Shown one piece after another: positions 1 through 64,000 of a stretch of DNA of 64,000 bases (position 1 is its first letter; each line of letters opens with the position of its first letter). Source of the DNA: Halorientalis salina (GTDB lineage Archaea > Halobacteriota > Halobacteria > Halobacteriales > Haloarculaceae); assembly GCF_005049285.1 (NCBI RefSeq), contig NZ_SOSC01000005.1, positions 124,001-188,000 on the forward strand, given 5' to 3'. The position numbers were made by a program, and so were the translations under genes. Below the pieces are notes generated by a model. It ran no database searches. It was not told the origin of the DNA and worked only from the letters and a program-made list of their open reading frames with translations.

Positions 1-74
1 TCCGCCTCGCCCAGCAGTCGCTGCTCGATCAGCTGTTCGATACCGAGTACGAGACCCCGGTAGCCACAGCCTAA
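1..74 (+). CDS. C-terminal end of an unidentified protein (partial)
   Basis: The window opens inside a reading frame whose last 23 residues can be read before a TAA at 72-74; the C-terminus is LFDTEYETPVATA. Nothing in so short a piece identifies the family. It lies 174 bp upstream of a PhaJ/MaoC-like hydratase on the same strand, and such hydratases often neighbour polyhydroxyalkanoate genes in haloarchaea, so a PHA-related protein is possible, but that is only context. The upstream sequence is needed to name it. Confidence 0.5.
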   Translation, partial: RLAQQSLLDQLFDTEYETPVATA

Positions 75-248
75 GGGAGTGATTCGTCCCGCTTCCGCTG
101 TCTGCGGTCCGAGGCGAGCGTATATGTATTGCCCCCGGATCGGCGGGCGGGGTATACACGTACCGGCCAGCCATATCGGTAACAGGACCCTACCGCAGGG
201 TAGCCGGGGCACGGGGCGACACCGCTCGTCCCGACCCCGCATCAACAG

Positions 249-839
249 ATGTTACAGAACACACTCACCGACTCGTCGACACACCTCCGAGCGAGTCTCC
301 TCGAAGCGAACCGCGCACTGCTGGCCGCAACCGGCGTCTCGACCGCGCCAGCCGATGGGACCGACCGGGGACCCGAGAGCGTCGAACCGGCCGCCGATCT
401 CCCTGGCTGGGACGTAACGACCGACATCGCCGACGACGAACGGCTCAGCGTCGGGGACAGTATCGAGTTCGCCAAGACCGTCTCGGACGCGGACGTCAGG
501 CGATTCGCCGCCGCGAGCGGCGACACCAACCCAATCCACTTAGACGAGGACGCCGCGAGCGACACCCGGTTCGGAAACCGCATCGCCCACGGCCTGCTCG
601 TCTCGGGACTCATCAGCGCCGCACTGGCCCGGCTCCCGGGCGGCGTCGTCTACCTCTCGCAGGACCTGGAGTTCCACAACCCGGTGGCCGTCGGCGACCG
701 GGTCAGCGCCGACTGTTCGATCGTCGAATCCCTCGGCGACGACCGCTACCGGCTATCGACGACCATCAGTGACGACGACGGCGTCGTCGTGGACGGCGAG
801 GCAGTGGTACTGGTCGAACGCGACAGCACCGCCGAGTAG
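249..839 (+). CDS. MaoC/PhaJ-type (R)-specific enoyl-CoA hydratase
   Basis: A 196-residue protein of the hot-dog-fold hydratase-2 family, which hydrates trans-2-enoyl-CoA to (R)-3-hydroxyacyl-CoA and can feed PHA synthesis from fatty-acid oxidation. The family motif GDTNPIHLDE is at residues 91-100, giving the catalytic Asp92 and His97, followed by the conserved G-N-R-I-A-H-G-L helix near 109-116. The first 60 residues are an extra Ala-rich, probably helical segment that a second MaoC protein in the window (7285-7740) lacks. A TATA-like AT patch lies near 120, so transcription may start well before the ATG. The PHA link is inference; other acyl-CoA roles are possible. Confidence 0.85.
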   Translation: MLQNTLTDSSTHLRASLLEANRALLAATGVSTAPADGTDRGPESVEPAADLPGWDVTTDIADDERLSVGDSIEFAKTVSDADVRRFAAASGDTNPIHLDEDAASDTRFGNRIAHGLLVSGLISAALARLPGGVVYLSQDLEFHNPVAVGDRVSADCSIVESLGDDRYRLSTTISDDDGVVVDGEAVVLVERDSTAE

Positions 840-865
840 CCACTGAGACGTACGGAGAACCTCCC

Positions 866-1495
866 TTAACGCGAGAGGAACCGCGCCCCGTGTCGCCGTT
901 TCTGTAGCAGGTAGACGACCGCCGCAACGAACCCGAAGAGCCCGCCCGCAGCCAGAAAGAAGCTCGGCTGGCTGATCAGCGTGAACACTAGCATGATCGC
1001 CAGCGGAATATAGTAGGTCCAGCTGGGCGTCCAGGCGGTCGTCTCCGATCCGTCCGCAGCCGCGTCCTCGTTCTTGTCAGTTCCCGAGTTCTCACTGTTT
1101 TCGGCGGCGATGGCGTGGGCGACCCGTTCGTGATAGACGTGCTGGGCAAGGAACACCGGTGACATCCCGGCAACGATGAACGAGAACAGCGGTCGTTGCA
1201 CGACTATGAGCATCGGGATCGCGAGTACAGGAAGCAGCAGTGCCGCGAGCGCGTGTATCTGCCAGGGAATCGCCCGCCAGACGGGCAGCAAGACGGTTAT
1301 CCGCGGGAGCGACGGTAGCGAAACCGACGGCGACTCGACGGTCGCAGTCCCCCCATCGGACGCGGTCGCCGCTGCCGTCGCCGGCGTACAGTCGTGGTCG
1401 TCGGGTAACCGACAGTCCACGCAGAAGGCGTTCCCGCAGTCGTGACAGTCGTATGTGGTATCCATCCCCTCCCCACACTCGGCACAGGTCCCCAT
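866..1495 (-). CDS. AN1-type zinc-finger membrane protein
   Basis: A 209-residue protein with an N-terminal AN1-like treble-clef zinc finger: ligands Cys4, Cys7, Cys17, Cys20, Cys25, Cys28, His34 and Cys36 can all be seen. A short Ser/Ala/Thr linker follows, then two hydrophobic segments at about 77-115, an acidic loop, and two more at about 160-195, with a basic C-terminus. Such finger-plus-membrane proteins are common in haloarchaea and have no known function; the finger is likely cytoplasmic. The minus-strand promoter shows an ATATTATC element about 25 bp before the ATG, consistent with a leaderless transcript. Confidence 0.8.
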   Translation of the reverse strand: MGTCAECGEGMDTTYDCHDCGNAFCVDCRLPDDHDCTPATAAATASDGGTATVESPSVSLPSLPRITVLLPVWRAIPWQIHALAALLLPVLAIPMLIVVQRPLFSFIVAGMSPVFLAQHVYHERVAHAIAAENSENSGTDKNEDAAADGSETTAWTPSWTYYIPLAIMLVFTLISQPSFFLAAGGLFGFVAAVVYLLQKRRHGARFLSR

Positions 1496-1583
1496 ACATC
1501 GTTAAATTCGGATAATATCGTATGAATCTTTCCACCGCTCCTTGAAAAACGTGGTCTCCGTGAGCCGTAGGCGAACGGAGGCT

Positions 1584-1667
1584 CGGAAGACGCGTCGCGT
1601 CTTCCGGTGGCGAAAAAGACGCGAGCGACAGAGTCGCTCGCGTGAACCGCGCGCCTGCGGCGCGCGG
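1584..1667 (-). terminator. Cluster of three perfect hairpins downstream of mptA
   Basis: Three perfect inverted repeats lie in a row: 1584-1606 (arms CGGAAGACGC), 1621-1641 (9-bp arms, 3-nt loop) and 1648-1667 (CCGCGCGCC arms, TGC loop). On the minus strand the middle hairpin is followed by five T residues at 1616-1612, so this is the likely end of the mptA transcript. Termination itself is inferred; haloarchaeal terminators mostly depend on the T tract. Confidence 0.5.
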
Positions 1668-1675
1668 ATGCTGGT

Positions 1676-2608
1676 CTAGTTCTCGCCGTTGACTTCGCCC
1701 TGCAGCGTCGAGAACTCGGCGACTCGCTCGGCGTGGGCGTTGTGCTGGTGGATAGACTCGTCGTTGGACTGTTTCATCGTCACGATGGCGTCCTCGGGGA
1801 GGTCCGGGAACGCGTCGACGACGCCCTCGGCCATCGAGCGCACGCAGTCCTCGACGAACTTGGCGTCCTTGTGTGACTCGTAGGTCATGTGGTCCTCGTC
1901 GGGCCGTTTGGCCAGATTGTAGATGCGCGCGCTCATCGAGTCGCGGGCGACCCGGATGATGTCGTTCAGGTCCGCTTCGGGCGCGCCCTCGCTCTCGATG
2001 GTCAGCGTGGCGTGACCTCGCTGTGAGTGGCCCGGTTGCGGGACCTCTTCGAGGAACTCGTCGATGACCTCGTCCTCGACGTTCAGGCCCCGCAGCGTCT
2101 CCCGAGCGCGGGAGGTGCTCATCCCTTGCGAGCAGGGGCAGACGGTCATCCCGGTGACCCGGGCACCGATCTCCTCGGTGGTCCCGTCCTCGGAGGCCGT
2201 CGCCGAGGCGATGATGTCGGCCGTCGACTGGGTGGGCCGCTCGCTCGCGGGCGTCTGCTCGCGCGTGACGTACTCGGCTTCCATGCGGACTTCGGCTTTC
2301 GTCGTGTAGTCGTGTTTATCGAGGAGTCGCTCGGCGACCTCGCCGCACACGTCCTCGACGCGATAGGCCTCCTCGGCGACGGCGGCTTCGAGCGTCTCGT
2401 CGATGACCTCCATGTTCCGGGACATGTCGGCCCCTTTCCGCCAGGAGGGGAGATCGACGAACACCGAGAAATCCGCCATGAGGACGATAGGGTGGTCGTC
2501 CGCCCGACCGAGTTTGACGAGTTTCTCGACGCCGGTGACACCGACGCGGTTGAGGCCCACGCTCACGTCCGGACTGGACGCCTGGACGTCCGGCAGTTGC
2601 TGACTCAT
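1676..2608 (-). CDS. mptA: GTP cyclohydrolase MptA (FolE2/GCYH-IB family)
   Basis: A 310-residue member of the FolE2/MptA family, which opens and rearranges GTP in the first step of pterin synthesis. In haloarchaea this enzyme is known to feed both folate and the preQ0/archaeosine branch, which fits the archaeosine genes found later in the window. Visible features are the N-terminal G-x-N-R-V-G-V segment, the S-R-N-M-E-V-I signature near residue 63, and the metal-site region [10 protein letters not shown] around 155-165. The ATG at 2608 is chosen over a GTG two codons upstream because family members begin with a short tail before the DVQ-S-S-P-D segment. It is followed by hairpins at 1584-1667. 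Confidence 0.95.
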
Positions 2609-2702
2609 TAGCACTCTCTTCGGGCCGAGCGACCGTTAGTGCTTTCGAAAAGAGATTTTCTCGTGTCGCCAGTTTTCGTTCGTGCTCGCCGAGACGACCC
2701 GA

Positions 2703-4472
2703 CTACGAGAGTTCGGCTTCCTCGGTGTCCATCTCGCCCTCGACACCCGCATCGTCGGTCGGCGGTTCGGCCTCGGGCAGTCTGATCGTCACCACACTGC
2801 CCCGGGGTTCGTTCTCGTCGATGGCGATGGTCCCGCCGGACTCGGTGACGATCCAGTTGATGATCCAGAGTCCGAGGCCGCTGACGTGGTCGAGTTGGGT
2901 TTCCCGGCCGCGCAACAGCACTTCGCGTTCGTCCTCGTGGATGCCGGGGCCGTTGTCGACGATCACGATCGCCACGTCGCCGCCGTCGGTCCGCCGGACC
3001 GACACCGACACCTCGATCAGCGGGTCCGGGTTGTCGTTGTGTTCGATGGCGTTTTCCAGCGCGTTCCGGATCGCCGAGTCGACGAGTTCGATCGCGGAGA
3101 CGTACATCGACTCGGGGAGGTCCGTCTCGATGGAGAGGTCAGGGCGTTCGTCCTCGATGTCGGCGACGACCTCGCGGACGGCCGCTGCCACGTCGACCGG
3201 ACAGGGATCGACGTTCTCCCCGTCGAGAGCCTGCTCTATCTCGCGGACCTTCGCACTCAGGTCCACCATCCCGGAGACGTGTTTCTGGATGGCCTGCACC
3301 CACTCGGCGTCCGGGTGGTTCTGCATCCCCAACTCGGCGTAGCCGAGGATGACGTTCGCCTCGTTGCGCAGGTCGTGACGGAGCGCTCGGTTGAGTACGT
3401 CCAATCGCTGTTCGCGCTGGCGGCGCTCGGTCACGTCCCGCAGGCTGACGAGCGTCCCCGTCAGGAGCCCGGCCCCGCGACGGAGCTGCGTGATCCGAAC
3501 GTCGTAGTGGCGAAGCGTCCCGTTCTGTCGCAGCGCGACCTCCGTCCGCGTGTCCCCCGTGTGCAACTCGTCGGTGGCCGGGGTCCCCAGCGCGTCGGCG
3601 AGATCCGGAACGACTGCGTCGAGCGGTTCCCCGAGGAGGTCAGCCTCCGTTTCACCGGTGAGCTGGCGAGCGCGTTCGTTGAAATCCGACACGTGGCCCC
3701 GGTCGTCGAGGACGAACACCGCCTCGATGAGGTTGTCCATGAGTTCGTCACGGGCGACCTCGCGTGCCACGGGGACGAGTTCGAGCAGTTTGTGGCGGTA
3801 GACGGCGACGAGGAACGTCACCGAGGTCACCGAGAAAGCGATCGGCGTCGGGTCGAACGGGACCGTCAGGAACCCGGACAGGTACACCGCGTTGCTCACC
3901 CACGGTGTGAATACCCCCACGAGAACCGCGACGGTCTGGCTCCGATAGACAGTGGTCGAGACCAGCAGCATCCGGACGAGAAGGTACGTCGCGACTACGA
4001 TCAGGAGATACGAGTAGGCGCTGTGAACCCAGAACCAGGGACCGTACTGGATGGAGAGCGAAGCGATGCCGCCGGTCTCAACGAGCGTCCGCCGGGTCCA
4101 CATCAACCCGTGGATCGAGTTCGTCCAGACCACGACGAGCGTGATCGCCGGCATCACGAGCAGCGGCACCGGCCCGTAGCGGGTCAGTCCCACGTCGTGG
4201 CTGGTGTATTCGACAGCGAAGTAGAGCAACGCGACCGGGAGGACGACGATACCGAAAAACATCGTGTTACCGAACAGGCGTAATCCGGACGGGTCGGTCC
4301 GGGCGACGCTGATCGCAGCCCCGCCCGCCCAGATGGCCGTGGCTACCGAGAGTACGGACAGCGGTACCGCACCCGGCGTGTCACGGTGCCGGGACGAGAG
4401 CGCGCCGACTGCCAACATCAGTACTGTCACAGCGGCAAACAGCCCCGTGAGCGGCGTCTGTTCCCATCCCAT
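2703..4472 (-). CDS. Sensor histidine kinase with 7TM input and PAS domain
   Basis: A 589-residue membrane kinase. Seven hydrophobic segments fill residues 1-225 (HisK_7TM type), a PAS domain covers about 243-350, and the HisKA helix contains NRALRHDLRN with phospho-acceptor His366. The HATPase domain shows the N box (N470 and N474), DNGPG at 506-510 and GLGL at 532-535, so it looks catalytically complete. The C-terminal 20 residues are acidic. The stop of the kinase is far from other genes, but its start lies 15 bp downstream of the HalX regulator on the same strand, so the two are probably one operon and a cognate pair. The stimulus is unknown. Confidence 0.93.
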   Translation of the reverse strand: MGWEQTPLTGLFAAVTVLMLAVGALSSRHRDTPGAVPLSVLSVATAIWAGGAAISVARTDPSGLRLFGNTMFFGIVVLPVALLYFAVEYTSHDVGLTRYGPVPLLVMPAITLVVVWTNSIHGLMWTRRTLVETGGIASLSIQYGPWFWVHSAYSYLLIVVATYLLVRMLLVSTTVYRSQTVAVLVGVFTPWVSNAVYLSGFLTVPFDPTPIAFSVTSVTFLVAVYRHKLLELVPVAREVARDELMDNLIEAVFVLDDRGHVSDFNERARQLTGETEADLLGEPLDAVVPDLADALGTPATDELHTGDTRTEVALRQNGTLRHYDVRITQLRRGAGLLTGTLVSLRDVTERRQREQRLDVLNRALRHDLRNEANVILGYAELGMQNHPDAEWVQAIQKHVSGMVDLSAKVREIEQALDGENVDPCPVDVAAAVREVVADIEDERPDLSIETDLPESMYVSAIELVDSAIRNALENAIEHNDNPDPLIEVSVSVRRTDGGDVAIVIVDNGPGIHEDEREVLLRGRETQLDHVSGLGLWIINWIVTESGGTIAIDENEPRGSVVTIRLPEAEPPTDDAGVEGEMDTEEAELS

Positions 4473-4487
4473 GTGAGCCAGCGACGA

Positions 4488-5075
4488 CTATGACGTCGAA
4501 TCGAGGGAGTCGAAGTCGGGTTCCGGCATCCGGAACAGCGCCCCGAACTCCCCCTCGTCCAGATCCATCACGGCGTCGTCGAGTTCCGCCTCTAATTCGT
4601 CGATCTGTTCGGTCAGCGCCTGGTACTCCTCGTTGGTTTCGAGCGCCGACTGGCTCTTCGAGGTCTGCAGTGCGGCCCGTTTCGAGACCAGCGAAAAGTA
4701 CTCCTGGAACGTGTCGTCGTACGACGTGTAGGTGAGCAGCCGATCCACCGTCTCGTAGAGGTCGTCCCGAGACACCGGCTTGACGACGTAATCGTCGAAC
4801 CCCATGTCCAGAATGTCGAAGTCGGGGTCGACCGCCGTTACCATCGCGACCCGACAGTCGTACCCTTCGTCCCGAATGTGTTCGAGGACCTCGTCGCCGG
4901 ACATCCCCGGCATCCGTCGGTCCAGCAGGACGGCATCGACATCCTCGTCCAGCGTCTCGACCGCTTCCGACCCGTCGTAGGCCGTCCGGACGTCGTATTC
5001 GTCCTGAAGGTGGGCCGCATACACGTCCGTGACCGCAGATTCGTCGTCGACGATGAGGATTGTTGTTTCGCCCAA
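4488..5075 (-). CDS. Response regulator with receiver and HalX domains
   Basis: A 195-residue regulator with no DNA-binding domain. The receiver (residues 1-125) has the acidic pair DDE after ILIV, the phospho-acceptor Asp in LLDRRMPG, and the Lys in VVKPVSRDD. The HalX domain, a helical output domain typical of haloarchaea, follows to about 180. The start is a TTG at 5075; no in-frame ATG or GTG precedes the conserved TILIVDD, so TTG is the best choice. It lies directly upstream of the 7TM kinase gene and next to a paralogous HalX regulator, giving a kinase with two candidate partners. Confidence 0.9.
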   Translation of the reverse strand: MGETTILIVDDESAVTDVYAAHLQDEYDVRTAYDGSEAVETLDEDVDAVLLDRRMPGMSGDEVLEHIRDEGYDCRVAMVTAVDPDFDILDMGFDDYVVKPVSRDDLYETVDRLLTYTSYDDTFQEYFSLVSKRAALQTSKSQSALETNEEYQALTEQIDELEAELDDAVMDLDEGEFGALFRMPEPDFDSLDSTS

Positions 5076-5249
5076 ACCTATCCACTCACGTTAGCAGGTC
5101 GCAAAGAAGGAGCAAAAAGTTTCCGCCCGCTCCTCAAAACTGAAAATCACGCCGGAGGAGCGCGCTTCGAACCGGGAACCGGCGATCCGGGCGACTGTCG
5201 ACAGCTGTCGGTGACAGGACAGGTCACGACCGGATGCCGGCCACGGCGC

Positions 5250-5852
5250 CTAGCGGTCGGCCGGTTCGGGTGACGGGGATCCGGTGCCGTGGAGTTCGCG
5301 GAAGACGGCCTCGAAGTCCTCGTCGTCGAACTGCTCGACCGTCGCGTCGAGTTCCTCGCGAACCTCCGTTCGACGGACGGCCAGATCGGCGAACTCCTCG
5401 CTGGCCTGGAGTTCGGCCGTACTCTTGTTCGCGAGGAGGGTCGCGTACTTCGTACTGAGCGCGTAATAGGCCTGCAGTTTCGACTCGTATTCGGCACAGA
5501 CCAGCAGGCGCTCGATGGTGTCGGTCAGGTCGTCACGGGAGACGGGCTTGATGACGTAGTCGTCGAAGGGCATGTCGATGATGTCGAAGTCCGGGTCGAC
5601 GGCCGTCACCATCGCCACCCGACACTCCATCCCCATCTCGCGGATCTCCTCGAGCACGTCGTCGCCCGACACGCCCGGCATCCGCCGGTCGAGCAACACC
5701 ACGTCCACCGAGGGCGTCAGTTTCTCCAGTGCCTCCCCGCCACTGTATGCGGTTTCGACGTGGTACTCGACCGACAACTGGGCCGCATAGGCGTCAGCCA
5801 CGTCGGGTTCGTCGTCCACCACCAGTACGGTGGGGAGGTCACCGGAACTCAT
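5250..5852 (-). CDS. Second HalX response regulator (paralogue)
   Basis: A 200-residue receiver-HalX protein clearly paralogous to its neighbour at 4488-5075: both share LLDRRMPG with the phospho-acceptor Asp, the long string VTAVDPDFDI, and the K-P-V-S-R-D-D turn. The ATG at 5852 is preferred over a longer frame that would add 58 residues of poor coding character. A 174-bp gap without a gene separates the two regulators, so they may have separate promoters. The HalX tail diverges more than the receiver, suggesting a shared kinase but different outputs; this is inference. Confidence 0.9.
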   Translation of the reverse strand: MSSGDLPTVLVVDDEPDVADAYAAQLSVEYHVETAYSGGEALEKLTPSVDVVLLDRRMPGVSGDDVLEEIREMGMECRVAMVTAVDPDFDIIDMPFDDYVIKPVSRDDLTDTIERLLVCAEYESKLQAYYALSTKYATLLANKSTAELQASEEFADLAVRRTEVREELDATVEQFDDEDFEAVFRELHGTGSPSPEPADR

Positions 5853-6022
5853 CAGGCTAATTTTATTCCACAACGGAAGCATAAGGGTTCCGGGTGTTTC
5901 GAGCCGGGAAATCACCCCACCGAAACGCTCATCCTGCCGATCACCGCCCTCCCCCAACGACCGCGCCCAACAGTTCGAATGAGAGACGGTATTTTTGCGA
6001 TTCCTGGATGCGGTCCGAGAGG

Positions 6023-7060
6023 TCACTCCGTGACGATGTCGTCGTATCGCGCCCCGGTCTGTTTCAGCGTCTCAGTGGAGTAGAGGCGCTCGTGGTCACA
6101 GGGGAGATACTCGGCCGTGAGCTCGTCGATCTTCGCGTCGACGGCCGCCGATTCGCGACCGTGAATCATCGTAAAGAGGTTGTACGGCCAGTCCTGCTCG
6201 GGCCGGCGCGGACGATGGTAACACAGTGTTACGTACGGCAGCGACCCCACCGTCTCACCCCACTCGTCCAAGTTCTCGTCGGGCACGTCCCACACGACCA
6301 TACAGTTGCTGTCGAAGCCGGTCGCGACGTGGTTGACGACGCAGCCGATGCGTTTGATACAGCCGTCCGAGCACAGCCCGTCGATCGAAGCGAGCACGTC
6401 AGTCACGTCGGCGTCGACTGCCGCGGCGATGTCCCGATAGGGCGTCGCCGACAGCGGGAACCCGTCCTGTATTTCCAGGAGCACTCGGCGGTCGAGCGCC
6501 GAGAGGTCGGCCGCGGCGTCCTCGCTGATCCGCGTGGCGGAGGCGTCGGTTTCGGCCAGCGACTCCCGCGCGAACCTGTCGGCGTTGACCACCGGGAACT
6601 CCAGGTCGATGTAGTAGTCGGTCAGCATCGGCAGGACGAGCACGTCGAGGCCGGTTTGGGCCTCGATATCGTCGATGATGCGGTCCCGTGCCTCGTGAGA
6701 GCCGGCGGTCACCACGAACCACATGTTCCACTCGTGGTCGCGGCGGTAGTTGTGGTTGACCTGGCGGTGGTCGTTGATGGTGGCCGCCACTTCGTCGAAC
6801 CGGTCGTCGGGCGCGGAGACGGCAGCGAGCGTCGACGATCCGATGACTGGCGGGTTGAGAACGGCCCCGAACCGGCGGAACACGCCCTGGTCGCGGAGGG
6901 CCTCGACCCGCCGGAGGGCGTCCGTTTCCGTGACGTCCAGGTCGTCGGCGACGGCGCGGAACGGGCGTTCGGCGACCGGAAAGCCGCTCTGGTACCCGTC
7001 GATGAGCGCCGCGTCCACGTCGTCTAGCCCGTCGCGCCAGTCGCCCGACTGGAGACTCAT
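6023..7060 (-). CDS. ahbAB: Siroheme decarboxylase, fused AhbA-AhbB
   Basis: A 345-residue tandem of two Lrp/AsnC-like units. Each unit has a winged-HTH part (residues about 15-65 and 185-235) and a RAM-like part. The first carries HNYRRDHEWNMWFV near 110 and the second CYHRPRRPEQDWPYNLFT near 290, the two halves of the siroheme-decarboxylase active site. In the alternative heme pathway AhbA/AhbB remove acetate side chains of siroheme to give 12,18-didecarboxysiroheme; most organisms have two genes, haloarchaea a fusion. Family annotation often misreads these as transcription regulators. It stands alone here, with a 224-bp divergent promoter region upstream. Confidence 0.9.
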   Translation of the reverse strand: MSLQSGDWRDGLDDVDAALIDGYQSGFPVAERPFRAVADDLDVTETDALRRVEALRDQGVFRRFGAVLNPPVIGSSTLAAVSAPDDRFDEVAATINDHRQVNHNYRRDHEWNMWFVVTAGSHEARDRIIDDIEAQTGLDVLVLPMLTDYYIDLEFPVVNADRFARESLAETDASATRISEDAAADLSALDRRVLLEIQDGFPLSATPYRDIAAAVDADVTDVLASIDGLCSDGCIKRIGCVVNHVATGFDSNCMVVWDVPDENLDEWGETVGSLPYVTLCYHRPRRPEQDWPYNLFTMIHGRESAAVDAKIDELTAEYLPCDHERLYSTETLKQTGARYDDIVTE

Positions 7061-7284
7061 TGCCCGATCCAGGGAGTCGGCGCGTGTAATCCTGTCGTTT
7101 CATACTGCCGGACAGAAATTGTCGCAACCGATGGTTGTCGAGCGGGCAGCAAGCCACGATCTGTCTGCCCGAGCATCGATCCGGTGTTCACGTACTTCTG
7201 TCCGACAGTAGCAGGACGACGGGATGGGTGCGACCGACGCGAAACGGGGGACAACTATTCGTGGCAGCCCCGAGCAGTGGGGGT

Positions 7285-7740
7285 ATGCCCCGGTATTTCG
7301 AGGACATCGAGGTCGGCGAAACGTACGAACACGGCAGTCAGTCGGTCACCAAGGAGGAGATCGTCGAGTTCGCGGAAGAGTTCGACCCGCAACCGTTCCA
7401 CGTCGACGAGGAAGCCGCCGAGGAATCGGCCTTCGGCGGCCTCGCGGCCAGCGGGTGGCACACGGCGGCGATGTGTATGCGCCTGCTCGTCGAGGTGATG
7501 GACGAGGCCGACTGGGCGTCCCAAGGCGCGCGCGGCATCGACGCGCTGCGCTGGATTCGCCCGGTCCGCCCCGGCGATACCCTCTCAGTCGAGGTCGAGG
7601 TCGTCGAGAAACGCGTCGACGAGGACGACCCGACGATCGGACACGTCGACAACGAGCTCACGGGGTACAATCAGGACGGCGACGCGGTCATCTCCTGGGT
7701 CGGCCTGGGGATGATCGAGCGCCGACCCGACGAGGGGTAA
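7285..7740 (+). CDS. MaoC-family dehydratase
   Basis: A compact 151-residue hot-dog-fold protein of the MaoC-like group. The motif FDPQPFHVDEEAAEESAFGG near residues 32-51 carries the active-site Asp and His, followed by G-L-A-A-S-G-W-H. It presumably hydrates or dehydrates an acyl-CoA or enoyl-CoA; the substrate cannot be told. The ATG at 7285 removes a poor 50-residue leader of the longest frame. It is short and lacks the N-terminal extension of the MaoC protein at 249-839. It is divergent from the siroheme decarboxylase and followed by an FNT channel gene 117 bp on. Confidence 0.88.
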   Translation: MPRYFEDIEVGETYEHGSQSVTKEEIVEFAEEFDPQPFHVDEEAAEESAFGGLAASGWHTAAMCMRLLVEVMDEADWASQGARGIDALRWIRPVRPGDTLSVEVEVVEKRVDEDDPTIGHVDNELTGYNQDGDAVISWVGLGMIERRPDEG

Positions 7741-7857
7741 CTCACCGGCGTGTTTCGCGGGTATCCTTTCCACTCGCTTTTCCACTGGCGTCGGGATCAC
7801 AGCGGTAAAGGAAGGGTAATCTACAGGCTTTTGCTCGCGGCGGCCGACGGCGCGTAA

Positions 7858-8646
7858 GTGGCCGTCGCTCCCGACCCGTCCGAGGTGTACGAACGGTCGG
7901 CCGAGGAGGGAAAGCGGCGACTCGACCAGTCGCTGCTCGAACTCGTCGCCACGAGTTTCATCGCCGGGTTCACGATCGTCTTCGGCATCGCCGCGCTCGG
8001 CATCGTCGAGGCGGCCTTCGAACCGCGGTTCGAGAACCTGTCCGGCGTGGCCGGGGCACTCGCGTTCGGGAGCGGGGTCGTGTTCCTCGTCGTCGGCCGG
8101 GCCGAACTGTTCACCGAGAACTTCTTCGACCCGGTCGCGGCCGCCATCGAGAACCCCGACTCGTGGCTCGTCCCGCAGCTCCTGCGGCTGTGGAGCGTCA
8201 CGTTCGTCCTGAACCTCGTCGGTGGTGGCATCCTCGTGTTCGTCATCTCGGTCGAGGGGACGCTCCCACAGGGTGGTGAACACGCGCTGGAGCAGTTCGC
8301 TGTCGAAACCGTCGAGCGGGAGCCGATGACTGGCTTCGCCAAGGCCGTCACCGGTGGCGCGCTCGTGACCCTGCTGTCCTTTCTCCTGGCGGCCGTCAAC
8401 AGCGTCAGGAGCCGCATCACGATCTCCTATTTCGTCGGATTCCTGCTCGCACTCGGCCCCTTCGATCACGTTATCGTCACGATGCTCCACGTCCTCTTCG
8501 GCGTCCTGGTCGGCGCGGCCATCGGCGTGGGGGCGCTAGCCGAAACGACTGCCGTCGTGACCGCTGGCAACATCGTGGGGGGACTCGGCCTGATGACGCT
8601 CTCACACGCGGCCCAGGCGAAAGGAGCCCGCGACGCCGGGGACTGA
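7858..8646 (+). CDS. Formate/nitrite transporter (FNT) family channel
   Basis: A 262-residue integral membrane protein with about six hydrophobic segments (roughly 30-55, 70-90, 110-130, 150-175, 190-215 and 225-250), matching the FNT fold. The signature G-x-x-E-L-F-T-E-N-F-F near residue 83 is typical of the archaeal FNT branch, as is the N-P-D-S-W loop. FNT channels pass small monovalent anions such as formate or nitrite; which one is not shown by the sequence. The start is GTG at 7858, just after a TAA in the same frame. PurU, which releases formate, is encoded elsewhere in the window (32191), but no operon link exists. Confidence 0.85.
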   Translation: MAVAPDPSEVYERSAEEGKRRLDQSLLELVATSFIAGFTIVFGIAALGIVEAAFEPRFENLSGVAGALAFGSGVVFLVVGRAELFTENFFDPVAAAIENPDSWLVPQLLRLWSVTFVLNLVGGGILVFVISVEGTLPQGGEHALEQFAVETVEREPMTGFAKAVTGGALVTLLSFLLAAVNSVRSRITISYFVGFLLALGPFDHVIVTMLHVLFGVLVGAAIGVGALAETTAVVTAGNIVGGLGLMTLSHAAQAKGARDAGD

Positions 8647-8706
8647 TCCCCACTGCGAGTCGCCAGTTTCGCAGGCTATTTCGCGCTGGCGGCCCGAGCA
8701 CCGCGT

Positions 8707-9774
8707 ATGGCGAAAGCGACCCAGGAGTTCGGCGAGTGGCCGATAAAACGTCTCAACACGGAGGTCATCGCGTCGGGGCCGAAATCCGCCGCGGACATGG
8801 ACCGCGACCAGGCCCGGGAGGCCTTCGAGCGCATCCTGGCCGACGAACCGGACCCGACGACGCTGGGCGCGTTCTGGCTGGCCAACCGCTGGAAGCGAAA
8901 CACCCCGGAGGAACTCGCGGCCTACACCGACGTGATGCGCGAGCAGTCGGTCGAACCCGCCGAACCGGACGCCGACCCCGTCGACTGCGGGGCGAACTAC
9001 GACGGCAAACACTCCACCGCGATACTGGGCGTCGCCGCGGGCGTCGTCGCGGCCGCCGCTGGCACGCCCGTCGTCGTCCACTCGGGCGACCGCGTCCCGA
9101 CCCAGAAACTCGACGCCTACAAGCACGTTCTGGACGAGTTGGGCGTCCGGACGGAACTCGAACCAGAAGAGAGCGCGGACATGGTCGACGAGACCGGCTT
9201 CGGCTTCTACTACCAGCCGGCGTTCAATCCGGTCGTCGACGACCTCTGGGAGCGCCGGGACATGATGGGCGTCCGGACGTTCGTCAACACCGTCGAGACG
9301 CTGGCCAACCCCGCCAACGCCGACGTGCACCTCGGGAGTTTCTACCACCTGGCCTTCGCGGAGAAGATCGTCGACACCTTCCGCAACCTCGAATCCCAGG
9401 ACGTGAGCCGCGTGCTCATGTTCCAGGGCCAGGAAGGGTACGACGACATCCGGCCGGGATCGACTGTAGTTGCGGAGTGGTCGGACGGTGAGGACCTCGA
9501 GGACTTCGAGATCGAGACCGCCGAGTACGGCATGGACTTCGAGGGCGAGGACCTGGAGGTCGACGACATCGCGGCGGACTCGGCGACGATCACCGAGGCG
9601 GTGCTGGCCGGCGAGCGCGACGATCAGTTCGCCGACGCCGTCGCGGTCAACGCCGCGCTCCGGATGTACGCGCGCGAGGACATCGATTCGCTGGACGAGG
9701 GGCTGGAGACGGCCCGCGAGACGATCGAAAGCGGCGACGCCGAGGCGGTGCTGGACGAACTGCGAGGGTTCTGA
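8707..9774 (+). CDS. TrpD-like phosphoribosyltransferase family protein
   Basis: A 355-residue protein of the anthranilate phosphoribosyltransferase/thymidine phosphorylase (family 3) fold. The N-terminal helical domain (residues 1-90) is followed by an alpha/beta part with D-C-G-A-N-Y-D-G-K near 97 and HSGDRVPTQKLD near 125. These resemble TrpD but the usual phosphate loop G-T-G-G-D is replaced by G-A-N-Y-D, and no trp genes lie nearby, so it is probably a TrpD2-like paralogue with another role, perhaps nucleic-acid binding. Codon use matches its neighbours. It ends 4 bp before the convergent DUF308 gene. Confidence 0.75.
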   Translation: MAKATQEFGEWPIKRLNTEVIASGPKSAADMDRDQAREAFERILADEPDPTTLGAFWLANRWKRNTPEELAAYTDVMREQSVEPAEPDADPVDCGANYDGKHSTAILGVAAGVVAAAAGTPVVVHSGDRVPTQKLDAYKHVLDELGVRTELEPEESADMVDETGFGFYYQPAFNPVVDDLWERRDMMGVRTFVNTVETLANPANADVHLGSFYHLAFAEKIVDTFRNLESQDVSRVLMFQGQEGYDDIRPGSTVVAEWSDGEDLEDFEIETAEYGMDFEGEDLEVDDIAADSATITEAVLAGERDDQFADAVAVNAALRMYAREDIDSLDEGLETARETIESGDAEAVLDELRGF

Positions 9775-9777
9775 GGG

Positions 9778-10365
9778 TCAGGCGGGCGTCTCCGCCACTT
9801 CTTCGGTCAGTTCGTTCGATCCACGTCCGAGGAACACGAGCCCCATCCCCGTCGTCAGGAGGTTCACACCGAAAATTACGCCGAGGCCCCACTCGGCGGT
9901 CGATGGGAGGCCGGCCCACAGGAGCGCGGCGAACAGCAGCGAGAGGAGGCCGCTGAACACGTTCCACTCCCAGTTGGGTTCGTTTCTGACGGTAAAACTC
10001 ATCAGGACGAGCGCGAGCCCCTCGACGGCCAGGAACGCCACGAGCAACACCTCCAGCGACGCCAGCGTGAGGACCGGATTGGCCATCAGTACCATGCCGG
10101 ACCCGGTGTAGACGACGCCGACCAGCGCCTGCACGAGCGACCCGCTCCAGTCCGAGGCCGAGAAGGCGTGGGCGAAGTGGAGGACGCCGCCGACGATCAG
10201 GACCGCCCCGAACAACAGCGCCAGCGAGATCTCGGTTACGAACGGGAACGCGATGGCGAGCACCCCAAGCAGGGCCAGCAGGACGCCGATGGCCTGCAGG
10301 GTCCGACGCTTGTCGTCGGTCACCGTCGACAGCGTCGTGTCCGTCTCGGTTGTCTCCGTGCTCAT
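9778..10365 (-). CDS. HdeD/DUF308 family membrane protein
   Basis: A 195-residue protein with six predicted hydrophobic segments between residues 22 and 185 and hydrophilic acidic ends, the pattern of the HdeD (DUF308) family. Bacterial HdeD is linked to acid resistance; the function in archaea is unknown. The ATG at 10365 is chosen because the residues before it are not part of the family. A paralogue at 13886-14545 shares F-P-F-V-T/S-P-F-V-T segments, the E-N/P-N-W-x-W loop and the L-L-F/I-F-G-V-N-L-L-T-T-G helix near the C-terminus. It is convergent with the TrpD-like gene, only 3 bp apart. Confidence 0.85.
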   Translation of the reverse strand: MSTETTETDTTLSTVTDDKRRTLQAIGVLLALLGVLAIAFPFVTEISLALLFGAVLIVGGVLHFAHAFSASDWSGSLVQALVGVVYTGSGMVLMANPVLTLASLEVLLVAFLAVEGLALVLMSFTVRNEPNWEWNVFSGLLSLLFAALLWAGLPSTAEWGLGVIFGVNLLTTGMGLVFLGRGSNELTEEVAETPA

Positions 10366-10480
10366 GTGCGTGCCCAGGGTCCCCAATCAGGTAAGGAAAT
10401 TCACGATGAACGACTGTCTTCGATAGGATTGGGCGACGGTCACCTGCCAGTCGGTTACGGGTCGGCGGCGACGGGCAGTC

Positions 10481-10562
10481 ATACGGACTGCTGTAAGTCA
10501 TTTCCGCATCGACCGCCCGAAATCGGGCGGTCGTCGCGGTACACAGTTACAGCAAACCGTAT
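10481..10562. repeat. ATACGG palindromic element, copy A (82 bp)
   Basis: It starts ATACGG and ends CCGTAT, with inner inverted repeats GCTGTAA/TTACAGC and a central GACCGCCCG/CGGGCGGTC pair, so the whole element can fold into a long interrupted hairpin. The last base (10562) is the first base read as 'tca', the complement of the TGA stop of the membrane-protein gene at 10562-10948; that gene's stop therefore overlaps the element by one base. Three more copies lie at 15687, 19271 and 35546. Confidence 0.9.
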
Positions 10563-10948
10563 CAGGCGTTCCCGGTCGGTTGCCAGACCCGCACCAGGCC
10601 GAGACAGCCGAGCAGGGCGACCGAGAATCCCACGATGCTGGCCCCGTCGTCGCCGAGTACGCCGCGAAGCGCCGCCCAGACCCCCGCGATGACGGCGAGG
10701 ACGGCGAGCGCGACGCCGAATCCCCAGAGCGCGGCGCGCCCCGGACTGTACTGGCGGGGGAGTTTGCTGTAGAGGTAGGCCGGGAGGAGCCCGACTGCCA
10801 GCGTCGTGAGGAAGACGGCTCGCGTGCTGCCGCCGGCGAGTCGGTCGAGCGTGACGACCGCCGGCAGGGCCAGCACGAACGCGGCGACGAGGATCGCGTT
10901 CGTGTCGGTCACCCACTGCTTGCCGCCCGCAGTCCTGTCTGCGCTCAT
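10562..10948 (-). CDS. Small haloarchaeal membrane protein of unknown function
   Basis: A 128-residue protein with four hydrophobic segments (about 17-35, 45-63, 75-97 and 104-122). I do not recognise a family. The ATG at 10948 is preferred to a longer frame that would run into the divergent neighbour. The stop codon TGA is joined to a copy of the ATACGG repeat: its final A is the first base of the element read outward from the gene. It is divergent from the RecA-like gene at 11048, sharing a 99-bp promoter region. Confidence 0.7.
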   Translation of the reverse strand: MSADRTAGGKQWVTDTNAILVAAFVLALPAVVTLDRLAGGSTRAVFLTTLAVGLLPAYLYSKLPRQYSPGRAALWGFGVALAVLAVIAGVWAALRGVLGDDGASIVGFSVALLGCLGLVRVWQPTGNA

Positions 10949-11047
10949 AGCTCGTGAGAGCAGCGGCGAGGTGAAAAAAGGCGCTACTCCGACCGCGACG
11001 GCCCCGGCGGCAGCAGGCTTATCGGTACTGGCCACATCCGTCGGGCC

Positions 11048-11671
11048 ATGACCGGTGACCTCTCGACCGGGGTCGACCTGCTCGACAGCGCCATGGGCGG
11101 TGGCGTGCCACCCGGCAGTCTCGTCGCCCTGACCGCCCCGCCGCGCGCCCAGAGCGAACCCCTGCTCTACGAGATGGCGGCCGCGAACCCGACCCGCTAC
11201 CTCTCGACGCTGCGCACGAGCGAGGAAGTGACCGAGGCCATCACCGCCACGCTCCCCTCGACCTCGGGGGTCAGCATCGACGTCCGCGCGGTCGACGGCG
11301 ACGAGATCCTCGCCAACCCCGAGCAGTCCCTCGGGAGCTTAGACTCGCACTCGCTGGTGATCATCGACCCGACGACGGAACTCGAACAGGGCGACCGCGA
11401 GCGCTACCGTTCGTTTCTCGACACCTGCAAGCGCGCGCTCCGGATGACCGACAGCGTCGGCCTGTTCCACTGCCACGAGAACAACCCCGCCGTGTTGCGC
11501 CGGGACATGACGCTGACCCGCGCGGACCTCGTCTGGGACGTCTGCGTCGAGGTCATCGACGACAACGTCCGCACCCGGATGGCCATCACCAAGTTCCGGG
11601 GCGGGACGCCCTTCGGCCTGGTCGACCTGAACTTCTCCGAGGGCGGCGTTACTGCCGACGCGCGTCGGTAG
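11048..11671 (+). CDS. RecA/KaiC-like protein with degenerate P-loop
   Basis: A 207-residue protein of the RAD55/KaiC-like fold. It opens with the family pattern T-G-V-D-L-L-D-x-x-M-G-G-G-V-P-P-G near residues 7-23, but the place of Walker A reads ALTAPPRAQSEP and has no G-K-T/S. The Walker B strand is present as SHSLVIIDPTTE near 100. ATP hydrolysis is therefore unlikely; such haloarchaeal proteins are thought to act as signalling or scaffold subunits. A second degenerate member is encoded at 34219-34878 in a sensory operon. It is monocistronic or paired with the downstream cyclophilin, 62 bp away. Confidence 0.75.
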   Translation: MTGDLSTGVDLLDSAMGGGVPPGSLVALTAPPRAQSEPLLYEMAAANPTRYLSTLRTSEEVTEAITATLPSTSGVSIDVRAVDGDEILANPEQSLGSLDSHSLVIIDPTTELEQGDRERYRSFLDTCKRALRMTDSVGLFHCHENNPAVLRRDMTLTRADLVWDVCVEVIDDNVRTRMAITKFRGGTPFGLVDLNFSEGGVTADARR

Positions 11672-11733
11672 GTGTGGCCGCCGGAAGGGGACCAGACACC
11701 AGACTTTTCCCCTGACCCGCCGGAGGGAATGCC

Positions 11734-12282
11734 ATGAGTGACCTGACTGCGACACTGCACACCAGCGAAGGCGACATCGAGGTCGACCTCTTCGACGAGC
11801 GCGCACCCAACACCGTCGAGAACTTCGTCGGCCTGGCCGAGGGCGCCGACGACTACGAGGGCACCGAGGTCGGCCCCGGCACCGGCGCGTGGGAGGACCC
11901 CGAATCCGGTGAGAAGCGCGTCGACCCGCTGTACTCGGACATCCTCTTTCACCGCATCATCGACGGCTTCATGATTCAGGGCGGGGACCCGACCGAGACC
12001 GGCAAGGGCGGCCCGGGCTACACCTTCGACGACGAGTTCCACGACGACCTGCGCCACGACGGCGCGGGCAAACTGAGCATGGCCAACCGCGGCCCGGACA
12101 CCAACGGCTCGCAGTTCTTCATCACGCTGGACGCCCAGCCCCACCTCGACGACAAACACGCCGTCTTCGGCGCGGTCGAGGAGGGAATGGAAGTCGTCGA
12201 GTCCATCGCGTCAGTGCCGACCGACGCCCAGGACAAACCCCAGGAAGAAGTCGTCCTCGAATCCGTCGAGATCCACGAATAG
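11734..12282 (+). CDS. Cyclophilin-type peptidyl-prolyl isomerase
   Basis: A 182-residue cytoplasmic cyclophilin that catalyses cis-trans isomerisation of X-Pro bonds. The active-site block FHRIIDGFMIQGGDP lies near residues 70-84 (Arg72, Phe77, Gln80), followed by G-S-Q-F-F-I-T-L near 126-133. An acidic insertion around residues 36-66 (D-D-Y-E-G-T-E-V-G-P-G-T-G) is a haloarchaeal adaptation. No signal peptide is present. The ATG is preceded by a GGAGGGAA stretch that may act as a ribosome binding site. Confidence 0.95.
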   Translation: MSDLTATLHTSEGDIEVDLFDERAPNTVENFVGLAEGADDYEGTEVGPGTGAWEDPESGEKRVDPLYSDILFHRIIDGFMIQGGDPTETGKGGPGYTFDDEFHDDLRHDGAGKLSMANRGPDTNGSQFFITLDAQPHLDDKHAVFGAVEEGMEVVESIASVPTDAQDKPQEEVVLESVEIHE

Positions 12283-12434
12283 TACCGAGCGGTCGACAGC
12301 TATTTTTTCTGATAGGAGCCCACGACTAAGGCCCTCAGGCCCGTCCGTCGAGTCATGTGCCGGAGCGAGCGCCCCATTCGAGTTCGGTACCCCCTCCGCG
12401 CGATTCGTGGACACAACACGGGCGTTGATACGTC

Positions 12435-13742
12435 GTGAGCACCGCGTCCGACGGCGGGTTCGACCGGAAACGGGTGGGGTTGTGGGTCGTCTTTCTCGTC
12501 TTGCTGGTGGGGGCGCTGGTCGTCGCCTGGCAGTACGTCGGCACGCTCATGCTCGGCCTGTTCGCCTATTACGTCGCCCGACCGGTGTTTCAGCGGTTCC
12601 AGCGACGGATTCCCTCGCGGACGCTAGCGGTGGCAGTGACCCTGCTGGTCGTGGCACTGCCGGTCCTGTTGCTCGTCGGGTGGACGTTGCTCGTCGCCGT
12701 CGAGCAACTCTCGGCCCTTCTCGGAGGCGGGTCGGCGGACCAGTTCGGCGACCTGCTAGAACCGTACATCGGGACGGCGCTCTCGGTCGAGGACCTGGAG
12801 CGCAACGCCAGAGCCGTCCTCGACGATCCCTCGCAGTTCGATCGGCTGAACCAGTCGGCTACCGCAGTGCTTTCCGCCCTCCTCGACTCGCTGGTATCGG
12901 CGCTGACCGCGCTCATCCACCTGTTCATCGCGCTCATCGTGGCGTTCTACCTCCTCCGGGACGACCACCGCCTCGCGGCGTGGGCGCGCGAGACGTTCGT
13001 GACGCCCGACGGCGTCGTCGACTCGTACCTGGTCGCCGTCGACAGCGACCTCCAGACGGTCTTCTTCGGCAACATTCTCAACGCGTTGCTGACCGCCGTC
13101 CTGGGCGTCGTCACCTACAGCGCGCTCAACCTCGTCGCGCCCGCGCCCGTCCGGATCCCCAACCCGGTGTTGCTCGGCCTGGTCTCCGGCGTCGCCAGCC
13201 TCGTGCCGGTCATCGGTATCAAACTCGTCTGGGTGCCGATCAGCGCGTACCTGCTCGGGACCTCACTGGTGGTCGACCCCGCGACGACGTGGTTCGTCGC
13301 GCTCTTCGCCGGCGTCTCCGTCGTCGTCGTCGACACCATCCCCGACCAGTTGCTCCGCCCGTACGTGAGCGGCCGGACGCTCCACGTCGGTGCCGTCATG
13401 CTCGCCTACACCATCGGCCCGCTGCTCTTTGGCTGGTACGGCATCTTCCTCGGACCGTTCCTGCTCGTCGTCGGTGTCGAGTTCGCCCGACACGTGTTCC
13501 CCTGGCTCGTCGACCCCGAATCCGCACCCGAAACGCGTCGGCCCGAACCGACGTTTGCGGCCGAGGTAAGCCAGACACCCGCAGACGCAACCGCTCCGGC
13601 GGACGACGAGGTGGTGACGGGGGCGGATCCCGACACCGACACGCCGACCGAATCGGTGGACGCGGACGGGCAGGGAACGGCATCGGCAGAAACGGAATCC
13701 GAGTCGGATATCGAGGACGGGACGGCCGGCGAGGAGTCCTAG
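12435..13742 (+). CDS. AI-2E family transporter (PerM-like)
   Basis: A 435-residue membrane protein. The N-terminal pair of segments (about 14-50), a further pair near 60-85, a long soluble loop (95-145) and a cluster of four or five segments (155-355) match the AI-2E/PerM topology, including the conserved run G-L-V-S-G-V-A-S-L-V-P-V-I-G near 240-255 and the P-D-Q-L-L-R-P motif near 305. The last 80 residues are hydrophilic, very acidic and repetitive (Asp/Glu/Thr/Ala), a disordered cytoplasmic tail. The start is GTG at 12435. Substrates of archaeal members are unknown; related proteins export signals or exchange ions. Confidence 0.85.
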   Translation: MSTASDGGFDRKRVGLWVVFLVLLVGALVVAWQYVGTLMLGLFAYYVARPVFQRFQRRIPSRTLAVAVTLLVVALPVLLLVGWTLLVAVEQLSALLGGGSADQFGDLLEPYIGTALSVEDLERNARAVLDDPSQFDRLNQSATAVLSALLDSLVSALTALIHLFIALIVAFYLLRDDHRLAAWARETFVTPDGVVDSYLVAVDSDLQTVFFGNILNALLTAVLGVVTYSALNLVAPAPVRIPNPVLLGLVSGVASLVPVIGIKLVWVPISAYLLGTSLVVDPATTWFVALFAGVSVVVVDTIPDQLLRPYVSGRTLHVGAVMLAYTIGPLLFGWYGIFLGPFLLVVGVEFARHVFPWLVDPESAPETRRPEPTFAAEVSQTPADATAPADDEVVTGADPDTDTPTESVDADGQGTASAETESESDIEDGTAGEES

Positions 13743-13885
13743 AAGCCCGCAACCACTGGACAGGCAGGCTGAAACTATCCTTTTGCCACTGCTAGTACAT
13801 CAGTCAGGGTGTCCGTTGCATAGTGGGTACCCGTTCCCGACCGATCGTCCGGGTATCCGATCCACGCGCGCTACCGACTTCAGCC

Positions 13886-14545
13886 ATGAATTCCGATAAC
13901 TCAGACGACACGACCGAGACGGATTCGTTCGACGAGCCGACAGAACCGCAGTCGAATCACACCCCAGGGGAGCCGGGCCGCGAGGCGCTCGCGGCCAACC
14001 GAACGCTCGTGATGGCGGTCGGCGTCCTCGTCGCCCTGCTGGGCGTCGTGGCCATCCTCTCGCCGTTCGTCACCGGAGTCGCGCTCACGCTCGTGTTCGG
14101 TGCTCTCCTCGTTGCCGCAGCCGTCTTTCAGACGGCCTCGGCGGTCGCCGCCCGGGGGTGGAGCGGCTTCGCCTTCGGCGTCGGGCTCGCGGCCCTCTAC
14201 GCCGTCGCAGGCGTCGTGTTGCTAGTGAATCCCACCGTCGGACTCGTGACGCTCACCTTCCTGCTGGGGCTGTACTTCCTCGCGGAGGGTATCATCCAGT
14301 TGCTCATGGGCCTGCGAGTCCGTGAGAACGACAACTGGGGCTGGATGCTGTTTTCGGGCATCGTCTCGCTGTTGCTCTCCTCGCTGGTCCTGCTCGAGTT
14401 CCCCAGCAGCGCCGAGTGGGCGGTCGGCCTGCTGTTCGGCGTGAACCTGCTGACGACCGGCGTCGCGATGGCCTCGCTGGCGATGGCCGCCACGCCGGAG
14501 CCGGCCACGACGACGACGGGCCCAGTCGAAGAAGCCGGTACCTGA
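13886..14545 (+). CDS. HdeD/DUF308 family membrane protein (second copy)
   Basis: A 219-residue protein: an acidic, Ser/Thr-rich N-terminal tail of about 45 residues, then six hydrophobic segments and a short C-terminal tail. It is a paralogue of the protein at 9778-10365; the two share the loop R-V-R-E-N-D-N-W-G-W / T-V-R-N-E-P-N-W-E-W and the S-A-E-W-A-V-G-L-L-F-G-V-N-L-L-T-T-G helix. The ATG at 13886 is taken because the preceding 21 residues of the longest frame have no family match. Function is unknown; the pairing of two DUF308 genes within 4 kb suggests an old duplication. Confidence 0.85.
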   Translation: MNSDNSDDTTETDSFDEPTEPQSNHTPGEPGREALAANRTLVMAVGVLVALLGVVAILSPFVTGVALTLVFGALLVAAAVFQTASAVAARGWSGFAFGVGLAALYAVAGVVLLVNPTVGLVTLTFLLGLYFLAEGIIQLLMGLRVRENDNWGWMLFSGIVSLLLSSLVLLEFPSSAEWAVGLLFGVNLLTTGVAMASLAMAATPEPATTTTGPVEEAGT

Positions 14546-14589
14546 ACCCGAAGCGACAAACGAAAGGTCGGTGGCTCCGAACGGTCGGT

Positions 14590-14931
14590 ATGGCCGACGA
14601 GGACGAGCCCATCGACCCGAGCGAGATCGGCGAGCAGGACGCGCCGCCAGTCGCCGAGAAGCCCTACAAGATCGTCTTCGAGGCGAACAAGTGCTTCGGC
14701 GCGGGGAAGTGCGCCGAGGTTTCGGAGAACTGGAAGATGGACATCTCGACGGGCATAGCCAAGCCCGAGACCTACTTCTTCGACGAGTCGGAGCTGGACC
14801 ACAACGTCAGCGCCGCCGAGGCATGTCCCGCAAAAAAGGACGTGGGCGTCATCCACGTTGTCGACCGCCGGAGCAACGAGGAGATCGCCCCCGATCCCCA
14901 CGGCGACGGCACGCTCAGCGTCGACTGGTGA
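14590..14931 (+). CDS. Single-cluster ferredoxin
   Basis: A 113-residue acidic protein. The Cys pattern C-F-G-A-G-K-C near residues 36-42 and a distal C-P-A-K-K near 80 match the short ferredoxins with one 3Fe-4S or 4Fe-4S cluster; only three cysteines are evident, which favours 3Fe-4S. The motif E-A-N-K-C-F-G-A-G-K-C-A-E-V resembles small ferredoxins that serve cytochrome P450 or oxidoreductases. The N-terminal 25 residues are acidic and probably disordered. No redox partner is adjacent. The ATG at 14590 is the first in frame after the preceding gene's stop. Confidence 0.8.
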   Translation: MADEDEPIDPSEIGEQDAPPVAEKPYKIVFEANKCFGAGKCAEVSENWKMDISTGIAKPETYFFDESELDHNVSAAEACPAKKDVGVIHVVDRRSNEEIAPDPHGDGTLSVDW

Positions 14932-14962
14932 GAGGGTCGTCGAGCGTCGTGGTTTCGGTCGG

Positions 14963-15073
14963 TTAGCCGTCGAGCGTCCCGTCGCGGTAGTTCGGAGCCG
15001 TCTCCTGGAGGTAGACGCCGGCCTGCGGGTGCTGGTCGGCGTCTTCGATGACGTCGTCGGAGAGTTCAGCCAT
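14963..15073 (-). CDS. 36-residue microprotein
   Basis: A short frame reads MAELSDDVIEDADQHPQAGV followed by Y-L-Q-E-T-A-P-N-Y-R-D-G-T-L-D-G and a TAA. Codon use is strongly haloarchaeal (GAC, GTC, CTC) and the peptide is acidic, both arguing that it is translated. It is convergent with the ferredoxin gene, 31 bp away. No domain is recognised. It may be a conserved small protein; only comparison with relatives can settle this. Confidence 0.55.
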   Translation of the reverse strand: MAELSDDVIEDADQHPQAGVYLQETAPNYRDGTLDG

Positions 15074-15120
15074 GAGTTCGGTACGGCCGGGACGTGGATA
15101 AGTCACGGGAGTTGGGAGCT

Positions 15121-15131
15121 GTATTTTAAAT
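15121..15131 (+). promoter_or_regulatory. TATA-like element before the PD-(D/E)XK nuclease
   Basis: The AT-rich TATTTTAAATT lies 24 bp before the ATG at 15145 in otherwise GC-rich DNA, the right spacing for a leaderless haloarchaeal transcript. It therefore supports the 15145 start over the internal ATG at 15160, and would also drive the tRNA-Leu gene that begins inside the CDS stop codon. Confidence 0.55.
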
Positions 15132-15144
15132 TCAATCGCGAGGA

Positions 15145-15606
15145 ATGTATCTGCAGGGAATGAATAGAGGGCGACGACATCAACAGCGGGGAAAGGAGAC
15201 GGAAGCGACAGTAACGAGCGAACTGATCGAGCGAGGAATCTCGGTTCTGACGCCTGCGTTCGGAAACGAGCGGTATGATATGGTCATCGACCGGGAAGGC
15301 AATCTCGAACGCGTTCAGGTGAAAACTGCTTACGACCACAATCGAAAATCACAGACGGTTGTCGTCGAATTCGACACGACGGTGTATCAGAGCAGCGGGA
15401 TGCCGCAGAAAACGTACTACACAGCCGACGAAATCGATTCCTATTTGATACACTGCCCGAACCGGGAGACGACGTTGTACGTTCGGTTCCAGGAGACGGC
15501 CAAGACGCAGATGAACTTTAGTTTCAGAGAGAAGACAGCATACAACGATCACAACCAAAAAGCAGTAAACTTCGCGGTGGATTACACACTAGACGCGAGA
15601 CTGTGA
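15145..15606 (+). CDS. PD-(D/E)XK endonuclease (group I intron-associated type)
   Basis: A 153-residue nuclease-fold protein. The catalytic core is visible as Glu in the R-G-K-E-T-E-A helix near residue 18, Asp in ERYDMVIDREG near 45-49, and VQVKTA near 57-62, i.e. E...D...Q-x-K of the PD-(D/E)XK fold (PF11645-like). Members cut or resolve DNA; the target here is unknown. The gene is visibly less GC-rich than its neighbours (runs such as ACTTTAGTTTCAGAGAGA), suggesting transfer. Its TGA stop overlaps the first two bases of tRNA-Leu, so both are probably co-transcribed. Confidence 0.8.
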   Translation: MYLQGMNRGRRHQQRGKETEATVTSELIERGISVLTPAFGNERYDMVIDREGNLERVQVKTAYDHNRKSQTVVVEFDTTVYQSSGMPQKTYYTADEIDSYLIHCPNRETTLYVRFQETAKTQMNFSFREKTAYNDHNQKAVNFAVDYTLDARL

Positions 15607-15687
15607 GGGGGTAGCCAAGTGGCCAACGGCGCGGGTCTTAAGAACCCGTCTCGAAGGAGTTCCGGGGTTCGAACCCCCGTCCCCTCA
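15605..15687 (+). tRNA. tRNA-Leu (anticodon TAA)
   Basis: The class II tRNA folds with acceptor GAGGGGG/TCCCCTC (one G-T pair), D arm from GCC, anticodon stem CGGGT/ACCCG with loop CTTAAGA, anticodon TAA, a long variable arm, and T arm CGGGG-TTCGAAC-CCCCG. The discriminator is A15687. The 3' CCA is not encoded. The first two bases lie in the TGA stop of the nuclease gene and the discriminator is the first base of an ATACGG repeat, so there is no spacer on either side. Confidence 0.95.
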
Positions 15688-15768
15688 TACGGAATGCTGT
15701 AGAACGTTTCCGCATCGACCGCCCGACTGCGGGCGGTCGCCGCGGTACACAGCTACAGCAAACCGTAT
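15687..15768. repeat. ATACGG palindromic element, copy B (82 bp)
   Basis: This copy runs from ATACGG to CCGTAT with inner pairs GCTGTAG/CTACAGC and GACCGCCCG/CGGGCGGTC. It is nearly the reverse complement of copy C and close to copy A. It begins on the discriminator base of tRNA-Leu and ends 75 bp before the next gene. Confidence 0.9.
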
Positions 15769-15843
15769 CAGTTCTGTTCAGCCCGGGAACGTGGCAGTCC
15801 CGACGCAACGGGCTTTTGACGCCAACACACGTACAAGCGAGCA

Positions 15844-16356
15844 ATGACCGACGAGATACCCGAGCGGGCAGTTCGTGCCTTCGAAGGACACGACGCCTTC
15901 GAGCGCGACGACGACGGCTTCCGCGTGACGACGACGCGATTCGAGGGTCGCGTGACAGCGACCGACACCGACGAGTGGGCCATCGAGTACACCCTGACCG
16001 TCCGGGCACCGATGCTCTCGGCGGCCGTCGACGGGGACGTCGGCGACGCCGTCGAAGCCGGCTGGTTCGACACATACGAGCGCCGGCTGGCGGACGCCCC
16101 GAGCGCGACGCGTGCCGACGTGGAACTCGACGACCTCTCCGTCGCCGAGACGGCCGGCGAGGCCGTGGCGGAGTTCACCTTCGAGTACGGCAACGCCGAC
16201 CGCGCCCCCGACGTGGCGAAGGCGATGGCCGAATACGCCGAGGGGACCTACGTCGAAGGCGCGATTCCGGGCTACGACTACGAGGGCGTCGTCGCCGACC
16301 TCCTGGGAGCCGCCAGTTCGACCGGGCAGGGCGAGGGGACCGGAACGCCGCTGTAG
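15844..16356 (+). CDS. DUF5813 family protein
   Basis: A 170-residue acidic soluble protein typical of haloarchaea (DUF5813). It has an alternating beta-strand pattern (F-R-V-T-T-T-R-F-E-G-R-V-T-A-T; W-A-I-E-Y-T-L-T-V-R-A-P) and a C-terminal helical part with A-P-D-V-A-K-A-M-A-E-Y-A-E-G-T-Y-V-E-G near 125-143. No catalytic residues are recognised and the function is unknown. A perfect hairpin with a T6 tract follows at 16413-16448, so it is transcribed alone. Confidence 0.8.
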   Translation: MTDEIPERAVRAFEGHDAFERDDDGFRVTTTRFEGRVTATDTDEWAIEYTLTVRAPMLSAAVDGDVGDAVEAGWFDTYERRLADAPSATRADVELDDLSVAETAGEAVAEFTFEYGNADRAPDVAKAMAEYAEGTYVEGAIPGYDYEGVVADLLGAASSTGQGEGTGTPL

Positions 16357-16387
16357 CGGGGCAGTTGCGGTCGCGGAGGACGAGCAT

Positions 16388-16408
16388 CCGGCGCGCGGAG
16401 CGCGCCGG
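16388..16408. repeat. Perfect 9-bp hairpin, 3-nt loop
   Basis: Arms CCGGCGCGC and GCGCGCCGG enclose the loop GGA. It lies between the DUF5813 stop and the terminator hairpin at 16413 and resembles the short 3-nt-loop hairpins at 1621-1667, 16471-16489 and 31981-32087. Confidence 0.6.
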
Positions 16409-16412
16409 TTCA

Positions 16413-16448
16413 CGGAACTCGCGACTCGGTCGCGAGTTCCGCTTTTTT
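16413..16448 (+). terminator. Intrinsic-terminator-like hairpin with T6
   Basis: A perfect 12-bp stem (CGGAACTCGCGA/TCGCGAGTTCCG) with a 5-nt loop is followed by C and six T residues at 16443-16448. It follows the DUF5813 gene on the same strand and resembles a bacterial rho-independent terminator. Confidence 0.65.
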
Positions 16449-16470
16449 AGCGTAGATTTTTTGCGCGAGA

Positions 16471-16502
16471 GGTTCGCCTTCGGCGAACCCGAGCGTAAAA
16501 AA
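16471..16502 (-). terminator. Hairpin and T tract after the RAM-domain gene
   Basis: On the minus strand the RAM-domain gene stop at 16510 is followed by six T residues (complement of 16497-16502), then a perfect 8-bp hairpin GGTTCGCC/GGCGAACC (16471-16489, loop TTC). The T tract is the likely termination site of the trkA operon. Confidence 0.5.
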
Positions 16503-16509
16503 GGTACTC

Positions 16510-16740
16510 TCAGTCCATAGCGATGTACGTCTGCGTGTCCTCGATGTCGTCGATGGACTGGATGCCGTCGGCGGCGACGTCCTTGACCTCGGCGGGGGAG
16601 TCGACCTCGACCTTGGCGATGAAATCGACGTCGCCGGCGACGATCGAGGCCTCGGCGACGCCGTCGACGGCTTCGATCTCGGACTGCAGGCGGTCGGCGT
16701 CGCCCGAGAGGGCCTTGACCATGACGTAGGCGGTGACCAT
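16510..16740 (-). CDS. Stand-alone RAM (Lrp/AsnC ligand-binding) domain protein
   Basis: A 76-residue protein made only of the Lrp/AsnC effector-binding (RAM) domain, with the beta-alpha-beta-beta-alpha-beta pattern V-T-A-Y-V-M-V-K ... A-E-A-S-I-V-A-G-D-V-D-F-I-A-K. There is no HTH, so it probably senses a small ligand or modulates a partner protein. It starts 1 bp after the TrkA stop codon on the same strand and is surely co-transcribed. A paralogue is encoded on the far side of trkA at 17572. The ATG at 16740 fits the domain start. Confidence 0.9.
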   Translation of the reverse strand: MVTAYVMVKALSGDADRLQSEIEAVDGVAEASIVAGDVDFIAKVEVDSPAEVKDVAADGIQSIDDIEDTQTYIAMD

Positions 16741-16741
16741 C

Positions 16742-17431
16742 TCAGGCACCTCCCGCGGCCGCGGCCCTGGAGTCGGTTTCGCCGACGACGATCTGCCGGA
16801 CGTCGTCGAGGACGCCGAAGTCGGCGAGGACGACGAGGCTGTCGCCGGTTTCGAGCGAGACGTCGGCGTCGGGCAGCCCGTATATCTCGTTTTCTTTGCC
16901 GAACGCGAGGACCTGGGCTTTCGCGGGGAGTTCGAGTTCGCTCAACGTGTAGCCAGCCATCGGCGACCGCTCGGTGACAGTGAGTTCGACCATCTGGAGG
17001 TTCCGGGCGATGTCGGCGACGGCCCGGATCGACCCACCCATGAGGGCGTTCTTGGCGGCGATCGCGCCGAGTCGTTCGGGGTAGATGACCTCGTCGACGT
17101 CCGAAGCGTACTTCCGGTAGATGTCCTCGCGGTAGTCCTCGTCGATGCGCAACACGGTCCGGCAGCCGTGGTGTTTCGCGATGAGACAGGCGATGAAGTT
17201 GTCGTTCAGGTCGCCGGAGAGCGCGCCGAGCGCGTCGGCGCTGGCCAGATCGGCCTTCGCCAGCACTTCCTCGGTCGAGCCGTCGCCCTCGATGACGTCG
17301 AACCCCTCCTTGCGGGCGCGCTCGACCGACGTCCGGTCGCTCTCGACGACCACGACCTCGTGACCCTCCTCCTTGAGCACGCGGGCGGTCCGGAGACCCA
17401 CGCGACCGGCACCCACGATAACGAATCTCAT
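16742..17431 (-). CDS. trkA: TrkA-type NAD-binding potassium transport regulator
   Basis: A 229-residue protein with an N-terminal RCK/TrkA-N Rossmann domain: MRFVIVGAGRVGLRTA gives the G-x-G-x-x-G dinucleotide motif at residues 7-12, and a ribose-binding acidic residue follows V-V-V-V-E-S-D. A TrkA-C domain occupies about 145-218. TrkA gates Trk/Ktr potassium channels in response to NAD(H) or ATP; no channel gene is adjacent. The ATG at 17431 is chosen because the 44 preceding residues of the longest frame lack any match. Palindromic sequences overlap its start region. Confidence 0.92.
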   Translation of the reverse strand: MRFVIVGAGRVGLRTARVLKEEGHEVVVVESDRTSVERARKEGFDVIEGDGSTEEVLAKADLASADALGALSGDLNDNFIACLIAKHHGCRTVLRIDEDYREDIYRKYASDVDEVIYPERLGAIAAKNALMGGSIRAVADIARNLQMVELTVTERSPMAGYTLSELELPAKAQVLAFGKENEIYGLPDADVSLETGDSLVVLADFGVLDDVRQIVVGETDSRAAAAGGA

Positions 17432-17567
17432 ATGGCATATTCTGCCACGGGAAGCCATAAAGCTATCCCGGCGGGAAAACGGCCGGAGCGAGCGGCGTCG
17501 AAAGCACGGGACGGGAAAGGGCAGGGGACGGAACAACACTTTTGATGTGTGGCAGTGTACCATATGC
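17429..17567. promoter_or_regulatory. Divergent promoter with two GTGGCA palindromes
   Basis: Between trkA and the right-hand RAM gene, two related inverted repeats occur: TGGCA/TGCCA with spacer ATTCT-type around 17433-17447 next to the trkA ATG, and GTGGCA-N10-TGCCAC at 17549-17570 just before the RAM ATG. The shared half-site GTGGCA and its placement at both starts suggest one operator bound by a regulator of both genes. Confidence 0.5.
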
Positions 17568-17571
17568 CACG

Positions 17572-17802
17572 ATGGTCCGGGCCTACATCATGGTGAAAAC
17601 GGCGGCAGGGAAGTCCGAGGGGCTAGTGGAAGCGACGCGGGACCTGCCGGGGGTCGAGGAGGCACACATCGTCGCCGGGAAGTACGACATCATCGTCGAG
17701 GGTCGGGGCGAGGAGGTGTACGACGTGATGCACTCGGTCGCAACTGACATCCGTGACCTAAACGGCGTCGCCGACACTCGGACCTACATCTGCCTTGAGT
17801 GA
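17572..17802 (+). CDS. Stand-alone RAM domain protein (paralogue)
   Basis: A 76-residue RAM-only protein paralogous to the one at 16510-16740: both begin M-V-x-A-Y-V/I-M-V-K and share E-x-I-V-A-G-x-x-D-I/F-I and a C-terminal D-T-R/Q-T-Y-I. It probably binds a small effector, perhaps an amino acid or nucleotide, and may act on TrkA or a channel. The ATG at 17572 lies directly after the GTGGCA palindrome. The stop is 3 bp before the end of the convergent E1-alpha gene. Confidence 0.88.
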   Translation: MVRAYIMVKTAAGKSEGLVEATRDLPGVEEAHIVAGKYDIIVEGRGEEVYDVMHSVATDIRDLNGVADTRTYICLE

Positions 17803-17805
17803 GGG

Positions 17806-18846
17806 TTACGGACCCGAATCGTCGCCGCTGGCGCGTTCCCGGACCGTTTCTCGCTGGTCGCGCAACCGTTTCGGTAGCTCCGCGTAGGCGTGTTCGAACA
17901 CGTCGTCGGGGTCCGGGTCCGCCACTGCGTCGGCGGTTTCGACGGCCGCGTCGACGGCGTCGGTCGCCTCCTCGCGCGCGTGGTCGAGAAACCCCTCGTA
18001 GACGACGTTGTGCGAGCGGAGGTACTCGGCGAAGCGCTCGATCGGGTCCCGGGTGCGCCAGTCGGGGAGGTCCTCGTCCTCGTCGCCCCGGTAGCGGTCG
18101 GGGTCGTCGCTGGTCGTGTGCGGTCCCTGCCGGTAGGTCAGGCTCTCGACCAGCACCGGTTCCCCCTCGCGGACGCGCTTGAGCGCCGAGCGGACGAACT
18201 CGAAGACAGCCAGCGGGTCGTTGCCGTCGACCTGTCCGCCGGTGAAGCCGTACGCGTCGGCCTTCGCGGCGATGGAGGGTGCGGCGGTCTGGCGGTCCCG
18301 CGTCGTGCTGATGGCCCAGTGGTTGTTCTCACAGAAGAACAGCACCGGCGCGTCGAACACGCCCGCGAAGTTCATCGCCTCGTGGAAGTCGCCCTCGCTG
18401 GTCGCGCCGTCGCCGAAGTACGCGACGGCTGCGTGGTCGGCGTCGGTGTAGTTCGCTGCCATCCCCACCCCGACGGCGTGGGGGAGTTGCGTGGCGATGG
18501 GGACCGCCTGCGGGAACACCGGCACGTCGTGGTCGGAGTGGAACTCGGGGTAGCCACGACGGAAGAGCAGCAAGTCGCTCATCGGCACGTCGCGGGCGAT
18601 TTGCATGGCGTTGGCCCGGTAGGTCGGAAAGAGCCAGTCGTCGTCGGCCATCGCGTGGGCCGCGCCGACCTGTGACCCCTCCTGGCCGTGGAAGGGCGGG
18701 TAGCCGCTCATCCAGCCGCGGCGCTGCAGGGAGAGCGCGCGCTCGTCGAACACCCGGGCCCGCACCATCTCCGCCAGCAACTCGCGCGCGTGGTCCTCGG
18801 AGACGGAAACCGCCGAGAACTCGCGCTCGCCGATGACCCGATGCAT
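17806..18846 (-). CDS. 2-oxoacid dehydrogenase E1 component, alpha subunit
   Basis: A 346-residue thiamine-diphosphate enzyme subunit. The ThDP motif G-D-G-A-T-S-E-G-D-F-H-E-A-M-N starts near residue 144 and ends at the family N-N, and the phosphorylation-loop region G-P-H-T-T-S-D-D-P near 240 is typical of pyruvate/branched-chain E1-alpha. E1-alpha normally works with E1-beta, E2 and E3, but none is adjacent, so this is an orphan paralogue whose partner or substrate cannot be given. The ATG at 18846 sits 25 bp from a TATA element on the minus strand (18871-18878). Confidence 0.9.
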   Translation of the reverse strand: MHRVIGEREFSAVSVSEDHARELLAEMVRARVFDERALSLQRRGWMSGYPPFHGQEGSQVGAAHAMADDDWLFPTYRANAMQIARDVPMSDLLLFRRGYPEFHSDHDVPVFPQAVPIATQLPHAVGVGMAANYTDADHAAVAYFGDGATSEGDFHEAMNFAGVFDAPVLFFCENNHWAISTTRDRQTAAPSIAAKADAYGFTGGQVDGNDPLAVFEFVRSALKRVREGEPVLVESLTYRQGPHTTSDDPDRYRGDEDEDLPDWRTRDPIERFAEYLRSHNVVYEGFLDHAREEATDAVDAAVETADAVADPDPDDVFEHAYAELPKRLRDQRETVRERASGDDSGP

Positions 18847-18870
18847 GCCTCCCTCCTCCGACGGCGAGGG

Positions 18871-18878
18871 TATAAAAG
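18871..18878. promoter_or_regulatory. Bidirectional TATA-like element
   Basis: TATAAAAG on the plus strand reads CTTTTATA on the minus strand, 25 bp before the E1-alpha ATG, the classic spacing for a leaderless transcript. The gene at 18939 lies 60 bp away on the other side, so it may use the same element only with a leader. Confidence 0.55.
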
Positions 18879-18938
18879 GTGGTCCCACCGGCACCGGCGT
18901 TCCGACACGCCAAAGAGTCCGCGGCCCCAAAGGCCGAT

Positions 18939-19271
18939 ATGGTCAGCGTCGGCGACATCGTGGGGCTGCTCGTCATCCTCGGGGTCAACACCTCGATCGC
19001 AGCGCTCGCGACGCGCTTTTTCAGAGTCCGGCTGAAAACGGACTGGGGCAGCGCCCTCTACACCGTCGTGCTCCTGCCGCTCCCGCTCGTTGCGGTGGTC
19101 CTGATCCTGGGCGGCATCGGCCTGGGTCCGAACCTGGGCACCGCGAACGCGGTTCTGGGACTCACCATCGTCCTGCCGATGGCCATCGGCATCGCCTTCG
19201 ACTTCTTCTGGATGCCCGCCCCGGACGACGTGGACGTTCCCGACAGGAGTCGCCAACAGCGAGCGCGCTGA
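18939..19271 (+). CDS. Small three-TM membrane protein
   Basis: A 110-residue protein with three hydrophobic segments at about 6-26, 41-63 and 68-92 and a basic/acidic C-terminal tail (D-D-V-D-V-P-D-R-S). I do not recognise a family with certainty; it is a haloarchaeal hypothetical. The ATG at 18939 is taken over a GTG 60 bases upstream. The stop TGA (19269-19271) shares its last A with the beginning of ATACGG repeat copy C. It is convergent with tmk. Confidence 0.7.
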   Translation: MVSVGDIVGLLVILGVNTSIAALATRFFRVRLKTDWGSALYTVVLLPLPLVAVVLILGGIGLGPNLGTANAVLGLTIVLPMAIGIAFDFFWMPAPDDVDVPDRSRQQRAR

Positions 19272-19353
19272 TACGGTTTGCTGTAGCTGTATACCGCTAC
19301 GACCGCCCGCAGTCGGGGCGGTCGATGCGGAAACGTTCTACAGCATTCCGTAT
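19271..19353. repeat. ATACGG palindromic element, copy C (83 bp)
   Basis: It lies between the convergent membrane-protein gene and tmk. The first A is the last base of the TGA stop at 19269-19271; the far end (CCGTAT) is 3 bp from the tmk stop. In reverse complement it is almost identical to copy B, including TTTCCGCATCGACCGCC. Confidence 0.9.
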
Positions 19354-19356
19354 GAG

Positions 19357-19935
19357 TCACTCGCGGCGGGCAGTGATCGCCTCGATGGCGTCCGACAGCA
19401 CCGTCTCCGGCGACTGGGTCGCGTCGATGCGAACGAACCGCTCCGGGTCGGCGTCGATCAGGCGCTCGTAGTTGTCGCGGACGCGTTCGAGGTAGTCGGT
19501 CTGTTCGAACTTGTTGGTCGCACCGCTCCGTTCCGCACCGAGTTCCGGCGGCACGTCGAAATAGAGGGTGCAGTCGGGCACCCGGGTGAAGGGCTCGTGG
19601 ATGTCCTGGACGTACGCCATCGGCTCGTCTATGGTTCCGGCCAGTGTTGCACCCTGATAGGCGTATCGGGAGTCCGAGTACCGGTCGGAGACGACGAGTT
19701 CACCGGCCTCTATCGCGGGGCGAATCACGCGCGAGAGGTGGTCGGCGTGGTCGGCGGTGTAGAGGAACAGTTCGGCCAGCGAGTCGGCGTCGTCGTCCCG
19801 GATCGAGCGGTAGACGGCGTCGCCGTACCAGGAGTCGGTCGGTTCGCGGGTGAACGTCGCGTCGACTTCGTCGCGGAGTCCCTCCCAGACCGTGGTCTTC
19901 CCGCTGCCGTCGATTCCCTCCAGCGTCACGAGCAT
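19357..19935 (-). CDS. tmk: Thymidylate kinase
   Basis: A 192-residue dTMP kinase (dTMP + ATP to dTDP). The P-loop [11 protein letters not shown] is at residues 4-14, followed by T-R-E-P-T near 31, and D-R-Y-S-D-S near 85, the DR[YH] motif that binds the substrate. The sequence is full length for the archaeal enzyme. The ATG at 19935 replaces a much longer frame whose first 241 residues are antisense to the next gene. The stop is separated by 3 bp from ATACGG repeat copy C. Confidence 0.95.
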
Positions 19936-20009
19936 ACCGTCACTGCGACTGGACGGGTTGTAAACGATTGCGCTCGGGCGCGGGATACCCAACCAGTTAC
20001 GCGCCATCC

Positions 20010-20015
20010 TTAAAC
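20010..20015 (+). promoter_or_regulatory. TATA-like element of the SDR gene
   Basis: TTAAAC is centred 28 bp before the ATG at 20041, with a second AT stretch (TATAAAA) nearer. The spacing predicts a leaderless mRNA for the NDUFA9-like gene. Confidence 0.45.
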
Positions 20016-20040
20016 AGGTATAAAACCAATAACAAGACGC

Positions 20041-20946
20041 ATGAACGTACTCGTCGTCGGCGGCAGCGGTTTCATCGGGACGCATCTGAGCGGGGAACTC
20101 ACCGAGCGGGGTCACGAGGTGACAGTCGTGTCGCGCGAACCCGAGGCCGAGGACCTCCCCGAGGGCGTCGACACGGTGCGTGGCGACGTGACGGCCTACG
20201 ACTCCATCGAAGGCGCGTTCGAGGGGCAGGACGCGGTCGTCTTCCTCGTCGCGCTCTCGCCGCTGTTCAAACCGAAGGGCGGCGACGACCAGCACTTCGC
20301 GATCCACACCGAGGGGACGCGCAACGTCGTCGCGGCCGCCGAGGAACACGGCGTCGACCGCATCCTGCAGATGAGCGCGCTCGGGGCGGACCCGGAGGGG
20401 TCGACGGCGTACATCCGCTCGAAGGGCGAGGCCGAGGAGATCGTCAACGAGTCCGACCTCGACGCCGTCGTCTTCCGTCCCTCGGTGGTGTTCGGCGAAG
20501 GCGGCGAGTTCGTCTCCTTTACCAAGAAACTCAAGGGGATGTTCGCGCCGGGGCTGCCGATCTATCCGCTCCCCGGCGGCGGGAAGACCCGTTTCCAGCC
20601 GATCTGGGTGGGCGACCTCGTGCCGATGCTGGCCGACGCGATCGAAGCCGAGGACCACACCGGCGAAACGTACGAGATCGGTGGCCCGGAAGTGCTCACG
20701 CTGAAAGAGATCACGAACATGGTGTACGAGAGCGAAGGAAAGTCAGTCTCGATCGTCCCGATTCCGATGGGACTGGCCGGCGTCGGGCTGAAACTCGGGG
20801 GGAAACTGCCGGGGTTCCCAATGGGCGGCGACCAGTTCCGTTCGCTCAAGTTCGACAACACGACAACCGACAACGACGTCTCGGCGTTCGGTGTGGAGCC
20901 GGCGGAGATGCAAACGCTCGGAGAACACCTGACGGCGGGGCGGTAA
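20041..20946 (+). CDS. Atypical SDR, complex I NDUFA9-like
   Basis: A 301-residue NAD(P)-binding protein of the atypical short-chain dehydrogenase group that includes the complex I accessory subunit NDUFA9. [12 protein letters not shown] at residues 5-16 gives the G-x-x-G-x-x-G cofactor motif, and the Y-I-R-S-K segment near 122 corresponds to the Y-x-x-x-K active-site pair. The [10 protein letters not shown] strand near 143 is characteristic. Substrates are not known; archaeal members may reduce quinones, sugars or isoprenoids. It is followed by a 146-bp promoter region and cetZ. Confidence 0.85.
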
Positions 20947-21021
20947 GGAGACGTTTTACCCCGAGTAAGTTCCCATTAAATCCGTTGCTTTCGGGTGATT
21001 TTCCGATGACAGGGGTGGTTA

Positions 21022-21060
21022 TATGTGTTGATAAGCGGGCATAAAACTTATACACATTAT
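21022..21060. promoter_or_regulatory. AT-rich inverted repeat in the cetZ promoter
   Basis: ATGTGTTGATAAG (21023-21035) and CTTATACACAT (21047-21057) form an imperfect inverted repeat with 11 bases between them, containing CATAAAA. The site is 36 to 70 bp before the cetZ ATG in otherwise GC-rich DNA, so it may combine a TATA box with a regulator site. Confidence 0.5.
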
Positions 21061-21092
21061 GGGACTGTTTCTTTTCACACGGAGACGAAGAC

Positions 21093-22271
21093 ATGAAACT
21101 CGCGATGATCGGGTTCGGCCAGGCGGGCGGGAAAATCGTCGACAAGTTCCTGGAGTACGACGAGCGTACGGGGAGCGGGATCGTCCGCTCGGCCGTCGCC
21201 GTCAATACCGCTAAAGCCGACCTACTGGGTCTAGAGAACGTACCGGAGGAGAACCGGGTCCTGATCGGACAGGCCCGGGTGAAAGGACACGGTGTCGGTG
21301 CCGACAACGAGTTAGGTGCCGAGATCGCAGAAGAGGACATCGACGAGGTGCAGGGGGCCATCGACAACATTCCCGTCCACGAGGTCGACGCGTTCCTCAT
21401 CATCTCGGGACTCGGTGGCGGGACCGGGTCCGGCGGGTCGCCCGTGCTGGCGAAACACCTCAAGCGGATCTACACAGAACCCGTCTACGGGATGGGGATC
21501 CTGCCCGGGGGCGACGAGGGGGGCATCTACACGCTGAACGCCGCCCGCTCGTTCCAGACGTTCGTCCGCGAGGTCGACAACCTGCTGGTGTTCGACAACG
21601 ACGCCTGGCGGAAATCCGGCGAGAGCGTCGAGGGCGGCTACGACGCCATCAACGACGAGATCGTCAAACGGTTCGGCATCCTGTTCGGGGCCGGCGAGGT
21701 CGAACAGGGCGGCGCAGTCGCGGAAAGCGTCGTCGACTCCAGCGAGATCATCAACACGCTGGCCGGCGGCGGCGTCTCGACGGTCGGCTACGCTGCAGAG
21801 CAGGTCGAACAGGAAGACGGTGGCGGCCTCCTCTCGCGGTTCAAGGGCGGCGACGACGACGACAGCATGGACACCGCCAACACCACGAACCGCATCACGA
21901 GCCTCGTCCGGAAAGCGGCGCTGGGTCGGCTGACCCTGCCCTGTGAGATCGAAGGCTCGGAGCGGGCGCTGCTGGTAATGAGCGGTCCGCCCCAGCACCT
22001 GAACCGGAAAGGTATCGAGCGCGGGCGGAAATGGCTCGAAGAGCAGACCGGGAGCATGGAAGTCCGCGGTGGCGACTACCCGGTGCCGGACTCGGGCTAC
22101 GTCGCCAGCGTCATCCTGCTTTCGGGCGTCCACAACGTGCCCCGCATCAAGGAACTCCAGCAGGTCGCGATCGAGGCACAGGACAACATCGACGAGATCC
22201 GGGACGAAAGCAAAGCGAATTTAGAGGAACTAGTCGAAGATGACGAGGATGAACTTGACCCGCTGTTCTAG
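21093..22271 (+). CDS. cetZ: CetZ tubulin-like cytoskeletal GTPase
   Basis: A 392-residue member of the archaeal CetZ family (tubulin/FtsZ superfamily), which in Haloferax controls cell shape and motility. The nucleotide-binding start M-I-G-F-G-Q-A-G-G-K is at residues 5-14, the tubulin signature GGGTGSG at 108-114, and the T7-like N-A-A-R-S-F near 147. The C-terminal tail is acidic and ends D-E-L-D-P-L-F. Length fits CetZ1. The next gene, a secreted/anchored protein, starts inside the last 32 bases of cetZ, so the two are translationally coupled. Confidence 0.95.
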   Translation: MKLAMIGFGQAGGKIVDKFLEYDERTGSGIVRSAVAVNTAKADLLGLENVPEENRVLIGQARVKGHGVGADNELGAEIAEEDIDEVQGAIDNIPVHEVDAFLIISGLGGGTGSGGSPVLAKHLKRIYTEPVYGMGILPGGDEGGIYTLNAARSFQTFVREVDNLLVFDNDAWRKSGESVEGGYDAINDEIVKRFGILFGAGEVEQGGAVAESVVDSSEIINTLAGGGVSTVGYAAEQVEQEDGGGLLSRFKGGDDDDSMDTANTTNRITSLVRKAALGRLTLPCEIEGSERALLVMSGPPQHLNRKGIERGRKWLEEQTGSMEVRGGDYPVPDSGYVASVILLSGVHNVPRIKELQQVAIEAQDNIDEIRDESKANLEELVEDDEDELDPLF

Positions 22272-23031
22272 TCGGGGTATAGCTCTACTACTGGCGGTAC
22301 TGGTCGTCGGGGCGGCCGGCACAGCGGCTGCCGTGTCGGTATCGGACGACAGTGCCCCCGAAGAGGCCGAAGTGGGCTCAGCGACCTCTGCGACGGTCAC
22401 CGTCTCCGAACTCTACACCGACGCGCCGGGGGAGTGGACGCTCCGGGCGGAATCTAACTTCACCGGCACCGTCGACTGGCAGATCAGCAAAAAGAAGTTC
22501 GGTAATGCCGGCGTGGACAACGAAAGCGCCAGCGGCTCGAGCTTCGAGACGACGATCAATCGGGAACAGGACGAAACCGAAACCGTGACTGTCAGCGTCT
22601 CCGGGACCGTTCCGGAGATCGACCAGTACTCATACGAGAACCGGCAGAACGTCACCGCCGTCACCATCTACCGCGTCTCCGACGGCGAGAAGGTCGAACT
22701 CGGAACGACTCGGATCGAGTACTTCACCAACGAGAGCAAGAACGCCCGCGAAGCCATCGACTCCGCTCGCCAGGCGATCAACGACACTGGCGGCAACGCG
22801 GAGGCCGAACGCAGCCTCGAACAGGCGATTTCGGCGTACAACAGCGGCAACTTCGAGAACGCGGTCTCGAACGCCGAGGACGCCGAGAGCACGGCTAACA
22901 GCGCGGCGCAATCCCAGCAGACGACCCAGCTACTGATGTACGGCGGGGTGGCTGCCGTCGTCCTGGTCGTCGTCGTCGGTGGCGTCTGGTACTGGCGCAA
23001 CCAGCAGGACGACTACGACAAGCTGCGGTAA
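22240..23031 (+). CDS. Secreted, membrane-anchored protein coupled to cetZ
   Basis: A 263-residue protein with an N-terminal signal segment (G-I-A-L-L-L-A-V-L-V-V-G-A-A-G-T-A-A-A, residues 13-31), an extracytoplasmic part rich in Ser/Thr/Asn and beta strands, a helical stretch with A-R-E-A-I-D-S-A-R-Q-A-I and a repeat-like A-E-x-A-x-x-x-Y-N-S-G-N-F (about 168-222), and a C-terminal TM segment at about 232-253 followed by a short charged cytoplasmic tail. Several N-x-S/T sites could be glycosylated. It overlaps the cetZ end by 32 bases. The role is unknown, but coupling suggests it links CetZ to the envelope. Confidence 0.8.
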   Translation: MTRMNLTRCSSRGIALLLAVLVVGAAGTAAAVSVSDDSAPEEAEVGSATSATVTVSELYTDAPGEWTLRAESNFTGTVDWQISKKKFGNAGVDNESASGSSFETTINREQDETETVTVSVSGTVPEIDQYSYENRQNVTAVTIYRVSDGEKVELGTTRIEYFTNESKNAREAIDSARQAINDTGGNAEAERSLEQAISAYNSGNFENAVSNAEDAESTANSAAQSQQTTQLLMYGGVAAVVLVVVVGGVWYWRNQQDDYDKLR

Positions 23032-23116
23032 CTCCGTCTCCGATCGCGGTTTCGCTTTTTCGCCGTTCGTCCCCGAGAACCGCCGTGGTTTAGTGGAACC
23101 AGCGGAACGAGGGAGT

Positions 23117-23752
23117 ATGCGCGTCGTCGTCCCGTTCGCAGCCGAGAGGCCCAAGACGCGACTCGACGGTGTTCTAAGTGCCGACGAGCGCGACGCGTTC
23201 GCACGAGCGATGCTCAGGGACGTCCTCGCTGCACTCGAAGCGGCCGGTCACGACCCGGAACTGCTGGCGACCGCCCCCGTCGAGGTCGACGTGCCCGTCA
23301 CCGTCGACGAGCGGCCGCTCACCGAGGCAGTCAACGCCGTTCTCAGTGAGACGGTCGCGGCGGGCGGTGAGGGGGTCGCGGTCGTCATGGCCGACCTCGC
23401 GCTGGCGACGCCGGCCACGCTGGATCGTCTGTTCGCGGCCGAGGGCGACGTGGTACTGGCACCGGGTCGTGGTGGCGGCACGAACGCGCTCCTGGTCCGG
23501 CATCCCGACTTCCGGGTCGACTACCACGGGGCGTCCATCCGGGATCACCGTCGGATCGCCGCCGACGCGGGAGCGGCGGTCACCGATCTCGACTCGATGC
23601 GGCTCTCGACCGACGTGGACGAACCCGCGGACCTCGTCGAAGTGTTGCTCCACGGCGACGGCGAGAGCTACGACTGGCTGGTCGAGGCGAGCTTCGAACT
23701 CGACGTGACCGACGGACGCGTCGGTGTCGTCCGTGAGAAGCCACTGGACTAA
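23117..23752 (+). CDS. cofC: 2-phospho-L-lactate guanylyltransferase CofC
   Basis: A 211-residue CofC-family nucleotidyltransferase that activates 2-phospholactate (or phosphoenolpyruvate) with GTP in F420 synthesis. The N-terminal V-V-P-F-A-A-E-R-P-K-T-R-L has the conserved K-T-R-L, then M-A-D-L-A-L-A-T-P in the middle and G-R-G-G-G-T-N-A-L-L near 118, all typical of CofC. The ATG at 23117 is chosen because the longer frame starts inside the preceding gene. It heads a series cofC-zinc ribbon protein-cofG on the same strand. Confidence 0.95.
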   Translation: MRVVVPFAAERPKTRLDGVLSADERDAFARAMLRDVLAALEAAGHDPELLATAPVEVDVPVTVDERPLTEAVNAVLSETVAAGGEGVAVVMADLALATPATLDRLFAAEGDVVLAPGRGGGTNALLVRHPDFRVDYHGASIRDHRRIAADAGAAVTDLDSMRLSTDVDEPADLVEVLLHGDGESYDWLVEASFELDVTDGRVGVVREKPLD

Positions 23753-23779
23753 GGACGTCGAGGCCGTAGGTCCGGGACC

Positions 23780-24073
23780 GTGTCGCTGTACGCCCGACTG
23801 TACCTGCTCGTCATCACGGTGCTGTTGCTCGCGACGCTTGCGGTCTGTCTCTTCGTCCTCGTCGGGATCGTCCGCGAGGGCCGTGAGCGATCGCGCGAGC
23901 GGCGGACAGGGGAGACGGAACCGTACACGCCGGACCCGGAGTACGACGCCGGACCGCCGTCGGTGCTCGACGGCGAGCAGTCCCAGTCGCCCGAGGCAGT
24001 CACCTGTCCACACTGCGGAACAGACAACGAACCCGAGTTCGCGTTCTGTGCGCGCTGTGCGAGACCCCTCTGA
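23780..24073 (+). CDS. Membrane-anchored zinc-ribbon protein
   Basis: A 97-residue protein: an N-terminal TM helix (residues 5-30), a basic Arg-rich stretch, an acidic linker, and a C-terminal zinc ribbon with C-P-H-C ... C-A-R-C (residues about 75-93). The start is GTG at 23780. It lies between cofC and cofG on the same strand with short gaps (27 and 51 bp), so it is in the F420 operon by position. Whether it helps F420 synthesis or is a passenger is not shown. Confidence 0.75.
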   Translation: MSLYARLYLLVITVLLLATLAVCLFVLVGIVREGRERSRERRTGETEPYTPDPEYDAGPPSVLDGEQSQSPEAVTCPHCGTDNEPEFAFCARCARPL

Positions 24074-24124
24074 CACGTCAGCGGGAACTCAACGCTTTTG
24101 CCAGTCGAGGACCGAGCCATCGGT

Positions 24125-25225
24125 GTGATTCCGGGGGCCGAAACGTACGACGTCGACGTCGAGCCCGACTCGGCCGACATCGAGCGACTGCTGGCGGTCG
24201 AGCCGGCGGACGTCGAGCCGGCGACCGAACTGTCCTACTGCCGGAACGTGTTCGTCCCGCTGACGACCGCCTGCCGCTACACCTGTACGTACTGTACGTA
24301 CTACGACCCGCCAGGCCAGGCCGACCTCATGAGTCCCGAGGCGATCCGCGAGACGGTCCAGCGCGGCGCGGATGCGGGGTGTACGGAGGCGCTGTTCACG
24401 TTCGGCGACGACCCGGACGACCGCTATACGGCCGTCCACGAGCAACTCGCCGAGTGGGGCCACGACTCCATCCACGAGTACCTTCGGGAGGCCTGCGAGA
24501 TCGCGCTCGAGGAGGGACTCCTGCCCCACGCGAACCCGGGCGACCAGACCCGCGAGCAGATGGCGACCGTCGCGGACGTCAACGCCTCGATGGGCGTGAT
24601 GCTCGAAACCACCGCCGAGGTCCAGGCCCACGGCGGGCCGCGCGCGAAGAACCCCGGCCAGCGACTCGACACGATCCGAACTGCCGGCGAGTTAGGCGTC
24701 CCCTTCACCACCGGAATTTTGGTCGGTATCGGCGAGGACTGGGCCGACCGCGCCGAGAGCCTGCTCTGTATCCGTGAGTTACACGAGCGCTACGGCCACG
24801 TCCAGGAAGTCATCGTTCAGCCCGTCGTCGAGAACGAGCGCTGGCAGGACGGAACCCCAGGCGTCGAGACGCTGCGCCGGGTCGTCGCGATGGCCCGCGC
24901 CGGCCTGCCCGACGACGTGAGCGTCCAGGTCCCGCCGAACCTCGCGCCGGCCCGCGAGGTCGCGGACTGCGGCATCGACGACCTGGGCGGCGTCTCGCCG
25001 GTCACGGTGGACCACATCAACCCCGAGTACGAGTGGCCGGGGCTCCGCGAACTGGAGGCCGTCGCCGACCACGCGGGCGTCCCGCTCACTGAACGGCTCC
25101 CCGTCTACGAGCAGTACGTCGACGAGGAGTGGCTCTCCCCGACGATTCGGGATGCACTCGACGCCGACGACGAGGCGGGCGAGCGGTTCCGCGCGTGTCT
25201 GTCGGACGACGCGGTCGCCCGGTGA
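24125..25225 (+). CDS. cofG: FO synthase subunit CofG (radical SAM)
   Basis: A 366-residue radical SAM enzyme that, with CofH, forms the deazaflavin FO from 5-amino-6-ribitylaminouracil and tyrosine. The cluster motif C-R-Y-T-C-T-Y-C (C-x3-C-x2-C) is near residues 49-56. The following Y-Y-D-P-P-G and the G-D-D-P-D-D-R-Y-T segment are typical of CofG. The GTG at 24125 (M-I-P-G-A-E-T-Y) is chosen over a TTG at 24098 because family members begin there. CofH is encoded 2.3 kb on, after a GH15 gene on the opposite strand. Confidence 0.95.
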   Translation: MIPGAETYDVDVEPDSADIERLLAVEPADVEPATELSYCRNVFVPLTTACRYTCTYCTYYDPPGQADLMSPEAIRETVQRGADAGCTEALFTFGDDPDDRYTAVHEQLAEWGHDSIHEYLREACEIALEEGLLPHANPGDQTREQMATVADVNASMGVMLETTAEVQAHGGPRAKNPGQRLDTIRTAGELGVPFTTGILVGIGEDWADRAESLLCIRELHERYGHVQEVIVQPVVENERWQDGTPGVETLRRVVAMARAGLPDDVSVQVPPNLAPAREVADCGIDDLGGVSPVTVDHINPEYEWPGLRELEAVADHAGVPLTERLPVYEQYVDEEWLSPTIRDALDADDEAGERFRACLSDDAVAR

Positions 25226-25264
25226 CCGGAACGCCGTCACCGCCAGGTCCGCCTGCGACGACCG

Positions 25265-27430
25265 CTACCGGAACCGCTCGTCGAGTGCCAGCAACAACAT
25301 CGAGGAGGACCACCCGAGCGGGGAGCCGAGGACGTGCTCGCCGTCCTCCGTCGTTTCCTCGGCCAGATACCCGCTGGGTGCGGTCTGCGTGAGGATCTCC
25401 GCCAGAAGGGCGTCGGCGGTGTCGGTGTCGCCAGCGCGGGCGAGCGCGCCGACGACGAACAGCTCGCCCGGAACCCAGGCCGTGCCGTTCTCCCGGAACT
25501 CCCGACGGAGCGCACCGGTGATGGTCCCGACCTCGCCGAACGCCGCCGCCCAGCGAGAGGGCCAGACCGCCGCCCCGTTGAACCCCTTGAGGTCCCGCTG
25601 TGGTCCCCAGAACCCCGCGTCGGTGATGAACTCGTCCCGTTCGAAAAAGCGGTCGTGCAGCGCCTGGCCGACGGTCTCGGCGGCCCGTCGGTAGGGAGTC
25701 GGGTCCGCGTCGGCGACGGTTGCCAGCGTCGCACCCGACAGCAGCCCCTCGTAGGCCATCGCGTTCGTCCACAGCGACTGGTGGGCGGCCGTCGGCCCCT
25801 CCTGGATGTCCGGCGTCGCGACGAGCAGCCCGTTGGCGGCGACGGCGTCGACGGTGTAGTCCAGCGCGTCCCGGACCGCAGGCCAGGCGGACTCGACGAA
25901 GGTTTCGTCGCCCGTCTCGTCGTAGACTTCCCGGACGGCCCACGCGTAGATGGGTTGCTGGTCGTTCTCGATGGTGAGCACGCCCGCGTCGGCACCGCGG
26001 CTGTCGTAACACTGCCGGAACGAGCCGTCCGCCTCCTGTACCGCCGGGAGGAAGGTCGCGAGGTATCGCCTGGCCGGACCCGGGAGACCGGTCCGCGCGA
26101 GCGCGACGGACGCGAACGCGCCGTCCCGCGGCCAGGTCGGGTAGTAGGAGGGCTGGAGGTTTCCCGAGGCCGAAATGCTCCCGGATTCCGGGTCCGCGAG
26201 CGTGCTGACCGTGACGGCAGCGCGGGTCGCCGCCTCACGGTATCGCGCCGGCAGTCCCCCGAACGCCAGGCCGTCGACCCGGTTCGACCAGTACCGGCGA
26301 CCGCGGGCCAGCCGTCGCTCGCGACTCCCCACGAGGTCGGCCGACAGTCGGGAGGGGTCGGAGCCGCCGGTGAGGAACACGGTCAGGTCGCGGGAACCAC
26401 CGGGTGGAACCTCGAGGTCGAAACCGAGCACGCCCGAGAGGTATCGGCCCTCGACCGCACGGCGGTCACTGTCGAGGACGGACGGCAGGAGTCCAGCGGC
26501 GTCGTCGGTCGACTCCGCTGGCGTCGCGCCGGGGCTGGTTCTGGCGACACCGCTGTGATCGACCGGAGCGTCGGCGTAGACGAGCAACTCGTAGGGACCG
26601 TCGCGGTCGATCCAGTACAGCCCGTCGGCGGCGACCAGGCGATTCGGGCTGGACTCCCAGACGACGAAATTCTGCTGGTTGTCGGTGACGTTGGCCTGCG
26701 TCTGATAGTGGAACCGCCCGTCGAGCGGGACCCCCGTCTCGTTGCGAATCGTAAACTCCCGCGCGATGGTCTCGGTCCGCGGGACGACGGACAGCGTCTC
26801 AGTGACGGCGACGCGACCATCGGCGTCGTCCGATCCGGACCCCATCGAGAGCGCCGCTGGCGGCACGTCGTACCGGAGTTCGAGCATCCCGGTCCCGGCC
26901 TCGTAGTCGATGCCGTGGTCGACGGACGACTCCCACAGCCAGGCGGTCGTGCCGTCGACGGACAGCCCGCCGAAGCTGCCCGCGTGGGGCTTCGCCCCCA
27001 GGTTCTGGGCCGTCGCGTCGTGGGGATAGTACGGGAGCTGGTGGGTGAAGCCGGTCGAGGGAAACAGCAGCGTGCTCAGCCGACCGGTCTCGGTGACGCC
27101 GGCCGCGATGCCGTCGTCCGGAGTCGAGACGAAGCCGGCCTCGGCGGAGAGTTCCTGTAAGCCGCCGATCTTGTTCCCGAACAGGAGCGAGAGCTGCGGG
27201 ACCGTCGAAAGCACGCCGTCCCAGCAGTACTCCCAGTCGACGGGCGCGGACCGCGAGAGCCGTTCGAGAACCGACGACGCGATACCGAGATTGCGGAGGT
27301 CCAGCGGGAGCGTCGAGATGCGGTACCCCGCCGACGCGGCCCCCGCGGTCCCGGTGAGCGCCCCGACCGTGGTCACCGACGAGAGAAAGTCACGTCGAGT
27401 GTGACCTTTTACCATGGCTTGGGAGGCCAT
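25265..27430 (-). CDS. Tat-exported GH15 glucoamylase-like glycosidase
   Basis: A 721-residue protein. The N-terminus carries a Tat signal (H-T-R-R-D-F-L-S-S-V-T-T-V near residues 11-23 and an Ala-rich stretch), so it is exported folded. A beta-rich N-terminal domain (about 40-370) precedes the alpha/alpha barrel of GH15, shown by YPTWPRDGAFA near 437-447, E-N-D-Q-Q-P-I-Y-A-W and P-D-I-Q-E-G. GH15 enzymes release glucose from starch or dextran; the exact substrate is unknown. The ATG at 27430 has a TATA-like CTTAACA about 27 bp upstream; an alternative ATG lies at 27415. It sits between cofG and cofH, opposite in strand to cofG. Confidence 0.85.
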   Translation of the reverse strand: MASQAMVKGHTRRDFLSSVTTVGALTGTAGAASAGYRISTLPLDLRNLGIASSVLERLSRSAPVDWEYCWDGVLSTVPQLSLLFGNKIGGLQELSAEAGFVSTPDDGIAAGVTETGRLSTLLFPSTGFTHQLPYYPHDATAQNLGAKPHAGSFGGLSVDGTTAWLWESSVDHGIDYEAGTGMLELRYDVPPAALSMGSGSDDADGRVAVTETLSVVPRTETIAREFTIRNETGVPLDGRFHYQTQANVTDNQQNFVVWESSPNRLVAADGLYWIDRDGPYELLVYADAPVDHSGVARTSPGATPAESTDDAAGLLPSVLDSDRRAVEGRYLSGVLGFDLEVPPGGSRDLTVFLTGGSDPSRLSADLVGSRERRLARGRRYWSNRVDGLAFGGLPARYREAATRAAVTVSTLADPESGSISASGNLQPSYYPTWPRDGAFASVALARTGLPGPARRYLATFLPAVQEADGSFRQCYDSRGADAGVLTIENDQQPIYAWAVREVYDETGDETFVESAWPAVRDALDYTVDAVAANGLLVATPDIQEGPTAAHQSLWTNAMAYEGLLSGATLATVADADPTPYRRAAETVGQALHDRFFERDEFITDAGFWGPQRDLKGFNGAAVWPSRWAAAFGEVGTITGALRREFRENGTAWVPGELFVVGALARAGDTDTADALLAEILTQTAPSGYLAEETTEDGEHVLGSPLGWSSSMLLLALDERFR

Positions 27431-27518
27431 AGCTAGCACTCGGAGGGTGTTAAGGACTCGTACTGTCGCGTGGGTCACACGACCGGACGGCGGCGGACCA
27501 CCGCCCGATTCGGACGTG

Positions 27519-28868
27519 CTACAGCAGGGGCCGTCCGTCGGCCTTCGGGCCGAGTTCCGGGCCGTGGGGCGTCTCGTCGGGGTCGATCGGTCGGAACTGT
27601 TCGTAGTCGGTCGAGCGCTCGACCGGGCGCCGGCCGATGGCCGAGATCATATCGACGTACTCCTGGACCGAGCGGTACTCGCCGAACTCCCCGCCGGCGC
27701 GTTTGGTGATCTCCTCCGAGAGGATGGTACCCATGAAGTCGTCGGCCCCGCAGTTGAGCATCTTCAGCCCCTGTGCGTCGCCGTACTTGACCCACGAGGA
27801 CTGGATGTGATCGACGTTGTCGAGGAACAGGCGCGAGACGGCGATCATCAGTTCGTCCTCGTCGGTGCTGGCCCCGCCCTCGACCATGCCGCGGTCGTGG
27901 AGCGGCGTGTCGTGGTGGACGAACGAGAGAGGGACGAACTCCGTGATGTTGCCGGTTCGGTCCTGTAACTCGCGCACTCTGTCGAGGTGGAGCGCGCGGT
28001 GGGCCTCGTTCTCGACGTGGCCGTACATGATGGTCGCGGTGGTGTCGAGCCCGACCGACGCCGCCGCCTCCATCGCGTCGAGCCACTCGCCGGTATCGAT
28101 CTTCGCGGGACAGATGACGTCGCGGACCTCGTCGACGAGAATCTCGGCGGCAGTCCCCGGAACGGAGTCCAGTCCAGCGTCCTTGAGCCGGGAGAAGACT
28201 TCCTCGTAGGACCAGTCGGTGCCCCGGCGGGCGTGATAGGCCTCTTCGGGCGTCATCGAGTGAACGTGGACGCCGTCGACGCTCATCGCCCGGATCTGTT
28301 CGCAGTAGGTCCCGGGGTCCGTGTCGTACTCGGCCGCCGGCCGGTAGTTCAGGTCCTCGCGGTCGCTCGCTTCCAGTATCTCGAGATGTTCGTCGTCGAG
28401 CGCGAGCGCCGGGTGGAGTCCCGAGACCGACGTGACCTCGTAGATACCCATCTCGACGGCGTCCCGTACCGTCCGCCGGGACTCGGCGGGCGTCTTGGTG
28501 AACCCGCCGTGGTCGGCGTCGCTCTCGGTGCGGAACTGCTCGGAGCGGTCCTTGAAGTTACAGAACAGACAGCCGGTGTTACAGGCGGTCGTGACGTTGT
28601 TGTTGAGGTTGGCGACGAAGGTGACGCCGTCGCCGACCACCTCGGCGCGCCGGCGGTCGGCGGCTTCGAGGACGCGTTCCTTGCGTTCCCGGTCGATGCC
28701 CGGACTCGCCGACCCCGTCGTGAGCAGTTCGATGGCGTCGGCGACGGTCAACCGGGTCCCGTCCCGCGCCTTCGCGAGGGCGTTCTCGAACGACTGGTCG
28801 GTCTCCGGGCGGTGTTCGAAGTCGAACTCGTCGGTGGGATCGACCGACGGCTCGAACGCGTCCGACAT
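27519..28868 (-). CDS. cofH: FO synthase subunit CofH (radical SAM)
   Basis: A 449-residue CofH, the second FO synthase subunit, which supplies the tyrosine-derived part of the deazaflavin. The radical SAM motif C-N-T-G-C-L-F-C (C-x3-C-x2-C) is near residues 101-108 after the conserved N-L-N-N-N-V-T-T-A. The P-L-S-F-V-H-H-D-T-P block near 320-330 and K-Y-G-D-A-Q-G-L-K near 370 are also family marks. The ATG at 28868 is chosen over a GTG 27 bases upstream. It follows the histidine kinase gene on the same strand with a 39-bp gap. Confidence 0.95.
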   Translation of the reverse strand: MSDAFEPSVDPTDEFDFEHRPETDQSFENALAKARDGTRLTVADAIELLTTGSASPGIDRERKERVLEAADRRRAEVVGDGVTFVANLNNNVTTACNTGCLFCNFKDRSEQFRTESDADHGGFTKTPAESRRTVRDAVEMGIYEVTSVSGLHPALALDDEHLEILEASDREDLNYRPAAEYDTDPGTYCEQIRAMSVDGVHVHSMTPEEAYHARRGTDWSYEEVFSRLKDAGLDSVPGTAAEILVDEVRDVICPAKIDTGEWLDAMEAAASVGLDTTATIMYGHVENEAHRALHLDRVRELQDRTGNITEFVPLSFVHHDTPLHDRGMVEGGASTDEDELMIAVSRLFLDNVDHIQSSWVKYGDAQGLKMLNCGADDFMGTILSEEITKRAGGEFGEYRSVQEYVDMISAIGRRPVERSTDYEQFRPIDPDETPHGPELGPKADGRPLL

Positions 28869-28907
28869 GTCTCGTGGGAGGGATGGAGCGCGCAAAAGCG
28901 TGGTGGG

Positions 28908-30725
28908 TCAGTCGTCGTCGGCCGAGCCGCCGATCCCCAGCCCCAGCGGGTCCGCCTCCTCGGCCGCCGGCTCCGCGCCGGCCTCGGCGTGTTCGAGTCG
29001 CATCGTCACCGTACAGCCGCGGTCCGTGTTCTCGAAGTCGATATCGCCCTGCGAGAGGTCGACGATCCAGTCGATCAGCCACAGTCCCACGCTCGACCCG
29101 TGTTCGAGCGCCGTCTCCTCCTTCCGGTCGAGGACCTCGAGTTCCGAGTAGGGGATGCCGGGGCCGTTGTCCGCGACCGTCAGCGTGACCGTCCCCCCCG
29201 CCCGGTCGAGGGAGACGGTCACCTTCGGGTCCGGCGAGTCGTTGTGCATCGCCGCGTTCTCGACGACGTTCTCGACGGCCTGGGAGAGCGCCCAGTGTGC
29301 CCGAATCGAGCAGGTCTCGGGTAGTGACACCTCGAAGTCGACCCCCGGGAACTCCGAGCGGACCGTCCCGACGGCGTCGGCGACGATGTCGACGGCGTCG
29401 AGTTCGCTCCGGGAGCGGTCGCCTTCGAGCAGGCGCTCGACCGTCCGGGCCTTCTCGCTGGCGTCGAGCAGGTTGTCGCTTTTGTCCTGAATGGTCTGGA
29501 GCCGTTCGGCGCTCAGCCCCGACGCCTCGTCTTCGAGCATCTGGGCGTTGGCCTTGACCACCGAGAGGTCGTTGCGAACGTTGTGCCGGAGGACGCGACT
29601 GAGCACCTGCTTGAGCAGGTCCAGTTCGTGTTGTTTCTGCCGCAGGTCCGTCACGTCGTAGAACAGCACCGTCCAGCCCAGGCCGTGGCCGCCCTCGTCG
29701 GTCAGTTCCGAGACCCGTACCAGGAACGTCCGGTTCGTGTCGCCGACGGTCGTCGTGAACTCGTGGCCGTCGAGCAGCGCCGCGATCGCAGCGGGGTCGG
29801 CCGCCGTCGCCCCGTCGGCATCCGCGTTCGAGCGGACGCCCGGCAGTTGCTCGGCCAGTTCGACCACCGCGACGATCCCCCGGCCGACGATGTCGTCGGA
29901 GAAACCCAGCAGGCGTTCGGCTGCCTCGTTCAGTTCGATGACCGTCCCGTCGTTGTTGTAGACGAGCACGCCGCCCTCGATGGCCTCGATGAGCGCGTTC
30001 TCGGGGAGCGACACCACGTCGTAGGTTCCAGAGCGGACGATTCCGAGGACGACGAACCCGTTCGCGAGGACGTACACCAGCGGCTGCGGTTCGAAGGCCA
30101 TCTCCAGGAAGGCGAAGCCGACGCCGAAGAGGACGGCCGTCACACCGGCCAGCGTGACCATCGTGTTGCGCCAGCGGTAGAGTTGCTGGTCGTCCCGGAG
30201 CGCGAACTCCGCGAGCAGTCCGGTACTCGCCGCCACCAGCAGCGTCGCGTAGCCGCTTGCGGCGAGCGCCACGGGCCCGAACGAGACGGTGAGCGGCGAG
30301 GCCAGCGCCGAGGCGTCCGCGACCTCGACCGAGGAAAAATACAGCGAGTGGACCCCGTCGTACACCGGCGACGCGTTCGTCACCAGCAGCAAACTCCCCA
30401 GGAACAGGGGGAGGGCGACGGCTATGAGTGTCGGCCGCCTCGCCAGTCGGTACCGGCCGGTCCAGGCCACGCAGAACAGATACCAGAAGAAGACGACGAT
30501 CGCGCCGAGCACGCCGAACAGCTGCCAGAGAATGACCTTCGTCGGCAACACCGGCGCGACGAGCAACATGAGGTACAGCAGCGACTGGACGGTGCCGACG
30601 AGCGCCGCCACGAGGAGGTAACTCATCCCGGTGACGTTGCGCTTCGTCCAGTAGAGATATCCGAACGCGGCCATCGCCAGGACACCCAGCAGGTACCCCC
30701 CGAGCCACAGCGCACTCGTTACCAT
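28908..30725 (-). CDS. 7TM sensor histidine kinase with PAS domain
   Basis: A 605-residue kinase. Seven hydrophobic segments occupy residues 1-230 (HisK_7TM), a PAS-like domain covers about 240-360, and the HisKA helix has R-V-L-R-H-N-V-R-N-D with phospho-acceptor His381. The HATPase part shows N-V-V-E-N-A-A near 470, D-N-G-P-G and G-L-W-L, so catalysis is expected. The acidic C-terminal tail (E-E-A-D-P-L-G-L-G-I-G-G) is not conserved in kinases. The gene precedes cofH on the minus strand, with no regulator gene nearby, so it is likely an orphan kinase. Confidence 0.92.
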   Translation of the reverse strand: MVTSALWLGGYLLGVLAMAAFGYLYWTKRNVTGMSYLLVAALVGTVQSLLYLMLLVAPVLPTKVILWQLFGVLGAIVVFFWYLFCVAWTGRYRLARRPTLIAVALPLFLGSLLLVTNASPVYDGVHSLYFSSVEVADASALASPLTVSFGPVALAASGYATLLVAASTGLLAEFALRDDQQLYRWRNTMVTLAGVTAVLFGVGFAFLEMAFEPQPLVYVLANGFVVLGIVRSGTYDVVSLPENALIEAIEGGVLVYNNDGTVIELNEAAERLLGFSDDIVGRGIVAVVELAEQLPGVRSNADADGATAADPAAIAALLDGHEFTTTVGDTNRTFLVRVSELTDEGGHGLGWTVLFYDVTDLRQKQHELDLLKQVLSRVLRHNVRNDLSVVKANAQMLEDEASGLSAERLQTIQDKSDNLLDASEKARTVERLLEGDRSRSELDAVDIVADAVGTVRSEFPGVDFEVSLPETCSIRAHWALSQAVENVVENAAMHNDSPDPKVTVSLDRAGGTVTLTVADNGPGIPYSELEVLDRKEETALEHGSSVGLWLIDWIVDLSQGDIDFENTDRGCTVTMRLEHAEAGAEPAAEEADPLGLGIGGSADDD

Positions 30726-30886
30726 CGACTACCGCAACGTGACGGACAAACGGCCTTGTAGGTTCCCCTCGCGTTCTCAGTTTTGATTCCATACGAGGAA
30801 CGGCTGTATTTTCGTAGTAGTTACATGATACCATCCCGCAGCCGGCGATGAAAACGTCTTAGTGACGAGGGCGAAACCACCAGACA

Positions 30887-30946
30887 ATGATGACCAGCAC
30901 TCGGCGGTTTCCCGCGACCCGGCCCCGCGTGAGGTGGTCGCGATGA
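30887..30946 (+). CDS. 19-residue leader ORF overlapping purC
   Basis: A start ATG-ATG is followed by codons for an Arg-rich peptide (T-S-T-R-R-F-P-A-T-R-P-R-V-R-W-S-R) and a TGA that overlaps the purC ATG as ATGA. A TTAG-containing stretch (about 30857-30862) lies 26-30 bp upstream, where a promoter for a leaderless transcript would be. It could be a translated leader that couples to purC, or chance. Confidence 0.3.
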   Translation: MMTSTRRFPATRPRVRWSR

Positions 30947-31962
30947 CCAGCGTCAAGGAGTTCCGCATCGAGACCGAGGCGACCGACACCGACCTGGGTC
31001 GGGGCGCGTTCGTGTTCACCGACGACTACTCCGTGTTCGACTGGGGGAAGATGCCCGACACCATCCCGAACAAGGGCGCGAGCCTCTGTGCGATGGGCGC
31101 GTTCAACTTCGAGTTGCTCGAAGCGGCGGGCGTGCCGACCCACTACGAGGGCGTCGTCCAGGGCGGCGAGGTCCTCGCACTCGACGAGGTCACCGAACCG
31201 CCCCGCGAGATGGCGATCCAGTTGACCCAGGTGCCCGACCTGCCCCACGACGGCCGCGACTACGACTACGAGGCCTACTACGCCGAGGCCGGCGACAACC
31301 ACCTGATCCCCCTGGAGATCGTCTTCCGCAACACCGTTCCCGTCGGATCGAGCCTCCGCTCGCGGGCCGACCCCGCCGACTTCGACCTGGACTTCGAGAC
31401 CTGGCCCGAGGACGTCGTCGACCTCCCGGAGCCGGTCGTGGAGTTCTCGACGAAACTGGAGGAGTCCGACCGGTATCTCGACCGCCAGGAAGCCGACGAG
31501 ATCGCCGGCCCCGTCGCTATCGACGAGTTAGAGGAGACAGCGCTTGCTGTCAACGAAATCGTCACGGAGCGCGCCCGGGAATGTGACATCGTCCACGAGG
31601 ACGGCAAGATCGAGTGTTTCTACCACGACGGCCAGGTGTACGTCGCGGACGTGGTCGGGACGTTCGACGAGAACCGCTTTTCCTACGACGGCCAGGAGGT
31701 CTCGAAGGAGGTCATCCGCCAGTACCACAAGCGCACCCAGCCCGAGTGGGTCGAGGCCGTCGGCGAGGCCAAGGAACGAGCGAAGGCCGAGGACGTGGCC
31801 GACTGGAAGTCTCTCTGTGAGCGGACGCCCGAGCCGCTCCCCGACCACGTCGTCGACGCGGCCCGGGACCTCTACACGGCGGGGACGAACGCCTACATCG
31901 ACCGTGGGCTGTTCGAGGCCCCGTCGCTCGACGATGCCGTCGAGACTGTCCGAGAACTGTAG
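30943..31962 (+). CDS. purC: SAICAR synthetase PurC
   Basis: A 339-residue phosphoribosylaminoimidazole-succinocarboxamide synthase (ATP + CAIR + Asp to SAICAR) of purine synthesis. Recognisable segments are L-G-R-G-A-F-V-F-T-D-D-Y-S-V-F-D-W-G-K-M-P-D near residues 18-40 (the typical SAICAR start), G-A-S-L-C-A-M-G, and the A-D-V-V-G-T-F-D-E-N-R-F near 240. The ATG at 30943 is preferred over the longest frame, which starts 27 codons earlier in the leader. The leader ORF at 30887-30946 overlaps the start by four bases (ATGA). Confidence 0.95.
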   Translation: MTSVKEFRIETEATDTDLGRGAFVFTDDYSVFDWGKMPDTIPNKGASLCAMGAFNFELLEAAGVPTHYEGVVQGGEVLALDEVTEPPREMAIQLTQVPDLPHDGRDYDYEAYYAEAGDNHLIPLEIVFRNTVPVGSSLRSRADPADFDLDFETWPEDVVDLPEPVVEFSTKLEESDRYLDRQEADEIAGPVAIDELEETALAVNEIVTERARECDIVHEDGKIECFYHDGQVYVADVVGTFDENRFSYDGQEVSKEVIRQYHKRTQPEWVEAVGEAKERAKAEDVADWKSLCERTPEPLPDHVVDAARDLYTAGTNAYIDRGLFEAPSLDDAVETVREL

Positions 31963-31980
31963 AACGAACGAGTATTACTC

Positions 31981-32087
31981 GTCGGCTTCAGCGAAGCCGA
32001 CATCGCGGTTCGGACCGACGTCCTCACGCTCACGGCTCGCTCCGCTCTCACGGGCTTTACTCGTTCGAGCAGCGGTCGAAGACCGCT
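31981..32087. repeat. Short 3-nt-loop hairpins between purC and purU
   Basis: GTCGGCTTC/GAAGCCGAC (31981-32001, loop AGC) and AGCGGTC/GACCGCT (32071-32087, loop GAA) lie in the 228-bp gap between the convergent purC and purU genes. No gene is visible in this gap. The hairpins may help end both transcripts. Confidence 0.5.
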
Positions 32088-32190
32088 CGCGCTTGCACAG
32101 TCCCAGTTCTCACTTCGTTCAGCCTCGATACTCGCGGGTCCTTCGTCCCCGCTCGTTCAAACCGAGGCCTCCCATGCGGTCGGCCTCGCG

Positions 32191-33171
32191 TCAATCGTCG
32201 GCTTCCCCGGCGTCCTGTCCGGCCACGATCTCGCCGAGGCCGTCGATGGGGCGATCCGGGTTGGCCGCGTCGAGGTCGTCGGGCGCGCCGAGTTGGACCG
32301 AGTCCTCGCTGACGTCGTCGCGGAGCCGCGTCCGGCCGCGGTGGACCGACACCTCGTCGTCGAGATGCAGCCCGATGGCCTCGATGAGCGCGTCTGCCTC
32401 CAGGGGTTGACCCACCTGCTGCAGTTCCTCCTCGGTGGCGTCGTCGGGCACGTTGAACGCCCGCTGCGTGATGATCGGCCCCTGGTCCAGGTCGGTCGTG
32501 ACGTAGTGGGCAGTCACGCCGGCGATGCGGACGCCCTCCTCGATGGCCTGCATGTACGCCTCCGCGCCGGGGAAGGCGGGGAGCAGAGAGGGGTGGACGT
32601 TGATGATCCGGCTCTCGTAGCGGAAGACCACGTCGGGGCTGAGGATGCGCATGTACCGGGCCAGCACCACGAGGTCGGCCTCGTATTCGGCGAGCAGTTC
32701 GAGCAACTGGTCCTCGTCGGGGGTCCCCTTCTCGTCGCCGATGTCGTGGAAGGGTACGTCGTACTTCTCGGCGAGCGGCTGGAGGTCGTCGTGGTTGCCG
32801 ATGACGACGCCGATGTCCGCGCCGAGGTCGCCGTTGGCCCAGGCCTCGAACAGCGCTTCGAGGCAGTGCGATTCCTTGGTGACGAGGACGGCGATGGACT
32901 GGGTCTCGCGGTCCGCCGGGAACCGCACCTGGATGTCGACGCCGAGGTCGTCGCCCAGATCGTCCAGGTCTTCCCGGAGTTTGGTCTCCGTACAGACCAT
33001 CTCCGTCGTGTCGACGTGCATCGTCATCCGGAAGACGCCCTCGCGGACGGCCTGGTCTAAGTCCTCGATGTTGATGCTCCGCTCGAACAGCAGACTGGTG
33101 ACGTTGGCGATCAGTCCGGTGTCGTCCTCCCCGACGACGGTAATCTCGGTCAGTTTGTGCTTGCGGGTCAC
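32191..33171 (-). CDS. purU: Formyltetrahydrofolate deformylase PurU
   Basis: A 326-residue enzyme that hydrolyses 10-formyl-THF to THF and formate, balancing one-carbon units and supplying formate for purine synthesis. The ACT domain (residues about 1-85, T-E-I-T-V-V-G-E-D-D-T-G-L-I) precedes the formyltransferase domain with V-L-A-R-Y-M-R-I-L-S near 175, I-I-N-V-H-P-S-L-L-P near 205 and D-Q-G-P-I-I near 245, where Asp is catalytic. The GTG at 33171 gives M-T-R-K-H-K; a GTG at 33180 is equally possible. The C-terminal tail after 290 is acidic. Convergent with purC. Confidence 0.93.
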   Translation of the reverse strand: MTRKHKLTEITVVGEDDTGLIANVTSLLFERSINIEDLDQAVREGVFRMTMHVDTTEMVCTETKLREDLDDLGDDLGVDIQVRFPADRETQSIAVLVTKESHCLEALFEAWANGDLGADIGVVIGNHDDLQPLAEKYDVPFHDIGDEKGTPDEDQLLELLAEYEADLVVLARYMRILSPDVVFRYESRIINVHPSLLPAFPGAEAYMQAIEEGVRIAGVTAHYVTTDLDQGPIITQRAFNVPDDATEEELQQVGQPLEADALIEAIGLHLDDEVSVHRGRTRLRDDVSEDSVQLGAPDDLDAANPDRPIDGLGEIVAGQDAGEADD

Positions 33172-33331
33172 GGCGACCACCGCCGACGCTGACGAGCGAG
33201 GGGTCTCATTCGTCAGCGTCTCTGCGACGGCCGGCGAAAAAAGTTGTTTTTTGCCGCCACTCGTCAGCCGGACGGCCGACGATCGGCCACAGACATTTGT
33301 ACGGTGGGGACGAACTCACGGCAGCTATCAA

Positions 33332-34222
33332 ATGACGGCGATATCCGTGCTGGTGGCCGACGCGGACGACGAGGCCCGCGGAGCCACCGCGTCGGCGCTC
33401 GAAGACGCGGGGATGGCGGTGAGCGAGGCTTCGGCGGTCGAGGCCGCCCGTTCGGAACTGGACAGCGACATCGACTGCCTGGTCACCGAGTACGCCTTCC
33501 CGGACGGGACCGGACTGGACCTGCTCTCGGAGTTGCGGTCGGAGAGCCCGGACACACCGTGTGTCCTCTTTACCGACGCCGAGCCGAGCGATATCGACAC
33601 GACGGCGTTCGAGGATCTGGTCGTCGAGTACCTGCGGAAAGACGGATCCGACGACCGGACGCGGCTCCGTACCCGGGTCGACGAGGTGACGACCCTGCGA
33701 ACACAGGTCGGGTACCCGTTACCGGACGACGAAGACGCCAGACTCGACGCGATCGCGGAGTACGACGTCGAGAACCTGGCCGTCGAGGAGACCCTCGACC
33801 GGCTGACCGAACTGGCCGCCAGACACTTCGGGACCGACAGGGCCTTCATCGGTCTGGTCCACGAACACGACGAGGAGTTCGTCTCCTGTCACGGCGGGAC
33901 GTTGGCCCCGCTCGCCCGGGAGAACACGATGTGTACACACGCCATCCTCGAACCGGAGATCATGGTCGTCGAGGACACCCAGGAGGACACGCGATTCGAA
34001 CACAACGACGCGCTCGACCGCCTGGACATCCGTTCGTACGTCGGCGCTCCGATGCGAACCGAGGACGGCCGTGCCATCGGGAGTTTCTGTCTGACCCACG
34101 ACGAGCCACGGACGTACTCGGAGGCCGACCGCGAGTACCTGCGACTGCTGGCCGACGAGGCGATGGAACAACTGCGGTTACGGCGTCGTCTGGACGACAC
34201 GGAGGAACACGAGTCACGATGA
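33332..34222 (+). CDS. Receiver-GAF sensory protein with Glu phosphoacceptor
   Basis: A 296-residue protein. A receiver domain occupies residues 3-115: A-D-A-D-D-E gives the acidic pair and Lys103 is present (Y-L-R-K-D-G), but where the phospho-acceptor Asp should be (C-L-V-T-E-Y-A-F-P-D-G-T-G) residue 53 is Glu. A GAF domain covers about 145-285 (F-G-T-D-R-A-F-I-G-L ... S-Y-V-G-A-P-M-R-T-E-D-G-R-A-I-G-S). Glu mimics a phosphorylated state in some receivers, so this one may be constitutively on or ligand-gated through GAF. It overlaps the next gene by ATGA, so they are coupled. Confidence 0.85.
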   Translation: MTAISVLVADADDEARGATASALEDAGMAVSEASAVEAARSELDSDIDCLVTEYAFPDGTGLDLLSELRSESPDTPCVLFTDAEPSDIDTTAFEDLVVEYLRKDGSDDRTRLRTRVDEVTTLRTQVGYPLPDDEDARLDAIAEYDVENLAVEETLDRLTELAARHFGTDRAFIGLVHEHDEEFVSCHGGTLAPLARENTMCTHAILEPEIMVVEDTQEDTRFEHNDALDRLDIRSYVGAPMRTEDGRAIGSFCLTHDEPRTYSEADREYLRLLADEAMEQLRLRRRLDDTEEHESR

Positions 34223-34878
34223 GCCAGAACACGCGCGGCCACTACGAGTTCGCCGACCTGCCGATAAATCCGGTCCGGCCGGGAACGAGTCTGCTCGTGG
34301 CCGGTCCGGCGCTCGGTGGGACACGGGAGTTAGCGCTGCGGATGCTGGCAGCCGGGGAGACACGCAACGAAGGGGCCCTGTTCATCGCCGCCGACGAGAG
34401 CGGCGAGGAACTGCTGGCCGACTACACGGCCCAGGGCGGCACGTTCGACCGCGGCCGGATGGCCGCCATCGAGTGTGGCGGCCCGCAGATCGAGAGCGAC
34501 GATCAGAACATCAGGTCCGTTCGGAGTCCGAGCGACCTCACCGGCATCGGTATCGAGTACTCATCGCTGTACGAGGGGCTCCACGGCGAGGGCATCGAAC
34601 GCGTCCGGACCGGCGTCTTCACCGTCTCGACGCTGCTGATGTACGCCGACGAGATCCAGCCGGTCTACCGCTTCCTGCACACGCTCACCGGCCGCGTCCG
34701 GTCGGCCGACGGCTTCGGCGTCTGCGTCGTCGACCCGACGACCCAGGACGACCGGACGCTCAGTTCCATCAGCCAGACGTTCGACGGCCGGGTCGACCTC
34801 CGGACGAGCGGCGACGGCGACGCGGAACTGCGGGTCCAGGGCGTCCGCGACCAGCCCGACGGCTGGCAGCGGCTGTAG
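34219..34878 (+). CDS. KaiC/RecA-like signalling protein with degenerate P-loop
   Basis: A 219-residue protein of the KaiC-like/RAD55 fold. The P-loop position reads VAGPALGGTRELAL with no G-K-T, while the Walker B-like strand G-F-G-V-C-V-V-D-P-T-T is kept near 180. It therefore may bind but probably does not hydrolyse ATP. It is the middle gene of a three-gene operon (receiver-GAF, KaiC-like, Bat HTH) overlapping its upstream neighbour by four bases and lying 1 bp before the next start. A similar protein is encoded alone at 11048. Confidence 0.8.
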   Translation: MSQNTRGHYEFADLPINPVRPGTSLLVAGPALGGTRELALRMLAAGETRNEGALFIAADESGEELLADYTAQGGTFDRGRMAAIECGGPQIESDDQNIRSVRSPSDLTGIGIEYSSLYEGLHGEGIERVRTGVFTVSTLLMYADEIQPVYRFLHTLTGRVRSADGFGVCVVDPTTQDDRTLSSISQTFDGRVDLRTSGDGDAELRVQGVRDQPDGWQRL

Positions 34879-34879
34879 G

Positions 34880-35539
34880 ATGCGCTACGCCACGTTCTCC
34901 ATCGTCGCCGAAACCGGCTTCACCGGCGTCGGCCGCACCATTTCCAGTCACCCCGATATCACACACGAAGGCATCCAGAACATCACGCTCCTCGGCGACG
35001 GCACCGTGCTGATGCTCACCCGGTTGCGCGGTGACCTCGAACGCGCCAGAACCATCCTCGAAGAGCGCGATGACATCCGCCACTGCGAGGTGTTCGGGAC
35101 CGACGAGGGGTACGCCTACATCCACGCCGAGGCGACCGATGTCGTCCGGCAGTTGCTCACCGTCGAGCGCGAACACGAGGTACTGATCTCGACGCCGATC
35201 GAGTTCGCCGAGTCCGAGGGGGCGGACGGCGAGGAGTTGCGCGTGACGCTGCTGGGCGACGACCGGACGCTTCAGCGCGTCGTCTCGAACGCGCCCGACG
35301 CCGTCGACATCCGACTCGAAGAGACCGGCGAGTACCAGCCGAACCTGGACGAGGTCGCGGCGCTGCTCACCGAGCGACAGCGGGAGATCCTCGGGACCGC
35401 GGTCGAGATGGGGTACTACGAGGTGCCACGGGGGACGACACAGCGCGAGGTCGCCGACGCCCTCGGCCTCGCTCCCGGGACGGTCACCGAACACCTCCAG
35501 AAGATCGAGTCGAAAGTGCTCACGCCGCTGGTGCAGTGA
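34880..35539 (+). CDS. Bat-type HTH transcriptional regulator
   Basis: A 219-residue protein with an N-terminal sensor-like region (residues 1-150) and a C-terminal HTH_10 (bacterioopsin-activator) domain: L-T-E-R-Q-R-E-I-L near 165, then G-Y-Y-E-V-P-R-G-T-T-Q-R-E-V-A near 180 and L-G-L-A-P-G-T-V-T-E-H-L. It follows the KaiC-like gene with only 1 bp between, so it is the output of the operon: receiver/GAF and the KaiC-like protein presumably control it. Targets are unknown. It ends 7 bp before ATACGG repeat copy D. Confidence 0.9.
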   Translation: MRYATFSIVAETGFTGVGRTISSHPDITHEGIQNITLLGDGTVLMLTRLRGDLERARTILEERDDIRHCEVFGTDEGYAYIHAEATDVVRQLLTVEREHEVLISTPIEFAESEGADGEELRVTLLGDDRTLQRVVSNAPDAVDIRLEETGEYQPNLDEVAALLTERQREILGTAVEMGYYEVPRGTTQREVADALGLAPGTVTEHLQKIESKVLTPLVQ

Positions 35540-35545
35540 CGGTTC

Positions 35546-35627
35546 ATACGGATTTCTGTAGCTGTTTCCCCCTACGACCGCCCGGCTGCAGGCGGTCGTT
35601 GCGGAAATGATCTACAGCAGTCCGTAT
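35546..35627. repeat. ATACGG palindromic element, copy D (82 bp)
   Basis: It lies between the Bat-type gene and the convergent R2lox gene. The last base (35627) is the first base of 'tca', the complement of the R2lox TGA stop, so the gene's final A is shared. It is the most divergent copy (GCTG region and inner stem vary) but keeps ATACGG, CTGTAG, GACCGCC and CCGTAT. Confidence 0.88.
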
Positions 35628-36583
35628 CAGTCCCCCGCCGCGGGTTGGTCGGCGTCCTCCAGTTTCACCAGCTCGTCGACGCCGGGAATCTCCGCGTCGG
35701 CGTCCGTGAGGATGTCGATGCGCCGGGAGAGCTTGTCGCTGGCGTACTCGACGAGCGGGACCGGGTCGGCCTCCTCGACCTGATTGGCCTGGACGGTCTC
35801 GGAGATCAGCGGGAGCAGCGACTGGAGCGTGTCCTGAACGACCGCCTCGTCGACGCCCCGCTCGTGGATGAGCTCGCGGACCTTCTGCATCCCGAAGCCG
35901 ACGTGACGCCCCTCGTCAGAACGGATGTAGTTGATCCCCTCGACGAGCCCCGGCAAGTGCGGGGATTCGAGGTCGTCCTCGTAGACGTCCGCTTCTCCCT
36001 CGCCGAACCGGGACGTGAAGCCGTAGTACCCGGTCTGGGCCAGCACGCTCTCGACGACGAGATGGTAGTGGCAGTACGCCTTCGCGCGGTTCTCGGGCGT
36101 GTCGTCGGTCAGGAGCCGTTCCATCGCAGCCTCGGTCCGGTCGAACAGGTCGACGTAACCCTCCGGGAACCACCGCTGGTCGGTCGGGGCGACCACCTCG
36201 TATCCCCGTTCCTCCGCGACTGGATTGACGACTTCACGCCAGTAGCGGTCGAAAAACTGGGTGTGTTTGGCCTCCTCGTAGATCTGGCTGGAGATGAACA
36301 TCTGGTCGTTGATGTCCTCGAGCACCAGCGCGAGCGGCATCAGGTCCTCCGTGACCGCCTCCTCGCCCGCGCCGAACAGCGCGATGGAGCCACGCATCGC
36401 GTCGTAGTTCTCCTCGCTCTCTTCTTCCTGTGCGAGCAGGTTCTCCCTGTCGCGTTCGAGCAGTTCCTGGGGCACGTCCTCGTAGGGGTCCCAGTGGCGA
36501 TAGACGGCGTTTTTGAAGTAGCCCTGTGCGAACGAGTCCGGGTCGAGTCGCATCTCGCGACTGGTGTCTTCTACCTGTGTCAT
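35627..36583 (-). CDS. R2-like ligand-binding oxidase (R2lox)
   Basis: A 318-residue di-metal protein of the ribonucleotide-reductase R2 fold. The R2lox marks are visible: A-G-E-E-A-V-T-E-D-L near residues 72-81 gives Glu74 and Val77, E-E-A-K-H at 103-107 gives Glu104 and His107, Tyr173 lies five residues before Glu178, and E-G-R-H at 224-227 gives the last pair. Val and Tyr are the residues that form the ether crosslink in the Mn/Fe R2lox. So it is probably an oxidase of unknown substrate, not the dNTP-making R2. The ATG at 36583 is chosen; the stop abuts repeat copy D. Confidence 0.88.
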   Translation of the reverse strand: MTQVEDTSREMRLDPDSFAQGYFKNAVYRHWDPYEDVPQELLERDRENLLAQEEESEENYDAMRGSIALFGAGEEAVTEDLMPLALVLEDINDQMFISSQIYEEAKHTQFFDRYWREVVNPVAEERGYEVVAPTDQRWFPEGYVDLFDRTEAAMERLLTDDTPENRAKAYCHYHLVVESVLAQTGYYGFTSRFGEGEADVYEDDLESPHLPGLVEGINYIRSDEGRHVGFGMQKVRELIHERGVDEAVVQDTLQSLLPLISETVQANQVEEADPVPLVEYASDKLSRRIDILTDADAEIPGVDELVKLEDADQPAAGD

Positions 36584-36714
36584 ACTACCACGTGGCACGG
36601 CCGTGTGCATACGACTACTGCCTAGGAAGCTAGGGGGTTTCTTATAGGCTCGTCGGCCGCCGCGGCGATGCCCAAGTCACAAGCGTTTTCGTCCGGGGCA
36701 ACCGCACTCCGGTA

Positions 36715-36966
36715 ATGACCGCCTTCACCGCGACCGTGACGGTTCGGCTGAAACACGGGGTGCTGGACCCCGAGGCCGAGACGACGCAGCGAGCGCTCGA
36801 ACGCCTGGGCTTCGAACTCGAGGACCTGCGTTCGGCCGACCAGTTCGAGGTCGACCTGGACGCGGCCGACGCCGATGCTGCGGCCGAGCGCGCCGACGAG
36901 ATGGCCGAGCGCCTGCTGGCAAACCCGACCATCCACGACTACGAGGTCACTGTCGAGGAACGATGA
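36715..36966 (+). CDS. purS: Phosphoribosylformylglycinamidine synthase subunit PurS
   Basis: An 83-residue small subunit of the PurSLQ complex that converts FGAR to FGAM. The beta-alpha-beta fold start T-A-T-V-T-V-R-L-K-H-G-V-L-D-P-E-A-E-T and the later L-A-N-P-T-I-H-D-Y-E-V match PurS. It lies 55 bp upstream of purQ on the same strand, an expected pair; purL is not in the window. Confidence 0.95.
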   Translation: MTAFTATVTVRLKHGVLDPEAETTQRALERLGFELEDLRSADQFEVDLDAADADAAAERADEMAERLLANPTIHDYEVTVEER

Positions 36967-37021
36967 CGGTATCGGTTCCCATGACGGCGACTCTCTGTTC
37001 CCACACCTTCGGGTGGTCACT

Positions 37022-37699
37022 GTGACAGTCGCCGTCATCCGCTTCGGCGGGTCGAACTGCGACCGCGACGCTGTGCAGGCGCTCGCCGAACTCGACGTCG
37101 ACGCCGAACTCGTCTGGCACGAGGACGGCCTCCCGGAGGACACCACCGGCATCATGCTCCCCGGCGGGTTCTCCTACGGTGACTACCTCCGGGCCGGCGC
37201 GATGGCCGCCCGCTCGCCGATCATGAACGAGGTCCGGGAGGCCGCCGAGAGCGGAACGCCCGTCCTCGGCGTCTGTAACGGCGCACAGATCGGCTCGGAA
37301 TCGGGGCTGACGCCCGGCGCGTTCACCACCAACGAGAGCGCGCGCTTCCAGTGTGAACACGTCCACCTGCGCGTCGAGAACGCCGACACGCCCTGGACCG
37401 ACGCCTACGAGGCGGGCGACGTGATCGAACTCCCAATCGCCCACGGCGAGGGACGCTTCGAGATCACCGACGAGCGCCTGGAAGAGTTGGAGTCCGAGGA
37501 TCGGGTCCTGTTCCGGTACTGTGACGCCGACGGGAACGTCTCGCCCGAGGCCAATCCCAACGGCTCGAAACACAGCGTCGCGGGCGTCCTCGGCGAGCGC
37601 GACTCCGTGGCCGTGTTGATGCCCCACCCCGAGCGTGCGGCGCTCCCGGACATCGGCCCGACCGACGGCCAGGGCGTCCTCAGCGGCTTCGCGAACTAG
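37022..37699 (+). CDS. purQ: FGAM synthase glutaminase subunit PurQ
   Basis: A 225-residue class I amidotransferase that hands ammonia to PurL. The nucleophile Cys is in G-V-C-N-G-A-Q near residue 86, with the H-P-E-R catalytic His-Glu near 205, after P-G-G-F-S-Y-G-D near 47. The start is GTG at 37022 (M-T-V-A-V-I-R-F-G-G-S-N), typical for PurQ, instead of the longer frame overlapping purS. It forms an operon with purS. Confidence 0.95.
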   Translation: MTVAVIRFGGSNCDRDAVQALAELDVDAELVWHEDGLPEDTTGIMLPGGFSYGDYLRAGAMAARSPIMNEVREAAESGTPVLGVCNGAQIGSESGLTPGAFTTNESARFQCEHVHLRVENADTPWTDAYEAGDVIELPIAHGEGRFEITDERLEELESEDRVLFRYCDADGNVSPEANPNGSKHSVAGVLGERDSVAVLMPHPERAALPDIGPTDGQGVLSGFAN

Positions 37700-37778
37700 A
37701 CTCTCCCTGATTTTCCGGGCGATCGACGAGAACGCGGTCACTGCGGGCCATATCGTGATAGCGACGAGAGCCTCAGTG

Positions 37779-38741
37779 TCACTCGGGTGCTGGCCGCCCG
37801 CTGTCCCGTGATCGAACCCTCTCGACACCACCGCGAAGCGCGAACCAGACGGCGAGTGCGATGCCGAGGAGGAACACTGCGTCACCGATCGGTGCCAGCA
37901 GCGGTCCGGACGGGTCCCAGAGTTCGAGGGGTCGGGAGGGCGGCAAGAGGGCTGGCGCGACCCGGACCGCCGCGCCGACGCCGAACACGACACCCAGCCC
38001 CTTCAGCACGGTACGAGGCGTCGTCTTCGGGCCGATCACGAACAGGACGGCCAGCACGAACGTCGTGTCGAACACCCACTCGGTCGGGGCCTGTTCGACC
38101 GGAATACCGGCGGTGGAGACGGCCACCGGGACGGCGAATCGTGCGGAACCCGCGAGGGCCTCCTGGACGGCGTGGGCCGCGAGGGAGCCGGTCACGGCTA
38201 TCAGGCCGGCTAACGCTGCCGCGACGACGCCACGGCCCACTTCGAGATCCGGTGCGAGCCGTTCGTCAGTGACGACGGCGAACAGCGGGTGAGCTGGTGC
38301 TTCGAGCGTGATGGACTCGTACCCGCCATCGTAGGCGATCCAGTACGCGACCGCAATGCCGAGAAAGCGGGCGACCTGTGGCAGCGGCTCGGCGAGCACG
38401 CGCGGCGTGAGGGTGTAAAACGCGGGGCCGAAACGCCCCTGCACGACAGCGAGGGCGAGATGAGCGACGTAGACGAGCGCCACACCGGCCGCGAGTGTTC
38501 GCCGAGTAGCGCCGCGCCCGACGACGAGTACCACTGCTAAAAAGAACGGGGCATACCACGCGAGCGAAAACACCCCGCTACCGAGAACGACGAACAGGTT
38601 CCGCCCGATCGCGGGCAGGTCACCCGCCACGGCTGCCTGGGCCAGGGTGAACGCGAGGAGGACGCCGGAGACGAACAGTCCGGCGAGAAGCGCCCCAGCG
38701 AGTTCGCGGCGGAGAGTGTGGGTGGTCCGGAACGTCACCAT
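37779..38741 (-). CDS. Multi-pass membrane protein of unknown function
   Basis: A 320-residue protein with about eight hydrophobic segments spread over residues 12-305, with short loops and a basic C-terminus (E-R-V-R-S-R-D-S-G-R). I do not recognise a family; no catalytic motif is seen. The ATG at 38741 is taken because the 60 residues before it in the longest frame are unlike coding sequence here. It is divergent from the short gene at 38915 with a 173-bp promoter region containing AATAAAAA about 25-30 bp upstream of the ATG on the minus strand. Confidence 0.75.
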   Translation of the reverse strand: MVTFRTTHTLRRELAGALLAGLFVSGVLLAFTLAQAAVAGDLPAIGRNLFVVLGSGVFSLAWYAPFFLAVVLVVGRGATRRTLAAGVALVYVAHLALAVVQGRFGPAFYTLTPRVLAEPLPQVARFLGIAVAYWIAYDGGYESITLEAPAHPLFAVVTDERLAPDLEVGRGVVAAALAGLIAVTGSLAAHAVQEALAGSARFAVPVAVSTAGIPVEQAPTEWVFDTTFVLAVLFVIGPKTTPRTVLKGLGVVFGVGAAVRVAPALLPPSRPLELWDPSGPLLAPIGDAVFLLGIALAVWFALRGGVERVRSRDSGRPAPE

Positions 38742-38914
38742 ATATTGGCACACCGTCCGCGCTGGAATAAAAACTCCGTCTGAGAAACAAGAACGAGGCC
38801 GATTCGAGAGAACGGCGGGAGAAGCCCGTTCACAGCGGCCGAAAATCCCTCGCTCGCTCCCGCACAGTGGGAAATCTCCCAGCACTGAAAGGTCCTCGAC
38901 CCCTACGTTCTCGT

Positions 38915-39208
38915 ATGGCAACGACCGAGGAGAGCGCCGAGACGGTCCGCGTCTGGCTGGTCGAACGCACCTACGGGGACGACGAGCAGAACATGATCAT
39001 CCTCACGTACGCGACGCCGGACGGCCGGCGCGATTTCCGGAAGGAACGCGCCCTGCCGAGTTTCACCGGCCCCGGCCGGGCGACCCAGGTGTCGTTGCAG
39101 GTGGAGGCGGACAACCTCGGGACCGTCAGCGACGCGGAGACCAGGGAGCGCTACGCGAACGAGGTCGAGCGCATGACCGAGAAACACGACCCCGACGCGA
39201 CGCTGTGA
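38915..39208 (+). CDS. Haloarchaeal conserved hypothetical protein, 97 aa
   Basis: A 97-residue acidic soluble protein with strands around V-R-V-W-L-V-E-R-T-Y and M-I-I-L-T-Y-A-T-P-D-G-R-R, then a helical end with S-D-A-E-T-R-E-R-Y-A-N-E-V-E-R-M. No known domain is recognised. It is 50 bp upstream of the membrane protein at 39259 on the same strand. The ATG at 38915 begins a run of good codons. Confidence 0.7.
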   Translation: MATTEESAETVRVWLVERTYGDDEQNMIILTYATPDGRRDFRKERALPSFTGPGRATQVSLQVEADNLGTVSDAETRERYANEVERMTEKHDPDATL

Positions 39209-39258
39209 GGACAGATCGGAATCCCCGAGCGTCCCGATCTGCGTCTGCCAGCAAATTT

Positions 39259-39933
39259 ATGCGTCGGCTGTCCGACATAGGAGTAGGTGATTCACAGGTG
39301 TCGAACGTCGTCCTCACAGCCGTCCTCTTGATCGTCGGCCTCGCGCTCACCGTGGGCGGGATGTTTTTCTACCGGACCGGGCTGAAACTGTTCGGCTTCC
39401 TGCTCGGCGGCGGGGCCGGCTTTTTCGCCGCCAGCGGCCTCAGCGTCGGCCTGGTGCCGACCATCGCGGTCATTCTGGTTGCGGGGTTCATCGGACTCGT
39501 CATCGCCCAGAAGATCTACATGATCATGCTCGTCGTTCCGGGGGCAGCGACGGGCCTCGGGGCCGCGCTGGCACTGACAGGCACGTCCATGTCCCCTCTC
39601 ACGAACCTCCTGGACCCGATCGTCCTCGCCGGCCCGGCCATCGGGGCCGTCGTGGCCGTGCTCCTCCAGAAGGTCGTGGTCGTGTTCGTCAGCGCCGCCT
39701 GGGGCGGGTACCTGACGTGGGCCGCGCTGAACACCGACAACATCGTGAGTTCGCTGGCGAGTCTGTCGGTCCCGACGCCGCCGCTCTGGGCGAACGCACT
39801 GGTCGGCGTCGGCGTGGTCGTCCAGATCCTCACCTGGGCGCTCCTGCGCCGCTACGACGACGGCGAACTGCGGGCGAAGGTGAAAGGGCTGTTCGGCCGG
39901 GAATCCGCCGGCAGTTCACACCCTGGCGCCTGA
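39259..39933 (+). CDS. Polytopic membrane protein (TMEM198/DUF4203-like)
   Basis: A 224-residue protein with seven closely spaced hydrophobic segments from about residue 15 to 195, rich in Gly and Ala (L-F-G-F-L-L-G-G-G-A-G-F-F-A-A-S-G), ending with a basic tail. The pattern G-F-L-L-G-G-x-x-G near 45 resembles DUF4203/TMEM198 proteins. Function is unknown. The ATG at 39259 follows AAATTT. It is convergent with the archaeosine radical SAM gene, ending 1 bp before it. Confidence 0.7.
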   Translation: MRRLSDIGVGDSQVSNVVLTAVLLIVGLALTVGGMFFYRTGLKLFGFLLGGGAGFFAASGLSVGLVPTIAVILVAGFIGLVIAQKIYMIMLVVPGAATGLGAALALTGTSMSPLTNLLDPIVLAGPAIGAVVAVLLQKVVVVFVSAAWGGYLTWAALNTDNIVSSLASLSVPTPPLWANALVGVGVVVQILTWALLRRYDDGELRAKVKGLFGRESAGSSHPGA

Positions 39934-39934
39934 C

Positions 39935-41011
39935 TCAGCGCGATAGCGGTTGATTGTAGCCGGTTTCCCGTTCCGTGACGAGTTCCCAGGTCAGTTCACA
40001 CTCACAGGAGACCTGCTCGAAGACGGCGGGGTCCTGCCGGAGGTCGAAGTCCTTGATGGCGTTCTGTACTTTGTCGTCGCACTCCCCGCAGTTGTGGGCA
40101 CCGCGGTCGCTGCCGTGACCCACCGGGTCGGAGACGACGATGGCGTCGGCATCGCTCGTGGATTCGAGCACGTCGGCGACCGACCAGAGCCACGGCGGGC
40201 GATACCCGCCGTCGTGATACAGGTCCTCGACCATCGTGTGGCGCTGGACGTTCGTCGGGTTCATCGAGACGGTGTGACAGCCGTCGACATCGGCACACCG
40301 ACGGATGGAGCGTTTCATGTCCGCGATGGCTTCGGGTTCCGAGAGGAAGGGCGGCTTCATCAGGAGGTACGCCTTGATGCCGGCGTCGGCCGCCTCGGCG
40401 TGTTCGGCCGCGCGCTCGAACTCCGAGAACTCGAAGTACTTGTTGACGCAGTCCCGTCGGACCCGATCCGTCGCGGTTTCGAGGCCGATGGCGATGTCCG
40501 TCTCCAGGCCCTGCTCGGTGAAGTCCTCGATCTTCTCGCGGTCGACGAAATCCGGGAGGGATTCGACGACGATGCGGTCCCGATCCTCGAACGTCTCGGC
40601 AATGGCCTGCCGGGTCTCGGCGGGCACCTCGCGCTCGTCCAGAAACGAGCCGGAGGTGTAGATCTTGATGAGGCCGGACTCCTCGTCCGCGTTTTCCGCC
40701 TCGTGCTCCAAGCAAACGTCGACCTGCGCCATGAGGTCCTCGTGGGCGACGGAACCGCCCTCGACGGACTCGGCGACGTAGCCACACATCGTACAGCCGC
40801 CTGCGCGGGCCCACCGGCAGCCGCCGGTGTTCAGAATGATCGTCAGCGACTGGTAGACGCCGTCGGGCGTGTTGTCCTCGTCGATCCAGACCCGCGTGGG
40901 TTCCCGCGGGTCGTAGGTCTCGTCCTTGCGGGAGCGGATCTCCCGCATCGCCTTGTTGTGGGCGTCCATGCCCTTCCCCTGCTCGTAGACCTCGGGGCTC
41001 GGCTTGCTCAT
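39935..41011 (-). CDS. Archaeosine biosynthesis radical SAM protein RaSEA
   Basis: A 358-residue radical SAM enzyme. The cluster motif G-G-C-R-W-A-R-A-G-G-C-T-M-C-G (C-x7-C-x2-C) lies near residues 64-78, followed by I-K-I-Y-T-S-G-S-F-L-D near 115. In archaea RaSEA works with ArcS: ArcS attaches lysine to preQ0 in tRNA and RaSEA cleaves it to give the formamidine of archaeosine at position 15. ArcS and TgtA are encoded 6-12 kb on, on the same strand. The ATG at 41011 is the only plausible start. Confidence 0.92.
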   Translation of the reverse strand: MSKPSPEVYEQGKGMDAHNKAMREIRSRKDETYDPREPTRVWIDEDNTPDGVYQSLTIILNTGGCRWARAGGCTMCGYVAESVEGGSVAHEDLMAQVDVCLEHEAENADEESGLIKIYTSGSFLDEREVPAETRQAIAETFEDRDRIVVESLPDFVDREKIEDFTEQGLETDIAIGLETATDRVRRDCVNKYFEFSEFERAAEHAEAADAGIKAYLLMKPPFLSEPEAIADMKRSIRRCADVDGCHTVSMNPTNVQRHTMVEDLYHDGGYRPPWLWSVADVLESTSDADAIVVSDPVGHGSDRGAHNCGECDDKVQNAIKDFDLRQDPAVFEQVSCECELTWELVTERETGYNQPLSR

Positions 41012-41084
41012 TACCCCTGGCTATCGCCCCGAACGGTAAATGCTCACCGCCACGACACGCCGGCAGGCCGGTCCCGCTCGCCGG

Positions 41085-42305
41085 TCAGAGCACGTCCCGG
41101 TCTGCCAGGTCCTCGATGGTCGCGTCGTCGTAGCCGAACTCGCGGAGCACGTCCTCGGTGTGTTCGCCCAGCAGCGGCGGGTGTCGATCGATCGCGGTCG
41201 GCGTCTGGGAGAAGTGCATGGGGCTTCCGGCCATCTCGACCGATCCGATCGTCGGGTGGTCGACCTCCTGGTGCATGTTCCGGGCCTGTACCTGGGGGTT
41301 CTCGAAGACCTCTTCTATGTCGCGGACGCGACTCGCCGGGACGCCGGCCTCCTCCAGTCGCGCGACGGCTTCGGCCGTCGAGAACTCGGCGAATCGCTCG
41401 TCAAGGATGCGGTCCAGGTCCGAGCGGTTCTCGACGCGGTCGGCGTTGGTCGCGAAGCGGTCGTCGTCGGCGAGGTCCTCGCGGTCGATGGCCGCGCAGA
41501 ACTTCGGCCAGAGGTTCTCGGAGGCCGTCGCCACGACGACGTAGCCGTCGCTCGTCTCGAAAGCCTGGTAGGGAGCGATCGTGGGGTGTTTGCTCCCCAT
41601 CCGGCCCGGCGGGTCCCCGGTCGCGAAGTAGTACGACGCCATGTAGCTCATCCAGGCGACCTGGCCGTCGAGCAGGCTCACGTCGACTTTCTGGCCGGTT
41701 CCGTCGCCCAGTTCGCGGTAGAGGAGCGCCGAGAGGATGGCCTGCGTGGCGTACATGCCGGCCCCGATGTCGGCGATGGCGACACCGATGCGAACCGGCG
41801 GTCCACCCTCTTCACCGGTGATGCTCATCATACCACCTTCAGCCTGCATCATGATGTCGTAGGCCGGGCGGTCCTTGTGCGGGCCCCACTCGCCGTAGCC
41901 CGACAGCGAGCAGTACACCAGTTCGGGGTTCGCCTCGCGCAGGGTCTCGTAGCCGAGGTCCCACTCCTCCATTTTCCCGACGCGGAAGTTTTCCACGAGC
42001 ACGTCGGCTTCGCTCGCGAGGTCGCGGAACACGTCCCGGCCCTCCTCGGTGGTGAGATTCAGCGTCACGGAGCGCTTGTTCCGGTTGATGCTGACGTAGT
42101 AGGCGCTCTCGTCGCCGTAGTTCGGGGGGTGCCAGCCGCGGGTCTGGTCGCCCCCGTCGGGGCGTTCGATCTTGATGACGTCCGCACCGAGGTCCCCGAG
42201 TTGCATGGTACAGAACGGTCCCACGAGGACGCGGGAGGCGTCCAGCACCGTCAGTCCCTCGAGCGGCTGGTCGTCGCTGTCGGGGTCGCGTGCTTCACCA
42301 GTCAT
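41085..42305 (-). CDS. CaiB/BaiF family CoA-transferase
   Basis: A 406-residue class III CoA-transferase. It opens with G-L-T-V-L-D-A-S-R-V-L-V-G-P-F and G-A-D-V-I-K-I-E-R-P-D-G-G-D-Q-T-R-G-W near residues 38-56, the family nucleotide/CoA-binding start, with the catalytic Asp in the A-Y-D-I-M-M-Q-A-E-G-G region near 150. CoA-transfer from succinyl-CoA to mesaconate is one haloarchaeal role, but the substrate cannot be told here. A 47-residue ORF ends 3 bp before the ATG and has its own TATA, so this gene is probably the second in a transcript. Confidence 0.9.
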   Translation of the reverse strand: MTGEARDPDSDDQPLEGLTVLDASRVLVGPFCTMQLGDLGADVIKIERPDGGDQTRGWHPPNYGDESAYYVSINRNKRSVTLNLTTEEGRDVFRDLASEADVLVENFRVGKMEEWDLGYETLREANPELVYCSLSGYGEWGPHKDRPAYDIMMQAEGGMMSITGEEGGPPVRIGVAIADIGAGMYATQAILSALLYRELGDGTGQKVDVSLLDGQVAWMSYMASYYFATGDPPGRMGSKHPTIAPYQAFETSDGYVVVATASENLWPKFCAAIDREDLADDDRFATNADRVENRSDLDRILDERFAEFSTAEAVARLEEAGVPASRVRDIEEVFENPQVQARNMHQEVDHPTIGSVEMAGSPMHFSQTPTAIDRHPPLLGEHTEDVLREFGYDDATIEDLADRDVL

Positions 42306-42308
42306 GGA

Positions 42309-42452
42309 TTATGCAACGGTCCCCGCGAGGTTCGATTCGAGACCGTGCGAGCTATCGCCGACGAACTGGCGAACGGTCGGCTGGACGGGCCACTCGTCGT
42401 TCAACGGGCCGATCCCCGGGTGTGCGTACTCGACCATCGATACGAACGACAT
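42309..42452 (-). CDS. 47-residue ORF upstream of the CoA-transferase
   Basis: The frame MSFVSMVEYAHPGIGPLNDE runs on to a TAA at 42309-42311 with codons like those of real genes (GTC, GAC, CCG). The ATG lies about 25 bp downstream of an AT-rich block (TATATTATATTT on the minus strand), so a leaderless start fits, and the CoA-transferase follows after 3 bp. It has no recognised domain and could be a small protein or a translated leader. Confidence 0.4.
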   Translation of the reverse strand: MSFVSMVEYAHPGIGPLNDEWPVQPTVRQFVGDSSHGLESNLAGTVA

Positions 42453-42457
42453 ACCCC

Positions 42458-42477
42458 AAATATAATATATTTTCGTA
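42458..42477 (-). promoter_or_regulatory. TATA-rich promoter block
   Basis: On the minus strand AAAATATATTATATTTGG is by far the most AT-rich stretch in this region, centred 10-25 bp before the 47-residue ORF and about 165 bp before the CoA-transferase ATG. It is the likely basal promoter of that pair. Confidence 0.55.
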
Positions 42478-42573
42478 TGGAATCCGCTTCGTTCCGAGTC
42501 TTCCGATAACCATCCAACTATTCCCCGCAGTGTTAGATATCCACCGACACCCCACTCGTCGAGTCGGGAGCGG

Positions 42574-42966
42574 TCAGTCCAAGCGGTTCGAGATGTCCAG
42601 CGACAGCACGATACCGGCCAGGAGCGCTCCGAGGAAGTTCGCCAGGGCGTCGAGCACGTCGAACGACCGCCACGGGAGCGCGGACTGGACCACTTCGATT
42701 CCCAGACCGTACCCCGTTGCGAGGGTCACGGCGAGTGCAAGCCGACTGCGCGTGGTCGTTCCCAGCGCGTTCGCGACGAGCACCACGAGCACCGCGTAGC
42801 CGACCGCGTGAAACCACTTGTCCGCGCCGACGACTCCGAGCGGGCCGGTCATCGCGGTGCCGCCCTCGGGTGGCACCGCTACCGACGCCGCGAACACGAC
42901 CGCCGCGTACAGTACCACCGCCACGACGCGACCCGACCCGTTCCTGAGCGAGTACCAGTCGGCCAT
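42574..42966 (-). CDS. VanZ family membrane protein
   Basis: A 130-residue protein with four hydrophobic segments, matching the VanZ-like family. The conserved loop D-K-W-F-H-A-V-G-Y near residue 47 (a histidine typical of VanZ) is visible, and the D-V-L-D-A-L-A-N-F-L-G segment near 107. Function is not known; VanZ is linked to teicoplanin resistance in bacteria but this does not apply to archaea. The ATG at 42966 has a 24-bp palindrome 15 bp upstream. It is divergent from aldehyde:ferredoxin oxidoreductase. Confidence 0.8.
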   Translation of the reverse strand: MADWYSLRNGSGRVVAVVLYAAVVFAASVAVPPEGGTAMTGPLGVVGADKWFHAVGYAVLVVLVANALGTTTRSRLALAVTLATGYGLGIEVVQSALPWRSFDVLDALANFLGALLAGIVLSLDISNRLD

Positions 42967-42980
42967 ACCCACGGTCGGGG

Positions 42981-43004
42981 ATGCAAACGGGAATCCGCTT
43001 GCAT
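42981..43004. promoter_or_regulatory. 24-bp near-perfect palindrome
   Basis: ATGCAAACGG, spacer GAAT, then CCGCTTGCAT: the arms are complementary at 9 of 10 positions. It lies 15 bp before the VanZ ATG and 101 bp before the aldehyde oxidoreductase ATG, so it may be an operator for either gene. Confidence 0.5.
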
Positions 43005-43028
43005 TTGCCGGTCGAGTCGCCACAGGAA

Positions 43029-43046
43029 GTAACCGTATTCGGTTAC
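43029..43046. promoter_or_regulatory. 18-bp palindrome GTAACCG-TATT-CGGTTAC
   Basis: A perfect inverted repeat with 7-bp arms and a 4-nt spacer, about 59-76 bp upstream of the aldehyde:ferredoxin oxidoreductase ATG. Two direct repeats ATGGTACG follow at about 43068 and 43089. These suggest a regulated promoter. Confidence 0.5.
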
Positions 43047-43104
43047 CCGATGCTGGCAACGACTAACATGGTACGGCCCCAATTCAATTATGGTACGTTA
43101 ATTC

Positions 43105-45045
43105 ATGACAGATCTCGGCGGGTTCCACGACAACGTCGCTCGGGTAGACCTGAGCGACGGAGACGTACAGTACGAGGGCATCGACGACGAGGATGCCAGG
43201 AAATATATCGGCGCCCGCGGACTCGGCGTGAAGTACGTCTTCGATCAGGGGACGGACGTCGACCCGCTCGGCCCGGACAACCTGCTAGCGTTCATGAACG
43301 GGCCACTGACGGGCACACAGACGACGATGAGCGGTCGCATCGCCGTCTGTACGAAGTCACCGCTCACGGGAACAGTCACCGACTCCCATCACGGCGGGTG
43401 GTCGGGCGCGCGCCTGAAGTGGGCGGGCTTCGACGGCCTGCTGTTCGAGGGCCAGGCAGAGGACCCAGTCTACGCCTACGTCGAGGACGGCGAGGTCGAA
43501 CTCCGCGACGCCTCCCACCTCTGGGGGAAGGGCGTCCACGAGACCCGGGACACCCTGGAGGACGAAATCGACGGGAAGTACGGCAAGAACCTCTCGATGA
43601 TGGCCATCGGCCAGGGCGGGGAAAACGAGGTCAAATACGCCTGTATCATCAACGAGGACGATCGGGCCTCCGGCCGGGGCGGCACCGGCTGCGTGATGGG
43701 CACCAAGAACCTCAAAGCCGTCGTCGTCAAGTCCGGGACGAAGATGCCGACGCCGGCCGACAAGGAGACCTTCCAGAAGGGCCACAAGCAGGCGATGCAG
43801 GTCATCCAGGAGTCGGACGTCACCGCACCCAATGAGGGCGGCCTCTCGATGTACGGGACGAACGTCCTGATGAACCTCACCGAGGAGATGGACGGCCTGC
43901 CGACCAAGAACGGCCGGTACTCCTCGACGAAGGCGATGTCCGACGCCGAGGGCGACGGCGAGCGAATCATCGACTCCGAGAAGGTCTCCGGCGAGAACGT
44001 CCGCGAGAACATCCTCGTCGACGAACCCACCTGTCACTCCTGTCCGGTCGCCTGCAAGAAGGAAGTCGAAGTGACGGCCATGCACAAGGGCGAGGAGATG
44101 AACGTCCGGATGGAGTCCTACGAGTACGAATCGGCCTGGGCGCTCGGCCCGAACTCCGGCCACCACGACCGCGACCGCATCGCGGTCATGCTCGACAAGT
44201 GCAACGACCTGGGCATCGACACCATCGACACGGGCAACACCATCGCGATGGCCATGGAGATGATCGAGGAAGGGAAACTCGACTTCGACGATTCCATCGA
44301 GTGGGGCGATTCCGACGAGATGATCGATCTCATCGAGCGGATCGGCCACCGCGAGACCGACCTCGCCGACCACATGGCCGAGGGTCCCGACCACCTCGCC
44401 GAGGAGTTCGACGGCCACGAGAACTCCCTGGCGGTCAAGGGCCAGACGATGGCCGCCTACGACCCGCGCTGCATGAAGGGCATGGCCATCGGCTACGCCA
44501 CCTCGAACCGCGGTGCCTGCCACCTGCGCGGCTACACGCCCGCGGCCGAAATCCTGGGCATCCCGGAGAAGGCCGACCCCTACGAGTGGGAGGGCAAAGG
44601 CGAGATCTGTGTCCTCTTCCAGGACATGCACGCCATTTCCGACTCGTTCGACATCTGCAAGTTCAACGCCTTCGCGGAGGGCATCGAGGAGTACGTCCTC
44701 CAGTACAACGGCATGACCGGCCTGGACGTGAGCGAGGAGGAACTCATGCAGGCCGGCGAGCGCGTCTACAACCTGGAGCGGTACTACAACAACCTCGTCG
44801 GCTTCGACGGCGACGACGACTCACTGCCGGATCGGTTCGTCGAGGGCCACGAGAACGCCATGCCCGCCCAGGGCGCCAGCGAGGGCCAACTCGCGGAGCT
44901 CGATAAGCTCAAAGACGAGTATTACGAGGTCCGGGGCTGGGTCGACGGCGTCGTCCCCGAGGAGAAACTGGACGAACTCGACATCGAGGTCGGCCCCGGC
45001 ACGGGCGTCTCCAGTGGCGGCGCGGCCGCACCGAGCGACGATTAG
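43105..45045 (+). CDS. Aldehyde:ferredoxin oxidoreductase family enzyme
   Basis: A 646-residue tungstopterin enzyme of the AOR family that oxidises aldehydes to acids with ferredoxin as acceptor. The N-terminal pterin-binding domain starts with R-K-Y-I-G-A-R-G-L-G near residue 33; the 4Fe-4S cysteines are seen as C-H-S-C-P-V-A-C-K near 310 (C-x2-C-x3-C) with a distal Cys near 530. The acidic character fits a halophile. The C-terminal tail (S-S-G-G-A-A-A-P-S-D-D) is unlike the family. Two palindromes lie in the promoter. A MoaD-like sulfur carrier is encoded 1.6 kb downstream. Confidence 0.9.
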   Translation: MTDLGGFHDNVARVDLSDGDVQYEGIDDEDARKYIGARGLGVKYVFDQGTDVDPLGPDNLLAFMNGPLTGTQTTMSGRIAVCTKSPLTGTVTDSHHGGWSGARLKWAGFDGLLFEGQAEDPVYAYVEDGEVELRDASHLWGKGVHETRDTLEDEIDGKYGKNLSMMAIGQGGENEVKYACIINEDDRASGRGGTGCVMGTKNLKAVVVKSGTKMPTPADKETFQKGHKQAMQVIQESDVTAPNEGGLSMYGTNVLMNLTEEMDGLPTKNGRYSSTKAMSDAEGDGERIIDSEKVSGENVRENILVDEPTCHSCPVACKKEVEVTAMHKGEEMNVRMESYEYESAWALGPNSGHHDRDRIAVMLDKCNDLGIDTIDTGNTIAMAMEMIEEGKLDFDDSIEWGDSDEMIDLIERIGHRETDLADHMAEGPDHLAEEFDGHENSLAVKGQTMAAYDPRCMKGMAIGYATSNRGACHLRGYTPAAEILGIPEKADPYEWEGKGEICVLFQDMHAISDSFDICKFNAFAEGIEEYVLQYNGMTGLDVSEEELMQAGERVYNLERYYNNLVGFDGDDDSLPDRFVEGHENAMPAQGASEGQLAELDKLKDEYYEVRGWVDGVVPEEKLDELDIEVGPGTGVSSGGAAAPSDD

Positions 45046-45099
45046 TCACCTCGGCCGCACTTCGAACTGATTTTTACGTAGCTTTCTGAAACCCCTGTC

Positions 45100-46020
45100 A
45101 TGACCGAGGGGGACATCGACGACATCGTCGAACACCACGACGCGCTCATCAACGGCGTCCGACTGCACTACGTCACCGCCGGCCCAGAGGACGGCGACCT
45201 CGTCGTCCTCCTGCACGGCTTCCCGGAGTTCTGGTACTCCTGGCGCTACCAGATCCCGGCGCTCGTCGACGCGGGGTACCGCGTCGCCGCGCTCGACATG
45301 CGCGGGTACAACGAGTCCGAGAAACCGCAGGACGTCGAGAGCTACGAGATCGAAGAACTCGTGGGTGACGTGGTGGGATTCATCGACCACCTGGGAGCCG
45401 ACTCGGCGCACGTCGTGAGTCACGACTGGGGCGGGGCCATCGCCTGGGCCCTGGGCATCTTCCAGCCCGAGGTCATCGACAGACTCGTCGTGATGAACGC
45501 CCCGCACCCGGCCGCGTTCGCCCGCAACCTCGATCTGGACCAGCTGAAACGCTCCTGGTACGTCTTCTTCCTCCAGATCCCCGCCCTCCCCGAGTGGCTC
45601 ATGACCGCCGACGACGGGGAACTCGTCGGTGACCTGTTCCGCAACCAGGCGGTCGATCCCGATGCCTTCACCGACGAGGACCTCGACCGCTACCGGGAGG
45701 CGTTCTGCAAACCCGGCGCTGCCACGGCGGCCATCAACTACTACCGGGCGTACCTCCGGGCGATCGCCGAACCGATGGCCAAAAGCGCGCTCCCGGTCGT
45801 CGGCCAGTTCTTCGACCCGCCTGGCAGCGACGAGATTCCCGTCGAGACGCTAGTGTTGTGGGGCGAACAGGACGAGGCGCTCGGCGTCGACCTCTCGGAG
45901 GGACTCGACGAGTGGGTTCCGAACGTCCGAGTCGAACGCTATGCCGACGCGAGCCACTGGGTCCAGTGTGACGTGCCCAACCAGGTCAACGAGGAACTGG
46001 TCGGCTTCCTCGACGCCTGA
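45100..46020 (+). CDS. Alpha/beta hydrolase, epoxide hydrolase-like
   Basis: A 306-residue alpha/beta-hydrolase. The oxyanion-hole motif L-L-H-G-F-P-E-F-W-Y-S-W is near residues 36-47, the nucleophile Asp in V-S-H-D-W-G-G-A near 108, and the C-terminal His in D-A-S-H-W-V near 288, a set typical of epoxide hydrolases and haloalkane dehalogenases. The HGFP and H-D-W-G patterns favour epoxide hydrolase. No signal peptide is seen, so it is cytoplasmic. It is convergent with a small gene, 3 bp apart. Confidence 0.88.
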   Translation: MTEGDIDDIVEHHDALINGVRLHYVTAGPEDGDLVVLLHGFPEFWYSWRYQIPALVDAGYRVAALDMRGYNESEKPQDVESYEIEELVGDVVGFIDHLGADSAHVVSHDWGGAIAWALGIFQPEVIDRLVVMNAPHPAAFARNLDLDQLKRSWYVFFLQIPALPEWLMTADDGELVGDLFRNQAVDPDAFTDEDLDRYREAFCKPGAATAAINYYRAYLRAIAEPMAKSALPVVGQFFDPPGSDEIPVETLVLWGEQDEALGVDLSEGLDEWVPNVRVERYADASHWVQCDVPNQVNEELVGFLDA

Positions 46021-46023
46021 GAC

Positions 46024-46380
46024 TCAGCGCTCGATGAGCACACAGTCCCGGATCTCCAGCGCGGACTCGAACTCCTCGGTGCGGTCGTTCCGTCGGCCGT
46101 AGCGAGCGAGTTGTTCGTGGTGGGCGCGCCGGACGGCGTCGATTTCCCGGTCAGTGACGTCCACGCGCTCGGCGATGGTCTCCCAGTGGCCGTCCTCGAC
46201 GAAGAAGGCGGTGTACTCGTCGGTCTCGTAGGCGACTTCGTACTCTCGTGCGTAGGTGTCGAACCGGGGACGGAGGTCGGCTCCCACTACGTCGACGAGA
46301 TCGGGCAGTCGTTGCGGGCCGACGCTGGCTTTGGCGGCCGTCAGCAGGAGGATCTGGCCGTCGATGGGGTCGCCCGCCAT
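46024..46380 (-). CDS. Haloarchaeal hypothetical protein, 118 aa
   Basis: A 118-residue protein with an N-terminal helix containing L-L-L-T-A-A-K-A-S-V-G-P-Q, a D-L-V-D-V-V-G-A region and a C-terminal helix E-I-D-A-V-R-R-A-H-H-E-Q-L-A-R-Y. It has no recognised domain. It overlaps the end of the previous gene as ATGA (46378-46382), so it is co-translated with the SAMP1-like operon. Confidence 0.75.
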   Translation of the reverse strand: MAGDPIDGQILLLTAAKASVGPQRLPDLVDVVGADLRPRFDTYAREYEVAYETDEYTAFFVEDGHWETIAERVDVTDREIDAVRRAHHEQLARYGRRNDRTEEFESALEIRDCVLIER

Positions 46381-46655
46381 CAGCCACCGGCGCGCATCGC
46401 CTTCTGGGAGAACTGTTCGACCAGCGAGTCGAGCGCCTCCTCGATACCTTCGAAGGCAACGGTGACCTCGGTCAGCTTCACCGTCGGCCCGATGGAGACG
46501 GTGTCGACGGTGAGCGTGGCGGTCCAGTCCTCGGCCTCGACGCGGGCCGCCTCGCGGTCTTCCGGGTCCCCGTCCACCAATTCGCCGCCGAGGTTCTCCA
46601 GGTAGTGGATCGCCAGGCGTTTGGAGATTCCGCGGAAGGACTTCTCGCGCTGCAT
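46380..46655 (-). CDS. Conserved hypothetical downstream of the SAMP1-like gene
   Basis: A 91-residue protein starting M-Q-R-E-K-S-F-R-G-I-S-K-R-L, with a two-layer alpha/beta look (T-L-T-V-D-T-V-S-I-G-P-T-V-K-L-T-E-V-T-V-A-F). The start at 46655 is 1 bp after the stop of the SAMP1-like gene and the stop overlaps the next start. I have no functional name; its place suggests a role with the ubiquitin-like protein. Confidence 0.75.
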   Translation of the reverse strand: MQREKSFRGISKRLAIHYLENLGGELVDGDPEDREAARVEAEDWTATLTVDTVSIGPTVKLTEVTVAFEGIEEALDSLVEQFSQKAMRAGG

Positions 46656-46656
46656 C

Positions 46657-46956
46657 TCACCCGCTCCGTAGTTCCGACCCGCCCGCGACCGGCGGGAACA
46701 CCGACACCGTGTCACCCGCCGAGAGCGGGGTCGCCGCACCCTCCAGGTGGAGGACGTTCTGGCCGTTCTTGAGGATGCTCAATTGGCCGCGGATCGTCCC
46801 CTCGTCGTCGAGCAGTCGGTCCTCCATGTCGGGATACTCCGATTCGAGGGTGGCGAGCACGTCGCCGACCGTCGAGTCGTCTGGGAACTCCCGGTCGACG
46901 GTCTTCTGGCCGACGATCGCCCGAAAGGTCGCGAAGAACTTGAGTTCGAGTTGCAT
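46657..46956 (-). CDS. SAMP1/MoaD-like ubiquitin-fold protein with C-terminal extension
   Basis: A 99-residue beta-grasp protein of the MoaD/SAMP1 type. The central L-S-I-L-K-N-G-Q-N-V and the end V-F-P-P-V-A-G-G fit SAMP1-like proteins, but the diglycine is at residues 92-93, followed by Ser-Glu-Leu-Arg-Ser-Gly before the stop. In MoaD and known SAMPs the GG is terminal and is adenylated by an E1-like enzyme; here the tail would have to be cut off first. The ATG at 46956 begins M-Q-L-E-L-K-F-F-A-T-F. It heads three overlapping genes. Confidence 0.88.
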   Translation of the reverse strand: MQLELKFFATFRAIVGQKTVDREFPDDSTVGDVLATLESEYPDMEDRLLDDEGTIRGQLSILKNGQNVLHLEGAATPLSAGDTVSVFPPVAGGSELRSG

Positions 46957-47001
46957 GTCCGCTGAGAGGGGCGGCGAGATCATAAATCCCCGTCGACAGG
47001 G

Positions 47002-47388
47002 TTAGAGGTCGTTCAGTCGGATACCGTCCTCGACGACGCGGTGTTGGCGCTCGCGGTCCAGGCGCTCGGCCAGGTCCTCGTGGTCGTACAACTGGCCGAT
47101 GAGGTCGGCCATCAGATTGCGCCAGGCGATGGCGTAGATGGGCGACTGGCCCCACGCGCGCATCTCGGGGACGAACTCGTCGTAGGCGTCCAGCCGGTCG
47201 TCCATCCGCTCGATTGCGTCGAGGACGTAGCCCGCGGCCTCGCTCTCGTCGTCGGCGCTCTCGATCGCGCGATTGATGCGCCCCTCCCAGCCCTCGACGG
47301 CGCGCTCCATGTCCTGTGCGGCGACCTGTCCGTCCTCGGGTAGCGAGTCGAGAATCGGTCGGGGGATCGACAGCGAAACCTCGTCCAT
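47002..47388 (-). CDS. Haloarchaeal helical protein, 128 aa
   Basis: A 128-residue acidic, mainly helical protein (E-S-A-D-D-E-S-E-A-A-G-Y-V-L-D-A-I-E-R-M-D-D-R-L-D-A-Y). It has no recognised domain. It lies 45 bp upstream of the SAMP1-like gene on the same strand, perhaps its first operon member. The ATG at 47388 precedes the E-V-S-L-S-I-P-R-P-I-L-D segment. Confidence 0.7.
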   Translation of the reverse strand: MDEVSLSIPRPILDSLPEDGQVAAQDMERAVEGWEGRINRAIESADDESEAAGYVLDAIERMDDRLDAYDEFVPEMRAWGQSPIYAIAWRNLMADLIGQLYDHEDLAERLDRERQHRVVEDGIRLNDL

Positions 47389-47431
47389 GGCACGGGGAAC
47401 GGCCGGCCGCGACTAAAGCCTCCCGGCGACC

Positions 47432-49183
47432 TCACCGCTCCTCGACGTGTCGGACCTCGCTCGCGATGCCGCGGGTCGACTCGGCCATCTCCGGCCCGCT
47501 CATCTCGGCGCGACCGATACCGAACGCCGACGGTCCTTCGATGACGACCTCGTCGCCGGGCCGGATGTCGTCGCTGGCGTCGACCACGCCCGGCGCGAGG
47601 ACGCTCCCGTGGGGGACGAAGTCGTCGATCTCGACGCGTTTGACCGGCGCGTCGCTGTCGACCCACCGGCGCGCGCCGGCGAGCGTCAGCGACAGCACGC
47701 CGTACTGGGGGACCATCGCGGCCAGTTGCTCCCCGTTGCCGTCGTGGGCACGAAGCTTCGGGTACCGCGACTGGGTCTGGAGGTCGTGGAAGATCGCCTC
47801 GCCAGCCCCCTCTCCGAACTGGTAGTCGGCGATGGCTTTGATCGTGTTGTGCTCGCGTTCGCGTTTGGGGTATTGGAGTTCCCCATCCAGTTCGGCAGCG
47901 AGATTCGCAAGGGAGTCACTCGTCGTCGGGTGGTCCTCGACGGTGAATATCGGGTCCACGTCGAGGTCAGCGGTCGCCCGCTCGACGATCTCCCGGTAGC
48001 CCTCGGGCGGGACGTGTGCGACGACCTTCGGGTAATCGTTCCGTCGAAGGTATCGTTCCAGCACGTCGCTCACGAACTCGATTTCGGTGGCCGTCCACTC
48101 GCCGGTCACCACCGAATCGTAGTGCTGGGCGGGGTACGTGGTTTCGAGTTCCTGAGGGACGACACCGATGGGCGAGGTCATCGAGGCGACGTGGGCGCGC
48201 CACTGGATCACGTCGTGGTACTGGCCGTGGCTCTGGGACTCGCTGTAGGGTTTCGTCGCCGAACAGGGGACGAGGACGAGCGGACTCGAAAACCGGCTCC
48301 GGTAGCGCTCGGTCACGCGCTGGGCGAAGCGCTGGATCTCCACGCGGCGGATGGTGTCGTCGGTCGCCGCGGTGATTTCAGCCCGGCGGATGACCGGCGT
48401 GCGCTGTTCGAGGTAGCTGTACTGCTGGTCGAGTCGCCGGAAGGTGGCGGTGAGCCACTGCTCGTGGCGGGCCTGGCCCTCGACGTAATCGCGAAGACGG
48501 CCGTCTCGGATGCGACGACGGACCCGCTTGAGTTCGGCGGCGAGCGCGTTGGCGTTGTGTTCGGCGCAGTCCTCCCGGTCGAACTCCTCGCGTGGGACCT
48601 GGCAGGCCGGACAGGCACAGGGAAGCTCGTCTAAGTCCTCCAGGAAGTACTCGTCGTCCGTGGTCTGGTAGAACCCGCGGGAGCCCCTGATGACCGCGCG
48701 GTCGGTGTCCACGAGGTCCGCGCCGGCGTACACGAGCGTCGCGACGTTCATCGGCGTGGCGACCCCCGGGAGGTACAGCGCGCTGTCCGCAGGTGTAGCC
48801 TCGCGAGTCTGCAACATGGCGTCGACGAACGCCCGGGCGTGCCCGGCGTAGCCCGCCGCGTTCGAGAGGACGTACGCGTCGCTGCCCTGATTGCTCGCCG
48901 TATCGGGCGAAATCACGGCCGCGCTGGGATAGTCCACGTCCGGGTAGTCGACGGCGAAGGCGTCCTGTACGTCCTCGGGCGTCCCCGCCGGCAATCCGCG
49001 GTGGGGCAGGACCGTCAGCGCTGACTCGTTACCCTCGGGGACCGTGCGGTCCTCGGGCCAGAGACTGCCCGCGTCGGCCAGTACGTCGTCGGCGATAGCG
49101 GGCGTCGAAAGCGACTCGGCGAGCCGCAGTTCCCCGATGCGGGCGGCCCCGTCCCGCTCGTGGATCTCGAAATACTCGGTCAT
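47432..49183 (-). CDS. arcS: Archaeosine synthase ArcS
   Basis: A 583-residue protein that amidates or lysinylates preQ0 at tRNA position 15. The N-terminal part is TGT-like and has a Cys cluster (L-P-C-A-C-P-A-C near residues 195-202), P-C-S-A-T-K-P-Y-S-E-S-Q-S-H near 312-325 is the ArcS motif, and a C-terminal PUA domain covers about 505-575 (V-D-A-S-D-D-I-R-P-G-D-E-V-V-I-E-G-P-S-A-F-G-I-G). The ATG at 49183 is preferred over one nine codons upstream. It works with TgtA (50601) and RaSEA (39935). Confidence 0.95.
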   Translation of the reverse strand: MTEYFEIHERDGAARIGELRLAESLSTPAIADDVLADAGSLWPEDRTVPEGNESALTVLPHRGLPAGTPEDVQDAFAVDYPDVDYPSAAVISPDTASNQGSDAYVLSNAAGYAGHARAFVDAMLQTREATPADSALYLPGVATPMNVATLVYAGADLVDTDRAVIRGSRGFYQTTDDEYFLEDLDELPCACPACQVPREEFDREDCAEHNANALAAELKRVRRRIRDGRLRDYVEGQARHEQWLTATFRRLDQQYSYLEQRTPVIRRAEITAATDDTIRRVEIQRFAQRVTERYRSRFSSPLVLVPCSATKPYSESQSHGQYHDVIQWRAHVASMTSPIGVVPQELETTYPAQHYDSVVTGEWTATEIEFVSDVLERYLRRNDYPKVVAHVPPEGYREIVERATADLDVDPIFTVEDHPTTSDSLANLAAELDGELQYPKREREHNTIKAIADYQFGEGAGEAIFHDLQTQSRYPKLRAHDGNGEQLAAMVPQYGVLSLTLAGARRWVDSDAPVKRVEIDDFVPHGSVLAPGVVDASDDIRPGDEVVIEGPSAFGIGRAEMSGPEMAESTRGIASEVRHVEER

Positions 49184-49252
49184 GCCCGCCCCTCGGGGGA
49201 GCGCGGCCAATTATCTTTCCTTCCGGGGAACCTCGACGAACGAACCCACGCT

Positions 49253-49696
49253 TTACCCCTCGATCTTCTGAACGATACGACTCGCCTGCTCGACCGCCGT
49301 GTCTACGTCCACCGGTTTCACGATGAGGACGCTCTCGATGCACCACTCGTCGCTGCCTTTCAGTTTCCCCGTGCGGACCTCGCTACCCTCGTGGACGGAA
49401 TCGGCCGCCATCGACGCCCAGTCCGGCGTCCGAATCGTGTCGAAGGCGTCGGGGTCCCGGATGCGGACGTGGACGTACTCCTCGCCGTCCTCGACCGCCC
49501 GGATCTGGGCGCGAGTCCCCCGAATCTGCTTGGGCGGGAGTTGCTGCTGTTCCTGCTGCGATCCGTGCCCTCGTGGCTGCTGACTCGCCTGCTGTCCCCC
49601 TGGTTGGGGCTGTACCTGTGTTTGCTGTCCGTACTGGGGCTGCTGTCGCTGCTGTGGCTGGGGCGGTGTCTGTCGGCGTTGCTGCTCGGGTGGCCG
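49253..49696 (-). pseudogene. C-terminal part of a Gln-rich protein, beyond an in-frame TGA
   Basis: In frame with the gene at 49697-50179, after its TGA stop, an open frame of 147 residues continues: more Q/P-rich sequence (R-Q-T-P-P-Q-P-Q-Q-R-Q-Q) and then a folded-looking domain (about 90 residues, starting G-T-R-A-Q-I-R-A-V-E-D-G-E-E-Y-V-H-V-R and ending I-V-Q-K-I-E-G). There is no usable start codon near its beginning, so it is not expressed alone unless the TGA is read through. It looks like the 3' part of a single gene. Confidence 0.6.
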
Positions 49697-50179
49697 TCAT
49701 GTCGGTTGCTGGATGCCGGTTGGTGCCGACTGGTTTCCAGGCTGACCCGGCGGCTGTGGTTGCTGTGTCCGTCGTGGCTGCGAGGTTTGCGGTGACTGTT
49801 GCGGTGGTTGGTGTGAATGATGGGGCGATTGCTGCTGGTGAGGTGGGTGCTGTGTCTGCTGCGGTGATCGCTGGCGCTGCTGTGGTGGCTGCTGTGTCGG
49901 CTGCGGTGGTGGTTGCTGTGTCGGCTGCTGTCCTCGGGGTGGCTGCTGTCCCTGCTGGAAGTGGACGCCGGTCTGTGGGTTCCGGCTACTCTGCGGCTGG
50001 TACTGGGGCTGCTGTGCCACAGGCTGAACCGGTCGCTGGCCGGGTAGCTGCTGGCCCGGAACGGGTTTGAACTGCTGTCGCTCCCGGGACGCCCGCTGGT
50101 GAGTGGGCTGACCCTGAATCGGCTGCTGGAGACGAGTCGGGTCGCGCTGCTGGTGGGTGTTGGGTTGATGTCCGGTCAT
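49697..50179 (-). CDS. Gln/Pro-rich protein, N-terminal part, ended by an in-frame TGA
   Basis: A 160-residue low-complexity protein (M-T-G-H-Q-P-N-T-H-Q-Q), almost all Gln and Pro with runs of Q-P and P-Q; the DNA is correspondingly a CTG/CTGTTG-rich pattern on the plus strand. It ends in TGA at 49697-49699, then the same frame goes on with the same composition into a folded domain. A CGA-to-TGA change (C-to-T) would explain this. The full protein would be about 307 residues: disordered Q/P-rich region plus C-terminal domain. Function unknown. Confidence 0.6.
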   Translation of the reverse strand: MTGHQPNTHQQRDPTRLQQPIQGQPTHQRASRERQQFKPVPGQQLPGQRPVQPVAQQPQYQPQSSRNPQTGVHFQQGQQPPRGQQPTQQPPPQPTQQPPQQRQRSPQQTQHPPHQQQSPHHSHQPPQQSPQTSQPRRTQQPQPPGQPGNQSAPTGIQQPT

Positions 50180-50300
50180 GTGTGGAGTCCTGACTGGTGA
50201 ACTGGTGCGCACGCCGACACGAATCAGTGACCGCACCGAGGGTTCCACGTCCAGCGGCAAAACGATGCGGGCGCGCACGCGCCGGCGGGCCTCCGTCCGA

Positions 50301-50564
50301 TCACAATCGGCCGACGACGAGTCCGACGATAGCAAACAGCGCCCCGACTGCGACCAGGTAGGCCAGCCACGAATCGGCGGCGTCGCCGCGCTGGCCCGGT
50401 CGGGCGAGTCCGTACAGCCCGGCACCGAACACGACGAGTCCGGCCAGGGCGGGCGCTCCCGTCGCGACGGTGAGGCTGGCCGAGAGAACGGTCACGACCG
50501 CGTCGGCAGCGGAGGCAATCCCGTACAGCGCGAGCGCCCCGTAGAACAGCGTCGCTCGATCCAT
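50301..50564 (-). CDS. Small membrane protein, 87 aa
   Basis: An 87-residue protein with three hydrophobic segments (about 7-30, 37-55 and 65-83) and short polar loops (A-R-P-G-Q-R-G-D-A-A-D-S). No family recognised. The ATG at 50564 is chosen since the five residues before it are in the intergenic part. It lies between the Gln-rich gene (121-bp gap) and tgtA (36 bp) on the same strand. Confidence 0.65.
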   Translation of the reverse strand: MDRATLFYGALALYGIASAADAVVTVLSASLTVATGAPALAGLVVFGAGLYGLARPGQRGDAADSWLAYLVAVGALFAIVGLVVGRL

Positions 50565-50600
50565 GTCTGGTAGTGTCACCCCAATTGAAAACCCTGCTGT

Positions 50601-52085
50601 TCAGTCCCAGTCGCCCTCTTCGACCCCGAGCTGGAACGTCGACACCGAGTCGGGCACCGCGGCAAGGGCCGTCTCCGGCCAGTCGTGATAGGCCAGCGTG
50701 AACGCCGCATCGGGATTGCCCTCGGCCAGTCGACGGACCCCCTCGGCGGCCTGCTCGTAGGCCCGGGCGTCGAGGCGCTCGGGAATCTCCGCGTTCAGGG
50801 GATACACGTCCGAGAGGTCCCGCGGGAAGGGCCCGAACGGCGGCACGACGCGCCACGTCTCATCGTAGGCCTCGTTGGTGTCGCCTTCGCTGAGGAGGAT
50901 CTCGCCCTCGGGGCTGAGTCGCGCCAGTCGGTCGTGATGCCGATGGACCTCGGGCCGGTCGGCGCTCTCCGTCGAGAGGTAGAAGAAGGCCTCCTTGGCG
51001 ACGGGATCGGTCGCTTCGAGTTGCTCGGCGTGGTCGACCAGCGCGCGATACCCCGAGAGCATCGTCGGATGGCCCCGAGCGCGCGTCTCGACGAGTTCCA
51101 GTAAGTTCCCCCGGCGGATGGCCTGTTTGATGCGGCGCATCTCGCCGTAGGTGACGTGGAGATTGTGCTCAGCCAGCAGGCGCTCGCGCTCGAGGGCGTT
51201 TTTCGCGTCCAGATCGTCGGGCGTGTGGCTGGCACAGACCGGACACTCACAGGGGAAGTAGTCCAGGTCTTCGAGGTGTTCGGTCCCACGAACCGTGAGA
51301 TATCGGTCGTCGCGGGCGTACAGCGCGTAGGCCGCCGAGTCGAACAGGTCACAGCCCATCGCCACCGCCAGCGCGAACATCATGGGGTGGCCGGCCCCGA
51401 ACAGGTGAACCGGCGCGTCCTCGCCGAGGCCGCGTTTGGACGCCGCGACCAGGTCGACCACGTCCGCGAAGCGGTAGTTGTTCAGCAGCGGGACGACCGC
51501 GCCGACCGGGAACACGTCCAGGCTCGTCCCGTAGGCGTGTTCGGCCGCCGACTCCCGGAGGTCCGCGTAGGTCGACCCCTGGATGGGTGCGTTGACGAGC
51601 ATCTCGCCGGTGTCGACGGTCTCGGCGAGTTCGAGGCGCTCCTGGGTCGTCGTCAGTTCCTCTTCGGCCTGCTCGCGGGGGACGTCGGGCGGCGTCGGAA
51701 TGTCGACCGGCGTCCCGATGTCAGAGCCGATGTCGTGCTGAAACTGCAGGATCTCTTCGGTGTCGACGTCGATGGAGCCGTACTCCGAGAGCTGGAAGGA
51801 TCCGGAGTCGGTCATGATGGCCCCCGAGAAGTCGTAGAGGTCGTGCAGTCCCTGTTCGAGGGCGTCCTCCCGGTACTCCTCGGAGCCGTAGATGCTGTAG
51901 GCGTTCGTGATGAGGATCTCCGCGCCGAACTCCGCTTCGAGTTCGCCGGGTTCGATGGTCCGGACGTGGGGGTTGACGACCGGCAGGAGGGCCGGCGTCT
52001 CGACGGTCACGTCCGCCCGGGGCACGTCGAGTTCGCCGATTCGGCCCGCCCCGTCGTAGTCCCTGACCTCGAAGCACTCGCGCAT
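50601..52085 (-). CDS. tgtA: tRNA-guanine(15) transglycosylase TgtA
   Basis: A 494-residue archaeal TGT that swaps guanine 15 of tRNA for preQ0, the first step of archaeosine. The catalytic Asp is in I-M-T-D-S-G-S-F-Q near residue 95, and the zinc site shows the Cys pattern P-C-E-C-P-V-C near residues 279-285 with His downstream. It seems to lack a C-terminal PUA domain of full length; in haloarchaea the PUA is carried by ArcS, as here. It is on the same strand as arcS and RaSEA. Confidence 0.96.
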
Positions 52086-52162
52086 TGCCCCGCCGTAGCG
52101 TCGGTGCCGGCCTAAGGGTTCCGTTCCACAGACTCCGACAGCGAGTGCGGTGAGAGCGAAGG

Positions 52163-52193
52163 GTTAAGATCCTATGTGCACAACAGGCACATA
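52163..52193 (+). promoter_or_regulatory. Promoter and operator of the PIN toxin-antitoxin pair
   Basis: TTAAGA at 52163-52168 is a TATA candidate 25 bp before the ATG. Between them lies a perfect inverted repeat TATGTGC-N7-GCACATA (52173-52179 and 52187-52193) whose right arm overlaps the antitoxin start codon. RHH antitoxins often repress their own operon by binding such palindromes. Confidence 0.6.
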
Positions 52194-52555
52194 TGAGCGC
52201 CGACGAGGAAAAAAAGCGAGTCCACTTCAGGGGTCCGGAGCGCGTCATCGAACAGGCCGACGCGCTGGCCGACGTACTGGACAAGGACCGCACGGACGTC
52301 ATCGTCGAGGCGCTCCGAGAACACATCACGGAGCGGACGAGCGACGAACGGTTCGAGGCGATGGTCGCCGACCGCTACTACGAGGACCACCTCGACTTCG
52401 AGACGGTCGCGACGCTGGTGGGGCGGGACACCGCCCAGCGGTTCCGGCTGCTCAAACGGGACCTCGCCGACGAACCGCTCGACGTCCCCGCACCGGACAC
52501 CGACGTAGACGTGTACGACGGCGAAACGCAGACGGTCGATACTGACGGAGAGTAA
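52193..52555 (+). CDS. Antitoxin, RHH-like, of a PIN toxin system
   Basis: A 120-residue acidic protein. Residues 8-45 (R-V-H-F-R-G-P-E-R-V-I-E-Q-A-D-A-L-A-D-V) look like a ribbon-helix-helix DNA-binding region; the rest is helical and acidic, ending T-V-D-T-D-G-E. The gene ends 5 bp before the PIN-domain gene on the same strand. Together they are a VapBC-like toxin-antitoxin system. The operator at 52173-52193 overlaps the ATG. Confidence 0.85.
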   Translation: MSADEEKKRVHFRGPERVIEQADALADVLDKDRTDVIVEALREHITERTSDERFEAMVADRYYEDHLDFETVATLVGRDTAQRFRLLKRDLADEPLDVPAPDTDVDVYDGETQTVDTDGE

Positions 52556-52560
52556 CAGCG

Positions 52561-53112
52561 GTGCGAACAGTCGTCGCGGACACGTCGGCACTGGTCAGTC
52601 TAGCGATTCCGAAAGCCGACGGTGCGTACGATACCGACAGCAACCCCGACCCGCTCCAGTACCTCCTTACGTCGTGTGCCGTCTCGATACCGACCCAGGT
52701 TCGAGCTGAACTGCAGAACATCGCCCAGTACAGCGACATAGACGGAGCGGCAGCCGCGAACGTCCTCGCAGCAAGCGATCACTACACCGTCGAGGACCCG
52801 CTTCAGCGGTCGGAGACGCCACCAGCACTCCCGGAGTGGGGACTCGATGGCGGAGAGACGGCCGCGCTCGTGCTCGCGAACGCGCTCGGCGTCGACGCGT
52901 TCCTGACCGACGAGTTCGCCGGGTCGAGTTTCGCGCTGATTCACGCGCGACTCGCCGACGCGACGGTCGTGACGACGCCGCGACTACTCCGCGATTACGC
53001 GTACACCGGCCATCTCTCGGAGAGTGACGCCCGAACCATCCTCGACGTGATCGGGCGTCACCGAAGCTGGAAACACAATTCGTACGTCCAGCACGTCAAA
53101 GGGATGCTGTGA
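52561..53112 (+). CDS. PIN-domain toxin
   Basis: A 183-residue PIN nuclease. The start GTG-coded M-R-T-V-V-A-D-T-S-A-L-V-S-L has Asp7, the R-A-E near 50 and G-G-E-T-A-A-L-V-L-A near 98, and D-A-F-L-T-D-E-F near 113 supply the acidic cluster that holds Mg2+. PIN toxins cleave RNA, often tRNA, when not bound by the antitoxin. The gene is 5 bp after the antitoxin gene. The C-terminus is basic (H-R-S-W-K-H-N-S). Confidence 0.88.
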   Translation: MRTVVADTSALVSLAIPKADGAYDTDSNPDPLQYLLTSCAVSIPTQVRAELQNIAQYSDIDGAAAANVLAASDHYTVEDPLQRSETPPALPEWGLDGGETAALVLANALGVDAFLTDEFAGSSFALIHARLADATVVTTPRLLRDYAYTGHLSESDARTILDVIGRHRSWKHNSYVQHVKGML

Positions 53113-53116
53113 GCGT

Positions 53117-53719
53117 CTACAGGTCCCCGAACGCGGCGTAGTACAGCACGCCCAAGGCGGTCCGCCCGTCGCGCATCTCGTCGTCGCGGACGGCCTCGCG
53201 AAGTTCGTCGAAGTCCGCCGTCGTCACGCGGATGCTCTCGTTGTGGTCCAGGTCCTGTTCGCCGGTCGGTTCACAGCCCTCGGCGACGAAGTAGTGAAAG
53301 ACCGCGTCGGCGATGCCGTTCGCGGGTTCGACGGTGGTCAGGTGTTCCACCGTTTCGGCCTCGTAGCCCGTCTCTTCTTCGAGTTCCCGCCGGGCGGTCG
53401 TCGCCAGGTCGTCGGCGTCGGTGGCCTCGACCCCGCCCGCAGGGAACCCGCGGTTGACCCGCTTGACTGCCTGTCGCCACTCCTCGATGAGCACGACCTC
53501 GCCATCGGGTGTGAAGGGCACGACGACGACGCTCTCGCTTTCGGAGAGGTAGTCGAAGTCGGTCTCGGTCCCGTCGGGCAAGCGCACCCGCTCGCGCTGG
53601 ATGTCGAAGCCCGGACACATGTACGCCGTCTCGCCGTACAGCGTCTCCCAGGCCAGTTCGTCTTCGGTGTCGTCGGCTCCCGCGTTTCGGTCCGTAGAAT
53701 CGAGAGACTCCCCAGTCAT
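53117..53719 (-). CDS. Nudix hydrolase
   Basis: A 200-residue Nudix protein, ADP-ribose-pyrophosphatase-like. The Nudix box lies near residues 102-124: G-F-P-A-G-G-V-E-A-T-D, then R-R-E-L-E-E-E-T-G-Y, which has the metal-binding R-E-x-x-E-E but one residue more than usual between the two halves. It probably hydrolyses ADP-ribose or another nucleoside diphosphate derivative. The ATG at 53719 is preferred over a GTG-like upstream start. It is convergent with the PIN toxin, 4 bp apart. Confidence 0.88.
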   Translation of the reverse strand: MTGESLDSTDRNAGADDTEDELAWETLYGETAYMCPGFDIQRERVRLPDGTETDFDYLSESESVVVVPFTPDGEVVLIEEWRQAVKRVNRGFPAGGVEATDADDLATTARRELEEETGYEAETVEHLTTVEPANGIADAVFHYFVAEGCEPTGEQDLDHNESIRVTTADFDELREAVRDDEMRDGRTALGVLYYAAFGDL

Positions 53720-53814
53720 TACCAGCCCCCACACACCCACGGCCCAAAAGCCCCCTTCAAACCCCATACAATGGACGTTCCGTTTGCACGCGGGGACTGT
53801 TGGCGATGCCTGAA

Positions 53815-54192
53815 CTATTCCTCGTCGGGGTCGTACGCCCGTCCGATGTCGAACTTCGGTGCACCGACACCGAGCACGCGAGTCGGTTCGGTCGCGTCCG
53901 CGGGGTTGTACGGGCGGATGGGGCTTTCGGGTTCGGCGACGAACACCTCGTCAGCGGGGACCGCGAACGTCTCCTCGGGCGTCTCGACGTGGAGTTCGCC
54001 GGCGACGACGTAGAAGATCTCCTCGCGTTGCTCGTGGTAATGATACTGCGTCGCGAGTTGCTCGCCCGGGTCGAGCGTGTAGACGGCCGCCGCTAGTTGT
54101 GCGAGTTCTACAGTGTCAGTAATCGACCGACGGTCACAGGGATGCTCCGGCGAGTCGGCGAGTTCGTCGGGGTCCAGCACGTGATAGCCCAT
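53815..54192 (-). CDS. Cupin-domain protein
   Basis: A 125-residue single-domain cupin. The metal-binding pattern Y-H-Y-H-E-Q-R-E-E-I-F-Y near residues 51-62 (two His and a Glu) and the second motif P-A-D-E-V-F-V-A-E near 79-87 are seen. Cupins serve as sugar isomerases, dioxygenases or sensors, and the substrate cannot be told. The gene is divergent from the membrane protein at 54310; its start at 54192 leaves a 117-bp gap with a promoter in it. Confidence 0.88.
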   Translation of the reverse strand: MGYHVLDPDELADSPEHPCDRRSITDTVELAQLAAAVYTLDPGEQLATQYHYHEQREEIFYVVAGELHVETPEETFAVPADEVFVAEPESPIRPYNPADATEPTRVLGVGAPKFDIGRAYDPDEE

Positions 54193-54309
54193 GGCGAACC
54201 CACGACCGACCGCCTATTCAAGGTGGGCAAACCCCGCCCGACGGGAACCACGGTCGAGTCGGTGTCGAAACGCAAACACGTTTCCGGCAGCCACCCGTAT
54301 CGCTCGGAC

Positions 54310-54819
54310 ATGTTCCGTCGTGCGCGCGAGTTCGGTCCGGCGTTGCTGGTCCCGTTCGCATGGGCGTTCGTCACGGCCGCACATCTGGGCGTGGGGAGCG
54401 ATCAGGCACTGTTGATCGCTCACGTCGTGATGACCGTGCTGCTGGCGGGCTTTGCGATCACGGGCCGAGCCGACATGCAGGAGGGCGTCCTCGAGGTGTG
54501 GTGGTACGTCATCGTCGTCGGGTTCTTCGTGACGCTGAGTGGACTGGTCGGCATCCAGGTCGAAACGCCCAGCAGATTCCTGCAAGGTATCGCACTCGTG
54601 GGGTGGATGGTCCTCCCCGCCGTCGGCTTCGTCTACACCGGCCGACGGGTCGGTGACGGCGCGTGGATCTACTTCGGCGGGGCCGCAGGCTGTGCGGTCG
54701 GTGTCCTGCTGTACGGCGCTGGCGTAGTGTGGTCGACCGACGTGGCTCTCGTCGGCGGCCTGACACTCGTCGGCACGGGGCAGACAGCGGGCATCCTCGA
54801 CGCTGCCTTCCGGTATTGA
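54310..54819 (+). CDS. Membrane protein, 169 aa, unknown
   Basis: A 169-residue protein with about six hydrophobic segments and few charges apart from the N-terminal M-F-R-R-A-R-E-F and V-G-I-Q-V-E-T-P-S-R loop. I do not recognise a family. The ATG at 54310 replaces a longer frame that begins in the antisense of the cupin gene. Confidence 0.65.
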   Translation: MFRRAREFGPALLVPFAWAFVTAAHLGVGSDQALLIAHVVMTVLLAGFAITGRADMQEGVLEVWWYVIVVGFFVTLSGLVGIQVETPSRFLQGIALVGWMVLPAVGFVYTGRRVGDGAWIYFGGAAGCAVGVLLYGAGVVWSTDVALVGGLTLVGTGQTAGILDAAFRY

Positions 54820-54946
54820 GTGTCGAATTCGCGGTCTGTCGCTTGGTATGGGATGGGCGGGGTCCGCTCGAAAGGGGAGAGTATAGAAGGCCTACCGGAG
54901 AGTTGGCAGTGACTATCAAAGAACGTCGAGATCGATCTGCAGTCGT

Positions 54947-55054
54947 ATGTGGCTCCTGGCCAGTCTCTCGGTCTGGTTGGTTTCGGTCTTCGTAGTCTGG
55001 GCGCTCCTCTACGCGCGCGGCGAGCGGGAGGCGAGGCGGTACACCGAGACGTGA
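54947..55054 (+). CDS. 35-residue single-TM microprotein
   Basis: The frame reads M-W-L-L-A-S-L-S-V-W-L-V-S-V-F-V-V-W-A-L-L-Y, one TM helix, then A-R-G-E-R-E-A-R-R-Y-T-E-T and TGA. The N-terminal helix plus basic cytoplasmic tail is the common microprotein form. It sits between two membrane-protein genes (54310 and 55140) on the same strand; translation has not been tested here. Confidence 0.55.
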   Translation: MWLLASLSVWLVSVFVVWALLYARGEREARRYTET

Positions 55055-55139
55055 AGCCCAGATCCGGGCTACTCTCCCCGATTCTATCGTTTAACCGTCA
55101 CCTCCCCGGTCTTTTGCCCGTCGCTCGCCGATCGTTCGT

Positions 55140-55976
55140 ATGCCATCGGTCCCCGACTTCGAGTCGTGGTTCAGCCGTCGATGGCCGTTTGGATGGCGAG
55201 TCTATGCAGAGAGCAAACGCGTCAACGTCCAGTTCATGGCCAACAGCGTGGCGTTCCAGACGTTCACTGCGCTGGTACCGCTGCTGGTCGTGCTGTTCGT
55301 ACTGGTGGCCACGTTTGCCGGGGACGCACTGGCCGACCAGGTACTCACGCTCACGGAGGGATTCCTTCCCGACGAGACACAGACCCTCGTTGCCACCGCC
55401 ATCACCAGAGAACTCAGCGCGACGGGCACCTCCGTCGTCAGCGTCGCCTTCCTGTTGTGGGGTGCGCTCAACCTGTTCAAGGGACTGGACACGGCGTTCT
55501 CGATGATCTACGATACCACCACTTCGAACACTCGCATCAATCAAACAAAAGACGCGCTCGTGGTCTTCGTCGTCTTGCTCCTGGCGATCACCGCTGCCGT
55601 CGTCGCCGGCGGCACCGCAATACTCACGCGGTTCCCGTTGCGCGAACTGCTCACACCGCTGGTGCTCTTCGTCGGGCTCACGGTCGTTTTCCTGCCGATG
55701 TACTACGTGTTCCCGGACGTCGATCTGTCGCTCCGGGCGGTCCTTCCCGGGACGCTCGTGGCCGCTGCCGGCTGGACAGCGCTCGAATCGGTGTTTCGCC
55801 TGTACGTGGCCTACGCGGCTGGCGTTCCCGCCGGTGCCGTGGGGGCCGTTCTCATCACGTTGGCGTGGCTCTACTTCGGAAGCCTCCTGCTCTTGCTCGG
55901 TGCGATCGTCAATGCGGTCCTGGCAGACGACGCCGGACGCGCGATGAGCGGCGACTCTCCGCCAGACATCGAGTAA
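55140..55976 (+). CDS. YihY/BrkB family membrane protein
   Basis: A 278-residue protein of the YihY/virulence factor BrkB (UPF0761) family. The family region A-N-S-V-A-F-Q-T-F-T-A-L-V-P-L near residues 34-48 is evident, as is the G-A-L-N-L-F-K-G-L-D near 108. It has six or seven hydrophobic segments from 35 to 260. The family may be transporters or lipid flippases; nothing here says more. The ATG at 55140 precedes the aromatic W-F-S-R-R-W-P-F-G-W start. Confidence 0.88.
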   Translation: MPSVPDFESWFSRRWPFGWRVYAESKRVNVQFMANSVAFQTFTALVPLLVVLFVLVATFAGDALADQVLTLTEGFLPDETQTLVATAITRELSATGTSVVSVAFLLWGALNLFKGLDTAFSMIYDTTTSNTRINQTKDALVVFVVLLLAITAAVVAGGTAILTRFPLRELLTPLVLFVGLTVVFLPMYYVFPDVDLSLRAVLPGTLVAAAGWTALESVFRLYVAYAAGVPAGAVGAVLITLAWLYFGSLLLLLGAIVNAVLADDAGRAMSGDSPPDIE

Positions 55977-56171
55977 GCCGGGAGCAGCAGCGCTCTCGAA
56001 TCGGTCGTGAGGACACGACCACCTGTCCGCCGCAGCGCTCGGTGGTCTCGACCGGTCCTATAGTAGTCACCAGAAGTCTTTGCTCACAGTATACTCGAAC
56101 GGCGTTTCGTACCGGAAAGCCGCCCTGCTGACGATTCTGGACGGTGAGAATTTCTGCTGACTACGACAATT

Positions 56172-58361
56172 TCACCGCCCCGCGTCCATGGCCTGCTCGG
56201 TCCGGCGCGAGGCCTGCTCCCGTCGGCGCTCGACGGCCGTCACGACGGGCTCGGGCAGGTCGGACCGGGACTCCTCGAGACGGGCCGACACCCGTTCGAG
56301 TCCAGTCGTCGCCCGGCCGAGTTCCTCGTCGGCCCGCCCCTGCTGGCCCTCGGCCGCGTTGGCAGCGGCGCGTTCCGCCGCCGCCGCGATCGCCTCCAGC
56401 GCCCGCACCAGGCCACGGACGCCGGACCCCTCCGTGCCGCCAGGCTCCTGGTCCGTCGGACGCCCTCGGGTAGTCTCCTGGTCGTCGTCCGTGTCGTCAC
56501 TGTCGCCGTCGTCCTCGAACTCGACCTCGTCGGATTCGGCCGCATTCCGAACGCTGGCCGCAGTCTCGGTCGCCACGTCGGCGACGAACGAGGCGAGCGA
56601 TGCCTTGCCCGTGTCGGGCCGGTCGATGGTCACGTCGCTCCCGGCAGCGTCGGCGTTCGGGTTGACGCGGAACGCGCCGAGTTCGCCGTCGCGATCCCTG
56701 ACTTCCGTCGTGTACGCGCCGCGACGGTCGACGTACACTGCGTCGGGACCCTCGAGTGGCGCGTCGTAGAGTCGCCCACCGAAGTCGTCCTCGACGGCCA
56801 AATCCGTCAAGTCCGCGTCGGTTCCGTCGGCATCCACTCGGAGTTTCACCGCGTCCGCCTTCGCCGTCAGCCCGATCGCCCCGTCGACGCCTCCCAGCGA
56901 CGGCCCCTCGTCGTCGGTGACCGGGACTCGCTCGCTGTACGGCGCAGCACCCGGTCCGTTGACCGTCAGCCGGTGGTCGCCGGGATCGACGTCCTCCAGG
57001 ACCGCGACGCCGTTGAACGTCGGGACCGCCTCGGGGTCGCTTTCGAGCAGGCAGAGCGACTCGACCGAGAGCGGCTGCGTGGTCACACCCTCGTCTTCCG
57101 GCGCGTCGTCGGCACTGGTGGTCTGCTGGACGGCAGCGACGACGCGATTGCTCGGCTTCGGCTCCGCGATGGCGTCGTACCGGTCGGCGAGTTCGGCCCG
57201 ATGTGCCGGCTCGGAAACGTCCATCGCGGGGCTGTCGTACCGTTCCTGCTCCCATGGGACGCCCGTCGTCGTGATGTGGCCCGCGATCCGGTCCTCGGCG
57301 AAATCGGGAATCGGGAACTCGAAACTCAACTGCGGCCCGGTGAAGGCCGTGATGTGCTCCAGTTCGGTCGTCGGGGTGAGCGCGTAGGAGACGTCCGCAT
57401 CGACCTCGTCACTGCTGGTAGTGTCCGTGGCCGTCCCATCACCTGATTCGGCGGCGAAGACGAGCCCCGTTTCCCGTTCGGGCAGCGCCGTCGGCGGCGA
57501 GGACAGTTCCCGGAACGACCGGACAGTCAGTTCCGACGAAACCAGGGAGTCGCGACCGACCGAGGGCAGGTCCGCGTGGTCGTAGATCGGCGCGCCGTCG
57601 AGTTCGGGGACGACGAACGGCAGCCGAAACCCCTCGTCCCGCGGAAGCCCGTAGGCGATCGGGATCTCCGAGACCGTCTCGACGGCGCTGAGCGCGCGGT
57701 TCGTGATGTCCGCGATGGTGTCCCCGGTCGGCAGTCGCTGGAACCGGTCCGGGATCTCGTTGACCGACAGCGCGCTCGAATGCGAGCCCAGTTCCGTCAG
57801 GATGCGCGGCACCGTCTCGGAGTCCGGGTCGAGGAACTCGTTGTTCGGGACTTTCCGGGAGTGGGCACTGGCGACGAACAACTGGGGTTCCTCGGTCTCG
57901 TCGTCGACGAACACGTGAACGACCTCCCAGTCGTGCCAGTGGAAGTTCGTCGAGAACTGGTCGAACGCCGAGTACAGCCAGTACTGGACGACCGACAGCG
58001 ACGAGTCCTCGTAGGAAAGCGCCCGGTAGAACACCGTCGACTCCGGCGGTTGGCCCGCCTCGTCGAACCGTTCGGTGTAGCCGTCGAGCGCGTCGAACCC
58101 GTCGACGACGGACTCGCCGTCCACCTCGCTCTCGTACGGTCGCGGGTCCGTCGGGAACCACTGCTCGTTCTCGTCGAAGTACAGGATCGGCGCGTACCGC
58201 TGGGCCATCGTCTCGGCTTCCTCGCCCGTGAGTTGTTCCGTCGAGGCGTCGTCCTCCCGGCCGAGCATCGCCAGCCCGAAACAGCCGGCGGCCCCGACGG
58301 CCCCCGCACCGCCGGCGAGTTTCAGATAGTCGCGCCGGTCCAGGTCCGCCCGGTCGACCAT
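56172..58361 (-). CDS. Vps62-like Tat lipoprotein
   Basis: A 729-residue exported lipoprotein. A Tat motif R-R-D-Y-L-K-L-A-G-G and the lipobox G-A-A-G-C (Cys27) are near the N-terminus. The mature protein starts with a Vps62/DUF946-like domain: R-Y-A-P-I-L-Y-F-D-E-N-E-Q-W-F-P-T-D near residues 55-72 and N-F-H-W-H-D-W-E near 140. The middle contains beta-rich, PEGA-like repeats (V-A-V-L-E-D-V-D-P-G-D-H-R-L-T-V-N-G), and the end is an acidic linker and a long Ala/Arg/Glu helix. The function is not known. Confidence 0.85.
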   Translation of the reverse strand: MVDRADLDRRDYLKLAGGAGAVGAAGCFGLAMLGREDDASTEQLTGEEAETMAQRYAPILYFDENEQWFPTDPRPYESEVDGESVVDGFDALDGYTERFDEAGQPPESTVFYRALSYEDSSLSVVQYWLYSAFDQFSTNFHWHDWEVVHVFVDDETEEPQLFVASAHSRKVPNNEFLDPDSETVPRILTELGSHSSALSVNEIPDRFQRLPTGDTIADITNRALSAVETVSEIPIAYGLPRDEGFRLPFVVPELDGAPIYDHADLPSVGRDSLVSSELTVRSFRELSSPPTALPERETGLVFAAESGDGTATDTTSSDEVDADVSYALTPTTELEHITAFTGPQLSFEFPIPDFAEDRIAGHITTTGVPWEQERYDSPAMDVSEPAHRAELADRYDAIAEPKPSNRVVAAVQQTTSADDAPEDEGVTTQPLSVESLCLLESDPEAVPTFNGVAVLEDVDPGDHRLTVNGPGAAPYSERVPVTDDEGPSLGGVDGAIGLTAKADAVKLRVDADGTDADLTDLAVEDDFGGRLYDAPLEGPDAVYVDRRGAYTTEVRDRDGELGAFRVNPNADAAGSDVTIDRPDTGKASLASFVADVATETAASVRNAAESDEVEFEDDGDSDDTDDDQETTRGRPTDQEPGGTEGSGVRGLVRALEAIAAAAERAAANAAEGQQGRADEELGRATTGLERVSARLEESRSDLPEPVVTAVERRREQASRRTEQAMDAGR

Positions 58362-58494
58362 CAGTCACCCACCTGTCCGGTATTTACGGCGCACCGACCG
58401 CTCGTCCGCACATGCCGACCCAGTCGAAACATACCGTTGCCTGTGTCCTCGGCGATATATCTCTTCTGGCAGGTGTCGCTCACGAGAACGGGGG

Positions 58495-58509
58495 TACGGC
58501 CACCCGAAG
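58495..58509. repeat. tRNA-Pro anticodon-arm fragment
   Basis: The 15-mer TACGGCCACCCGAAG is identical to bases 58729-58743 inside the tRNA-Pro gene (anticodon stem and loop). It is 16 bp from the duplicate of the tRNA 3' end at 58525, in reverse order from the intact gene, so it looks like a scrambled tRNA remnant. Confidence 0.55.
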
Positions 58510-58524
58510 CTGGCGCTATCGCAG

Positions 58525-58560
58525 TAGAATGCGGGAAAAGTGGGCCGGCGCGAATTCGAA
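58525..58560. repeat. Duplicate of the tRNA-Pro 3' end and flank (att-like)
   Basis: TAGAATGCGGGAAA and TGGGCCGGCGCGAATTCGAA recur at 58682-58720, there as flank plus the first 20 bases of the tRNA-Pro complement. Only a 3-bp difference (AG versus GGTAG) separates the copies. A duplicate of a tRNA 3' end with its flank is the usual mark of integration by a tyrosine recombinase; the 157-bp interval contains no integrase. Confidence 0.6.
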
Positions 58561-58700
58561 CTGGGCAAGACGGTCGCGCTCACTTCGTTCGCGCGCTGCG
58601 ACTTGCTGGCTCGAATTCGCGCGGCGAAACGACTTCCCGCAATCTGAGTTCCTCGCACACGCTACGCGGTGCTCGAAGAGATAGAATGCGGGAAAGGTAG

Positions 58701-58773
58701 TGGGCCGGCGCGAATTCGAATCGCGGTTACGGCCACCCGAAGGCCGAAGGATACCAAGCTACCCCACCGGCCC
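58701..58773 (-). tRNA. tRNA-Pro (anticodon CGG)
   Basis: On the minus strand acceptor GGGCCGG pairs with CCGGCCC, discriminator A at 58701; the anticodon stem CGGCC/GGCCG has loop TTCGGGT, giving anticodon CGG (CCG codon, Pro), and the T arm is CGCGA-TTCGAAT-TCGCG. It is 73 bp and lacks an encoded CCA. A GGTTAAAACC element about 35-40 bp upstream (58805-58814) is a plausible promoter. The 3' end is duplicated at 58525-58560. Confidence 0.95.
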
Positions 58774-58843
58774 GCACTGTCGCATTCCCAAAGACGCCCG
58801 GCCCGGTTTTAACCATTGCGAAATGGGAGTCGATGGTCGACAG

Positions 58844-60589
58844 TTACTCGACGGTGTAGCCCTCGAATCGCCGACCGACAGCCCGGAACGACCAGGCACA
58901 GAGTCCCAGCGCGACCACCAGCGGGATGCCGTACCCGCCCCAGTGGACCCAGGCAGTCGGCAGCTCGGCGATCCCGGTTCCGACCCCCTGCAACCACGTC
59001 GCCACACCGCCGGCAACGCCCAGGCCCCTCCCGTCGAGCAGTATAAACGGGAGAGCGAACAGACCACCGACGAGTAGAGAGAAGGCGCGGCGGGTCGCGG
59101 CCGGCGCGAGCGCCGACCCGACGGCGATTGCGCCCGGGACGACGAGTGCGAGCGTATAGACCACGATCGCGCTCAAACTCGGCGGGACGACCTCGCGCTC
59201 ACTCCCGACGCGGACCGGGTCGAACCGCGGGAACAGCGTGCCGACGGCAGGGGCAGCCGTCACGGCGAGCGCGGAGCAGACGAGGGCAATCGAGGCCAGC
59301 AGGCCGACCTCGGTGACGGTATAGGGACCATACAGCCCCGTCCCGACAGTCGTCGCGAGAACCAGCGGCACCCCGAGGACGAGTCCGGGGAGCGCGAGAC
59401 CGAGCGCGTACTGTCGGCCGGACGCCAGCGACGTGAGCGTCGCGGGCAGCACCGGCCCCTCGTCGCCGAAGGGGTTGAGGCCGAACGTCGCGCCGGCCAG
59501 CCACGGGACGACGAGTGCGAGCACGGGCGGCAACACCGCAAAGAGCGCGCCGCTCTGGGCGACGCTGACCAGCATCGAGCCGAGGAAGATGACCGGGAGG
59601 AAGACGAACGTGAGCCGCGAGGGGTTCCGGCGAGCGACGACGACCGCCCGCTGGGCGATCCGGAGCGTCGGCTGGCTTATCGACGGGAACGCGAGAGGGC
59701 GGACGGCAGCGGCCAGGGGATCGTCCCCGGTGCCCGTCTCGACCCGCGCTTTCGCCTGGGCGACCTCGTGTTCGACGGTGTCGCCGAACCAGAGTTCGGT
59801 CGCGATACGTTCCACGAGGAGCCCCCAGCCGGCGATCCAGACGAGGCCGCCAACGCCCGCGACGGCCGCGCGGACCGGGTCACCCACGACCGGCGAGCCG
59901 ACGACCGCGAGGTCGACCAGCCAACTCGCGGGCAGATATCCGAGCAGCGCCGTCGGGCCGCCGCTGCCGGTGTTCTGGAAGAGGAAGTACACCCCGATGA
60001 ACGCGAACACGGCGACGACGGAGAGGACCGACTTGTAGCGAGCGACGAAGCGGACGCGCGCGACCAGGAGCTTCGCCGCGAGTCCGATAGCGTACCCGAC
60101 CACCAGCGAGGTGAGCAAGAAGAGCGCGACCGCGAGTACCAGGAACGGCGCGGTGAGCGGCGAGGCGGTCGCGTAGACGAAGGCCCCGCCGATCAGCACC
60201 ACCGGGACGACGACGTACGCCAGGGTCCGCAGGAACTCAGCGCCGAGCAGTCCCACGACGATGGACCGCACGGAGACGGTCAGCAGCATCAGCGACTCGT
60301 TGTCGATGCGGTCGTAGCGCGAGCCCGCCCGCTGGGCGAAGATGAACGCGGCGAACAGCCACTGGAGGCCGAAGCTCCCCCGTATCGTGTCCGTGAGATC
60401 GTAGGCCGTGAGATCGCCCGCGAACTGGAGGACGAGCCAGGTCCCGAACAAAACGAACAGGGAGACGAACAACCCCCCAAAGGCGAGGAAGGCCAGTCGC
60501 GTCGAGTCCGAGCGAAGCCCCCGAAGCGTGCGCCGGAACTCCTGGCGACCGATGGCGAGCCCGTGGGACCGCCAGCCGGGTTCAGGCAT
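58844..60589 (-). CDS. ABC transporter permease, large
   Basis: A 581-residue polytopic protein with about 12-14 hydrophobic segments, the inner half of an ABC exporter (ABC-2-like). The N-terminus R-S-H-G-L-A-I-G-R-Q-E-F-R-R-T-L is a typical exporter start. It overlaps the ATP-binding gene by 8 bases (60582-60589), so the two form a transporter with coupled translation. Substrate unknown. Confidence 0.85.
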   Translation of the reverse strand: MPEPGWRSHGLAIGRQEFRRTLRGLRSDSTRLAFLAFGGLFVSLFVLFGTWLVLQFAGDLTAYDLTDTIRGSFGLQWLFAAFIFAQRAGSRYDRIDNESLMLLTVSVRSIVVGLLGAEFLRTLAYVVVPVVLIGGAFVYATASPLTAPFLVLAVALFLLTSLVVGYAIGLAAKLLVARVRFVARYKSVLSVVAVFAFIGVYFLFQNTGSGGPTALLGYLPASWLVDLAVVGSPVVGDPVRAAVAGVGGLVWIAGWGLLVERIATELWFGDTVEHEVAQAKARVETGTGDDPLAAAVRPLAFPSISQPTLRIAQRAVVVARRNPSRLTFVFLPVIFLGSMLVSVAQSGALFAVLPPVLALVVPWLAGATFGLNPFGDEGPVLPATLTSLASGRQYALGLALPGLVLGVPLVLATTVGTGLYGPYTVTEVGLLASIALVCSALAVTAAPAVGTLFPRFDPVRVGSEREVVPPSLSAIVVYTLALVVPGAIAVGSALAPAATRRAFSLLVGGLFALPFILLDGRGLGVAGGVATWLQGVGTGIAELPTAWVHWGGYGIPLVVALGLCAWSFRAVGRRFEGYTVE

Positions 60590-61376
60590 TCGGGGTCTCC
60601 TCCGCGGCCGCGTCGGCCCCGTCGTCCGTCGCGGGGTCCTCGCTGGTCACGTCGAGGAACACGTCTTCGAGTGACCGACCCGGCCCCTCCTCGGTCTCTG
60701 CTTCGGCCTGCCGTTTGAGGTCTGCCGGCGGTCCCTCGGCGACGAGACGGCCGTCCGAGAGCACGCCGACGGTGTCCGCGTGTTCGTCGACGACCGGCAG
60801 GATGTGCGTCGAGAGGAAGACGGTCGTCCCCTCGTCGGCGAGGCCGTCGATCATGGTCCGGATGGTCCGAGCGGCGCGTGGGTCCAGCCCGCTCGTCGGC
60901 TCGTCGAGGAAGAGCACGTCCGGGTCGTGTAACAGCGACTGGATGAACGCGGTCTTCTGGCGCATCCCCTTCGAGTAGGTGTCGATCCGACGGTCGGCGT
61001 CGGCTGCCAGGTCCAGCCGGTCGAGCAACTCGTCGATGCGGGCTTCGGTCCGGTCGGGCGGCAGGTCGCGCAGGCCGGCGACGTACGTCAACTGTTCGCG
61101 GGCAGTCAGTTCGGTGTACACCGGCGGTTCCTCGGGGAGGTAGCCGACGCGCTCGATGATCGACTGTCGATCGGTTACCGGGACGCCCGCGACACGGGCC
61201 GAGCCGCTCGTCGGCCGGATCAGCGACGTGAGCATCCGCATCGTCGTGGTCTTGCCCGCGCCGTTCGGGCCGAGGAAGCCGTACACGACACCGTCGGGCA
61301 CGGCCAGGTCCAGGTCCGCGACGGCGGTCGTCGAGCCGTAGCGTTTCGTCAGGGCGGTCGTCTCGATCGCGTTCAT
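60582..61376 (-). CDS. ABC transporter ATP-binding protein
   Basis: A 264-residue ATPase with Walker A G-P-N-G-A-G-K-T-T near residues 35-43, signature Y-S-K-G-M-R-Q-K near 130, and Walker B V-L-F-L-D-E-P-T-S-G-L-D near 150, followed by the H-loop His in L-S-T-H-I-L-P near 185. It belongs to the CcmA/ABC-2 exporter type. The C-terminal tail is acidic. The permease starts inside its last codons. The ATG at 61376 is the first in frame. Confidence 0.95.
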   Translation of the reverse strand: MNAIETTALTKRYGSTTAVADLDLAVPDGVVYGFLGPNGAGKTTTMRMLTSLIRPTSGSARVAGVPVTDRQSIIERVGYLPEEPPVYTELTAREQLTYVAGLRDLPPDRTEARIDELLDRLDLAADADRRIDTYSKGMRQKTAFIQSLLHDPDVLFLDEPTSGLDPRAARTIRTMIDGLADEGTTVFLSTHILPVVDEHADTVGVLSDGRLVAEGPPADLKRQAEAETEEGPGRSLEDVFLDVTSEDPATDDGADAAAEETPNA

Positions 61377-61498
61377 GTCGACAGTGTTCCTCAGTCGGAT
61401 ACAAAAACCGATCCCAGTGTTTTCCGAGCCAGAAAGTCAGCGCAAGCGCCCGACTGGGCTCCCGTAACTTCTTGGCCCGCGGCCCAGACACCCCGTAC

Positions 61499-62011
61499 AT
61501 GCAGATCGGTATCGTCTCCGACACCCACGACAACTACCGCGCCGCCGAACGAGCGGCCGAGGCGTTCGCCGACCGAGGTATCGAGACGATCCTCCACTGC
61601 GGGGACTTCGTCGCGCCGCCGCTGCTCTCGGCGTTCGACGGTCACGACTTCTCCTTCCACGGCGTTCTGGGCAACAACGACGGCGAACTCGACGGCCTCG
61701 AACGAACCATCGACGGGATGGGCAACGGCAGCCAGCTCCACGGCCGCTACGCCACCTTCGAGTTCGACGGGACGCGCGTCCACGTCCTCCACGGAGACCA
61801 GGGGATGGCAGAGGTCGACGCCCGCGCCGAGTCCGGCGAGTACGACTACGTCTGCTACGGCCACTTCCACGTCGCAGAGCAGCGGGACGTGGACGGGACG
61901 ACCGTCCTCAACCCGGGCGCGCACTTTCCGACGGTCCCCGAGGAGAACCGAAGCGTCGCGGTGCTCGACACCGAGACTGACGAGGTGACGTTCGTCGACA
62001 TCGCGGAGTGA
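61499..62011 (+). CDS. YfcE/MJ0936-type metallophosphoesterase
   Basis: A 170-residue phosphodiesterase. The calcineurin-like metal motifs are visible as S-D-T-H-D-N near residues 7-12, H-C-G-D-F near 37-41, L-G-N-N-D-G near 60 and L-H-G-D near 96, then G-H-F-H near 122-125. Archaeal relatives hydrolyse cyclic nucleotides or phosphodiesters in vitro. The ATG at 61499 removes nine codons of the longer frame. It is divergent from the ABC operon. Confidence 0.92.
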   Translation: MQIGIVSDTHDNYRAAERAAEAFADRGIETILHCGDFVAPPLLSAFDGHDFSFHGVLGNNDGELDGLERTIDGMGNGSQLHGRYATFEFDGTRVHVLHGDQGMAEVDARAESGEYDYVCYGHFHVAEQRDVDGTTVLNPGAHFPTVPEENRSVAVLDTETDEVTFVDIAE

Positions 62012-62101
62012 GCCGGCGCGTCGAGTTCGTCAGGACTCACACAGCGGCGGCTCAGGAGTGAAAAACGGACGGGCAGAAACGTGAATTCCCGAAATCGCCG
62101 C

Positions 62102-62260
62102 TCAGGAGAGGTCGGGAACGAGCGGCGCGTCGGCCTCGGCGTCTACATTGTTGGCTCCGGCGGTCGCGTCGCGGATGCGTCCACCGTCGGTGCGGACGCG
62201 GGTCTTGGGCATCTCGGGAACGAGCGGAGCCATCGTGTCTTCCGTAGGCCGTTCGGTCAT
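62102..62260 (-). CDS. 52-residue protein with a duplicated APLVP motif
   Basis: The frame M-T-E-R-P-T-E-D-T-M-A-P-L-V-P-E-M-P contains A-P-L-V-P-E-M at 11-17 and ends A-D-A-P-L-V-P-D-L-S, so the motif is duplicated about 35 residues apart; in the DNA the string CGGGAACGAGCGG is repeated. Codon use is haloarchaeal. No domain is known. It lies between a phosphoesterase and a Nudix gene; the ATG at 62260 is well placed. Confidence 0.5.
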   Translation of the reverse strand: MTERPTEDTMAPLVPEMPKTRVRTDGGRIRDATAGANNVDAEADAPLVPDLS

Positions 62261-62403
62261 TTTGTCTTCACTCTACCGTGAGAGTCAGGGGTAGATAAAC
62301 ATAACGGTCTATAATTAACACGGACGATCATGGCATGCGTCCGGCGCGTCGGGTCCCGCTGTCGGAGGGAAACCTCGAAGGCCGCCCCCTGTGCAGGGAC
62401 CGT

Positions 62404-62877
62404 ATGGTCGAAGACAAGCCGGTTCCGGCCGAGGAGTGGGAGACCGTCGTCCGGTCGGTCCCACTGGTCTCGGTCGATCTCGTCGTCGAGACCGACGAGG
62501 GCGTCGTCCTCGGGAAACGCGAGAACGAACCCGCGAGAGGCGAGTGGTTCGTCCCCGGCGGCACGGTCCGGAAACACGAACAGCTGACCGACGCCGTCCA
62601 CCGCGTCGCGGGCGACGAACTCGGGATTCCGGTCACCATCGAACGCCAACTGGGCGTCTACGAGCACTTCTACGACGTGGCCGAGTTCGAGGAGGCCGGC
62701 GGGAAACACTACGTCCCCATCGGGTATCACGTCCGGCCGTCGGGCGACGCCGAGTTACGGCCGGACGACCAGCACGCCTCGCTGGAGGTGTTCGAGACGC
62801 CGTTCGCGGATCTGGACTTGCATCCCTACGTCGAGGCGTATCTCGTGGACGCCGGCATCCTCCCCGAGGAGACCTGA
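62404..62877 (+). CDS. Nudix hydrolase (GDP-mannose hydrolase-like)
   Basis: A 157-residue Nudix protein. The Nudix region is V-P-G-G-T-V-R-K-H-E-Q-L near residues 49-60 and R-V-A-G-D-E-L-G near 68, with some Glu positions replaced, as in GDP-mannose mannosyl hydrolases, which need no complete Nudix box. The opening S-V-P-L-V-S-V-D-L-V-V fits that group. The ATG at 62404 is used; an ATG at 62335 is 24 bp from a TATA-like ATAATTAAC and cannot be excluded. It is convergent with trmY. Confidence 0.82.
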   Translation: MVEDKPVPAEEWETVVRSVPLVSVDLVVETDEGVVLGKRENEPARGEWFVPGGTVRKHEQLTDAVHRVAGDELGIPVTIERQLGVYEHFYDVAEFEEAGGKHYVPIGYHVRPSGDAELRPDDQHASLEVFETPFADLDLHPYVEAYLVDAGILPEET

Positions 62878-62889
62878 GTCCGAATCGAA

Positions 62890-63486
62890 TCAGTACTCGC
62901 TGAATCCGCCGGTGTCCAGATAGTTGTGCGCGACCGTGATGGCGTGGTCAGCGTGGAGCGCTCGCGGTGACAGCGAGACACGAGCGTCAGCAGTCTCCGA
63001 GAGCAGCGCGGCCTCCTCGTCAGTGAACTCGTGGTGGTCCGACAGGACGAAGACCGGATCTTCGGGCGGTTCGGCGTCGACGATCGGGTTCCCGTTCTGG
63101 TGGAGTTGGACGACGGTCCCGTCGTCGGCCGCCGACGACAGCGTCGCCTCGAAGCCCAGGCGCGAAATCGAGACGCCGGGGCTGCTCTCTGCGGCCATGT
63201 GGCCGATCGCCTCATCCCGCTGTTCCAGCGCTTTGCGGACGAGCGCGGCCGTGCTGCGCTCGTCAGGATTGAGCCGATGCAGGCCCGTTCCTTCGAAGGT
63301 AATCGTGAACTCGTCACCGAGGACGAGCGAGACCCGAACGTCCTCGCGTAAGTCGTGTGAGAGGAAGAACGCGGAGTTGACACAGCGACAGAGTACGTCG
63401 AGGCGGCCGGCCTCGCTGGGGAGCGCGTCGAGGGGAAAGTCCGGCGTCGTGGGAACGTCGTGCCCGAGCACGATGAACTGGCGCAT
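62890..63486 (-). CDS. trmY: tRNA (pseudouridine(54)-N1)-methyltransferase TrmY
   Basis: A 198-residue SPOUT-class methyltransferase that N1-methylates pseudouridine 54 in archaeal tRNA. The start M-R-Q-F-I-V-L-G-H and the SAM-binding knot region with D-P-V-F-V-L-S-D-H-H-E-F near residues 145-156 are typical, as is S-L-S-P-R-A-L-H-A-D-H near 172. It is full length. It is convergent with the Nudix gene, 12 bp apart. Confidence 0.95.
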   Translation of the reverse strand: MRQFIVLGHDVPTTPDFPLDALPSEAGRLDVLCRCVNSAFFLSHDLREDVRVSLVLGDEFTITFEGTGLHRLNPDERSTAALVRKALEQRDEAIGHMAAESSPGVSISRLGFEATLSSAADDGTVVQLHQNGNPIVDAEPPEDPVFVLSDHHEFTDEEAALLSETADARVSLSPRALHADHAITVAHNYLDTGGFSEY

Positions 63487-63641
63487 AGCGGGAGATCCGC
63501 GGCGAGGCCCTTGAACGCCTCGTTTGGCTGCCTAGAAACGAGAGATTACGGGAACCTTCGAGTCGCGGATCATCGGTATCGCTGAAATGTCCAGGCAAAA
63601 CCCCAGGGGTCACCGGAAGCGGACGCCACGTAAACGCCGAG

Positions 63642-64000
63642 TCATCGCCAGACGGTACTCTCAGCGCCAAACTCCTCGTCTTTCGTGATGATTGCCTCGG
63701 TCCCTCGCACACGGTGGTTTGCGATCAGCAGGGCGTCGTGCAATGTATGATGATCAATGAGGCTTCCGTACACTGCGAGGTCCTGCTCGTCAGCCGAGGC
63801 AATCTGCACTGGCCCGTCATTCACGAGCCCACGTAACACCGCATTCGGCGTCGTATCAATCTCGATACTGGCGATTTCGGCTTTATTGACTGCTGTCCAA
63901 ATTGTCTCACTCACCGCAACCGTCGGTGCCTCGATCACGTCGATACCCTCTTCGGCTCGCCTGAACACCTCGTCCGCTGCTGGTGGGAGTCGATCGACGA
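63642..64000 (-). CDS. PIN-domain protein (partial, N-terminus outside window)
   Basis: The last 118 residues or so of a PIN protein can be read from the window edge to a TGA at 63642. The internal P-P-A-A-D-E-V-F-R-R-A, the A-V-S-E-T-I-W-T start of the second helix, D-A-L-L-I-A-N-H near residue 85 of the visible part, and I-I-T-K-D-E-E-F near 97 are typical of PIN (VapC) nucleases. The start codon and the catalytic first Asp are beyond the window. Probably a second toxin; no antitoxin is in view. Confidence 0.75.
   Translation of the reverse strand, partial: VDRLPPAADEVFRRAEEGIDVIEAPTVAVSETIWTAVNKAEIASIEIDTTPNAVLRGLVNDGPVQIASADEQDLAVYGSLIDHHTLHDALLIANHRVRGTEAIITKDEEFGAESTVWR

Follow-up and report, generated by a model that had tools for sequence, protein, structure and literature searches.

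The window that we analysed is a 64,000-nucleotide stretch of the genome of Halorientalis salina. Within it lie three adjacent genes on the plus strand, which we call genes 1 to 3, with pur genes on either side:

32191-33180, minus strand: purU-like formyltetrahydrofolate hydrolase with ACT and formyl-transferase domains (PF13740, PF00551), divergent from gene 1
33181-33331, no strand: intergenic region between purU and gene 1, where, judging by position only, both promoters are expected
33332-34222, plus strand: gene 1, 296 amino acids, with a pseudo-receiver at about residues 5-118 (Glu53 at the acceptor site) and a GAF domain at about residues 150-278, as placed by Pfam, an alignment of homologues and an AlphaFold model
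34219-34878, plus strand: gene 2, 219 amino acids, DUF7504, a KaiC/RecA fold without the Lys and Ser/Thr of Walker A or the Asp of Walker B (Pfam and model)
34880-35539, plus strand: gene 3, 219 amino acids, HVO_0513_N and HTH_10 (a Bat-type HTH), a predicted transcription regulator and a lineage-specific addition
36715-36966, plus strand: purS, codirectional with and downstream of the trio
about 37025-37699, plus strand: purQ, also codirectional and downstream

An earlier note on this DNA had described three genes at 33332-35539 that overlap or nearly touch, and its coordinates are right: genes 1 and 2 share 4 bp (ATGA), and a 1-bp gap separates genes 2 and 3. A search for promoter patterns found nothing at this locus. 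Downstream, at 35627-36610 on the minus strand, is a gene for an R2-like ligand-binding oxidase (R2lox type), which is transcribed towards the operon in genomes of Halorientalis. It matches R2lox proteins in the PDB and an NCBIfam model (E = 1e-35, with a score under the curated cut-off), and it has no Pfam-A match at 1e-5. Each part of the operon is common by itself, as the genome has 13 DUF7504 genes, 8 HVO_0513_N genes and 36 matches to HTH_10. The same genome also has a second, diverged receiver-GAF/DUF7504 pair (locus L031, in G000:C2).

Both domains of gene 1 are clear. Pfam finds Response_reg (PF00072; E = 7.6e-13, 49 bits, cut-off 30.2) and GAF (PF01590; E = 7e-18, 65.8 bits, cut-off 22.4), and the AlphaFold model (pLDDT 89) has the alternating strand/helix pattern of receivers. 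The arrangement of the two domains is uncertain because the pTM is only 0.65. The GAF domain resembles that of 4zmu, a diguanylate cyclase (32% identity across some 160 residues, 1.4-1.7 A), so it is an ordinary sensor GAF of the bacterial type.

What sets the receiver apart is residue 53, which is Glu where phosphorylated receivers carry Asp. The earlier note had pointed this out, and had added that Asp in close homologues would make it a chance substitution. Among 104 non-redundant homologues, just 3 have Asp; the others have Glu (62), Ala (29), Gly (7), Ser (2) or Thr (1). The Asp residues sit isolated at tips of the tree and are apparent reversions (L010/L150, from Halosimplex pelagicum and close kin, and L008, from genome G132). 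So gene 1 does not belong with the phosphorylated response regulators of PF00072, which have Asp at the acceptor site; with the phospho-Asp absent, and its absence conserved, it belongs with the aspartate-less or pseudo-receivers. The note's emphasis on Glu was too narrow, given how common Ala and Gly are. As judged from the alignment, the conserved feature at this position is the loss of Asp, not Glu itself. Other receiver positions are retained: in 100 non-redundant pairs, Thr81 is kept in 97 and Asp10 in 91, which implies that the pseudo-receiver is a maintained fold rather than a decaying one.

Could Glu53 instead be a permanent phospho-mimic, so that the receiver is locked “on” and regulation comes through the GAF domain or the expression level? 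Glu is the commonest residue at the site, just as it is the commonest substitute in aspartate-less receivers generally (26%; PMC4395418), Thr81 is retained, and Glu53 usually occurs with Lys103 (40 of 59 Glu proteins, as compared to 2 of 29 with Ala53). But 39 of the 104 proteins have Ala, Gly, Ser or Thr, and Glu and Ala have interchanged at least 7 times on the gene 1 tree (a quick tree with many weak forks), including within Halorientalis. Because Ala is so frequent, a fixed phospho-mimic seems unlikely. Furthermore, the link between Glu53 and Lys103 is not significant if independent pairs on the tree are compared, as there are too few contrasts. For this reason we also dropped the idea that the two residues co-vary as a built-in salt bridge, despite the striking raw counts. 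Across the 100 non-redundant pairs, Glu53 is mostly found with Lys103, and Ala53 mostly with Arg or Ser at residue 103.

A more conventional proposal is an ordinary phosphorelay, in which phosphate goes to a different residue of the receiver, or in which the kinases that adjoin the pair in some genera use the receiver. There are indeed such kinases: in Halobacterium sp. (L172) the pair is followed by a PAS histidine kinase, and in Haloplanus (L174) by a receiver-PAS-kinase. Among the twelve loci examined, these two genera are the only ones with a kinase after the pair. On the other hand, the acceptor Asp is missing from 101 of 104 homologues, Arg replaces Lys103 in about half of the gene 1 proteins, and no kinase adjoins the pair in the window. 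With the acceptor Asp nearly absent, we consider a phosphorelay very improbable.

Gene 2 belongs to DUF7504 (PF24336; E = 7e-29, 101.9 bits, cut-off 27). Its AlphaFold model is confident (pLDDT 93.7, pTM 0.91), and the best matches in the PDB are KaiC, with E = 6e-10, and PH0284, an archaeal ATPase of the RecA type, with a TMq of 0.72; sequence profiles match KaiC as well. So gene 2 has the KaiC/RecA fold of the KaiC family ATPases, yet it has neither the Walker A motif GxxxxGK[ST] nor the Walker B Asp. The putative P-loop region reads GPALGGTREL, so the earlier note was correct that this KaiC-like protein is without G-K-T. This loss is conserved: of 101 gene 2 homologues that are paired with gene 1, none has GK[ST], none has the Walker A Lys, and 3 have the Walker B Asp. 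Among 60 DUF7504 genes without an adjoining receiver, 25 have the Walker A Lys and 44 have the Walker B Asp, and a few have the full GK[ST].

It could still be that gene 2 retains nucleotide binding in a pocket of an unusual kind, and that gene 1 controls it as a nucleotide sensor or a weak ATPase. The RecA/KaiC fold is well preserved, and the P-loop site is still glycine-rich in many members. But Walker A has lost its Lys and Ser/Thr and Walker B its Asp, and the type II partners have LLTGDD..AL at the site, which is unlike any P-loop. We consider nucleotide binding by gene 2 to be quite unlikely.

Gene 3 encodes HVO_0513_N (PF24278; E = 4e-41) followed by HTH_10 (PF04967; E = 9e-19, 67.5 bits, cut-off 23.1). 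The earlier note had called it Bat-type. This holds for the HTH_10, but the N-terminus is HVO_0513_N, and Pfam finds no match to the BAT domain (PF15915). In Bat-type regulators such as Halobacterium Bat and Haloferax HVO_1357, which share HTH_10 with gene 3, domains including REC, GAF, BAT and HTH_10 are found in one protein, while gene 3 is a separate gene without BAT (PMC7824242). Gene 3 also does not combine BAT with REC, PAS or GAF in a single chain. Our literature search found no paper for DUF7504 or for HVO_0513.

The same note treated the three genes as a unit, and this did not survive a survey of other genomes. Gene 3 is next to the pair only in the window species and in Halorientalis marina GDY88 (72% identity, with the same 1-bp spacing). 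It is missing from this position in six other Halorientalis genomes and at every other locus that we examined; where Halorientalis has the pair but not gene 3, gene 2 directly abuts the convergent gene for the R2-like oxidase. Gene 3 is a recent local addition to the pair, and we rule out the trio as a conserved unit.

The conserved unit is genes 1 and 2. Gene 1 has homologues in 34 of 87 genera of the order (88 of 293 genomes), and a DUF7504 gene adjoins it at 69 of 70 loci, of which 66 were found by a simple search and 3 more by a profile; the one locus without a DUF7504 neighbor is L028. A separate scan of named genomes, which has some genomes in common with the 70-locus set, found the pair adjacent in 51 of 52 cases, and the exception is at the end of a contig. 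After duplicates were removed, and with starts chosen by rule, gene 2 begins before the end of gene 1 in 94 of 100 pairs (an overlap of 4 bp in 67 and of 8 bp in 17). The two proteins have also diverged together: their sequence distances are correlated (Mantel r = 0.83, with 0 of 1,000 permutations as high), and the type I and type II gene 2 partners each track their own clade of gene 1. Chance, or a pair of decaying genes, is ruled out, as about a hundred non-redundant loci have kept the pairing, the overlap and the fold positions. The near-constant adjacency suggests that this is a widespread and unstudied signalling pair of the haloarchaea. The combination noticed in the window, of a receiver that probably cannot be phosphorylated and a KaiC-like protein that is probably not an ATPase, is real and is conserved across many haloarchaea.

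Could the pair be a local regulator of purine synthesis? If so, the GAF domain would read a purine nucleotide or a one-carbon metabolite, and the module would tune purU and purS-purQ. In the Haloarculaceae, the gene order is purC, purU (divergent), the pair, purS and purQ. Divergent purU and codirectional purS-purQ flank the pair in the window and in 17 other genomes (i.e., Halorientalis, Halosimplex, Haloarcula, Salinibaculum and metagenome-assembled genomes), although one side of this context is 2-3 kb off in Salinibaculum and Haloarcula rara. Also, GAF domains as a family include nucleotide binders. But outside the Haloarculaceae the pair is found elsewhere, as is the second pair of the window genome. 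In those genera, and for the type II pair, the neighbors vary (kinases, a universal stress protein, DUF7118 and others). Apart from the purine genes of the Haloarculaceae, clustering of neighbors gave no conserved third partner. And Halorientalis G098 has purC-purU-purS-purQ without the pair. The synteny may be simply inherited. The purine link may reflect function or inherited order, and we think it improbable that the pair is a purine regulator. The G098 locus (L264, G098:C1:2340000-2352000), which reads purC-purU-R2like-purS-purQ, is an empty site that should be useful for dating the gain or loss of the pair.

Receivers seem to have been paired with DUF7504 more than once. At seven loci, a REC-HalX gene is directly upstream of a DUF7504 gene (L138, at 3279-4534 on the minus strand of G000:C22:19000-27000, and L222, L224, L226, L230, L231 and L239). 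As with genes 1 and 2, the receiver gene comes first. In contrast to genes 1 and 2, which have a GAF domain and have lost both the receiver Asp and the P-loop Lys, these pairs have no GAF and keep both residues in 7 of 7 cases, with VVLLDRMMPG in the receiver and GPAMTGK[EDQ] in the DUF7504 protein. Going by these motifs, the REC-HalX pair is possibly the phosphorylatable counterpart of the pseudo-receiver pair: one clade of receiver/DUF7504 pairs looks phosphorylatable, with a P-loop that is partly kept, and the other has lost both features. With two clades, this is in effect one evolutionary contrast and not a statistical series. A different sort of pair is found at L135 (3855-5962 on the minus strand of G000:C11:26000-34000), where a KaiC-like protein of 516 amino acids with an intact GGPGTGKST is encoded by a gene that shares 4 bp with a short DUF7504 gene, i.e., an active and a degenerate KaiC gene side by side.

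How might genes 1 and 2 work? Our preferred reading is that they form a conserved two-protein module of the Halobacteria in which a GAF-gated pseudo-receiver binds an inactive KaiC-like partner, with neither phosphotransfer nor ATP hydrolysis. We give this about an even chance of being right. The GAF domain would sense a small molecule or a redox state, and a change in its conformation would be passed to the attached receiver, which could not be phosphorylated and would act as a docking surface for proteins. That surface would bind gene 2, a KaiC-fold protein that would no longer hydrolyse ATP. The signal would run from gene 1 to gene 2, and gene 2 would serve as an adaptor that hands it on either to further regulators or to KaiC-like ATPases that are still active. 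In the window species and in H. marina, the output may be coupled to gene 3, the HTH_10 transcription regulator; in other genera, it may go through the other genes that follow the pair, which twice include a histidine kinase. Ligand gating by the GAF domain, which the earlier note had proposed, is plausible on the domain content because the GAF is the sole sensory domain left. Two considerations weigh against the module: linkage can mean a shared function without contact, and the variable downstream genes mean that the output is not fixed.

The earlier note knew of no described system of exactly this make-up. That is fair for the combination, but both types of parts already have names (PMC4395418, PMC12632262 and, for iKaiC, PMC5847659). 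Aspartate-less receivers are a named class, and the Halobacteria are among the archaeal classes richest in them (PMC4395418). Like gene 1, they have the receiver fold without the phospho-Asp, most often with Glu instead, and the Lys is often Arg. The well-studied examples are mostly bacterial transcription regulators, whereas gene 1 is fused only to GAF and is tied to a KaiC-like gene. Of archaeal receivers, 10-15% are without the phospho-Asp, and the authors of a review from 2025 were aware of no work on the function of any archaeal pseudo-receiver (PMC12632262). An archaeal census catalogues REC-GAF proteins as well as inactivated KaiC domains, or iKaiC, a name for which it cites Makarova et al. 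2017 mBio; the listed fusions are iKaiC-REC, REC-DUF835 and HalOD1-iKaiC (PMC5847659). Like gene 2, these are KaiC folds in archaeal signalling proteins that have lost the ATPase residues, sometimes fused to REC or HalOD1. They are listed as fusions, whereas gene 2 is a separate gene whose translation overlaps that of a REC-GAF gene. In the literature that we searched, we found no report of a pseudo-receiver paired with an inactive KaiC, though the supplements of Makarova et al. 2017 (on KaiC hubs) may list such a pair. The pair gives an archaeal pseudo-receiver a specific candidate partner, linked to it genetically, in dozens of genomes, among them species of Haloarcula and Haloferax, so the function of such a receiver becomes simple to test experimentally. 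It also supplies a candidate input for an inactivated KaiC-like domain, of which there are many.

The nearest functional parallel is with KaiA and CikA, whose pseudo-receivers work with the KaiC clock by binding. CikA also carries a GAF domain. The likeness that we see is at the level of domains. The order of receiver and GAF differs from that in gene 1, and so does the lineage. The KaiC of cyanobacteria is active as both an ATPase and a kinase, while gene 2 is predicted to be inactive, and the locus has no KaiA-like or KaiB-like gene. In cyanobacteria, KaiA stimulates KaiC and CikA binds KaiB (PMC12632262). It is conceivable, if doubtful, that our pair is the haloarchaeal counterpart of KaiA/CikA and KaiC, in which a GAF-controlled pseudo-receiver would steer a KaiC fold by binding alone, in a module that would have given up both phosphotransfer and ATP hydrolysis and would have outputs that differ by genus.
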